A DNA stretch of 34,931 bases from Comamonadaceae bacterium (GTDB taxonomy: Bacteria; Pseudomonadota; Gammaproteobacteria; Burkholderiales; Burkholderiaceae_C): positions 1 through 34,931 of the forward strand of contig CANBTQ010000005.1 of NCBI GenBank assembly GCA_947372425.1, written 5' to 3'. The translations under genes were made by a program, and so were the position numbers. The notes under the pieces are model-generated. The model had not been told where the DNA came from. It searched no databases and was given only the letters and a program-made list of their open reading frames with translations. Positions 1 to 34,931 of this stretch are shown piece after piece (position 1 is the stretch's first letter; each line of letters opens with the position of its first letter).

Positions 1-693
1 ACCCATGGTGATGCACGGCGTGTCGCTCAATATTGGCGGCACCGATCCGCTGAACATGGACTACCTGCGCGACCTGAAAGAACTGGCGCACCGCGTGCAG
101 CCCGGCTGGGTGTCAGACCACCTGTGCTGGACGGGCATCAACGGCCTCAACATGCACGACCTGTTGCCCGTGCCTTACACCGAGGCCACGCTGCGCCACG
201 TGTGTGACCGCATCCAGCGTGTGCAAGATTTTATGGGGCGGCGCTTGGTCATAGAGAACCCGTCCAGTTATGTGGCATTCGCTGCTGATGAAATGCCCGA
301 GTGGGAATTCATCGCCGATATGCTGCGCCGTGCCGATTGCGAGCTGCTGCTGGACGTCAACAACGTCTATGTCAGCAGCGTCAACCACGGCTTCGACCCG
401 CAGCAGTACCTGGCCGCCATCCCGGCGGCGCGTGTGCGCCAGATTCACCTGGCCGGGCATGAGACCCACGACGGCTACCTGATTGACACCCACGACCACC
501 CGGTCTACGCGGCCGTGTGGCAGCTCTATGGCGACACCCTGCAGCACTGCGGCGCGGTGCCCACCATGATCGAGCGCGACGACAACATTCCCCCCTGCAC
601 GTGCTGCTCGATGAGCTGGACCAGGCCCGCGCGGTGCATGCCCGCGTGCTGGCGCCCGCCCCTGCACACGCCACCGACGAGTGCACCGCATGA
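1..693 (+). CDS. DUF692 (BufB/HvfB/MbnB-type) iron enzyme, 5' truncated and frameshifted
   Basis: This is the C-terminal ~230 residues of a DUF692 TIM-barrel enzyme. The family includes MbnB and the bufferin/HvfB enzymes, which use a multi-iron site to convert cysteines of a partner peptide into copper-binding heterocycles. Family motifs appear in order, numbered from the internal Met at base 5: [13 protein letters not shown] (H39), VIENPSSY (E84), [10 protein letters not shown] (D117, N119-120), IHLAGH (H148, H152), DTHDHPV (H163) and MIERDDNIP (E190, D192). The reading frame is open to the left edge, so the true start and ~50-60 residues lie outside the window. After ERDDNIPP the frame is wrong: the uncorrected frame gives Cys/Trp/Arg-rich residues and runs to 850, deep into the next gene. 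Adding one C to the run at 590-595 restores a family-like tail ([19 protein letters not shown]) ending at TGA 691-693, which overlaps the next ATG. Family call is firm; the frameshift is seen directly, but whether it is real or a sequencing error is unknown. Confidence 0.9.
590..595 (+). other. C-homopolymer frameshift site in the DUF692 gene
   Basis: There are six consecutive C residues here. Seven would keep the DUF692 reading frame (Ile-Pro-Pro-Leu-His-Val-Leu-Leu) and bring the stop to 691-693, in the ATGA overlap with the DUF2063 gene. With six, the protein loses its ~33-residue C-terminus for unrelated sequence. This could be a true deletion, phase variation by slipped-strand mispairing, or a homopolymer sequencing error. 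Confidence 0.85.
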
Positions 694-1481
694 TGCAGCT
701 GCACAGCTTGCAGAGCCAGTTTCAGGAGGCCCTGCTGACCGACCAGCCGGCGGAGCCGACACTGCTCAGCACACACGGCGTGGCACAGTTTGGCGTGTAC
801 CGCACCGCCTACCGGGCCCGCCTGCGCGCAGCGCTGCGCGACAACTTTGAAACCCTGGCGCGAGTCATGGGTGACGACGCGTTTGACGCGCTGGCCCATG
901 CCTACATTGCGCACCACCCATCACAGCACTATTCGCTGCGCTGGTTTGGCCACCGGCTGTGCGACTTCATGGCCGCCCATGCGGCGCTGGTGGATCACCC
1001 CGCGATGCTGGATCTGGCGCGCATGGAGTGGGCTTTGCGCCAGGCCTTTGACGCCGCAGCCGCTGTGCCACTGCACGCCGAAGCGCTGGCGGCCGTGCCG
1101 GCGGTCGACTGGGCCGCTTTGCAACTGCGCCTGCAGCCCTCGGTGCAATTGCTGGCGATGCAGTGGGCCGTGGGCCCCATCTGGCACGCACTGCAATCGG
1201 GGCAGCAGGACGACCTGGCACCACCCGAGGCCCTGGCGCACCACCTGCTGGTCTGGCGACTGGGCATGAACACGCAGTGGAAATCGCTGTCACCCACCGA
1301 GGCCGGCTTTGTGCAAGGCCTGCTGGCACAGCACCGCTTCGGCCAACTGTGTGAGTCGCTTGCGCAAGGCGTGGGCGAGGAACATGCTGCGGCCACGGCG
1401 GTCGCCCTGTTGGGCGACCTGCTGCAGGCGGGTGCACTGTGTGCGCTGTCTGACCCACCTCTTGCAACTTCAACATCCTGA
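690..1481 (+). CDS. DUF2063 (HvfC/BufC-type) partner protein
   Basis: This 263-residue protein has the HvfC/BufC N-terminal domain (DUF2063, sometimes labelled putative DNA-binding). The N-terminal ~95 residues show the family pattern: [20 protein letters not shown], then [20 protein letters not shown], a Tyr-Ser-Leu-rich turn, and F-G-x-x-L-C-D-F. In methanobactin and bufferin pathways the DUF2063 or MbnC-like protein forms a complex with the DUF692 enzyme and helps present the precursor peptide; that role is inferred from family and position. I chose ATG 690 because it overlaps the frame-corrected stop of the DUF692 gene (ATGA), as expected for translational coupling. A GTG at 681 and an ATG at 693 are in-frame alternatives. 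The remaining ~165 residues are Ala/Leu-rich helical sequence. The DoxX gene begins three bases after the stop. Confidence 0.87.
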
Positions 1482-1484
1482 CCT

Positions 1485-1955
1485 ATGCACCACGCCTTCA
1501 CCCCCCTGTTCGACCGGGCGCTGCCCTTGCTCAAGGCCGGCCAACGCGGCCTCAACGCTTTGCAGGCGCCCGCCGCCCTGGCTGCGCGCCTGTTTGTGGG
1601 CGCGGCCTTTTTCCGCTCCGGCCTGACCAAGATCGCCGATTGGGACACCACCCTGGCCCTGTTTGCCGACGAGTACCACGTGCCCTTGCTGCCCACCGGT
1701 GTGGCGGCCGTGGCCGGCACCTTTGGTGAGCTGTTCTTTCCGGTGCTGTTGGTGCTGGGGCTGTTCGGGCGCTTCTCGGCTCTGAGCCTGTCATTCGTCA
1801 ACATCGTGGCGGTGCTGAGCCTGGCCGAGATTGCACCGGCCGCGCTGCAGCAGCACCAGTTCTGGGGCAGCCTGTTGCTGGCCGTTGTGTTGTGGGGCCC
1901 CGGCCCATGGTCGCTTGACGGCTGGTGGTGGCCCAAGGCCGCGCGCCGGGATTAG
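1485..1955 (+). CDS. DoxX family membrane protein (BufD-like position)
   Basis: This 156-residue inner-membrane protein belongs to the DoxX/DoxD family. The early helix AARLFVGAAFFRSGLTKIAD has the usual R/F-F-R-S-G-x-x-K pattern, followed by hydrophobic segments at roughly residues 67-90, 96-115 and 124-140 and a Trp-rich end (SLDGWWWPK). The gene starts three bases after the DUF2063 stop. DUF692-DUF2063-DoxX is the usual order of bufferin-type clusters, where the peptide precursor (DUF2282) comes first; that gene would lie just left of this window. DoxX in these clusters has no firmly assigned activity; a redox or membrane-anchoring role is inference. The gene converges on the cytochrome b561 gene. 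Confidence 0.85.
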   Translation: MHHAFTPLFDRALPLLKAGQRGLNALQAPAALAARLFVGAAFFRSGLTKIADWDTTLALFADEYHVPLLPTGVAAVAGTFGELFFPVLLVLGLFGRFSALSLSFVNIVAVLSLAEIAPAALQQHQFWGSLLLAVVLWGPGPWSLDGWWWPKAARRD

Positions 1956-2002
1956 CCCAGCGCCTTTTCCATGCCCGGCGCTTGGCGGCAGCTGCGCTGG
2001 AT

Positions 2003-2572
2003 TTAGCGCGCGAACTTCTTCGGCAACATGGACAGCAGCACACCGTCCTTCAACGCCACATGGTGGTAGATGGCGGCCACTGCATGCAGGCCGGCCAGCC
2101 AGATCAGCACATCACCCAGCAGGCCGTGCAGTTTGCCCCAGTCGGCCAGCTTGGCGATGGGCGAGTTGGCGATCAGCGGCATCTGGTCCAGGCGCAGACC
2201 GCCCAGCAGGGTCAGTGGATGGCCTTCACTGCCCAGGGCCAGCAGCGCGCTGACGGGCAGCAGCAGCAACAGGGCCCACAAGGCCAGGTGCATCAGCTTG
2301 GACAGCGCCAGCATCCAGCCGGCATCTTCAAATTGCGGCGCTGCCGGGCGCAAGGCCACCCAGACCAGACGCAGCAGTGTCAGCACAAACACCAGCACCC
2401 CCAGGGTCTCGTGCCAGACGATGTCACTGCGGGTGGCAGGGTCCAGGCCCTGGTGCATGAGGCGGCCGAAGTGTTCGGGGCCGAGGACAAAAGCGATGAT
2501 CACGGCAAGGGCCGTAACCCAGTGAAAAGCCCGGCTCAGGGCGTCGTAGCGGGAGGCAGAAACTTGGTTCAT
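2003..2572 (-). CDS. Cytochrome b561 family protein
   Basis: This 189-residue inner-membrane di-heme b-type cytochrome is related to E. coli CybB/YodB, which moves electrons between quinol and periplasmic acceptors. There are four hydrophobic helices. The histidines expected as heme ligands are H17 (SRAFHW), H54 (IVWHETLG), H149 (KLHGLLGD) and H163 (GLHAVAAIYHH). I chose the ATG at 2572 because MNQVSASRYDALSRAFHW matches the family's usual short N-terminus; upstream in-frame Mets at 2614 and 2686 would add a low-quality extension. There is no strong Shine-Dalgarno sequence. The gene lies 79 bases downstream of the DszC-like gene on the same strand, so cotranscription is possible. Confidence 0.88.
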   Translation of the reverse strand: MNQVSASRYDALSRAFHWVTALAVIIAFVLGPEHFGRLMHQGLDPATRSDIVWHETLGVLVFVLTLLRLVWVALRPAAPQFEDAGWMLALSKLMHLALWALLLLLPVSALLALGSEGHPLTLLGGLRLDQMPLIANSPIAKLADWGKLHGLLGDVLIWLAGLHAVAAIYHHVALKDGVLLSMLPKKFAR

Positions 2573-2651
2573 AAAAAGCGGTTGATTCAATGTGCCGCCA
2601 GTATGCCGCCGCATTGTTAAGGCGGTATGAAGGCTACCGGCCGTGCGGTCG

Positions 2652-3854
2652 TCAGGAGTAGGAGCTGGGTTCGGGGTACTCGCCATCGAGCAGGTAGCGG
2701 CCGATGTCGCGGTACTTGTAGTCCACCGGATCGTGCAGCGTGTGCACGCGGGCGTTGCGCCAGAAGCGGTCCAGGCCCAGCTTTTGCGAGGTGGCGCGCG
2801 CGCCGGTCAGTTCAAACATTTGCGCGCTCACTTCGATGGCGGCGCGGTGCGCCAGCACCTTGGCTTCGTTCACGGCAATGGCCACGTCGCCGCGCTGCTG
2901 CGCGGTCAGGGACGGGCCCTGCTCCAGGGCCCGGTCCAGCTGTTGCGCCGCGTCATCGGCCAGCAGCACGGCCGGGCGCAGCAGCAGCCAGAGTTCGGCA
3001 AACCGGTGCTGCACATACGGGTCCTGGGTGGCGCTGGCTGCAGTGGAAAAAACCGAGGGGCGTGTGTGCTGCCGCAGCTGGGTGCGCGCTTCTTCAAACG
3101 CACCCTGGGCAATGCCCGCATACAGATTGGTCAGCACCAGTTGCGCCACCTGCGTACGCAGCGTGCGCAAGGGGGTGGCCACGTTGCCGGGGTAGGTCAG
3201 CACCTCGTCATGGCTGACCTGCACCTGCTCAAAGCGCACCGTGCCGCTGTCGGTCTGGCGCTGGCCGAAGGCATCCCAGTCGGCCACCACCGTGACACCG
3301 GCGCGCTGGGTCGGCAGCGCAACCACCACCATGCTCTGGCTGGCCTCGTGCCAGCCGGAGGCCACCAGGCGGTCCGAGCCGACCGAGCCCGAGCAATAGC
3401 TTTTGTCGCCGTGCAGCACAAATCCGGCGGGCGTCTCGGTGGCCAGCGTGCGCTTGTCCAGGGGGTTGAGGGCATTGCCCCAGAACAGGTTGCCGGCCGT
3501 GGTCTCCTGCAGCAGGCGCGCGGCCTGCGCGGCCGTGCCGAACAGGCGGATGCTGGCAATCTGCAAATGGTGAAAGGCAAACACATGTGCCAGGGCACTG
3601 TCCACCTGGGCCAGCCGGCGCACCACCTGAAACACCGTGGTCCAGGGCAGGCCCAGCCCGCCCCACGCGCGGGGCGTGCCCAGATGCAGCAGGCCGCTGG
3701 CGCGTATGGCTGCGCGCTCGGCGGCCGCATGGCCGCCCTGCTGGTCGCGCTGCACGGCCGTGGCCGCCAGTTGGGCAACCAGCTGGTCGACGGCGGAAGC
3801 AATATCGCTGTCGTGCACGGCGCTTTGCGCTGCCGGGGTATCCAGTGCGGTCAT
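2652..3854 (-). CDS. DszC-like acyl-CoA dehydrogenase-fold flavoprotein
   Basis: This 400-residue protein has the acyl-CoA dehydrogenase fold in three parts: an N-terminal helical domain (about 20-125), a middle beta domain (about 126-225, with DKSYCSGSVGSDRLV) and a C-terminal four-helix domain. The C-terminal segment with SQKLGLDRFWRNARVHTLHD followed by D-Y-K-Y-R-D-I-G matches the DszC/SfnB/SfnC group of two-component, FMNH2-dependent monooxygenases more than true dehydrogenases. Such enzymes hydroxylate sulfur or nitrogen compounds, often when sulfate is scarce, and need a separate flavin reductase, which I do not see here. The substrate cannot be assigned. ATG 3854 gives a family-typical length. 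Confidence 0.82.
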   Translation of the reverse strand: MTALDTPAAQSAVHDSDIASAVDQLVAQLAATAVQRDQQGGHAAAERAAIRASGLLHLGTPRAWGGLGLPWTTVFQVVRRLAQVDSALAHVFAFHHLQIASIRLFGTAAQAARLLQETTAGNLFWGNALNPLDKRTLATETPAGFVLHGDKSYCSGSVGSDRLVASGWHEASQSMVVVALPTQRAGVTVVADWDAFGQRQTDSGTVRFEQVQVSHDEVLTYPGNVATPLRTLRTQVAQLVLTNLYAGIAQGAFEEARTQLRQHTRPSVFSTAASATQDPYVQHRFAELWLLLRPAVLLADDAAQQLDRALEQGPSLTAQQRGDVAIAVNEAKVLAHRAAIEVSAQMFELTGARATSQKLGLDRFWRNARVHTLHDPVDYKYRDIGRYLLDGEYPEPSSYS

Positions 3855-3993
3855 GGTGCAAGCCTGAAGTGAGAAGGTAGTGCATCATAGAAAGAGATTC
3901 GCACGGGGATACGCCCAGGCCGTGGCCGGACCGCAGCGGCGTGCAAAACCCGCGTGCTATTCTGGCCGCTCCCCATCCGTCCGGTGATCTCGC

Positions 3994-4446
3994 ATGTTCC
4001 AAGCACTCAGTTCCGATGCCGTCACCCACGGCATTCAGTTGGCCGTGGCGCCGGTCTTTTTCCTGACCGCAGTGGCCGGCATGATTGGTGCCGTGGCCGG
4101 GCGCCTGGGGCGCATCATTGACCGCGCCCGTCTGGTCGAAGAGCGGGCGCACAGCACCGCCGATGCGGCCCTGCTGGCACGGGCCCACACCGAGCTGTCG
4201 GAGCTGCGCATGCGCGGGCGCCTGGCCAATGGCTGCATTGCGCTGCTGACGCTGTGCGCGTTTCTGATCGGGCTGACCATCATCGTGCTGTTTCTGGGCG
4301 AGACCACGATGCTGGAGTCGAGCCGCCTGGCGGTGTTCGGCTTTCTCAGCGGGGTGGTGAGCTTTCTGCTGGCGCTGACCTGCTTCCTGGTGGAAACCGT
4401 CATCGCCACACGCCTGCTGCACTTCCACCTGCCGCCGCAAACCTAG
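3994..4446 (+). CDS. DUF2721 family membrane protein
   Basis: This 150-residue integral membrane protein matches DUF2721. The diagnostic N-terminal helix contains IQLAVAPVFFLTAVAGMIG, followed by R-L-G-R-I-I-D-R-A-R and then an amphipathic segment (about 50-75). Two further hydrophobic helices follow at about 80-105 and 112-138. The family has no established function. The gene is preceded by 139 bases shared with the divergent DszC-like gene and ends 21 bases from the stop of the convergent sedolisin gene. Confidence 0.85.
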   Translation: MFQALSSDAVTHGIQLAVAPVFFLTAVAGMIGAVAGRLGRIIDRARLVEERAHSTADAALLARAHTELSELRMRGRLANGCIALLTLCAFLIGLTIIVLFLGETTMLESSRLAVFGFLSGVVSFLLALTCFLVETVIATRLLHFHLPPQT

Positions 4447-4461
4447 GCCCCCGCAGGGCCT
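4445..4461. terminator. Short hairpin between convergent stops
   Basis: AGGCCC and GGGCCT form a perfect 6-bp stem around a 5-base loop, between the stop of the DUF2721 gene and the stop of the sedolisin gene. Position suits a bidirectional terminator, but neither strand has a good T tract after the stem, so it may be weak or incidental. Confidence 0.3.
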
Positions 4462-4467
4462 GGCCGT

Positions 4468-7086
4468 TTACTTGGCCGTGATGGTGACCGGCACCAGCGC
4501 CTGCGCGCTCAGGCCGGCCGAATCGACCACCACCACCTTCAGGCTGTAGCTGCCCGTCACCGGGCTGGCCCACTGCGCCGTGAGGTTGGTGCCGCTGACC
4601 AGGAAGCCCATGCCCAGCGGCACACCCGAGATGGACACCGACAGCGAGGTCGCCGTCGCGTCGGCAATGGCGATGCTGCCGCTCAGCGGCTTGCCGGCCA
4701 CGCCGGTCATGGCCGCAGCGGTGATCACCGGGCCGGCCACTGCAATCTTCACGGCGTACACGCCTTGGCCGCTCAGGCCGGTCTTGCTGTCTTTGGCCAT
4801 CACCGTCACATTGAAGTTGCCCAGCACTGGCACAGGCCAACTCACCAGGCCGCTGCTGTTGATGGCCATGCCGGCCGGCGCACCGCTTAGGGTGTAGGTC
4901 ACCGGGTTGGGCGCCGTGACACTGGTCTGGAACGACAGGGCCACACCGGGCTTGCCGGCAATGCTGGCCGCACCCACCACCGGCGGCAGCGGGGCCGAGA
5001 TGGCGAGGCTGATCACGCCCTGGCCGCTCAGGCCGGTCTTGCTGTCCTTGGCGATCACCGTCACGTTGTAGCTACCGGCCACCGGGCTGGCCCAGCTGAG
5101 CACGCCGGCACTGCTGATGGCCAGGCCGGCGGGCGCGCCGCTCAGGCTGTAACTCACCGGATTGGCGGCCTTGACCGTGGTGCTGAAGGTCAGCGCCGTG
5201 CCCGCAGTGCCGCTGACGGCGGCCGCGCTCACCACCGGTGCCGCCTGCTGGGCAATGGTGATGCTGTAGCTGCCCTGGCCGCTGAGTGCAGTCTTGCTGT
5301 CCTTGGCAATCACCGTCACGCTGTAGCTGCCCAGCACCGGCGTGGGCCAGCTCACCACACCGGTGGCACTGACCACCATGCCGGCGGGCGCGCCGCTCAG
5401 GCTGTAGGTGACGGGATTGGGCGCAGACACCGAGACGGTAAAGGTCAGCGCCGTGCCCACGGTGCCGCTGATGGCGGCCGGCGTGACCACCGGTGCGGCC
5501 ACCGCGCCGGCGCCGCTCAGGGCATTCAACAGGCTGGTCACATTGGGTGTGCCCAGGCCGGTCAGGGGGTCGTAACCCACCTTGGCCGTGCACAGCGCGC
5601 AGCTGCCGTCGCTGCCCTGGGTGATGTCGGCAAACACGCTGGCGTAGGTGCCGGGCACGGTGGCAATCTGGCCATACAGCAGGGCATGCGGCGCACCCAG
5701 TGCCGGCTTGCCGGCCAGTGCGCGCGATGCGTTGGCAATGGCCAGCAGGCCGGCCCATTGCGGTGTGGACAGGCTGGTGCCGCCCACGCTAAGCCAGTTC
5801 ACCGTGCTGCTGCCGGGGGTTTGCACCGCCACATACTGGCCGGAGGCGGGGTCGGCGTTAAATGCCACATCGGCCACAGCGCGGTGCGGGACCGAGCCCA
5901 GGCCCGGTACGGCATTGGTCTGGTAGGCCGGTGTGGGGGTGTAGGCGCTGATGCCGCCACCGGTGCCGGACCAGCTGACCTCGCTGCGGCTGCCACTGCC
6001 GGAATAGCTCAGTGTGGTGCCGCCCACGGCCACCACATTGGGCGAGACCGAGGGCCAGGACACGGCCGCACCCGAATCGCCGGTGGCGGCTAGGTAGCTC
6101 ATGCCGGGGGCGGCAAAGGCCGCGTCCACCGACGCCGTCCAGTTGCCTTCGCTGGCGCCAAAGCTCATGGAGACAATGCCCGGGCCCATGGCGTTGGCCA
6201 GTTTGACGGCGCCCAGCAGGCTGTTGAGCGAGGCGTCTGCGGCCTCGATCAGCACGATGCGGGCCAGCGGCGCGGTGGCATGGGCCCATTGCACATCCAG
6301 CGTGATCTCGGTGGCCCAGCCGGCGTCATAGGCCGGGACGCTGGCCGACAGGCCGCCGGCAGCGGTGTTGTAGACCACCGAAAACTCGCAACCGCTCAGC
6401 GACGCCGCCGGCAGCGGCAGGCTGGAGGTGAGGCCAATGGCCTTGGTGCTGCACAGCGGCAGGCCGAACTTCTGGTTGAAGGCGGCCAGCTCGGCGGCGG
6501 CATTGGGGTCGTGCTGCGCATCGACGATGTAAATGGTCTGGCCGGCGCCCAGCTGGGCGGCCTGGGCCGCGGTCAGCAGGGTGCCGGCCGGTGGCAGTGC
6601 CGGCAGGCCGTAGGCAGCGCGGATTTGTGCCGGTGCATAGGTTGCCACGGCGGTGCTGGCAGCCAGCGGTGTGGCCGCGCCGTCTGCCGCCATCTGTGCC
6701 GCGCGCAGACCGCGCAGGCGGCGCGGCTGCTGCATGTCCTGCACCGTCAGGCGACGGGTGGACAGATCGCCCAGCTCCACGCTGAGCCGGTGCTGGTGTG
6801 GCGCACGGCCTGCCGAGGCATCGGGGTTGACGGCATCGGTGTCATCGGGTGCGGCCAGCAAGCCGGGTGCGGCATGGAAAAAGGGCTGGGCCATCTGCTG
6901 CGCCGCTGCCTCGGGCAGGGTGGCCAGGTTCATGGACAGGGTGGTGGTGCCGGTGGCCAGCGGGGCCGCCGGAGCCGACGCCACGCCATCGGAATGGCCG
7001 CCGCCGCAGGCCGACAACAGGGCGCTGGAAACCAGCAAGGCGCCGCACAGGCGTGGTGAACACAACAGACCGGGGAAATTTTTCAT
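4468..7086 (-). CDS. Secreted S53 (sedolisin/kumamolisin) protease lipoprotein with four Ig-like repeats
   Basis: This 872-residue protein starts with a lipoprotein-type signal: a hydrophobic segment ending in LLSAC, with C27 as the lipidation site, then GGGHSDG. A ~120-residue pro-region lacking obvious pro-kumamolisin landmarks precedes the S53 catalytic domain (about 145-525). The catalytic residues are visible: E260 and D264 (WATEITLDVQWAH), D337 (AATGDSGA) and S438 in VGGTSLSTP. The calcium site is D487 (FADITQG) with GYDPLTGLGTPN (504-515). Four Ig-like repeats follow at 531-615, 616-700, 701-784 and 785-872. S53 enzymes are serine-carboxyl endopeptidases, usually most active at acid pH. 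ATG 7086 is preferred over the in-frame codon 102 bases upstream because it begins directly before the signal peptide and has GGAG at 7097-7100. Expression is probably controlled by the c-di-GMP riboswitch in its leader. Confidence 0.9.
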   Translation of the reverse strand: MKNFPGLLCSPRLCGALLVSSALLSACGGGHSDGVASAPAAPLATGTTTLSMNLATLPEAAAQQMAQPFFHAAPGLLAAPDDTDAVNPDASAGRAPHQHRLSVELGDLSTRRLTVQDMQQPRRLRGLRAAQMAADGAATPLAASTAVATYAPAQIRAAYGLPALPPAGTLLTAAQAAQLGAGQTIYIVDAQHDPNAAAELAAFNQKFGLPLCSTKAIGLTSSLPLPAASLSGCEFSVVYNTAAGGLSASVPAYDAGWATEITLDVQWAHATAPLARIVLIEAADASLNSLLGAVKLANAMGPGIVSMSFGASEGNWTASVDAAFAAPGMSYLAATGDSGAAVSWPSVSPNVVAVGGTTLSYSGSGSRSEVSWSGTGGGISAYTPTPAYQTNAVPGLGSVPHRAVADVAFNADPASGQYVAVQTPGSSTVNWLSVGGTSLSTPQWAGLLAIANASRALAGKPALGAPHALLYGQIATVPGTYASVFADITQGSDGSCALCTAKVGYDPLTGLGTPNVTSLLNALSGAGAVAAPVVTPAAISGTVGTALTFTVSVSAPNPVTYSLSGAPAGMVVSATGVVSWPTPVLGSYSVTVIAKDSKTALSGQGSYSITIAQQAAPVVSAAAVSGTAGTALTFSTTVKAANPVSYSLSGAPAGLAISSAGVLSWASPVAGSYNVTVIAKDSKTGLSGQGVISLAISAPLPPVVGAASIAGKPGVALSFQTSVTAPNPVTYTLSGAPAGMAINSSGLVSWPVPVLGNFNVTVMAKDSKTGLSGQGVYAVKIAVAGPVITAAAMTGVAGKPLSGSIAIADATATSLSVSISGVPLGMGFLVSGTNLTAQWASPVTGSYSLKVVVVDSAGLSAQALVPVTITAK
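4471..5496 (-). repeat. Four tandem ~250-bp repeats encoding Ig-like domains
   Basis: The 3' third of the sedolisin gene is a tandem array of about 85 codons each: 5496-5242, 5241-4987, 4986-4735 and 4734-4471. The first three share P-V-T/S-Y-S/T-L-S-G-A-P-A-G and A-K-D-S-K-T-x-L-S-G-Q-G nearly unchanged, and the DNA is also close; the fourth has diverged. This fits recent duplication of a putative-Ig (He_PIG-like) module. Such arrays usually act as stalks or adhesive segments outside the cell. Confidence 0.88.
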
Positions 7087-7124
7087 GGCAGGCACGCTCC
7101 AAAAAGGGCGAGGGCCACGCGGAT

Positions 7125-7172
7125 CAATGGGTCGCTGGAATCGCGCCGGCCGTGAAGACCGTAAGCCCATTG
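7125..7172 (-). promoter_or_regulatory. Possible expression-platform helix of the riboswitch
   Basis: In the minus-strand transcript CAAUGGG (7172-7166), directly after the aptamer's closing strand, is perfectly complementary to CCCAUUG (7131-7125). The C at 7172 is also the last base of the UUGCC strand (7176-7172) that can close the aptamer with GGCAA (7245-7241), so the two helices abut and may compete. A second foldback around GGCC/GGCC can also form in this leader, and a U5 tract (7105-7101) precedes GGAG. I cannot tell whether c-di-GMP turns the gene on or off. Confidence 0.35.
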
Positions 7173-7250
7173 GCAACCCCGCTGCCATGTCGCTTGCGCG
7201 CTTTAGGCCGGAGGCTTTGCGTCACCGCTTTTCAACGGCTTTGCCCTCAG
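7166..7250 (-). promoter_or_regulatory. Cyclic-di-GMP-I (GEMM-I) riboswitch aptamer
   Basis: Read on the minus strand, the leader of the sedolisin gene reproduces the GEMM-I consensus step by step. GGGCAAAGCC (7246-7237) is followed by a hairpin CCGUU-GAAA-AGCGG with a GNRA tetraloop. The hallmark GACGCAAAGCC comes next (7223-7213), then UCCGGCCUAAA, a stem CGC-GCAA-GCG, and CAUGGCAGCGGGGUUGCC closing the aptamer (7189-7172). CCUAAA and CAUGG correspond to the receptor that docks the GAAA tetraloop. The order, spacing and conserved blocks closely match the well-studied Vibrio cholerae Vc2 aptamer. The start codon lies about 80 bases downstream. No RNA search was run, but the agreement is too extensive for chance. 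Confidence 0.94.
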
Positions 7251-7277
7251 ATTCCGCAACCGGCGGAACCGGGCCTG

Positions 7278-7306
7278 AGTATAGGCAAGCCGGCCCGGTC
7301 TGTAAA
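7278..7306 (-). promoter_or_regulatory. Sigma70 promoter of the riboswitch-sedolisin transcript
   Basis: On the minus strand TTTACA (-35, 7306-7301) and TATACT (-10, 7283-7278) are each one base from consensus and are separated by exactly 17 bases. Transcription should start near 7271, about 20 bases before the aptamer, as expected for a riboswitch leader. Confidence 0.72.
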
Positions 7307-7389
7307 GCCACGCGCGCGCGGCAACAGAAAGCTGCAATGGGGTACATGTACAGCCCACTGAATGGTATTCTCCCGCAACTGATTTCTGC

Positions 7390-7468
7390 AGGAGGATGGA
7401 TGCAAGCATTGACCGGCGTGGCCAGCGCAAGCTTGCCCCCTACCTGCGGGTTTGCCCCGCCATGGTAA
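7390..7468 (+). other. Possible leader peptide frame with strong Shine-Dalgarno
   Basis: AGGAGG (7390-7395) is followed four bases later by ATG 7400, which opens a 22-codon frame ending at TAA 7466-7468, seven bases before the GGDEF-EAL start. A second ATG at 7396 opens a 27-codon frame whose TGA (7477-7479) overlaps the ATG at 7476. The consensus ribosome site has no better-placed gene start, so a coupled leader peptide is possible. Short spacing and lack of homology keep confidence low. Confidence 0.22.
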
Positions 7469-7475
7469 GGCGCGC

Positions 7476-9104
7476 ATGAGCACACCCACGCTGGACCGGG
7501 TACTGGACGCCGTGCTGCGGGTCGAGTCCAACTTCGATGTACGCTTCATCTCCGAGCCCGGCCAGCGCTGGTTCACCAAGCCGCTGGGTGGCGCGTTGCC
7601 GCAGAATTTTCTGGCCATCCTGCACCCGGACGACGTGCCCGCGTTCCGGCAGGCGCTGGTGGCGGCGCACGATGGCTTCAGCTGCGACCTGCGCCTGCTG
7701 CGCGGCGGCACCGAATGCTGGATCAATCTGCGCAGCTACTCCCTGCCGGCCGCCCAGCAGTATGTTTTGTGCATCGTCGACATCTCCATGTGGAAGACCG
7801 AGGACTCGGCACTGCGCCATGCCGCCTTGCACGACGAGCTGACCGGCCTGCCCAACCGCGCCTTTCTGAAGAAGACGGTGGAGCAGTACATTGCCGAGGG
7901 CAAGGCGCCGTTTTCGGTGGCGCTGCTGGACCTGGACGGCTTCAAGAAAGTCAACGACACCTACGGCCACGCCATGGGTGACGCGGTGCTGGTGGAAACC
8001 ACCAAGCGCCTGAGCAAGCTGATCGGACCGGGCGACCTGATGGCGCGCCTGGGTGGCGATGAGTTTGTGCTGCTGTACGACGGCAAGAACGCACAGGGCG
8101 CACAGCAGGCGCTCAAGAACGTGCTGCTGGCCGTGGCGCGGCCCTACGAGACGGCACCGCACAACGCCTACCTGGGCGTGAGCATCGGCGTGGCGGAGTA
8201 CCCGCTGCACGGCGACGACTACTCGCTGCTGCTGAAGAACGCCGACACCGCGATGTACTACTCCAAGAACGCGGGCAAGAACCGGGTGACGGTGTTTGCG
8301 CTGACCGATGTGAATGTCGACTTCTCCATCAAGGCGGCCATCCACAACGGCATCCAGGAGGGTGAGTTCTTCATGGAGTACCAGCCCCAGTACGACATGC
8401 AGCGCACGATCATCGGCGCCGAGGCCCTGATGCGCTGGACCAACCGCGACCTCGGACGGGTCGGCCCCGACCAGTTCATCCCGATCGTGGAAGACGCCGG
8501 CCTGATGCCCTTTCTGGGCAAGTGGGCGTTGCGCTATTCCTGCCACCAGCTCAAGAAGTTCCATGCGCTGGCGCCGGATTTTGTGCTGTCGGTGAATGTG
8601 TCGCCGGTGCAGTTCGGCAGCGACCACTTTGATGACCAGGTGCTGGAGGTGATTGCCGAGACCGGCGTAGACCCCTCGCGGCTGATCCTGGAGATCACCG
8701 AATCCACCTTGATGGGCAGCCAGGAAAAAACCGAGCGCGCCCTGGCCCGTTTGCGCGAACAGGGCATCCGCTTTTCGATTGACGATTTCGGCACCGGCTT
8801 CTCCAGCCTGTCCTACCTGACCCGGCTGCCGGTCTCCAGCATCAAGATCGACAAGGCCTTTGTGGCCGCCATGGGCGAGGAGACGCCGGACCACACGCCG
8901 GACAAAAAACTGGTGAAGGCCATGATCAACCTGGCGCACAGCATTGACCTCAAGGTGGTGGCCGAAGGCGTGGAGACCGAGAGCCAGTTCGCCTTTTTGC
9001 AGGCCGCCGGCTGCAACCTGATACAGGGCTATCTGCTGGGCCGGCCCATGTCGGCAGCCGACCTGACACACCGCTTGCCCGCACCGAAAGAAGACGCCGC
9101 ATGA
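7476..9104 (+). CDS. PAS-GGDEF-EAL cyclic-di-GMP turnover protein
   Basis: This 542-residue cytoplasmic protein has an N-terminal PAS-like sensor (about 10-110), a GGDEF domain (about 112-278, motif GGDEF 193-197) and an EAL domain (about 285-530). The GGDEF signature is intact, so diguanylate cyclase or GTP-binding activity is possible. The inhibitory RxxD site is lost (G184 where Arg is expected, D187 kept). The EAL domain keeps the residues needed for c-di-GMP hydrolysis: E316 (EAL), N374, E406, D436-D437 (IDDFGTG), K457, E497 and Q517, so it is probably an active phosphodiesterase. ATG 7476 is preferred over an upstream TTG (7452); TAAGG lies just upstream. The stop overlaps the HDOD gene start (ATGA at 9101-9104). 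Confidence 0.92.
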   Translation: MSTPTLDRVLDAVLRVESNFDVRFISEPGQRWFTKPLGGALPQNFLAILHPDDVPAFRQALVAAHDGFSCDLRLLRGGTECWINLRSYSLPAAQQYVLCIVDISMWKTEDSALRHAALHDELTGLPNRAFLKKTVEQYIAEGKAPFSVALLDLDGFKKVNDTYGHAMGDAVLVETTKRLSKLIGPGDLMARLGGDEFVLLYDGKNAQGAQQALKNVLLAVARPYETAPHNAYLGVSIGVAEYPLHGDDYSLLLKNADTAMYYSKNAGKNRVTVFALTDVNVDFSIKAAIHNGIQEGEFFMEYQPQYDMQRTIIGAEALMRWTNRDLGRVGPDQFIPIVEDAGLMPFLGKWALRYSCHQLKKFHALAPDFVLSVNVSPVQFGSDHFDDQVLEVIAETGVDPSRLILEITESTLMGSQEKTERALARLREQGIRFSIDDFGTGFSSLSYLTRLPVSSIKIDKAFVAAMGEETPDHTPDKKLVKAMINLAHSIDLKVVAEGVETESQFAFLQAAGCNLIQGYLLGRPMSAADLTHRLPAPKEDAA

Positions 9105-10387
9105 GTACCCCGATTCTGGACAAGCTGCTGCACGCCATGCAGGGCGCCAAGGGCGTTGCGGCCAGCGAACGCTCGGTGGCTTCGGTGCTGGGTGCACTCG
9201 ACAGCAGCGAACAGGGCAAGCACGCCGTGGTGCGCCACATCATTGAAGATTTTGCGCTGACGCAAAAGGTGCTCAAGCTGGCCAACTCCTCCATGTATGC
9301 GCCGTTCGGCAGTGGCTCGGCCTCAGTCAGCTCGGCGCTGGAGGTGCTGGGCTCGGAGGCTGTACTGCACCTGGTGCTGGGTGCCGATCTGGTGTCGGAG
9401 GAGGAACTGCAGAAGGACGACAACCTGTCACGCACCCTGCTGGCCTCGGAGCTGGCGCGCAATGCCTGCGCAGAGCGTGCCGAGGATGCGTCGATTGCCG
9501 CCCTGATGGTGGAGATCGGCCGCCTGATGACCGGCAAATACCTGCCCGCCGAGACCGCGGCCATTGCCGCACTGGTGGCCAAGGGACAGGAGCCGCAGGA
9601 CGCCGCCATTGCAGTGCTGGGCGAGTCTTACCAGGAACTGGGCGTGGAACTGGCGGCCCGCTGGAACCTGCCCGACACCATACGCGCCACCATCGATGGC
9701 ACGGGCGACCCGCTGCTGGTGGGCATTGCCCGCTTCGCCAGCGCCGCCTCGGGCCTGATCCATGAGGGCCGGGGCGAAACCGTCGCCACCCTGTTGCAGC
9801 AACTGGATCTGCCCGGCGTCGACAAGACCCGGCTCGGCACCCTGATGCGCCACAAGGTGGACGAGGCCCAGACCCGCCAGCGCGCCGCACAGCCACCCTC
9901 GGCCACCGATGGCTTGCAGGAACTGCTGCGCGCACTGCAGGCCGACAAGAAGCCTTCGCTGGAGGCCCTGGCCAACGCCATGCTGCCGGTGCTGGCCAGT
10001 TGCCTGGAGACCGCGCACTGCCTGCTGTTCATGCTCACGCGCTCAGGCGAGCAGCGCGTGCGCAACGGCTGCGGCAAGGGCATAGACGAACTCAAGAGCC
10101 GGCTCAAGATTGCGGCCGAATTCTCGCCCACGGCCTTTCACGCCGCCATCAAGAACAACATCGATGTGTCGATTGCCGACGTGTCCAAACTCAAGGACGC
10201 CTCGCTGCCCGAGGGCTACCGCGTGCTGCTGCCCCACGTCACCAAATTCATCATCCTGCCGGTGGCCACCGGGCGCGTGGCCGGCCTGCTGTATTGCGAC
10301 TGGGACACCGGCCGCACACTCAAGCAGACAGAGCTGGAAGCGCTGAAACAACTGCGCGATCTGCTGCCGCCCTACTTCCCGCAATAG
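9101..10387 (+). CDS. HDOD domain signalling protein
   Basis: This 428-residue protein has an HDOD domain (about 20-215), a degenerate HD-fold module used in bacterial signalling without the metal-binding His-Asp pair. Typical features are FALTQKVLKLANSSMYAPFG (about 50-70) and VSSALEVLGSEAVLHLV. The C-terminal ~170 residues (about 255-428) resemble a GAF-like ligand-binding module, ending VTKFIILPVATGRVAGLLYC and a helical tail. The start codon overlaps the stop of the GGDEF-EAL gene by four bases, so the two are probably translated as a coupled pair and may act in one pathway; the partner and output are not known. The following gene has its own promoter. Confidence 0.85.
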   Translation: MSTPILDKLLHAMQGAKGVAASERSVASVLGALDSSEQGKHAVVRHIIEDFALTQKVLKLANSSMYAPFGSGSASVSSALEVLGSEAVLHLVLGADLVSEEELQKDDNLSRTLLASELARNACAERAEDASIAALMVEIGRLMTGKYLPAETAAIAALVAKGQEPQDAAIAVLGESYQELGVELAARWNLPDTIRATIDGTGDPLLVGIARFASAASGLIHEGRGETVATLLQQLDLPGVDKTRLGTLMRHKVDEAQTRQRAAQPPSATDGLQELLRALQADKKPSLEALANAMLPVLASCLETAHCLLFMLTRSGEQRVRNGCGKGIDELKSRLKIAAEFSPTAFHAAIKNNIDVSIADVSKLKDASLPEGYRVLLPHVTKFIILPVATGRVAGLLYCDWDTGRTLKQTELEALKQLRDLLPPYFPQ

Positions 10388-10433
10388 GGCACTTCGGTAG
10401 CCGCAAATTTCGCCAGACCTTGGCTTACCCGCG

Positions 10434-10462
10434 TTGCCAAGCGACACGGCACGGGGTATAAA
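10434..10462 (+). promoter_or_regulatory. Sigma70 promoter for the Cache-chemoreceptor operon
   Basis: TTGCCA (-35, 10434-10439) and TATAAA (-10, 10457-10462) are separated by 17 bases and lie about 50 bases before the Cache-like gene. Each hexamer has five consensus bases or nearly so. Confidence 0.65.
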
Positions 10463-10510
10463 GTTTTGGTCCGTTGTTCAACTCCAATAAAGCCCGTCGA
10501 AGGAACTCCC

Positions 10511-10981
10511 ATGAAATCCATTGCTACCGCATCCACCCTGGTGCTGGCCCTTGCTGCCGTATTCCTCCCCGCGCTGGCGGCCGCCGAGACCAAGGCCACC
10601 GCCGCCGAGGCCACGACCATGGTGAAGAAGGGCGTTGCCGCCATCAAGGCCGGCGGCAAGGACCATGACAAGCTCTTTACCGAAATCACCGCCAAAGACG
10701 GCAAGTGGGCCGACCGCGACTTGTACCTGGTGGTCTACAGCATGGACGGCACGGTCAAGGCCCATGGCGCCAATGCCAAGCTGGTGGGCAACAACCTGAT
10801 GGACATGCTCGACATCGACGGCAAGCCCTACATCAAGGAACGCATAGACCTGGCCAAGTCCAAGGGTTCGTTCTGGCAGGACTACAAATTCACCAACCCC
10901 ACCAGCAAAAAGATCGAACCCAAAAGCATGTACTGCGAGAAGGTCGATGAACTCGTAGCCTGCGCCGGCATCTACAAATGA
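10511..10981 (+). CDS. Secreted single-Cache-like sensor protein
   Basis: This 156-residue protein has a clear signal peptide ([25 protein letters not shown], cleavage near residue 25). The mature part resembles the Cache_2/single-Cache periplasmic ligand-binding module: a long N-terminal helix, then [19 protein letters not shown], a Leu-Val-Gly-x-N-L motif, D-x-D-G-K-P-Y-I-K, and [11 protein letters not shown]. It lacks any transmembrane or signalling domain, so it is predicted to be periplasmic. ATG 10511 is chosen because it begins the signal peptide and follows AAGGA at the right distance. Its stop overlaps the start of the chemoreceptor gene (ATGA, 10978-10981), suggesting it delivers ligand information to that receptor; this partnership is inference. 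Confidence 0.82.
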
Positions 10982-12543
10982 AGCTCGGCTACAAACTGCT
11001 GGCCGCCCCTCTGTTGACGGCGGTCGTGGTGATTGCTGCCGGTCAGATAAACGGCTACCTGCAAAACGTGCAGGCGGAGAAGGGGCTGGCCTCCTCCCAG
11101 GTCAGCCTGGACCTGTTCAAGACCATGGCTTCGGCGCAGCAGCAAATGGCCGAGGTGCATGCCGGCGTGTACCGCACGGTGGCCCTGATCGAGTCGCTGG
11201 ACGAGGCCAAGATCAAATCCGTGCGCGCCGACTTTGCCACCCAGCTGGCCGGTGTGCAGCGGGTGGTAGGCGCACTGGCCAGTGACAGCGCCCTGGACGC
11301 CAAGGTGCAGGCCGACATCCAGGCGGCGGCACTGCTGGTGGGCAGCTATGCCAAGCAGGCCGATGCGGCGATCAATTTTTCGCAGATGGATGCCAACACC
11401 GGCATCGGTGCCATGCAGCGCGCCGAGGTCACCTTCAAGCAACTGATCAAGGCCGCAGGCAGCATCACGGAAGCCATCGAAACCAGCTCGCACGAAACCA
11501 TTGCGCAGTCGCGTGACAGCGGGCGCCGTATCAGCTGGACCCTGGCGCTGGTGTCGCTGCTGGTGGGTGGCGGTGCGGTGCTGGTGGCCTGGCGCATGCA
11601 GCGCCGTATCGTGACGGAGCTGGCCCATGCCGCCCATGTCGCCGACGAGGTGGCCAATGGCAACCTGGCGGTGGATGCCGCCACGCAGCGTGACGACGAA
11701 GTGGGCGATCTGCTGCGCGCCATGGGCGCCATGGCGCACCAGCTCAACCAGTCAATTGCCACGGTGCGCGAGTCGTCCGAATCGATACGCCTGGCCAGCG
11801 CCGAAATCGCCACCGGCAACCAGGACCTGAGCCTGCGCACCGAGCAGACCGCCACCAACCTGCAGCGCGCCTCCGGCTCCACCGAGCAGCTCAACCACAC
11901 GGTGCGCCAGTCGGCCGAGTCCGCACACCAGGCCTTTGCACTGGCCGCCACCGCCTCGACGGTGGCCGCGCGCGGCGGCACGGTGGTGGGGCAGGTGGTG
12001 TCCACCATGGAAGAGATCAACGTCAGCGCGCGCAAGATCGGCGACATCATTGGCGTGATCGACGGCATCGCCTTTCAGACCAACATCCTGGCGCTCAATG
12101 CCGCCGTGGAGGCCGCACGCGCCGGCGAACAGGGGCGTGGCTTTGCCGTGGTGGCCAGCGAGGTGCGCAGCCTGGCCGGCCGCTCGGCCGAGGCTGCCCG
12201 GGAGATCAAGGCGCTCGTCGGCGTCTCGGTGGCCAAGGTGGACTCGGGCTCGCGCCTGGTGGCCAGTGCCGGCGAGACCATGCAGGAGATCGTGGCCTCG
12301 GTGCAGCGCGTGTCCGACATGATCGGCGAGATCTCCAACGCCTCCAACGCGCAGAGCGAAGGCATTGGCCAGGTCAATGTGGCGGTCACCGAACTGGACC
12401 AGATGACGCAGCAGAACGCGGCCCTGGTGGAGCAATCGGCCGCCGCGGCCGAGAGCCTGCGCGAACAGGCACAGCGCCTGGCCCAGGTGGTGTCGGCCTT
12501 CCGGCTGTCCGGCTCCGGCACCAGCCGGCTGGCCCTGCGCTAG
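10978..12543 (+). CDS. Methyl-accepting chemotaxis protein
   Basis: This 521-residue transmembrane chemoreceptor has TM1 at about 7-25, a ~160-residue helical periplasmic domain of four-helix-bundle type, TM2 at about 186-206, HAMP (about 208-260) and a cytoplasmic coiled-coil hairpin. The conserved tip that contacts CheA and CheW is complete ([20 protein letters not shown] and [19 protein letters not shown], about 362-402). The C-terminus ends GTSRLALR without the NWETF-type pentapeptide, so methylation would not use a tethered CheR/CheB. Flanking Ala/Gln/Glu-rich helices hold the likely methylation sites. The start overlaps the Cache-like gene by four bases. No che genes are nearby, so it would signal to a system encoded elsewhere. 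Confidence 0.95.
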
Positions 12544-12544
12544 A

Positions 12545-12558
12545 TAACAGTTTTGTCA
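12545..12558 (+). promoter_or_regulatory. CusR/CopR-like palindrome upstream of the two-component genes
   Basis: TAACA-GTTT-TGTCA differs at one base from the TGACA-N4-TGTCA core of the E. coli CusR box. It sits two bases after the chemoreceptor stop and 46 bases before the response regulator start, where an autoregulatory site would be expected. TACAGT (12581-12586) could be a -10, but no -35 fits it well. Confidence 0.45.
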
Positions 12559-12604
12559 TGCCGCGCCCACCCGCCTGCCGTACAGTGGCCGGGAAGGGAG
12601 CGCC

Positions 12605-13291
12605 ATGAACATTTTGCTGGTGGAGGATGAGCCGAAGATTGCCGGCTTTGTGGCCGCAGGTTTGCGCGAGCAGGGCTTTGCGGTCGAGCATTGCGCCGAC
12701 GGACTGGATGGCTATGCGCGCGCCAGCAGCGGCCACTATGACGCCATCGTGCTCGACATCATGCTGCCCGGGCGCGACGGCCTGTCCATCCTGCAGGGGC
12801 TGCGCCGGGCCGGTGTGGCCACCCCGGTGATATTGCTGACCGCGCGCAATGAGCTGGGCGACCGCATTACCGGCCTGTCGCTGGGCGCCGACGATTACCT
12901 GGCCAAACCCTTTTTTGTGGAAGAGCTGATTGCCCGCGTGCAGGCACTGCACCGGCGCGTATCGGGCGAGCACCACCACACCCTGACCGTGGGCGCGCTG
13001 CGGCTGGACCGTCTGGCGCGCGAGGCCACCTGGCTGGGCCAGAGCGTAGACCTGACCGGGCGCGAGTTCAACCTGATCGAATACCTGATGCGCTCGCCCG
13101 GACGGGTGCTGACGCGCACCCAGATCCTGGAGCATGTCTGGGGCTATGACTTCGACCCCAGTACCAATGTGGTGGACGTGTGCATCCAGCGCATCCGCAA
13201 GAAGATGGCCTCCATAGGCGCGGGTGAGCCGGCCGAGTCCCCCATCGAGAGCGTGCGCGGCGTCGGTTACCGCTTCCGCCAGCTGCCATGA
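12605..13291 (+). CDS. OmpR-family response regulator (CusR/heavy-metal-like)
   Basis: This 228-residue DNA-binding regulator has a receiver domain (1-120) with phosphoacceptor D51 (IVLDIMLPGRDG), acidic residues E7/D8/E9 and K101 (LAKPFF). A winged-helix domain follows (about 128-225), ending SVRGVGYRFRQLP. The opening MNILLVEDEPKIAGFV and the segment FDPSTNVVDVCIQRIRKK are typical of the CusR/CopR heavy-metal group, which also fits the partner kinase and a CusR-like palindrome upstream. GGGAG lies shortly before ATG 12605. The stop overlaps the kinase start by four bases. Metal specificity is inferred, not shown. Confidence 0.93.
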   Translation: MNILLVEDEPKIAGFVAAGLREQGFAVEHCADGLDGYARASSGHYDAIVLDIMLPGRDGLSILQGLRRAGVATPVILLTARNELGDRITGLSLGADDYLAKPFFVEELIARVQALHRRVSGEHHHTLTVGALRLDRLAREATWLGQSVDLTGREFNLIEYLMRSPGRVLTRTQILEHVWGYDFDPSTNVVDVCIQRIRKKMASIGAGEPAESPIESVRGVGYRFRQLP

Positions 13292-15096
13292 CGCGCTCCT
13301 TGCGCCTGCGTCTGGCCCTGCTCTCGGCCCTGCTGACCGGTCTGGTGCTGTTGCTGTTCGGCGCCGGCAGCTGGTGGCTGGTGCGCGAAAGCAAGATGCA
13401 AAGCATGGACAGCGAGTTGCGCGCCTTTGCCGGGCGCGAGGTCAGCCACAGCCGCGACGCCGCGGGCTGGCACCAGCAGGAGGCGCTGCTGGCCGCCAGC
13501 CTGGGCCTGCGCGATGCGCGGGACGTGGTGCTGCTGGTGCAGCAAGAGGGCGAAACCCGCTACCGCTCCGTCCGCTGGCCGCAGGCCTGGGACACACCCG
13601 GGCTGGCCTGGCCGGTGCAACCGGCGGCACCGCACCAGACCGGCAGCGGCTTTGCGCTGCTGCCGCAGGCCCAGGCCGCCGAAGCACTGGCAGCAGAGCC
13701 GGCCTGGCAACCGCGCAGCGACGCCGTGCTGCTGGCCCAGGCCGGCGCACCCGGCGCCGTTGACGGCCCCAGGCCCGGCCCGCCGGGGCCGGGCCTGCGC
13801 CCGCCGCACCGCCTGGGAGAGCGGCCCCGCCTGCGCCCGGACGGCACCGCCCCGCCATGGGCCCCGGGCCCACCCGGCGGCCCGCGGCCGCCGGCAGCAG
13901 CGGCGCCGCTGCACGACCCGGCAGACCCAACCGCCCTCGCCCCGGCGGTGCCCGCAGCAGCGCCGGCGCCACCGGTTGCAGGCCTGCCGCTGGCGCTGCC
14001 GCAAACCGCAGCCGGCACCCCGCTGCAGCCGGCAGCGCCGCCCGAGTCGGATCAACCCCCGCTGCGCCTGCCGCCAGCCGTGCAGTCACTGGCCCGCACG
14101 AGCGACGGCGAGGCCTGGCGCATGGCCCTGGCCAGCGCCTACGGTGCGCAGCTGGCGGTGGCGGTGAGTGTGCGCGCCATCGAGGCCGACATGCGCGGCA
14201 TCCGCAACGGCTTTTTGCTGGCCCTGCCGCTGGCCCTGCTGCTGACCGGTGCGGCCAGCTGGCTGTTTGCCCGGCGCGCGCTGACACCGCTGGACAAGCT
14301 GGTGCGGGCCACGCGCCAGGTGACGGCCGGCGGCCTGGACCAGCGCATCGGGGTGGCCGGCGAAGACCGCGAGTTTGTCGAGCTGATCGAGGTGTTCAAC
14401 CGCATGCTGGGCCGGCTGGAGCGCAGCTTTCAGCAGGCCCACCGCTTCAGCGCCGACGCCGCACACGAACTCAAGACCCCGCTGGCCATCGTGCAGGGGC
14501 AGCTGGAGCGTGCCATCCAGCAGGCCGACGACGGCTCGCCCCTGCAGGGCAGCCTGAGCAGCATCCTGGACGAGGTGCGCCGCCTGTCGGTGATCTCGCG
14601 CAAGCTGCTGCTGCTGTCGCAGGCCGATGCCGGCCACCTGGCGGTGCTGCGCGCGCCGGTGGACCTGTCGCGCATGCTGGAGGAGCTGCTGGAAGACACG
14701 CGCATGCTGGCACCGCAGCTGCTGATCACGGCCGAAATCCAGCCGGACCTGCTGATTCAGGCCGACGCCAGCCTGCTGCGCCAGGTGCTGCACAACCTGG
14801 TCAGCAACGCCATCAAGTACAACCTGGAGGGCGGCTGGATCCGCATCGGCACGGCGCGCTGGGCCCAGCGCGTGGAGGTGCTGGTGGCCAATGCCTCCGG
14901 CGGCATTGCGCCGGCCCACCGGGCCCGCTTGTTTGAGCGCTTCTTTCGCGGTGATGCTGCCCACAGCCGCCAGGTGGAGGGGGTAGGCCTGGGCCTGAGC
15001 GTGTCGCGCGAGATTGCCCGCGCACACGGGGGCGACCTGAGTCTGCGCAGCGAAAGCGCCGCAAGCGTGGAGTTTTCCTTGTTGCTGCCGCTCTAG
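13288..15096 (+). CDS. Sensor histidine kinase with large proline-rich periplasmic segment
   Basis: This 602-residue inner-membrane kinase has TM1 (about 8-30) and TM2 (about 308-327), leaving a periplasmic region of ~275 residues. Residues ~155-262 of that region are almost entirely Pro, Ala, Gly and Arg, an unusual low-complexity insert; QseC/CusS-type sensors normally have 120-150 periplasmic residues. HAMP follows, then the HisKA domain with H393 (SADAAHELKTPLA) and a HATPase domain with N-box LVSNAIKYN and G2 box EGVGLGLSVS. The G1 box is NASGGI rather than DxGxG, as in CusS-like kinases (NPGxPI), so it need not mean loss of activity. It overlaps the regulator gene and should phosphorylate its D51. 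Confidence 0.92.
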   Translation: MTRSLRLRLALLSALLTGLVLLLFGAGSWWLVRESKMQSMDSELRAFAGREVSHSRDAAGWHQQEALLAASLGLRDARDVVLLVQQEGETRYRSVRWPQAWDTPGLAWPVQPAAPHQTGSGFALLPQAQAAEALAAEPAWQPRSDAVLLAQAGAPGAVDGPRPGPPGPGLRPPHRLGERPRLRPDGTAPPWAPGPPGGPRPPAAAAPLHDPADPTALAPAVPAAAPAPPVAGLPLALPQTAAGTPLQPAAPPESDQPPLRLPPAVQSLARTSDGEAWRMALASAYGAQLAVAVSVRAIEADMRGIRNGFLLALPLALLLTGAASWLFARRALTPLDKLVRATRQVTAGGLDQRIGVAGEDREFVELIEVFNRMLGRLERSFQQAHRFSADAAHELKTPLAIVQGQLERAIQQADDGSPLQGSLSSILDEVRRLSVISRKLLLLSQADAGHLAVLRAPVDLSRMLEELLEDTRMLAPQLLITAEIQPDLLIQADASLLRQVLHNLVSNAIKYNLEGGWIRIGTARWAQRVEVLVANASGGIAPAHRARLFERFFRGDAAHSRQVEGVGLGLSVSREIARAHGGDLSLRSESAASVEFSLLLPL

Positions 15097-15108
15097 CCAA
15101 GACAGAAA

Positions 15109-15125
15109 TTGATGATGTGCATCAA
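15109..15125 (+). promoter_or_regulatory. Inverted repeat in gap before the multi-PAS gene
   Basis: TTGATG and CATCAA form a perfect 6-bp inverted repeat with a 5-base spacer, 13 bases after the kinase stop and about 120 bases before the next gene. It could be an operator; no partner is evident and no convincing promoter was seen nearby. Confidence 0.2.
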
Positions 15126-15247
15126 GAAGAAACAGGTGCAAAATCGCCAAAATCGCGCCTTGTGCCACCAGATTCGCACGGTTTTCATGTGGTCCGGCCG
15201 ATGTTTGTGCATCGCGCTGCAACGCATGGAGTGGGAAAGAAAAATCA

Positions 15248-18145
15248 ATGTCCGATACGCAAACTGCTGCCACCGAGGACGGTAACGCCGCCCGGGTGAA
15301 GCTTGTCCCCTGCGACGAACATTACCGCGCCTTGTTTGTGCACTCGCGGGTGCCCATGCTGCTGATTGAACCCGCCGACGGCGCCATCGTGCGGGCCAAC
15401 GAAGCGGCCAGTTCTTTTTACGGCTACAGCGTGGACACGCTGCAGCAGATGCAAATTCAACAGATCAACCCCATGGAGCCCGAAGCCCGTGTGCTGGCCC
15501 TGCGCGAGGCCCATTCCGGCGAACGCACGCATTTCCAGTTTGTGCACCGTCTGGCCGATGGCCGCAGTGTGCCGGTGGAGGTGCATTCCGGCCCTGTGGT
15601 GCTGGAAGGGCGCACCCTGCTGTATTCCATCATCCACGACATCAGTGACCGGGCGGATGCCCGGTCCAGTGCCGAGGCTGCGTACAAGCTGCTGGAAGAT
15701 ATGGCCGCGCATGTGCCGGGTGTGATCTTCCAGTTTCGCATGGCGGCCGACGGTGGCATGAGCTTTCCGTATGCCAGCCTGGGCATGGAGACCATGTTCG
15801 AGGTCAGCGCAGAGCAGGCCGCAGCCGACGCCGGCGCGGTGTTGGCCAAGGTGCATCCGGACGATCTGGCGCGTGTGATGGCATCGATACACACCTCGGC
15901 GGCCCAGCTCACGCCCTGGACCTGCGAATACCGGGTGCAGCTGGAACGCCAGGGCGAGCGCTGGCGCAGCGGCGTGTCCAGCCCGCAGCGCATGGCCGAC
16001 GGCAGCACGCTGTGGCATGGCTTTGCCAGCGACATCACCGAGCACAAGGAGGCCGAGAAAACGCAGATCGCGTTCAACCGCGACTTCGGCTCCTTCCTCG
16101 ACAAGACCAGCGACTTTGTCTACTTCAAGAACCGCGAGGGCCGTATCCGCTTTTGCAGCCAGTCGCTGGCCGCACTGTTCGGCTACAACGACTGGCGCGA
16201 ACTGACAGGCCGGCGCGATCGGGATCTGTTTCCCGCCGAGTCCATGGAGTCCTATGTGCAGGAAGAGGCCGCGGTCTTTGCCACAGGGCTGCCGCTGCTC
16301 AACCGCATCAACAATTACCGCAGACGGGACGGCTTGCCGGCCTTCGTGCAGACCAGCCGCTGGCCGCTGTTCAACGAACAGGGCGAGGTGGAAAGCATTT
16401 TCGGCATAGGCCGCGACGTTACCGAAAGCCGCCAGGTGCAGGCTGGCATCCAGCTCGCAGCCAATGTGTTCACCCATGCGCGCGAGGGCATTGCCATCAC
16501 CGACCCGCAGGGCACCATCATCGACGTCAACGACGCCTTTTGCCGCATCACCGGCTACAGCCGCGAAGAGATCATTGGCGCCAACCCGCGCATCCTCAAC
16601 TCCGGCCGGCAGGACGCCGAGTTCTACAACACCATGTGGAAGGCGATTGCCGACACCGGCCACTGGTCGGGCGAGCTCTGGAACCGGCGCAAGAACGGCG
16701 AGATCTATGCCGAAATCCTCACCATCAGCGCGGTGCGCGATACCGAGCAGCAGGTGAAGAACTATGTGGCGCTGTTCACCGACATCACGCCGATGAAGGA
16801 GCACCAGGACCAGCTCGAACACATCGCCCATTTCGACATGCTCACCGGCCTGCCCAACCGGCTGCTGTTTGCCGACCGCCTGGGCCAGGCCATGCGCATG
16901 AGCGAGCGGCGCAAGCGCTCACTGAGTGTGATCTATCTGGACCTGGACGGCTTCAAGGCAGTCAATGACAAATATGGCCACGACACCGGCGACGCGCTGC
17001 TGGTGGTGCTGTCGCAACGCATGAAGCTGGCACTGCGCGAGGGTGACTCGCTGGCGCGCTTTGGCGGGGACGAGTTTGTGGCGGTGCTGGTCGATCTGGA
17101 AGACCCGCACGACTGTGTGCCGGTGCTGGAACGCCTGCTGACTGCCGCGGCCGATCCGGTGCCCCTGAACTTTAACGGCGAGCCGATTGCGCTGCGCGTA
17201 TCGGCCAGCATAGGCGCCACCATCTACCCCAAGGACGGTGCCGATGCCGACCTGCTGATGCGCCATGCGGACCAGGCCATGTACCTGGCCAAGCAGGCCG
17301 GCAAGAACCGCTACCACCTGTTTGATGTGGCCCACGACACCGCCGTCAAGCAGCAGCGCGAGTGGCTGGAGCAACTACGGCACGCACTGGTCAATGGTGA
17401 GTTCGTGCTGTTTTACCAGCCCAAGGTGGACATGCAGAGCGGCCGGGTGGTAGGCGCCGAGGCACTGATACGCTGGCAGCACCCGCAGCGCGGCCTGCTG
17501 CTGCCGGGCGAGTTTTTGCCCAGCATCGAAAGCCACGAACTCAGTGTGCTTGTGGGTGAATGGGTGATTGAGGCGGCCGTGGCGCAGATGGCGGTCTGGC
17601 AACAGGCCGGCATTCTGGTGCCGGTGAGCGTCAATGTGGGTGCGCTGCAACTGCAGCAAGCTGATTTTGTGGAACGCCTGCTGGCCATCCTGGCACGTTA
17701 CCCGTCGGTGGCGCACCAGCACCTGGAGCTCGAGATTCTGGAGAGCAGCGCACTCAAGGACATCACCGTGGTGGCCCAGGTGCTGCATGCCTGCAATGCC
17801 CAGGACCTGCGCATTGCGCTGGACGATTTCGGCACCGGCTACTCCTCGTTGACCTATCTGAAGCACCTGCCCGCCGGCACCCTCAAGATTGACCAGAGCT
17901 TTGTACGCGACATGGTGGCCGACCCCGAAGACATGGCCATCGTGCACGGCGTGATCGGGCTGGCCCACGCCTTTGGCCGCAAGGTGATTGCCGAGGGTGT
18001 GGAGACGGCGGAGCAAAGCGCGCTGCTGCAGTCGCTGGACTGCCACTGCATGCAGGGCTTTGGCATCGCCCGGCCGATGCCGGCCCTGCTGTTGCCCGAC
18101 TGGATTACCGCATGGCAGGCCCACCCCGGCGTGCTTGCCGCTTGA
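15248..18145 (+). CDS. Multi-PAS GGDEF-EAL cyclic-di-GMP protein
   Basis: This 965-residue soluble protein has four PAS-type modules (about 20-135, 145-268, 276-398 and 400-520), then GGDEF (about 522-690) and EAL (about 700-955). The GGDEF motif is intact (606-610) and has an I-site RxxD (R597-E-G-D600) for product inhibition. The EAL domain has E738, N796, the E829 region (ELEILE), D859-D860 (LDDFGTG), K880 and AEGVE, so both activities look possible. Such hybrids often act mainly as phosphodiesterases with the GGDEF half as GTP-activated regulator. No transmembrane segment is visible, so signals must be intracellular (redox, gas or small ligands via PAS). ATG 15248 follows a GGGAAAG stretch. 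The DUF2946 gene begins 10 bases later. Confidence 0.95.
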   Translation: MSDTQTAATEDGNAARVKLVPCDEHYRALFVHSRVPMLLIEPADGAIVRANEAASSFYGYSVDTLQQMQIQQINPMEPEARVLALREAHSGERTHFQFVHRLADGRSVPVEVHSGPVVLEGRTLLYSIIHDISDRADARSSAEAAYKLLEDMAAHVPGVIFQFRMAADGGMSFPYASLGMETMFEVSAEQAAADAGAVLAKVHPDDLARVMASIHTSAAQLTPWTCEYRVQLERQGERWRSGVSSPQRMADGSTLWHGFASDITEHKEAEKTQIAFNRDFGSFLDKTSDFVYFKNREGRIRFCSQSLAALFGYNDWRELTGRRDRDLFPAESMESYVQEEAAVFATGLPLLNRINNYRRRDGLPAFVQTSRWPLFNEQGEVESIFGIGRDVTESRQVQAGIQLAANVFTHAREGIAITDPQGTIIDVNDAFCRITGYSREEIIGANPRILNSGRQDAEFYNTMWKAIADTGHWSGELWNRRKNGEIYAEILTISAVRDTEQQVKNYVALFTDITPMKEHQDQLEHIAHFDMLTGLPNRLLFADRLGQAMRMSERRKRSLSVIYLDLDGFKAVNDKYGHDTGDALLVVLSQRMKLALREGDSLARFGGDEFVAVLVDLEDPHDCVPVLERLLTAAADPVPLNFNGEPIALRVSASIGATIYPKDGADADLLMRHADQAMYLAKQAGKNRYHLFDVAHDTAVKQQREWLEQLRHALVNGEFVLFYQPKVDMQSGRVVGAEALIRWQHPQRGLLLPGEFLPSIESHELSVLVGEWVIEAAVAQMAVWQQAGILVPVSVNVGALQLQQADFVERLLAILARYPSVAHQHLELEILESSALKDITVVAQVLHACNAQDLRIALDDFGTGYSSLTYLKHLPAGTLKIDQSFVRDMVADPEDMAIVHGVIGLAHAFGRKVIAEGVETAEQSALLQSLDCHCMQGFGIARPMPALLLPDWITAWQAHPGVLAA

Positions 18146-18155
18146 TGCTGCAATA

Positions 18156-18530
18156 ATGCAGCCCATGCAATCCCTGCCATCCTGGCGCAAGGCCCACACC
18201 ATCGCCCGCTTCATGCTGGTGTGGTTTGCCTTGTCCATCGGTGTGGCGATTGCCGCACCCCTGGTGCAGCCGCAGGGCATGCAGCTGGTTTGCTCGGGCA
18301 GCGGCGCCAGCAAGCTTGTCGTCGGCGATGCCGATGCGCAGGACAGCGCGGTGCTGCAGGTCTTGCATTGCCCGCTGTGCGCCGGCATAGGCGCCCCACC
18401 CCCGCTGGACATCCTGGCCTTCACCAATGCACCCCCGCTGGGCTACGCCCTGCCGGTGCAGGACCGCGCGCAGCTCGCGCCGGTTGCCACCGCGCCGCCG
18501 CCGGCGCGCGGCCCGCCCGCACAGTCCTGA
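18156..18530 (+). CDS. DUF2946 family protein (first copy)
   Basis: This 124-residue exported or membrane-anchored protein has a single hydrophobic N-terminal segment (about 17-35). The mature region carries Cys/His residues in the DUF2946 pattern: C46 (MQLVCSGSG) and H71-C72-P-L-C75. Downstream it is Pro/Ala-rich. The family has no proven biochemical role but is repeatedly found beside copper proteins, and the C...HCPxC pattern suggests metal binding. ATG 18156 is assumed; ATG 18165 is an alternative three codons later. A longer upstream reading of the frame would run inside the GGDEF-EAL gene and is rejected. Confidence 0.72.
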   Translation: MQPMQSLPSWRKAHTIARFMLVWFALSIGVAIAAPLVQPQGMQLVCSGSGASKLVVGDADAQDSAVLQVLHCPLCAGIGAPPPLDILAFTNAPPLGYALPVQDRAQLAPVATAPPPARGPPAQS

Positions 18531-18675
18531 GCTGCACGCCGGGCTGTGTGCCCGCGCGTGCCTGCCGGCAGCACGTCTTGCCGGTGCCGGCGCATCCATG
18601 CATTTGCCATTGCGGCGGGTATCGCACAGCGAACCGCTTGTCTTTCTGTCTTTCTTTCAACTGTCCGAGGCCACC

Positions 18676-19188
18676 ATGAAACCCTTTCCATCCCGCCCCA
18701 CCGCCATCCCTGCCCGCCTGTGGCGCAAGGCCGCAGCGGCCCTGGCCATCACCCTGCTGACGCAGGCCGCACTGGCACAAGCCGTGGTAGTGACAAACGC
18801 CTGGGCCCGTGCCACCGTGCAGGGGCAAATGGCCAGCGGCGCCTTCATGAGCCTGACGTCCGCCGGCGGCGCGCGGCTGAAGTCGGTGTCGTCTCCGGTG
18901 GCCGGCGTGGCACAGGTGCATGAGATGCGCATGGAGGGCGACGTCATGAAAATGCAGGCGCTGGACAAGGGCCTGGAGCTGCCCGCCGGCAAGACCGTGG
19001 AACTCAAGCCCGGCGGCTACCACGTGATGCTGATGGATCTGAAGCTGCCACTCAAGAAGGACAGCAGCATTCCCCTGACCCTGGTGTTTGTGGATGCCAA
19101 GGGCGTGGAGAGCAAAACCGAGATCAAGGTCCCGGTGCGCACCATGCCACCCATGGGCGGCATGAACGCCATGCACCCGGCCAACTGA
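18676..19188 (+). CDS. PCu(A)C family periplasmic copper chaperone
   Basis: This 170-residue protein has a signal peptide (cleavage near LAQA, residue ~36) and the PCu(A)C copper-binding pattern: H82 (AQVHEMRM), M93, H116 and M118 (GGYHVMLM). Met-rich additions, including a C-terminal MPPMGGMNAM tail, may add Cu(I) sites. PCu(A)C proteins deliver copper to cytochrome oxidase CuA or buffer periplasmic copper, often with Sco. ATG 18676 follows GAGG at the right distance and starts the signal peptide; upstream in-frame starts would overlap the DUF2946 gene. It lies between two DUF2946 genes and upstream of a YcnI-like gene, forming a copper-handling group. Confidence 0.92.
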   Translation: MKPFPSRPTAIPARLWRKAAAALAITLLTQAALAQAVVVTNAWARATVQGQMASGAFMSLTSAGGARLKSVSSPVAGVAQVHEMRMEGDVMKMQALDKGLELPAGKTVELKPGGYHVMLMDLKLPLKKDSSIPLTLVFVDAKGVESKTEIKVPVRTMPPMGGMNAMHPAN

Positions 19189-19205
19189 GACCGGCACCAC
19201 GCACC

Positions 19206-19607
19206 ATGCCACGCCTGCTGCACCCGGAACAACTGCGCCGCCCCTGGGCGGTGTGGTGGGCTGTGCTGATGGCCGTGTGGTTCGCCACAGTTCCCACGCT
19301 GTCACAGGAACTGGCCTTTGCCAGTGGCGATCCGCGCTTTGAAATATGCACTGCCCAGGGCGCCAGGGCGCTAGCGCCGGACCGCACGCAGTCCGGCCAA
19401 TCTTCCAACGGGCAGGAATCCACGCCCGCGTTATCGCATTGCCCCTGGTGCCTGCATGCAGCAGATCGCCTGGCTCCGGCGCCCACCCCTTGCGTTTACC
19501 CCGTGATGGCCAGCGGCGAACGGCAGGATGGGCCGGCCTGGCGGACCTGGTTCCACACCGACAACACCCGCTTCTGGACTCCGCCACGCGGACCTCCTGC
19601 GGCCTGA
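19206..19607 (+). CDS. DUF2946 family protein (second copy)
   Basis: This 133-residue protein has one hydrophobic N-terminal segment (about 14-32) and the DUF2946 landmarks more clearly than the first copy: EICTAQGAR (C48) and H78-C79-P-W-C82-L. It begins 17 bases after the PCu(A)C stop, so cotranscription is likely. A metal-binding role in the periplasm is inferred from the Cys/His pattern and neighbours. It shares only the motif pattern with the first copy, so the pair is not a recent duplication. Confidence 0.75.
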   Translation: MPRLLHPEQLRRPWAVWWAVLMAVWFATVPTLSQELAFASGDPRFEICTAQGARALAPDRTQSGQSSNGQESTPALSHCPWCLHAADRLAPAPTPCVYPVMASGERQDGPAWRTWFHTDNTRFWTPPRGPPAA

Positions 19608-19655
19608 GCACCGGCTGACCCCACCCGCCGCACCGGGCGCGCTGGGGACAGCTCC

Positions 19656-19676
19656 GTCCGGCAGCAGATGCCGGAC
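19656..19676 (+). other. Perfect 8-bp hairpin in the DUF2946-ycnI gap
   Basis: GTCCGGCA and TGCCGGAC form a perfect 8-bp stem around the loop GCAGA. No T tract follows, so it is not a standard intrinsic terminator. It lies 49 bases after the second DUF2946 stop and could stabilise the upstream mRNA or be part of a leader for the YcnI-like gene. Confidence 0.5.
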
Positions 19677-19711
19677 CCGTCCGTCGGCTGAAACATGTAC
19701 CCAGATGGCTG

Positions 19712-19733
19712 GCAGCGGCTTGCGTGCCGCTGC
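19712..19733 (+). other. Second perfect 8-bp hairpin upstream of the YcnI-like gene
   Basis: GCAGCGGC and GCCGCTGC form a perfect 8-bp stem around TTGCGT, ending 27 bases before the YcnI-like start codon. With the hairpin at 19656-19676 it makes this 153-base gap strongly structured. It is unlike any riboswitch I recognise. Confidence 0.5.
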
Positions 19734-19760
19734 GCCATCCACACCCTGGAAACTTGAAAA

Positions 19761-20306
19761 ATGAAAATCAACACCCCCAAAACCCTCGCTGTCTGTGCAG
19801 CCCTGTTCAACCTGGGCCTGGCCCAGGCTCACGTCGTGCTACAGGACCCGGCCGCTGCCGCCGGAACAGGCTACCGCGCCACTTTTACCGTAGGCCACGG
19901 TTGCGAAGGAAGTGCCACCACGTCCATCAAGGTCCGCATTCCCGACGGCTTCCTGGGTGCCAAGCCCATGCCCAAAGCGGGCTGGACCTTGACCACTACC
20001 ACCTCCAAACTGGCCAAACCTTATGACAGCCACGGCAAAACCATTACCGAGGATGTGTCTGAAGTAACCTGGACCGCCACCAGCCAAGACAGCGCACTGC
20101 CCGACGCCTGGTACGACGAGTTTGTGCTGCGCGGCACCACGCCCCACCAGCCCGGCGTGCTGTGGTTCAAGGTGCTGCAAAGCTGCGAGAAGGGCCAGAA
20201 CGACTGGTCGCAGGTGCCGGCCAGCGGCAGTTCGACCAAGGGGCTCAAGAGCCCTGCGGCACTGCTGGAGGTGATAGACACCGGCGCCACCGGCCACCAG
20301 CATTAG
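19761..20306 (+). CDS. YcnI-like DUF1775 copper-binding protein
   Basis: This 181-residue secreted protein belongs to the YcnI/DUF1775 family. The signal peptide ends AQA, leaving H24 as the mature N-terminus (HVVLQDP), the expected copper ligand of the family's mono-histidine site. Other family features are VGHGCEGSATTSIKVRIPDG, WYDEFVLRGTTPH and LWFKVLQSCEKGQNDWSQVP. Characterised YcnI domains bind Cu(II) through the N-terminal His; most Gram-positive members have a membrane anchor, which is absent here, so this one should be free in the periplasm. It follows the second DUF2946 gene across a structured gap. Confidence 0.9.
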   Translation: MKINTPKTLAVCAALFNLGLAQAHVVLQDPAAAAGTGYRATFTVGHGCEGSATTSIKVRIPDGFLGAKPMPKAGWTLTTTTSKLAKPYDSHGKTITEDVSEVTWTATSQDSALPDAWYDEFVLRGTTPHQPGVLWFKVLQSCEKGQNDWSQVPASGSSTKGLKSPAALLEVIDTGATGHQH

Positions 20307-20410
20307 GCTGCGGCGGCCCGTATCGCGTCGCGCGAGAAAGGCCGCCACGGGTGTGCGAATTGCCAGACAATGGGCGACAACATACAGCCACCGCCTAGGG
20401 ATGGGTCCGC

Positions 20411-22981
20411 ATGAACGATCTGGACGATGCCGCGCTCAGCGGCGGCACCTACAAAGTTCTCTACCAGATTGCCGAGCGCGCCACCTCGGGCGAATCGCTG
20501 TTTGCGTTTTCAAAGGCCTTGCATGAATTGCTGGCCGAGCTGATGCCGGTGCGCAACCTCTACCTGTGCCTGCTCAACACCAGCGAAAACGGGCTGAACT
20601 TCCCCTACTACGTGGACGAACGTGACGGCGATTCGATGCAGGAAGTCAATGTGCCGATCCGCCGCGGCCTGACCGAATACGTGCTGCGCACCGCAACATC
20701 CCAGCTGATTGACCAGGCCCGCTATGCAGACCTGCAGGCCAGCGGGGACATCACCGAGGCCACCGGCGACCTGAGCTTTTGCAGCTGGCTGGGTGTGCCC
20801 CTGCAGATCCGCGGCAAGACCGCCGGCGTGCTGACCGTGCAAAGCTACCACCCCGCCGTGCAATACGGCCCGGCCGAAGCACAGCTGCTGGCCTTTGTGG
20901 CACGGCACGTGAGTTCGGCGATTGAGCGCAAGCAGTCCTTTGATGCGCTGAAGGCGGCCCACGCGGAGCTGGAGAAAGAAACCCGGCAGCGGCGCCAGAG
21001 CGAAACCATGTACCGGGTGTTCTACCAGCTCGCCGCCAGCGCCAGTGAGGGCGACAGCCTGCACACGTTTTCGGCCAAGGTGCATGAGCTGGTGGGGCAG
21101 CTGATGGTGGCACCCAACTGCTATGTCTGCCTGTGCGACACCACCAACCGGCTCAAGCACTTTCCCTATTACGTGGACGAACGCGACGGCGACTCGCTGC
21201 AGCTGCAGAACGTGCCGATGCGCCTGGGCCTGACCGAGTTTGTGGTCAGCACCGGCGTGCCGCAGCGCATCGACCAGGCACGCCTGGCGCAGCTGCAGCG
21301 CGACGGTCTGGTGACGCAGGCCCAGGGTGACCTGAGCTTTACCGGCTGGCTCGGTGTGCCGCTGCGCATACGCGGTACGGTGGACGGCGTGCTGGCGGTG
21401 CAAAGCTATAGCGACCATGTGGTCTACACCGAAGCCGACGCGCTCACACTGGCCCATGTGGCCCACCATGTCAGCGGAGCGATTGAACGCAAGCAGGCCT
21501 TTGAGGCCATGCACCAGTCGGAGGAGCGCTACCGCAATGTGGTGGAGCAGGTGGGCCAGGGCATGGTGGTGCTGCGGGGCCAGGACGTGCTGTATGCCAA
21601 CAGCCGCGCCTGCAGCATGCTGCAGGCCTCCAGCCAGGTGCTGGCCGCGCAGGGCTGGACCGGGCGTATGCAGGCCCCCGACCGCGAACACCTGCTGGCC
21701 GAGTTTGCCGGCGGCGGCCCCGGCCCCGACGGTGAGTCCACGCGTGAGATCCCGCTCACGCTGGACGATGGCAGCCAGCGCTGGATCGAGATGGGCGCCA
21801 CCCGGGTGCAATGGGACGGCGAGCCCTCCACGCTGGCCTTTTTGTCGGACATCACGCCGCGCAAGCAGCTGGAGCTGGCGCTGCGCCGCACCTCGTTTGA
21901 ACGCGAGGCCATGCTCAACACCGCGCTGGTGGGTATCAGCTTCAATGTGCGCGGACGCATTGTCTGGGTCAATGAGAAATGCGCCGAGATGGCCGGCATG
22001 ACGCGCGAGGCGCTGATAGGCCAGTCACCGCAGATTTTTTACAGCCATGCCGACGACTACGAGGCCGAGAAGCTGCGCTCCGATGCGGCCCTGAGCCAGA
22101 CCGGCGTGTACAGCGCCGAGCGCCGCACCCACCGCGCCAATGGCGAAAGTTTCTGGGTCCTGTTGTCGGGGCGCTGCGTGGAACGCGGCGACCCCGATGC
22201 CGGCGTGATCTGGACCCTGCTGGATGTAACCGAGCGGCGCCAGGCCGAGGACGACATCCGCCAGACCCTGGAGCGCCAGCGCGAACTCAATGTGCTGCGC
22301 TCGCGCTTTGTGGCCATGACCAGCCATGAGTTCCGCACCCCGCTGGCCGCCATTTTTTCTTCCGCCGAATTGCTGCGCCATTACGAGGAACGGCTGCCGG
22401 CCGGGGAGCGGCGCGAACTGCTGCAGTCGATTGAGTCGGCCGTGCGGCGCATGGAGCAGATGCTCAACCGCATCCTGCTGATCGGCCGGGCCGAGGCCGA
22501 GATGCTGGAGTTTGCGCCCCGGCCGTGTGACCTCAAGGCCCTGTGCGAACGCTTTGTGCGCGAGGCCCGTCAGCAGCATCCGCAGGCGCGCAGCGCAATC
22601 GAACTGGTTTGGGAACTGGCGCCGGGCACGGTGCTGTGCGACGAGAAACTGCTCAGCCACATGTTCGGCAACCTGCTGTCGAATGCGCTGAAGTATTCGC
22701 CCGCCGGCGGGCCGGTGCGCTTTGCGGTCAGCCGCCGCGCGGACAGGCTGTGCTTTTGTGTGCAGGACGAGGGCATAGGCATTCCGGAGAACGAACAGGC
22801 CGACATGTTTGACTCGTTCCACCGTGCCAGCAATGTGGGCGACATCGAAGGCACCGGCCTTGGCTTGTCGATCGTGAAGAAGTCGGTGGAACTGCATGGC
22901 GGCACGATCACGGTGCAAAGCCGTGCCGGCGCCGGCACGCAGTTCTGCATTCTGCTGCCACAGGAGGAGCACAGCGCATGA
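20411..22981 (+). CDS. GAF-GAF-PAS-PAS sensor histidine kinase
   Basis: This 856-residue soluble kinase has two tandem GAF domains (about 12-175 and 199-362), which are clear duplicates (both have FPYYVDERDGDS, a G-L-T-E-Y/F segment and A-I-E-R-K-Q). Two PAS domains follow (about 370-485 and 495-612), then HisKA with H639 (FVAMTSHEFRTPLAAI) and HATPase with N-box GNLLSNALKYSP, G1 box DEGIGI and G2 box GTGLGLSIVKKS. All kinase residues look intact, and no transmembrane segment is seen. The stop overlaps the downstream REC-GGDEF-EAL gene by four bases, making that protein the likely phosphorylation target. The start at 20411 gives an immediate GAF domain. Confidence 0.93.
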   Translation: MNDLDDAALSGGTYKVLYQIAERATSGESLFAFSKALHELLAELMPVRNLYLCLLNTSENGLNFPYYVDERDGDSMQEVNVPIRRGLTEYVLRTATSQLIDQARYADLQASGDITEATGDLSFCSWLGVPLQIRGKTAGVLTVQSYHPAVQYGPAEAQLLAFVARHVSSAIERKQSFDALKAAHAELEKETRQRRQSETMYRVFYQLAASASEGDSLHTFSAKVHELVGQLMVAPNCYVCLCDTTNRLKHFPYYVDERDGDSLQLQNVPMRLGLTEFVVSTGVPQRIDQARLAQLQRDGLVTQAQGDLSFTGWLGVPLRIRGTVDGVLAVQSYSDHVVYTEADALTLAHVAHHVSGAIERKQAFEAMHQSEERYRNVVEQVGQGMVVLRGQDVLYANSRACSMLQASSQVLAAQGWTGRMQAPDREHLLAEFAGGGPGPDGESTREIPLTLDDGSQRWIEMGATRVQWDGEPSTLAFLSDITPRKQLELALRRTSFEREAMLNTALVGISFNVRGRIVWVNEKCAEMAGMTREALIGQSPQIFYSHADDYEAEKLRSDAALSQTGVYSAERRTHRANGESFWVLLSGRCVERGDPDAGVIWTLLDVTERRQAEDDIRQTLERQRELNVLRSRFVAMTSHEFRTPLAAIFSSAELLRHYEERLPAGERRELLQSIESAVRRMEQMLNRILLIGRAEAEMLEFAPRPCDLKALCERFVREARQQHPQARSAIELVWELAPGTVLCDEKLLSHMFGNLLSNALKYSPAGGPVRFAVSRRADRLCFCVQDEGIGIPENEQADMFDSFHRASNVGDIEGTGLGLSIVKKSVELHGGTITVQSRAGAGTQFCILLPQEEHSA

Positions 22982-24702
22982 GTTACCGCATCGTGATTGC
23001 CGAGGACGACCCCGACATCCGCTCCAACCTGGCACGCCTGCTGCGGCTGGAGCAGTACGAGGTGTGGGCGGCGGAGAACGGCGAAGAGGCGCTGGCCCTG
23101 GTGCGCCAGCACATGCCGGACCTGGTGCTGTCGGACGTGATGATGCCGCGCATGACCGGCCACGCGCTGCTGCAGGCGCTGCGCGCCGATGCCAGCACCG
23201 CCCACATCCCCGCCATCCTGCTGACGGCACGGGCCGAGCACAGCGACCGGCGCGAGGGCATGAACCTGGGCGCCGACGATTACCTGGTCAAACCCTTCAA
23301 GCGCGAGGAACTGCTGGACGCGGTGCGCTCGCGGCTGGAGCGCGTGTCCCTGCAGCAACGGGCGCACCAGCGCCTGCGCGAGCAGGCCCAGCACCTGGTG
23401 CACTTTGACGCGCTGACCCAGTTGCCCAACCGCGCCCGCATGCTCGAGCGCTGCGCCGACGCCCTGCAGCATGGTGCGGCCAGCGGTGCGCCGGTGGCGC
23501 TGGCCGTGATCGGTCTGGACGGCCTGCGCCAGATCAACCAGACGCTGGGCCACGCCGGTGGCGACGCCGTGATTTGCAGCATCGCGCAGCGGCTGGAGAC
23601 GCTGTTGCAGAGTGGGGGCGGCGCGCGCGGCTTTGATGCCATCGGACGCTTGTCGGGGCAGCAGTTTGCCCTGCTGCTGGAGGGCTTTGCCGACACCGCC
23701 GTGCTGCAGCGCTTTCTGGACCGGATCTGCAGCACGCTGGCCCTGCCCTGCCAGGCCCAGGGCTGCGAGGTGTTTGTGGAAGCCCGCATCGGCGTGGCCG
23801 TGGGCACGCCGCAGGCACTGGCGACCGACCTGCTGCGCCAGGCCGAGGTGGCGCTGGACCAGACGCGCGAGGACGGTGCCGGCCCGGTGGCTTTTTTCAG
23901 CGCCGCCAGCGACTCGCGCGTGCTGCGCCGCATGCAGCTGCACAGCGCCCTGCACAAGGCGCTGGAGCGCCACGAACTCAGCCTGCACTACCAGGCCCAG
24001 GTGGAGATTGCGACGCGGCGCATCGTCGGCTTTGAGGCCCTGATGCGCTGGCAAAGCCCCGAGCTGGGTACGGTGTCACCGTCCGAATTCATTCCGGTGG
24101 CCGAGGACAGCGGCCTGATCCTCAGCATGGGGCGCTGGGCGCTGGACGAGGCCTGCCGGCAGTCGCGTGCCTGGCAGGATGCCGGCCTGCGCCCGGTGCG
24201 CATGGCCGTCAATTTATCAACCCGCCAGTTTGACGATGCCCACATCCTGGCCGATGTGGAGGACGTGATGCAGCGCCACGGCATCGCCGCCGGGCTGCTG
24301 GAGCTGGAGATTACCGAGAGCGTGGCCCTGAACGGCCTGGAGCGCACGCTGGGCACGCTGGCGGCCTTCAAGCAACGCGGACTGGCACTGTCGATTGATG
24401 ACTTCGGCACCGGCTACTCGTCGCTGTCCTACCTGAAGCGTTTTCCGGTGGACGCGCTCAAGGTGGACCAGAGCTTTGTGCGCAACATCGACACCGATGA
24501 CGGCGACGCCGCCATCACCCGCGCCGTGGTGGCGCTGGCGCACAGCTTCGGGCTGAGTGTGATTGCCGAGGGTGTGGAGACGCCCGCGCAGCTGGCCTAT
24601 CTGTCGGCGCTGGGCTGCGAGCTGGCCCAGGGCTATCTGTTCAGCCGGCCCGTGCCGGCCGAACAGGCGGGCACCCTGCTGCTGCAGGGGCTGGCACCTT
24701 AG
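22978..24702 (+). CDS. Response regulator with REC, degenerate GGDEF and EAL domains
   Basis: This 574-residue regulator has a receiver domain (1-120) with E9-D10-D11, phosphoacceptor D53 (LSDVMMPRMTG) and K105. The GGDEF-like domain (about 140-310) carries SGQQF (226-230) in place of GGDEF, so it cannot be an ordinary diguanylate cyclase. The EAL domain (about 318-570) keeps E353 (EALMRW), N412 (VNLST), an ExTE segment, IDDFGTG, K in LKVDQSF and AEGVE, so phosphodiesterase activity is predicted, probably switched by phosphorylation from the overlapping kinase gene. The stop overlaps the stop of the convergent gene at 24699. Confidence 0.93.
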   Translation: MSYRIVIAEDDPDIRSNLARLLRLEQYEVWAAENGEEALALVRQHMPDLVLSDVMMPRMTGHALLQALRADASTAHIPAILLTARAEHSDRREGMNLGADDYLVKPFKREELLDAVRSRLERVSLQQRAHQRLREQAQHLVHFDALTQLPNRARMLERCADALQHGAASGAPVALAVIGLDGLRQINQTLGHAGGDAVICSIAQRLETLLQSGGGARGFDAIGRLSGQQFALLLEGFADTAVLQRFLDRICSTLALPCQAQGCEVFVEARIGVAVGTPQALATDLLRQAEVALDQTREDGAGPVAFFSAASDSRVLRRMQLHSALHKALERHELSLHYQAQVEIATRRIVGFEALMRWQSPELGTVSPSEFIPVAEDSGLILSMGRWALDEACRQSRAWQDAGLRPVRMAVNLSTRQFDDAHILADVEDVMQRHGIAAGLLELEITESVALNGLERTLGTLAAFKQRGLALSIDDFGTGYSSLSYLKRFPVDALKVDQSFVRNIDTDDGDAAITRAVVALAHSFGLSVIAEGVETPAQLAYLSALGCELAQGYLFSRPVPAEQAGTLLLQGLAP

Positions 24703-25193
24703 AAGTCGATGGCCAGCGGGGTGGGCAGCTTGTCGTCCAGGTACAGGCTGTACTCGTCCCACACGTCCACGCCGTAGTGCTCATCGCACAGGGCCTCGAT
24801 ATTGGCCAGGGTGATGAACAGGGTGCTGAACATGGTGTCGTAATAAAACGGTTCGCTGGTGCCGGCTTCCACATCTTCTTCATGGTGGTAGCCATGCACC
24901 CAGACCCGCTTGCCGGCGTAGCGCGCCTCAAAGGCAGCGCGGCGCTTCTGGTATTCGGCTTCTTCGTACTCGTCGTCCGCCATCTTGTGCAGGTGGTAGG
25001 CATTGCCGTGCATGGGGTGTGCCGGGTCGAGTTGCAGGTCAATCGTCTGCCAGACCGTGGAGATCTGGGTGGCCACATTGGCCAGTTGTTCGGGGGTGAT
25101 ATCGCCCTCCCAATGCACCACATCAATGCAGCGCGAATCGCCTACTTCTCCGTCCCAGATGCTGGCACTGTGTTTCATGGTCTTGGCGGTCAT
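24699..25193 (-). CDS. Hypothetical acidic protein
   Basis: I do not recognise this 164-residue protein. It is rich in Asp, Glu, His, Trp and Tyr, has no signal peptide or membrane segment, and looks like a soluble cytoplasmic protein. Visible features are an E-E-A-E-Y acidic helix in the middle (about 75-90), GKRVWVHGYHHEED (about 94-107), and an aromatic C-terminus (DVWDEYSLYLDDK). Its TAA overlaps the TAG of the REC-GGDEF-EAL gene tail to tail. The upstream region is shared with divergently transcribed dctA. The coding frame is credible because of length, composition and clean spacing, but function is unknown. Confidence 0.68.
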   Translation of the reverse strand: MTAKTMKHSASIWDGEVGDSRCIDVVHWEGDITPEQLANVATQISTVWQTIDLQLDPAHPMHGNAYHLHKMADDEYEEAEYQKRRAAFEARYAGKRVWVHGYHHEEDVEAGTSEPFYYDTMFSTLFITLANIEALCDEHYGVDVWDEYSLYLDDKLPTPLAIDF

Positions 25194-25238
25194 AAGGCGT
25201 TGTTCTTCCGTGTGGCTAGGTGGCGCTATCTTAAGTTA

Positions 25239-25259
25239 TGTGGGTTTCCACACTTGTGG
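25239..25259. promoter_or_regulatory. TGTGG / CCACA repeat array between divergent genes
   Basis: The sequence contains TGTGG, then CCACA after 4 bases, then TGTGG after 2 bases: three half-sites giving two overlapping inverted repeats. It lies between the acidic-protein gene (start 25193) and dctA (start 25319), a natural place for an operator. No known regulator is matched. Confidence 0.3.
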
Positions 25260-25272
25260 AGCGGCGGCGCGG

Positions 25273-25286
25273 GGCACAGAATGCGC
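25273..25286 (+). promoter_or_regulatory. Candidate sigma54 -24/-12 promoter of dctA
   Basis: GGCAC and GC are spaced as in the sigma54 consensus (GG to GC start, 12 bases), though the TT before GC is missing. Transcription would begin near 25298, just upstream of the ribosome site. dctA is sigma54-dependent in rhizobia, but no DctBD pair lies nearby. Confidence 0.25.
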
Positions 25287-25318
25287 ACACCTTTCCTATA
25301 ACAACGAGGAGCATGCAC

Positions 25319-26569
25319 GTGAAAAGACTGACCGGACATCTTTACTTCTGGGTCCTGATCGCCATCCTGATTGGTGGCACCTTCGGCTTCCTCAGTCCCA
25401 CCGACGCGGTCAAGCTCAAGCCCCTGGGCGACGGCTTTATCGCGCTGGTGAAAATGCTGATCAGCCCGGTGATCTTCTGTACCGTGGTGCTGGGCATTGC
25501 CGGCGCCGGTGACATGAAGAAGGTGGGCCGTGTGGGCGGCAAGGCGCTGCTCTACTTCGAGGTGGTGTCCACCTTCGCCCTGGCCATCGGCCTGGTGGTG
25601 ATGAATGTGCTGCGCCCCGGCGACGGCTTCAATGTGGACCCGGCGACGCTGGACGCCAAGGCGGTCAGCAACTACGCCAAGGCCGCCGGCGAGCAGAGCA
25701 GCATCGACTTCATCCTGCACATCATTCCCAAGACCTTTACCGATGCCTTTACCGGTTCCGGTGACCTGCTGCAGGTGCTGCTGGTGGCGGTGCTGTTCGG
25801 CTATGCCATGGTGCACATGGGCAAGGCGCAGAACGCGGTGCACATCTTCATTGAAGAGGCTTCGCACATCTTCTTCGCCATGATGAACGCCATCATGAAG
25901 CTCGCGCCCCTGGGCGCCGGTGGCGCCATGGCCTTCACCATTGGCAAGTACGGCGTGGGCGCACTGGCGCCGCTGGCCAAGCTGATGGGCAGCTTCTACC
26001 TGACCTGCGGCCTGTTCGTGATCGTGGTGCTGGGCAGCATTGCCCTGCTGGTGGGCTTCAACATCTTCCGCTTCATCTTCTACATCAAGGATGAGCTGCT
26101 GACGGTGCTGGGCACCTCGTCTTCCGAGTCGGCGCTGGTGCCGCTGATGCGCAAGCTCGAGGCGCTGGGCTGCTCCAAATCGGTGGTCGGTCTGGTGGTG
26201 CCCTCGGGCTACTCCTTCAACCTGGACGGCACCAACATTTATCTGACCATGGCGGCGCTGTTTGTGGCCCAGGCCCTGAATATCGAACTGACCCTGACGC
26301 AGCAGCTCACCATGCTGGGCGTAGCCATGCTGACCTCCAAGGGCGCCTCCGGCGTCACCGGTGCCGGCTTCATCACACTGGCCGCCACACTGGCGGTGGT
26401 GCCGACTATTCCGGTGGCCGGCCTGGCGCTGATTCTGGGCATTGACCGCTTCATGTCCGAAGCCCGCGCACTGACCAACTTCATCGGCAACGGTGTGGCC
26501 ACGGTGGTGGTTTCACACTGGGAAAAGGAACTCGACCGCGATGCCATGGAAAAGGCCTTGAAATCCTGA
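25319..26569 (+). CDS. dctA: C4-dicarboxylate:cation symporter DctA
   Basis: This 416-residue inner-membrane transporter of the DAACS/glutamate-transporter family takes up succinate, fumarate and malate with protons or sodium. Hallmarks are [20 protein letters not shown] near the N-terminus, the serine-rich re-entrant loop [13 protein letters not shown], the substrate/cation motif [19 protein letters not shown] and [14 protein letters not shown] chose GTG 25319 over ATG 25313: GAGGAG at 25306-25311 is seven bases from the GTG but only one from the ATG. Length matches DctA. The diguanylate cyclase gene starts about 40 bases downstream, so cotranscription is possible. Confidence 0.92.
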
Positions 26570-26609
26570 CGTGCGGTGGCCTCGGGTGGGGTAAAGTCAG
26601 GTGGTGTCC

Positions 26610-27635
26610 ATGCTCCATACACCCCACCTTCTTGATCAGCTGGTCAGCCTGACCGGCATCCGCGACCTGGAGCTGCTGGAAGCCAGCCTGCTCAAGACAC
26701 TGGAGGGCTTCATCCACCCCACCGGCCTGTCGCTGTACAAGGTTTCCAACCGGGGCGAGATGCGCTCCCAGCTGGTGTTTGGCGCTGAACGCTGTGTGGT
26801 GGTGCGGGAAAACTTTGACGTTCGTCCCGAGCTGCTGCAGGCCTTCCGGCAGCACCAGAACGGCGACAAGGCCACGCTGCAGATCAGCGTGCCCGATGGC
26901 GTGCTGTCGGTCATGACCGTGATGGAGTCGCGCGCCAACACCACCTACCTGGTGATCAGCAACGCAAGCGCCTTGCGTGAGCTCGACAGCCACCTGATAG
27001 ACGGCATGCTGCAGATTTACCGCAACTTCTGCCTGCTGCTGCAGGAGTCACAGACCGACGCGCTCACCGGCCTGGCCAATCGCAAGACCTTTGACGAATG
27101 CTTCAGCCGGGTCTACGAGCTGCAACCCTTTGAAGACGATAGCTGCGCCGTTGCCGTGGAGCAGCGCAAGCCGCACGCCAAGGCCACGTTCTGGCTGTCC
27201 ATGGTCGACATCGACCACTTCAAATCGGTCAACGACCGCTTTGGCCATCTCTATGGTGACGAAGTGCTGATTCTGCTGGCCAACCTGCTCAAGGGCGCGC
27301 TGCGCAACGACGACCTGGTGTTCCGCTTCGGTGGCGAGGAGTTTGTGCTGATGATCCGCTGCGAGGGGCGCGACGAGGCCGCCGGCCTGCTGGAGCGGCT
27401 GCGGCGTTCGGTGGAGTCGCAGGAGATTCCGCAGGTCGGCCGGGTCACCATCAGCCTGGGGGCCACCGAGATGGTGCGCAATACCTTTGCCGGCACGCTG
27501 CTGGACTACGCGGACAAGGCGCTTTACTACAGCAAGCAGAACGGCCGCAACCGCCTGACCTTTTTTGAAGACATGGTGAGTGCCGGGCTGGTGGAGCGCG
27601 AAGCCGCGCCCGACGAAAACCTGGACTTTTTCTAA
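26610..27635 (+). CDS. GGDEF diguanylate cyclase
   Basis: This 341-residue soluble protein has an N-terminal GAF-like sensory region (about 8-140) and a C-terminal GGDEF domain (about 145-325). The active-site motif is the functional variant GGEEF (241-245), and the RxxD inhibitory site is present (R232-N-D-D235). Metal- and GTP-binding residues are in VDIDHFKSVNDRFGH. There is no EAL domain, so this is the only dedicated cyclase in the window. ATG 26610 has a weak CAGGTGG upstream; GTG 26601 or 26604 would add two or three residues. An insert of ~20 residues (about 172-192) separates the first two GGDEF elements. Confidence 0.92.
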   Translation: MLHTPHLLDQLVSLTGIRDLELLEASLLKTLEGFIHPTGLSLYKVSNRGEMRSQLVFGAERCVVVRENFDVRPELLQAFRQHQNGDKATLQISVPDGVLSVMTVMESRANTTYLVISNASALRELDSHLIDGMLQIYRNFCLLLQESQTDALTGLANRKTFDECFSRVYELQPFEDDSCAVAVEQRKPHAKATFWLSMVDIDHFKSVNDRFGHLYGDEVLILLANLLKGALRNDDLVFRFGGEEFVLMIRCEGRDEAAGLLERLRRSVESQEIPQVGRVTISLGATEMVRNTFAGTLLDYADKALYYSKQNGRNRLTFFEDMVSAGLVEREAAPDENLDFF

Positions 27636-27651
27636 GCTGCTTGCTGCCGGC

Positions 27652-28020
27652 TTACGGGGCCGGTCGCTGCAGCGGCATGGCAGCAGATAGGCCGTGCCCG
27701 TCTTCCAGCATCTCGCCGTATTGCAGCGCCACATAGGCGCGCATGAACCACTTCAGCGGATCTTCCCGGAAGGCCGGCACCTCGCTCCAATCCGGGTGAA
27801 ACCAGTCGGCCAGAATGTCTTCGATGGCATACCACTCACCGGCTAGGAAGGGCATCGCATGGCTCCAGTTGCGCGCCGGGTGGAAGGTGTCGGGGTGCCA
27901 GGTGCCGCTGTCGGGGTCATGCCTTTCGTCCCAGGCCGGTACCCGCTCCATTTGCTGGAGACCGGCGGCGCGGGCCACCCAGAAATCCAGCAAGGCGCCT
28001 TCCAGTCGTTTCGCATTCAT
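27652..28020 (-). CDS. Small hypothetical protein, possibly DUF2591/NinX-like
   Basis: This 122-residue soluble protein starts MNAKRLEGALLDFWVARAAG and later has DPLKWFMRAYVALQYGEML. That two-part pattern (L-x-G-x-x-L-D-x-W-V-A near the start, M-R-x-Y-V-x-x-x-x-G near the end) resembles DUF2591, a family best known from phage NinX-type proteins. The middle is Trp/His/Asp-rich. No other phage gene is nearby, so a chromosomal relative is as likely as a phage remnant. The resemblance is from memory only. It converges on the diguanylate cyclase gene. Confidence 0.6.
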   Translation of the reverse strand: MNAKRLEGALLDFWVARAAGLQQMERVPAWDERHDPDSGTWHPDTFHPARNWSHAMPFLAGEWYAIEDILADWFHPDWSEVPAFREDPLKWFMRAYVALQYGEMLEDGHGLSAAMPLQRPAP

Positions 28021-28127
28021 AGGGTCTCTCCTCCTCGGGACGCAATGCCCATGTTGCCTGGCTGCGAGATTAGCAGCAGCAGCCCGTAGTGCCCAGCAGT
28101 TTTTTTGCCTGCGGCACGGCGCTGGGG

Positions 28128-28988
28128 TCAGGGCTGCGCGCCGGCCGCCTTGCGGGCCCGCTCATACAGCGGCATCACCTTGGGCAGGTTGGCTTCGATG
28201 TCGGCAATGCGGGTGCTGCCGGCCGGGTGGGTGGACAGCCACTGCGGCGGCGCATTCTTGTTGGCCGCACCCATCTTCTGCCACAGCGTGATGCCGGCGC
28301 GCGGGTCATAGCCGGCGCGGGCGGCCAGTTCCATGCCCACCAGGTCGGCCTCGGACTCGTCGGAGCGGCTGAACTCCAGGGTCAGCAGTTGCGCACCGTA
28401 ATTGGTTACCGTCTGGCCGATCTGGCCCAGGCCAAACAATTGGGTGATGACGCTGGCACCGATGCCGGTGGCAGCGTTCTTGCCCATGCGTTCGCGCGCA
28501 TGCTCACGCAGCGCATGGGCCACTTCATGGCCCATGACCATGGCCACCTCGTCATCGGTGAGTTTGAGCTGTTTGAGGATGCCGCTGTAAAAGGCGATCT
28601 TGCCGCCGGGCATGCAGAAGGCATTGATTTGCGTGGAGCCGATCAGGTTGACCTCCCACTGCCATTGCCGGGCCCGCTCATTCCAGGGAATGGCATAGGG
28701 AATCAGGTGCTGTGCAATAGCGCGCAGGCGCTTGAGTTGCGCATTGTCGGCCGGGGCCAGCGCATTTTTGCTGGCGGCCTGCTGCAGCATCTGCGCATAC
28801 TGCTGCGCCGCAGAGCGCTCCACGGTGTCAGCCGGCACCAGATTGGTAAAGGCCGAGTTCTTGCCCACTTGGACCCCTTCGCCGTCCTGCGCCAGCGCAT
28901 GCGGCGCGGCGGCCAACAGGAGGCAGGACAGCAGCCCGGCAGAGGCCGGACGCCATGCAAGGCAGCAATTTGAAATGAGCCGGTTCAT
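28128..28988 (-). CDS. M48 family periplasmic metallopeptidase
   Basis: This 286-residue protein has a signal peptide (cleavage near ALA-QD, residue ~33) and an M48 zinc protease domain: HEVAH (154-158) and SRSDESEADLVGM (about 208-220) with the third zinc-ligand Glu. NAFCMPGGKIAFYSG upstream of HEVAH and STHPAGSTRI near the end are typical of LoiP/YggG- and BepA-type proteases, which maintain outer-membrane proteins. The N-terminus is rich in Cys but has no convincing lipobox, and no C-terminal TPR is present. ATG 28988 starts the signal peptide; the longer frame adds 12 unlikely residues. Confidence 0.9.
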   Translation of the reverse strand: MNRLISNCCLAWRPASAGLLSCLLLAAAPHALAQDGEGVQVGKNSAFTNLVPADTVERSAAQQYAQMLQQAASKNALAPADNAQLKRLRAIAQHLIPYAIPWNERARQWQWEVNLIGSTQINAFCMPGGKIAFYSGILKQLKLTDDEVAMVMGHEVAHALREHARERMGKNAATGIGASVITQLFGLGQIGQTVTNYGAQLLTLEFSRSDESEADLVGMELAARAGYDPRAGITLWQKMGAANKNAPPQWLSTHPAGSTRIADIEANLPKVMPLYERARKAAGAQP

Positions 28989-29048
28989 AAAACATCCAAA
29001 GGGGAAAGGGCGCCCGTATTGCAACAGGCCAGCAAGTATTATTCCCCC

Positions 29049-30392
29049 ATGACCTTATCCACGCACGGCGCCACCGCCACGGCCGCAAAACCCAGCTGGG
29101 CGCAAACCCTCAAGGTCTATCTGGAGCCGGCCTCGCTGCGCATGCTGTCACTGGGCTTTTCGGCCGGACTGCCGCTGCTGCTGGTGTTTGGCACGCTGAG
29201 CTTCTGGCTGCGCGAGGCCGGAGTGGACCGCAGCACCATCGGCTTCCTGAGCTGGGTTGGCCTGGCCTACGGCTTCAAATGGGTCTGGTCGCCGCTGGTG
29301 GACCGCATGCCCCTGCCGCTACTGACACGCTGGATGGGGCGCAGACGCAGCTGGCTGTTGTTTGCCCAGGCCCTGATCATGGGCGGCCTGGTCAGCATGG
29401 CGCTGACCGACCCCAAGCTGGCATTGGCACCCATGGTGTGGTGTGCCATTGCCGTGGCCTTTGGATCCGCCACGCAGGACATTGCGCTCGACGCCTTTCG
29501 CATCGAGTCCGCCGACATGGAGCACCAGGCCGCGCTGGCCGCCACCTACCAGACCGGCTACCGCCTGGCCATGATCTGGGCCGGTGCCGGTGCGCTGTGG
29601 ATTGCTGCGCGCTCGGAACTGGCCGGCGCCACCAGCTACCAGCACAGCGCCTGGCAGACGGCCTATCTGGTGATGGCGTGCAGCATGCTGCCCGGCGTGC
29701 TGACGGTGCTGTTTTCACGCGAGCCCACACCGCGTGCCCTGCCACACCCCAAGAACGCGGCCGAGTGGCTGCGCGGCGCACTGGTGGAGCCCTTTGCCGA
29801 ATTCATACGCCGCTACCGCTGGCAGGCGGCGCTGATCCTGGCCCTGATTGCCACCTACCGCATCAGCGACGTGGTGATGGGCATCATGGCCAATCCCTTC
29901 TATGTGGACATGGGTTACACCAAGGACGAGGTGGCCGCCGTCACCAAGGTGTTTGGCGTGATCATGACGCTGGTGGGCGCCTTTATCGGCGGCGCCATGG
30001 CGCTGCGCATGGGCGTGATGCGCGTGCTGATGCTGGGGGCGCTGCTGAGTGCGGTCAGCAATGTGCTGTTCTCCTGGCTGGCAACCCAGGGCCATGATGT
30101 GGGCAAGCTGGTGTTTGTGATTTCGGCCGACAACCTGGCCAGCGGCATTGCCTCCTCGGCCTTTATCGCCTACCTGTCGTCCCTCACCAATGTGAATTAC
30201 TCGGCCACGCAGTACGCCATGTTCAGCTCCATGATGCTGTTGCTGCCCAAGTTTGTAGCCGGCTATTCGGGTGTGTACGTGGATGCCTTTGGCTACGCCA
30301 ACTTCTTCAATGCCACCGCCCTGCTGGGCGCGCCCGTGCTGGTGCTGGTGTGGCTGGCTTCGCGCATTGCGGTGCAGCCCAAGGGCGACTGA
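29049..30392 (+). CDS. ampG: AmpG-family muropeptide permease (MFS)
   Basis: This 447-residue membrane protein of the major facilitator superfamily has about 12-14 hydrophobic segments. AmpG imports GlcNAc-anhydroMurNAc peptides for cell-wall recycling and beta-lactamase signalling. Typical features are FSAGLPLLLVFGTLSFWLRE near the N-terminus, FLSWVGLAYGFKWVWSPLVDR, GRRRSW, the segment ATQDIALDAFRIE, and SDVVMGIMANPFY in the second half. ATG 29049 is chosen because the upstream in-frame extension is short and atypical. It is transcribed away from the M48 gene. Confidence 0.88.
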   Translation: MTLSTHGATATAAKPSWAQTLKVYLEPASLRMLSLGFSAGLPLLLVFGTLSFWLREAGVDRSTIGFLSWVGLAYGFKWVWSPLVDRMPLPLLTRWMGRRRSWLLFAQALIMGGLVSMALTDPKLALAPMVWCAIAVAFGSATQDIALDAFRIESADMEHQAALAATYQTGYRLAMIWAGAGALWIAARSELAGATSYQHSAWQTAYLVMACSMLPGVLTVLFSREPTPRALPHPKNAAEWLRGALVEPFAEFIRRYRWQAALILALIATYRISDVVMGIMANPFYVDMGYTKDEVAAVTKVFGVIMTLVGAFIGGAMALRMGVMRVLMLGALLSAVSNVLFSWLATQGHDVGKLVFVISADNLASGIASSAFIAYLSSLTNVNYSATQYAMFSSMMLLLPKFVAGYSGVYVDAFGYANFFNATALLGAPVLVLVWLASRIAVQPKGD

Positions 30393-30451
30393 ATCCGCCC
30401 GCACGCACGCCCCGTCGACCGGCACCACGGCAGCGGCACTTGCGAAAATGG

Positions 30452-30500
30452 TTTACCTATCTTTACCCCCACTTCAAGTGCAGCCAATCGCTTTGTAAAG
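30452..30500 (+). promoter_or_regulatory. TTTAC repeats upstream of the second two-component system
   Basis: TTTAC occurs at 30452-30456 and 30462-30466, exactly one helical turn apart, and again inverted as GTAAAG at 30495-30500. Tandem half-sites with 10-bp period are typical of OmpR-family regulators, so this may be the autoregulatory site of the gene at 30522. No promoter hexamers could be placed with confidence. Confidence 0.32.
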
Positions 30501-30521
30501 CTGCAGCGCTAGACTGGCAGC

Positions 30522-31241
30522 ATGAGTCAACACCTGCTAATGATTGAAGACGACGCCCGCCTGGCTGCCATGGTGGGCGAGTACCTGGAACAAAACGGTT
30601 TCACCGTCAGCAAGGCGCCGGACGGCCTCTCGGGCCTGGCGCGCCTGAACCAGAGCGGCGACAACCATGCGCCCGAGTTGGTGATTCTGGATCTGATGCT
30701 GCCCGATATTGACGGCCTGGAGGTATGCCGCCGCGTGCGCGCCCTGCCCAATGCCATGGCACAAATCCCCATCCTCATGCTCACCGCCAAGGGTGACCCG
30801 ATGGACCGCATCATCGGCCTGGAAATGGGCGCCGACGACTACCTGCCCAAGCCCTTCGAGCCCCGCGAACTGCTGGCCCGGGTGCGCGCCATCCTGCGGC
30901 GCAAAACCGAACCGCCGGCCGGCACTGCGGGCAGCCAGCTGCGCTTTGGCTCGCTGGCCATAGACCGCGATGCGCGCACCGTGACCGTGGCCCAGGAACC
31001 CTGCGAGCTAACCTCCTACCAGTTTGATTTGCTGGTGGCGCTGGCCGAGCGCGCCGGCCGGGTGCTGACACGTGACCAGATCATGGAAGCCGTGCGCGGG
31101 CGTGAACTCGAGGCCTTTGACCGCTCCATCGACGTCCACATGGGACGCATACGCGCCGCCATCGAGACCGACCCCAAAGACCCCAAGCGCATCCTGACCG
31201 TGCGCGGTGTGGGCTACGTGTTCGCCCGGCAACAGGAATGA
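30522..31241 (+). CDS. OmpR-family response regulator
   Basis: This 239-residue regulator has a receiver domain (about 1-122) with E9-D10-D11, phosphoacceptor D57 (LVILDLMLPDIDG) and K110 (LPKPFE). The winged-helix domain (about 138-235) ends TVRGVGYVFARQQE. It resembles the RstA/CpxR/OmpR branch more than the CusR branch of the other regulator in this window. ATG 30522 lacks a clear Shine-Dalgarno. The kinase gene follows after 49 bases. Targets cannot be predicted. Confidence 0.93.
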   Translation: MSQHLLMIEDDARLAAMVGEYLEQNGFTVSKAPDGLSGLARLNQSGDNHAPELVILDLMLPDIDGLEVCRRVRALPNAMAQIPILMLTAKGDPMDRIIGLEMGADDYLPKPFEPRELLARVRAILRRKTEPPAGTAGSQLRFGSLAIDRDARTVTVAQEPCELTSYQFDLLVALAERAGRVLTRDQIMEAVRGRELEAFDRSIDVHMGRIRAAIETDPKDPKRILTVRGVGYVFARQQE

Positions 31242-31290
31242 GGGTGGCAGCGCAAGCCCGCCACCTGCGCCACCAGACAAAGAGGTTGTT

Positions 31291-32571
31291 GTGAGTCTGT
31301 TTTTCCAGAAGCTTTACGTACGCATCTGGCTGGCCGTGGTGCTGGCCGTGGCCGTGTTGACCCTGCTGGTGGGCTGGGCCTGGCGCATGACGGCCGAACC
31401 GCCGCTGCGCGAAGTGGTGGTGCGCAATGCCGCGGGTGAAATCATTGGCAACGGCCAGGTGCGGCTGGGCCGCGGGCCGGAGGGCAGCACCTGGCATACC
31501 AACGGCCATCCACACCCTGAAATGCCGCCACCACATGGCACCGCACCGGAACCCGAAACCGGTCACGACGAAACCCAGGAAATTCCGCTGCAGGGCAAAT
31601 ACGGCTTCGGCCCGGAGTTCACCGTGCGCATGGTCGACGGCCAGACCATGCACCTGCATCTGCCGCGACCGCCCAATGCCACCTGGCGTGCGCCCTTTGG
31701 CTTCTTCTGGACCTTGGGGCTGGTGGCGGTGGCCGTGGCCCTGGCCATCTACCCGATCGTGCGGCGTCTGACGCACCGGCTGGAGGCCTTGCAGCGCAAT
31801 GTGGAGCGCTGGGGCAATGGCGACCTGAGCGTGCGCATGCCCACCGGTGGACGCGACGAGGTGGGTTTTCTGGCCACCGGCTTCAACAAGGCCGCCGAAC
31901 AGATTGAAACGCTGGTGAAAACGCGCGAGGCCCTGCTGACCTCGCAGAAGTCGCTGCTGGCCAATGCCTCGCATGAACTGCGCTCGCCCCTGACGCGCAT
32001 CCGCATGGGCCTGGAGCTCATGGGCAATGCCGCCGGCTCCACGGCGCGCAACGAAATCTCGCGCAACATCGGCGAGCTCGACCAGCTGATTGACGAGATC
32101 CTGCTGGCCAGCCGCCTCGACGCCAAGGAGGTTGATCTGGGCACGGTGGAGCCGGTCGATCTGGTGGGCCTGTCGGCAGAGGAATGTGCGCGCACCCAGG
32201 CCACGCTGGATGTGACGGTGTCGGCGGTGCTGGTGCCCGGTGTGGCCAAGCTGTTGCGCCGCGTGGTGCGCAACCTGCTGGAAAACGCCAGGCGCTACGG
32301 TGCCGGTGAAGTGACCCTGTCGATCCGCAGCGCCGACGGCTTTGCCACACTGGAAGTCTGCGACCGCGGCCCGGGTGTGCCGGAGGCCTTGTCGGACCGC
32401 ATTTTTGAGCCGTTTTACCGCCTGCCCGGCGCCTCCGAGCGCGAAGGCGGCGTCGGCCTGGGCCTGGCCCTGGTGAAGTCCATCACCCTGCGCCACGGCG
32501 GCACGGTGGAGTGCCGCAACCGGACCGAAGGCGGTGCCTGCTTTGCGGTGCGCCTGCCATTGCAGGCCTGA
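31291..32571 (+). CDS. Sensor histidine kinase with His-rich periplasmic domain
   Basis: This 426-residue inner-membrane kinase has TM1 (about 10-31), a ~100-residue periplasmic domain, TM2 (about 136-155), HAMP, HisKA with H228 (LANASHELRSPLTRI) and a HATPase domain with N-box NLLENARRYG, G1 box DRGPGV and G2 box GVGLGLALVKS. The periplasmic domain includes WHTNGHPHPEMPPPHG (68-83) and H92, a His/Met-rich stretch that suggests metal sensing. I chose GTG 31291 because AGAGG (31281-31285) lies five bases before it and the protein then begins VSLFFQKLYVRIWLAV, a normal N-terminus. The upstream in-frame ATG at 31207 would overlap the regulator gene and add a Pro-rich leader. Confidence 0.92.
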   Translation: MSLFFQKLYVRIWLAVVLAVAVLTLLVGWAWRMTAEPPLREVVVRNAAGEIIGNGQVRLGRGPEGSTWHTNGHPHPEMPPPHGTAPEPETGHDETQEIPLQGKYGFGPEFTVRMVDGQTMHLHLPRPPNATWRAPFGFFWTLGLVAVAVALAIYPIVRRLTHRLEALQRNVERWGNGDLSVRMPTGGRDEVGFLATGFNKAAEQIETLVKTREALLTSQKSLLANASHELRSPLTRIRMGLELMGNAAGSTARNEISRNIGELDQLIDEILLASRLDAKEVDLGTVEPVDLVGLSAEECARTQATLDVTVSAVLVPGVAKLLRRVVRNLLENARRYGAGEVTLSIRSADGFATLEVCDRGPGVPEALSDRIFEPFYRLPGASEREGGVGLGLALVKSITLRHGGTVECRNRTEGGACFAVRLPLQA

Positions 32572-32614
32572 CTCCATGAACAACCCGTCGCCGGGTCGCC
32601 GCCAGCGGGGTGGG

Positions 32615-32635
32615 CCCCCGAGGGGACTCGTTTTT
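32615..32635 (+). terminator. Candidate terminator after the kinase gene
   Basis: CCCC-CGA-GGGG (32615-32625) is followed by ACTCG and TTTTT (32631-32635), 44 bases past the kinase stop and reaching the stop of the convergent ROK gene. CCCG-TCGC-CGGG (32584-32595) forms another small hairpin upstream. The stem is short and separated from the T tract by five bases, so strength is uncertain. Confidence 0.42.
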
Positions 32636-33887
32636 AACTAGCCTTGAGAAAGATGTCTCGGTCGGGTGCGAAGTTTTCGTGCAACGGCAGCAGGGCACCG
32701 CCCAGCGCGCGCGCATCCGAGCCAATGCTGCCGGCCACCACCGTGGCAGGCCACAGGCCTTCCCAGTCGTAGGTGGCCAGGGCCGCTTCGGTGTGGTCAA
32801 TCAGGCGCGTCAGCATGGCACGCGTGAAAGAGCCGTCGATCACCACCGCATCGATATCCAGGAACGCCGTGCCGCTCACCACGCACTGCGCCAGCGCCAG
32901 CGCGGCACTGGCAATCCAGCCACTGGTATGTACTTCGTACGGGGCTTGCATGGCACGCGCGTCATAGGCGGCGGTCGGATCCAGGCCGTGTTCTTTGAAA
33001 CTCTGCTCCAGCTCCCACAGCGAGGCGTGGGCAATCAGCTGTTCGGGCACGCCCTTGCCCGTGGACACCTGCAGCGGCAGCGAGGCCACCGCACCGGCGT
33101 TGCCGTGCACACCGTTGTGCAAATGCGAGTTGATGACCAGGCCACCGCCCACAAAGGTGTCTACGAACAGGTAGAGAAAGCTCTTCAGATCGCGCCCGCG
33201 CCCGGCCACCAGCTCAGCCACGCAGGCGGCCGAGGTGTCCTTGGCAAAACGCACCGGGGCGTCGGTAAACGACTGCACCTGGGCACACAGGTCGATGTGG
33301 TTCCACTCGTCCGACACGGTGGGCGGCAGGCCCAGCATCTTGTGCCAGCCGCCCAGGTTGAAAGGCGCGGCCAGGCCGACACCGACCAGCCGCAGTGCCA
33401 GCGCACCCAGGCCGTCCTGGATGGCAGCCATGTGGTTGCGAATGGCCGGCAGCAAGGTGCTGGCGTCGGGGAAGGCATAGGGCATGACTTCGCGCCGGCG
33501 CACAGCACCGGTAAAGTCCACCAGCAACAGGTCGGCACTGCGCCGGCCGATCTTGATGCCCAGTGAAAACGCGCCATCCGGATTCAGGGCCATGGGCACC
33601 GAGGGTTGGCCTATGCGTCCGCGCACCGGCTCGTGGCGGATCAGCAGCCCGTCCTCTTCCAGCCGGCTGGTGATCAGGCCTATGGTCTGGGCCGTGAGGC
33701 CGGTCAGACGCGCCAGCTCGGCCTTGGGCAGACTGCCGTTGAGCCGGATGGCCTGCAACACCACGCGCTCATTGAACTGGCGCATGCCCACGTGGTTGGA
33801 GCCACGCGGGCGCAGCACCGGTGGCGCACCCAGTGGCCCGCCACCCTGCAACAGGGTGGGGCTTTCGGGTGTGTCCGCCAGGCTCAT
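32634..33887 (-). CDS. ROK-family transcriptional regulator
   Basis: This 417-residue protein has an N-terminal winged helix-turn-helix (about 34-95, with PKAELARLTGLTAQTIGLIT) and a C-terminal ROK (sugar-kinase-like) domain. The ROK glycine motif is VGGGLVINSHLHNGVHGNAG. The usual ROK zinc motif CxCGxxGCxE is absent, as are the flanking His and Cys ligands, so this is probably a non-catalytic sugar-sensing repressor. The start overlaps the mutarotase gene stop by four bases (ATGA, 33884-33887), placing it in the sugar ABC operon, which it likely regulates. Confidence 0.9.
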   Translation of the reverse strand: MSLADTPESPTLLQGGGPLGAPPVLRPRGSNHVGMRQFNERVVLQAIRLNGSLPKAELARLTGLTAQTIGLITSRLEEDGLLIRHEPVRGRIGQPSVPMALNPDGAFSLGIKIGRRSADLLLVDFTGAVRRREVMPYAFPDASTLLPAIRNHMAAIQDGLGALALRLVGVGLAAPFNLGGWHKMLGLPPTVSDEWNHIDLCAQVQSFTDAPVRFAKDTSAACVAELVAGRGRDLKSFLYLFVDTFVGGGLVINSHLHNGVHGNAGAVASLPLQVSTGKGVPEQLIAHASLWELEQSFKEHGLDPTAAYDARAMQAPYEVHTSGWIASAALALAQCVVSGTAFLDIDAVVIDGSFTRAMLTRLIDHTEAALATYDWEGLWPATVVAGSIGSDARALGGALLPLHENFAPDRDIFLKAS

Positions 33888-34336
33888 GGGCGCAGTGTGT
33901 CTCCGATGACACCCTTGCGCAGCAAGAAGTTGCCAAAGGGTTGCAGCTCGCCGGTCAGCACAATGGCGAAGGCGTTCTTGGTGCGTTCGTAAAAGGCAAA
34001 GCGCTCAATCGGCTCGGCCGATTGGCCGGCCAGAAACTGCGGCTCCAGACCGGCCAGCACTTCGCGTTGCAGCGCCGAGCGGTAGTTGTCGGGCTGCTTG
34101 CTCACCTGCATGAAACCCACCGGATGGATTTCGTCCGCCACCAGCGGCAGCAGCGAGGTGACGGCCTGCACCGCACGCGCCATGCCGATGCCGGGCAGGC
34201 GGATGATGGGCTTGCCGCCGGCGTAGCGCACCGCGGTGAAGTTGGCGTCGGCCAGCACGATGGCGTCATCGTGGCCCATCTCCATCAGCAGCTTGAGCAG
34301 CTCCGGCGTCAAAACCGGGTCGATTCCCTTGAGCAT
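33884..34336 (-). CDS. RbsD/FucU family sugar mutarotase
   Basis: This 150-residue cytoplasmic protein belongs to the RbsD/FucU family, which interconverts sugar anomers after uptake so that kinases or isomerases can use them. The opening MLKGIDPVLTPELLKLLMEM followed by G-H-D-D-A-I-V-L-A-D-A-N-F matches the family, including the catalytic His (H22) and Asp. FYERTKNAFAIVLTGE near the C-terminus is also typical. FucU-like sequence fits better than ribose-specific RbsD, but the sugar cannot be named. It lies 18 bases after the ABC ATPase gene and overlaps the ROK gene. Confidence 0.9.
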   Translation of the reverse strand: MLKGIDPVLTPELLKLLMEMGHDDAIVLADANFTAVRYAGGKPIIRLPGIGMARAVQAVTSLLPLVADEIHPVGFMQVSKQPDNYRSALQREVLAGLEPQFLAGQSAEPIERFAFYERTKNAFAIVLTGELQPFGNFLLRKGVIGDTLRP

Positions 34337-34354
34337 GTCTTTTGTGTCCTCTTG

Positions 34355-34931
34355 CTAATGCGCCAACGCATCTTCGGGCAGGTCGCTAACCGATTTTGCA
34401 CCCGTCATGACCGCTACCGTGTCGCTCATGCTGATTTTCTTGGGGTTGACCACCGCCGCCCGCTTGCCCAGGCGGGCAATGTGGATGCGGTCGGCCACTT
34501 CAAACACGTGCGGCATGTTGTGCGAGATCAGCACCACCGGCAGACCCTTGTCGCGCACGCGGCGGATCAGTTCGAGCACCATATTGCCCTCCTTCACCCC
34601 CAGTGCGGCACATGGCTCGTCCATGATGACGACGTGCTGGGCAAAGGCGGCGGCACGAGACACGGCCACGCACTGGCGCTGGCCTCCGGACAGTGTTTCC
34701 ACCGCTTGCGTCATGGAGCGGATACCGACCTTGAGGTCGTTCATGCGGGCAATGCTTTCCTCCAGCATCTTTTTCTTGTCGATGAAACCCAGCGCGCCCA
34801 GGAGGCCCGAGCGGCGCAGTTCGCGGCCCAGGAACAGGTTTTCGGCAATGGTCATGGCAGGTGCCACGGCCAGGTCCTGGTACACGGTTTCAATGCCGGC
34901 CAGACGCGCGTCGATCGGGCTGCGGAAGTGG
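34355..34931 (-). CDS. Sugar ABC transporter ATP-binding protein, 5' truncated by window edge
   Basis: These ~191 residues are the C-terminal part of a carbohydrate ABC ATPase of the FrcA/RbsA-like class. The frame is open to the right edge, so the Walker A motif lies outside. Visible motifs are the Q-loop (VYQDLAVAPAMTIAENLFLG), the signature LSGGQRQ, Walker B VVIMDEP with the D-loop AALGV, and the H-loop LISHNMPHVFEVADR. The length remaining suggests a single-ATPase-domain protein (~260 residues), like FrcA, rather than a double-domain RbsA. Cys replaces the usual Thr after DEP. It leads the visible part of the operon with the mutarotase and ROK genes. Confidence 0.93.
   Translation of the reverse strand, partial: HFRSPIDARLAGIETVYQDLAVAPAMTIAENLFLGRELRRSGLLGALGFIDKKKMLEESIARMNDLKVGIRSMTQAVETLSGGQRQCVAVSRAAAFAQHVVIMDEPCAALGVKEGNMVLELIRRVRDKGLPVVLISHNMPHVFEVADRIHIARLGKRAAVVNPKKISMSDTVAVMTGAKSVSDLPEDALAH

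Follow-up and report, generated by a model that had tools for sequence, protein, structure and literature searches.

A conserved c-di-GMP-I aptamer ahead of S53 protease genes in Burkholderiales and its predicted translational switch

The window, a 34,931-nucleotide stretch of a Comamonadaceae genome, has been described in a preliminary way as carrying a c-di-GMP-I (GEMM-I) riboswitch on its minus strand, in the leader of a gene for a surface or secreted S53 protease with Ig-like repeats. This raises the question of whether the RNA and the protease belong together beyond this one locus and, if they do, in which direction c-di-GMP would switch the gene.

The aptamer and the protease behind it

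We used a covariance-model scan (cmscan, Rfam 15), the check that the preliminary description had proposed, to locate the aptamer. RF01051 (c-di-GMP-I) matched the minus strand at 7255-7169 over model positions 1-87 of 87 with 78.5 bits (E of 5e-14, computed over the whole window), against a gathering cutoff of 35 bits, and was the sole family at or above its own cutoff across the whole window. A permissive scan of 6800-7700 returned three further families, every one far under its cutoff. The riboswitch, its strand and a score above the family threshold are thereby borne out, as are the conserved blocks: the GAAA loop and GACGCAAAGCC are present and the remainder aligns over the full model length. 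The locus had also been placed correctly, but the ends originally given (7166-7250) lie 3-5 bases from those of Rfam. As judged from its sequence, the window aptamer is an ordinary member of the class, and the RNA would be expected to bind c-di-GMP. The G at aptamer position 11, equivalent to G20 of Vc2, is invariant in the 48 leaders aligned below; PMC9262584 treats this position as a factor in c-di-GMP/cGAMP selectivity and as no hard filter. The features of the leader and the gene are as follows.

7278-7306, minus strand: sigma-70-like promoter, TTTACA-17-TATACT (10 of 12 consensus matches; consensus match only)
7169-7255, minus strand: c-di-GMP-I (GEMM-I) riboswitch aptamer (RF01051, 78.5 bits, full length)
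4468-7086, minus strand: 872-aa S53 (sedolisin/kumamolisin-like) predicted lipoprotein (searches, fold, invariant residues)
5512-6651, minus strand: S53 catalytic domain, about residues 146-525 (profile search, AlphaFold2 model, Foldseek)
4477-5493, minus strand: C-terminal Ig/cadherin-like repeats of ~85 aa each (fold matches; 255-base repeat at 4759-5501)

The promoter-like pair stands 22 bases before the aptamer, and such pairs number one in 701 bases against a shuffle mean of 0.2. We also rejected 7188, within the aptamer, as the start codon. The reading frame is open at this position, but inspection of G031a/L087 by eye shows an in-frame stop between its aptamer and the shared ATG; the lipoprotein start comes after the ATG at 7086. 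The host assembly, which is 77% complete, holds two copies of GEMM-I, the other being on a separate contig (G000:C9:12448-12539, minus strand) before a 150-aa frame without a Pfam match; the MKQTKP..GRAF start of that frame is also seen in frames behind GEMM-I in G033 and G007.

The protein is an S53 protease, as had been proposed. Searches of the PDB matched TPP1 (1.1e-15) and sedolisin (about 1e-9) with phmmer, a profile of 52 sequences including the window's own matched kumamolisin-As (5.4e-30), and the AlphaFold2 model (mean pLDDT 80.8, pTM 0.61) was matched by Foldseek to kumamolisin-As and sedolisin with TM scores, by target length, of 0.72 and 0.70. E260, D264, D337 and S438, which from motif alignments we take to be the S53 catalytic positions, lie within motifs aligned to S53 structures and are unchanged in 52/52 proteins. 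The catalytic domain was recognised by neither Pfam nor NCBIfam. The protein shares with sedolisin, kumamolisin and TPP1 a profile and fold match and the invariant E, D, D and S of the motifs, but differs in having a lipoprotein-like start, an Ig-like tail and no prodomain found by Pfam, residues 60-135 showing some structure in the model. Cadherin and Ig chains, which match the tail, make up the majority of the top 50 Foldseek rows, and no Pfam cadherin or Ig match to the tail reaches its cutoff; the Ig-like repeats therefore hold as a predicted fold and a 255-base repeat, but not as an above-cutoff Pfam match. A lipobox, LSAC at 24-27, is followed by GGG, and Cys27 is unchanged in 52/52. A start of this kind makes attachment likelier than free secretion, so that the protein is probably membrane- or surface-bound, and of the original "surface or secreted" we favour the former.

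Spread of the aptamer-protease pairing

A protein-only scan of a species-genome collection found 204 relatives, the best 80 of which were kept and the 124 more distant left out. The query was an alignment of the window protein and four orthologues, those picked for sitting behind an aptamer, and aptamers were detected with a covariance model of 30 aptamers that included 5 belonging to S53 leaders. An aptamer lies upstream in 72 of these best 80 of 204 loci; with this model 71 of the 72 score at least 71 bits, and a degraded copy, in L162, scores 39.9. Two of the four query orthologues, L087 and L155, are among the 80, and without both the count is 70/78. The Rfam model, run on 15 loci, confirmed 12 of the 13 marked as having an aptamer, missing L162 (below cutoff), and found none in the two unmarked.

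Within Rhodoferax, 19/103 genomes have a match at 1e-30, and an aptamer is present at 12 of the 19 main loci; five of these are query proteins, so that among the new loci the count is 7/14. The seven Rhodoferax loci that lack an aptamer are more distant, and their open frames span 543-706 codons. When 399 genomes were sampled evenly across the order, 9 had a match at 1e-40, some of which may duplicate species already counted. One is the window's own; the aptamer is present in each of 4 close relatives and absent from 4 distant ones. The link between aptamer and S53 gene is conserved, and the pairing first described from a single locus is supported well beyond it, by 72/80 loci and by 4/4 close relatives in the 399-genome sample.

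Eight of the 80 loci have no aptamer. Contig ends truncate two of them (L091 and L135), and six are Oxalobacteraceae (L125, L129, L139, L144, L149 and L153). In a tree of 84 proteins, built by a quick method with L153 left out and with 32 of its 81 inner branches open, the five remaining Oxalobacteraceae form one clade (support 100) within the switch-bearing rows, which would most simply reflect one loss. Six short paralogues that lack the switch, represented by partial sequences on long branches, fall in or beside switch-bearing rows, so that the whole tree needs three changes. The six Oxalobacteraceae loci also share a short promoter-like stretch resembling TGTGCGATAATTTCC before the start, which by eye differs by one or two bases among them.

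These exceptions bear on whether the aptamer is a relic, in a leader that is constitutive or controlled by a protein and for which c-di-GMP is no longer relevant. The retention of the platform beside the degraded aptamer of L162 and the absence of the aptamer from the six Oxalobacteraceae loci would suit such a history, but the 78.5 bits of the window aptamer and the unchanged G11, G12 and C83 throughout the 48 aligned leaders argue against it, and we regard it as very improbable.

Another way to view the locus is through its neighbours. Four proteins with GGDEF and/or EAL domains are encoded within ~20 kb on the plus strand (7476-9104, 15248-18145, 22978-24702 and 26601-27635); in the response-regulator one among them, no GGDEF motif was found by pattern. 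The GGDEF-EAL gene at 7476-9104, which is divergent from the riboswitch gene, might have formed a local c-di-GMP circuit with it. As a conserved feature this was rejected, because flanks of up to 3.5 kb contain a relative at 1e-10 in only 3/80 loci.

The expression platform and the direction of switching

To compare leaders, the 73 available (the window's and 72 others) were reduced to 52 at below 88% similarity. Linker length ranges from 51 to 143 nt, and the alignment holds 48 leaders, L133, L137, L157 and L159 (linkers of 129-143 nt) being left out. Three helices recur in it, and in the window they involve the following elements.

7166-7172, minus strand: CAATGGG, 5' arm of a bridging helix, at the aptamer 3' end and overlapping its last four bases (covariation)
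7125-7131, minus strand: CCCATTG, 3' arm of the bridging helix (six pairs)
7243-7248, minus strand: GAGGGC, aptamer 5' strand including the selectivity G (7245), one side of a competing (anti-aptamer) helix
7110-7115, minus strand: GCCCTC, complementary to GAGGGC (7243-7248) and overlapping the closing hairpin
7084-7119, minus strand: closing hairpin, with arms CGTGGC (7114-7119) with GCCATG (7084-7089, start codon) and CGCCC with GG-A-GCG (within 7095-7110, Shine-Dalgarno)
7097-7100, minus strand: Shine-Dalgarno GGAG (GGAG in 66/73 leaders)

The helices of this platform are conserved. Over the 48 leaders the bridging helix (CAAUG..CAUUG) is paired in 89.7% of 233 cells, with a gap in 55 of 288, compared to 24-54% for slid controls. 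It has 45 double-change cells and a covariation of 0.386, a value as high as which was reached by 0/500 shuffles and which compares with 0.05-0.13 for slid versions. Its interior varies in length and sequence. The competing helix GAGGGC:GCCCUC is 95.8% paired (slid controls 35-63%) and the closing hairpin 81.3% (slid controls 25-46%), with the slid versions being a lenient control for both, because their columns are strongly conserved. Both switching helices show modest covariation. Only 3 double-change cells are found in the competing helix, a number that 7/500 shuffles reach; the closing hairpin has 12, matched by 51/500 column shuffles, its covariation score being matched by 67/500. Compensatory pairs in the competing helix are GAAGGC/GCCUUC (L128, L165), GUAGCC/GGCUAU (L092, L131) and aptamer GUGA with UCAU (L097, L099). 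Its duplex energy has a median of -13.2 vs -9.6 for shuffled platforms; it exceeds 95% of shuffles in only 26/52 leaders. In L105, L111, L132, L137, L155 (R. bucti) and L159 the helix is weak, with a duplex above -9 kcal/mol.

The competing helix and the closing hairpin share alignment columns 175, 176 and 180 and are therefore mutually exclusive, from which a translational OFF switch is predicted. The bridging helix can coexist with either one, and at any linker length it would hold the strands of the competing helix near each other. In the absence of c-di-GMP, the bridging helix would pack away the variable linker and bring GAGGGC of the aptamer together with GCCCUC just upstream of the ribosome-binding site; their pairing would disrupt the hairpin over the Shine-Dalgarno and AUG, and the protease would be made. 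With c-di-GMP bound, GAGGGC would be kept in the aptamer and GCCCUC freed to the closing hairpin, turning translation off.

We used folding calculations to examine this model. For 41 of the 52 leaders, the start codon had a median openness of 0.12 in the occupied state, against 0.65 when the competing helix was forced; 30 of the 41 moved up by more than 0.1 and 6 down (p=1.2e-6). The Shine-Dalgarno shifted from 0.25 to 0.28 in these leaders (16 up, 4 down, p=6e-4). Forcing the competing helix partly builds in the answer, and the result is biased toward the model because the 11 leaders left out were those with a weak duplex (7) or no clear Shine-Dalgarno (4). Over all 52 leaders, Shine-Dalgarno openness was higher by more than 0.1 in 21 and lower in 6. 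Unconstrained folding leaves the site closed, with Shine-Dalgarno medians over the 52 leaders of 0.25 free, 0.25 occupied and 0.26 with the competing helix. In the occupied state, native platforms conceal the AUG beyond their own shuffle mean in 33/48 leaders (p=9e-5). In the window itself, going from the occupied state to the competing helix raised Shine-Dalgarno openness from 0.01 to 0.30 and that of the AUG from 0.34 to 0.63. For the window alone, 25% of shuffles conceal the AUG equally well, the stability of the leader does not exceed that of its shuffles (z 0.48), and in the occupied-state fold the Shine-Dalgarno is shut by pairs other than those of the closing hairpin.

The opposite sign has precedents. 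In such a scheme c-di-GMP would open the ribosome-binding site and sessile cells would make the protease, for instance to capture nutrients in biofilms or on particles. Closely related aptamers of the class work in both signs (PMC9262584), and Cdi-1-1 of C. difficile is reported to be the sole class I switch that raises its gene at high c-di-GMP (PMC6200980). The closed ligand-free ensemble found here also speaks for such an ON switch. However, ligand binding would release the very strand that closes the start codon, and 30/41 leaders shift OFF-ward with 6 opposite. We consider an ON switch unlikely.

Regulation might instead act on transcription, with the ligand directing a terminator ahead of the gene instead of concealing where translation starts. 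A run of U5 stands immediately before the window Shine-Dalgarno, and Cd1 of C. difficile is a transcriptional OFF switch (PMC9262584), but a pattern search of 6900-7600 found no terminator-like site, four U within the 14 bases before the Shine-Dalgarno occur in only 14/52 leaders, and a conserved hairpin covers the Shine-Dalgarno and AUG. Termination is thus a quite doubtful explanation. The reading that we favour, and hold to be likely, is that a surface S53 protease is under translational control by a canonical c-di-GMP-I riboswitch, most probably of the OFF type; OFF is likelier than ON because of the exclusive helices and the modelled change at the start codon. We infer the direction of switching, for which modelling makes OFF likelier, and the physiological role alike. 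With an OFF switch the protease would appear as c-di-GMP drops, plausibly for release of surface proteins or matrix, or for feeding, when leaving the sessile state. Biofilm dispersal or nutrient scavenging, as originally suggested, is a guess, and being off at high c-di-GMP fits dispersal.

Related circuits and other GEMM-I leaders

The riboswitch type is already known; what is new is the wide pairing of aptamer and S53 gene and the shared platform. Like Vc2 and Cd1 in RF01051, the window aptamer is full length and retains the GAAA loop and the ligand-selectivity G, but here the target is an S53 lipoprotein, and the translational platform common to the leaders includes a bridging helix that covaries. 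The literature searched showed neither this target nor this platform. In a riboswitch-centred search that covered few subscription papers, none of the matches listed describes, by its title or the start of its abstract, a c-di-GMP riboswitch on an S53 protease; PMC9144310 combines the words S53, riboswitch and c-di-GMP, and the part of it seen has an unrelated subject.

The closest circuit is Cdi-1-12/zmpI of C. difficile. Its transcript is strongly down at high c-di-GMP (PMC6200980), and ZmpI (PPEP-1) cleaves two surface proteins close to the points where they are anchored in the wall (PMC6366702). Both systems place a class I c-di-GMP switch on the gene for an exported protease, lower at high c-di-GMP in the case of ZmpI. 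However, ZmpI is a zinc metalloprotease of a Firmicute, whereas here a Burkholderiales S53 serine-carboxyl peptidase stands behind a platform that hides the start site; the proteases are unrelated, with the same logic in another family. A broader proposal, whose chances seem to us evenly balanced, is that a ~170-nt riboswitch module conserved across Burkholderiales is dedicated to one family of surface S53 proteases and switches these on as c-di-GMP drops. It would be a Gram-negative counterpart of the PPEP-1 circuit, of independent evolutionary origin, in which the second messenger governs surface proteolysis by means of RNA alone, with no protein receptor. A conserved c-di-GMP switch gives these S53 lipoproteins a testable role, that of surface proteolysis linked to leaving the sessile state. 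A scan of 20 further proteins encoded behind GEMM-I in relatives (each the longest frame within 700 bases) identified 4 S8 subtilases, so exported proteases may recur as a target of the class outside Clostridioides. The GEMM-I leaders ahead of S8 subtilases are those of L038, L040, L048 and L074, and one of these proteins has a tail with Pfam Ig-like domains.

A closely similar GEMM-I leader, consisting of a promoter-like stretch, the aptamer and often a small hairpin, also precedes unrelated genes, and its copy number in a single genome reaches five (G119). It was seen at L053, L206-L209, L211-L225 and other loci, with G011, G021, G024, G035, G086, G092, G111, G114, G119, G120, G121 and G125 as genomes of the same genus. 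Tandem copies lie 0.8-2.1 kb apart in L206-L209, the second copy of L209 being degraded. At one and the same chromosomal position the leader persists but its downstream gene is exchanged, and the sites adjoin genes that by eye are argA-like (L214, L222, L224), dusA-like (L223, L225) and uvrA-like (L207, L208, L217). Candidate anti-phage cargo includes both PD-T4-2 proteins (L225), a PDC-S20 KAP NTPase (L053) and PDC-S31/DUF2971 (L221, L223); PADLOC matched 5/9 hand-picked cargo proteins and gave none for 4/9. These leaders look like c-di-GMP-switched, exchangeable defence cassettes.

A tandem GEMM-I pair with a different leader, 3.2 kb apart, occurs in L210 (G082:C79), each aptamer preceding a large protein (924-974 aa) of exported look. 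DUF1631 genes stand behind GEMM-I in three other families of the order (L033, L045, L065). At the far end of the window, 5-1481 (plus strand) encodes a RiPP-modifying enzyme of MbnB/TglH/ChrH type, apparently cut by the window edge, which adjoins a DUF2063 protein; this region is perhaps a small peptide-product locus.
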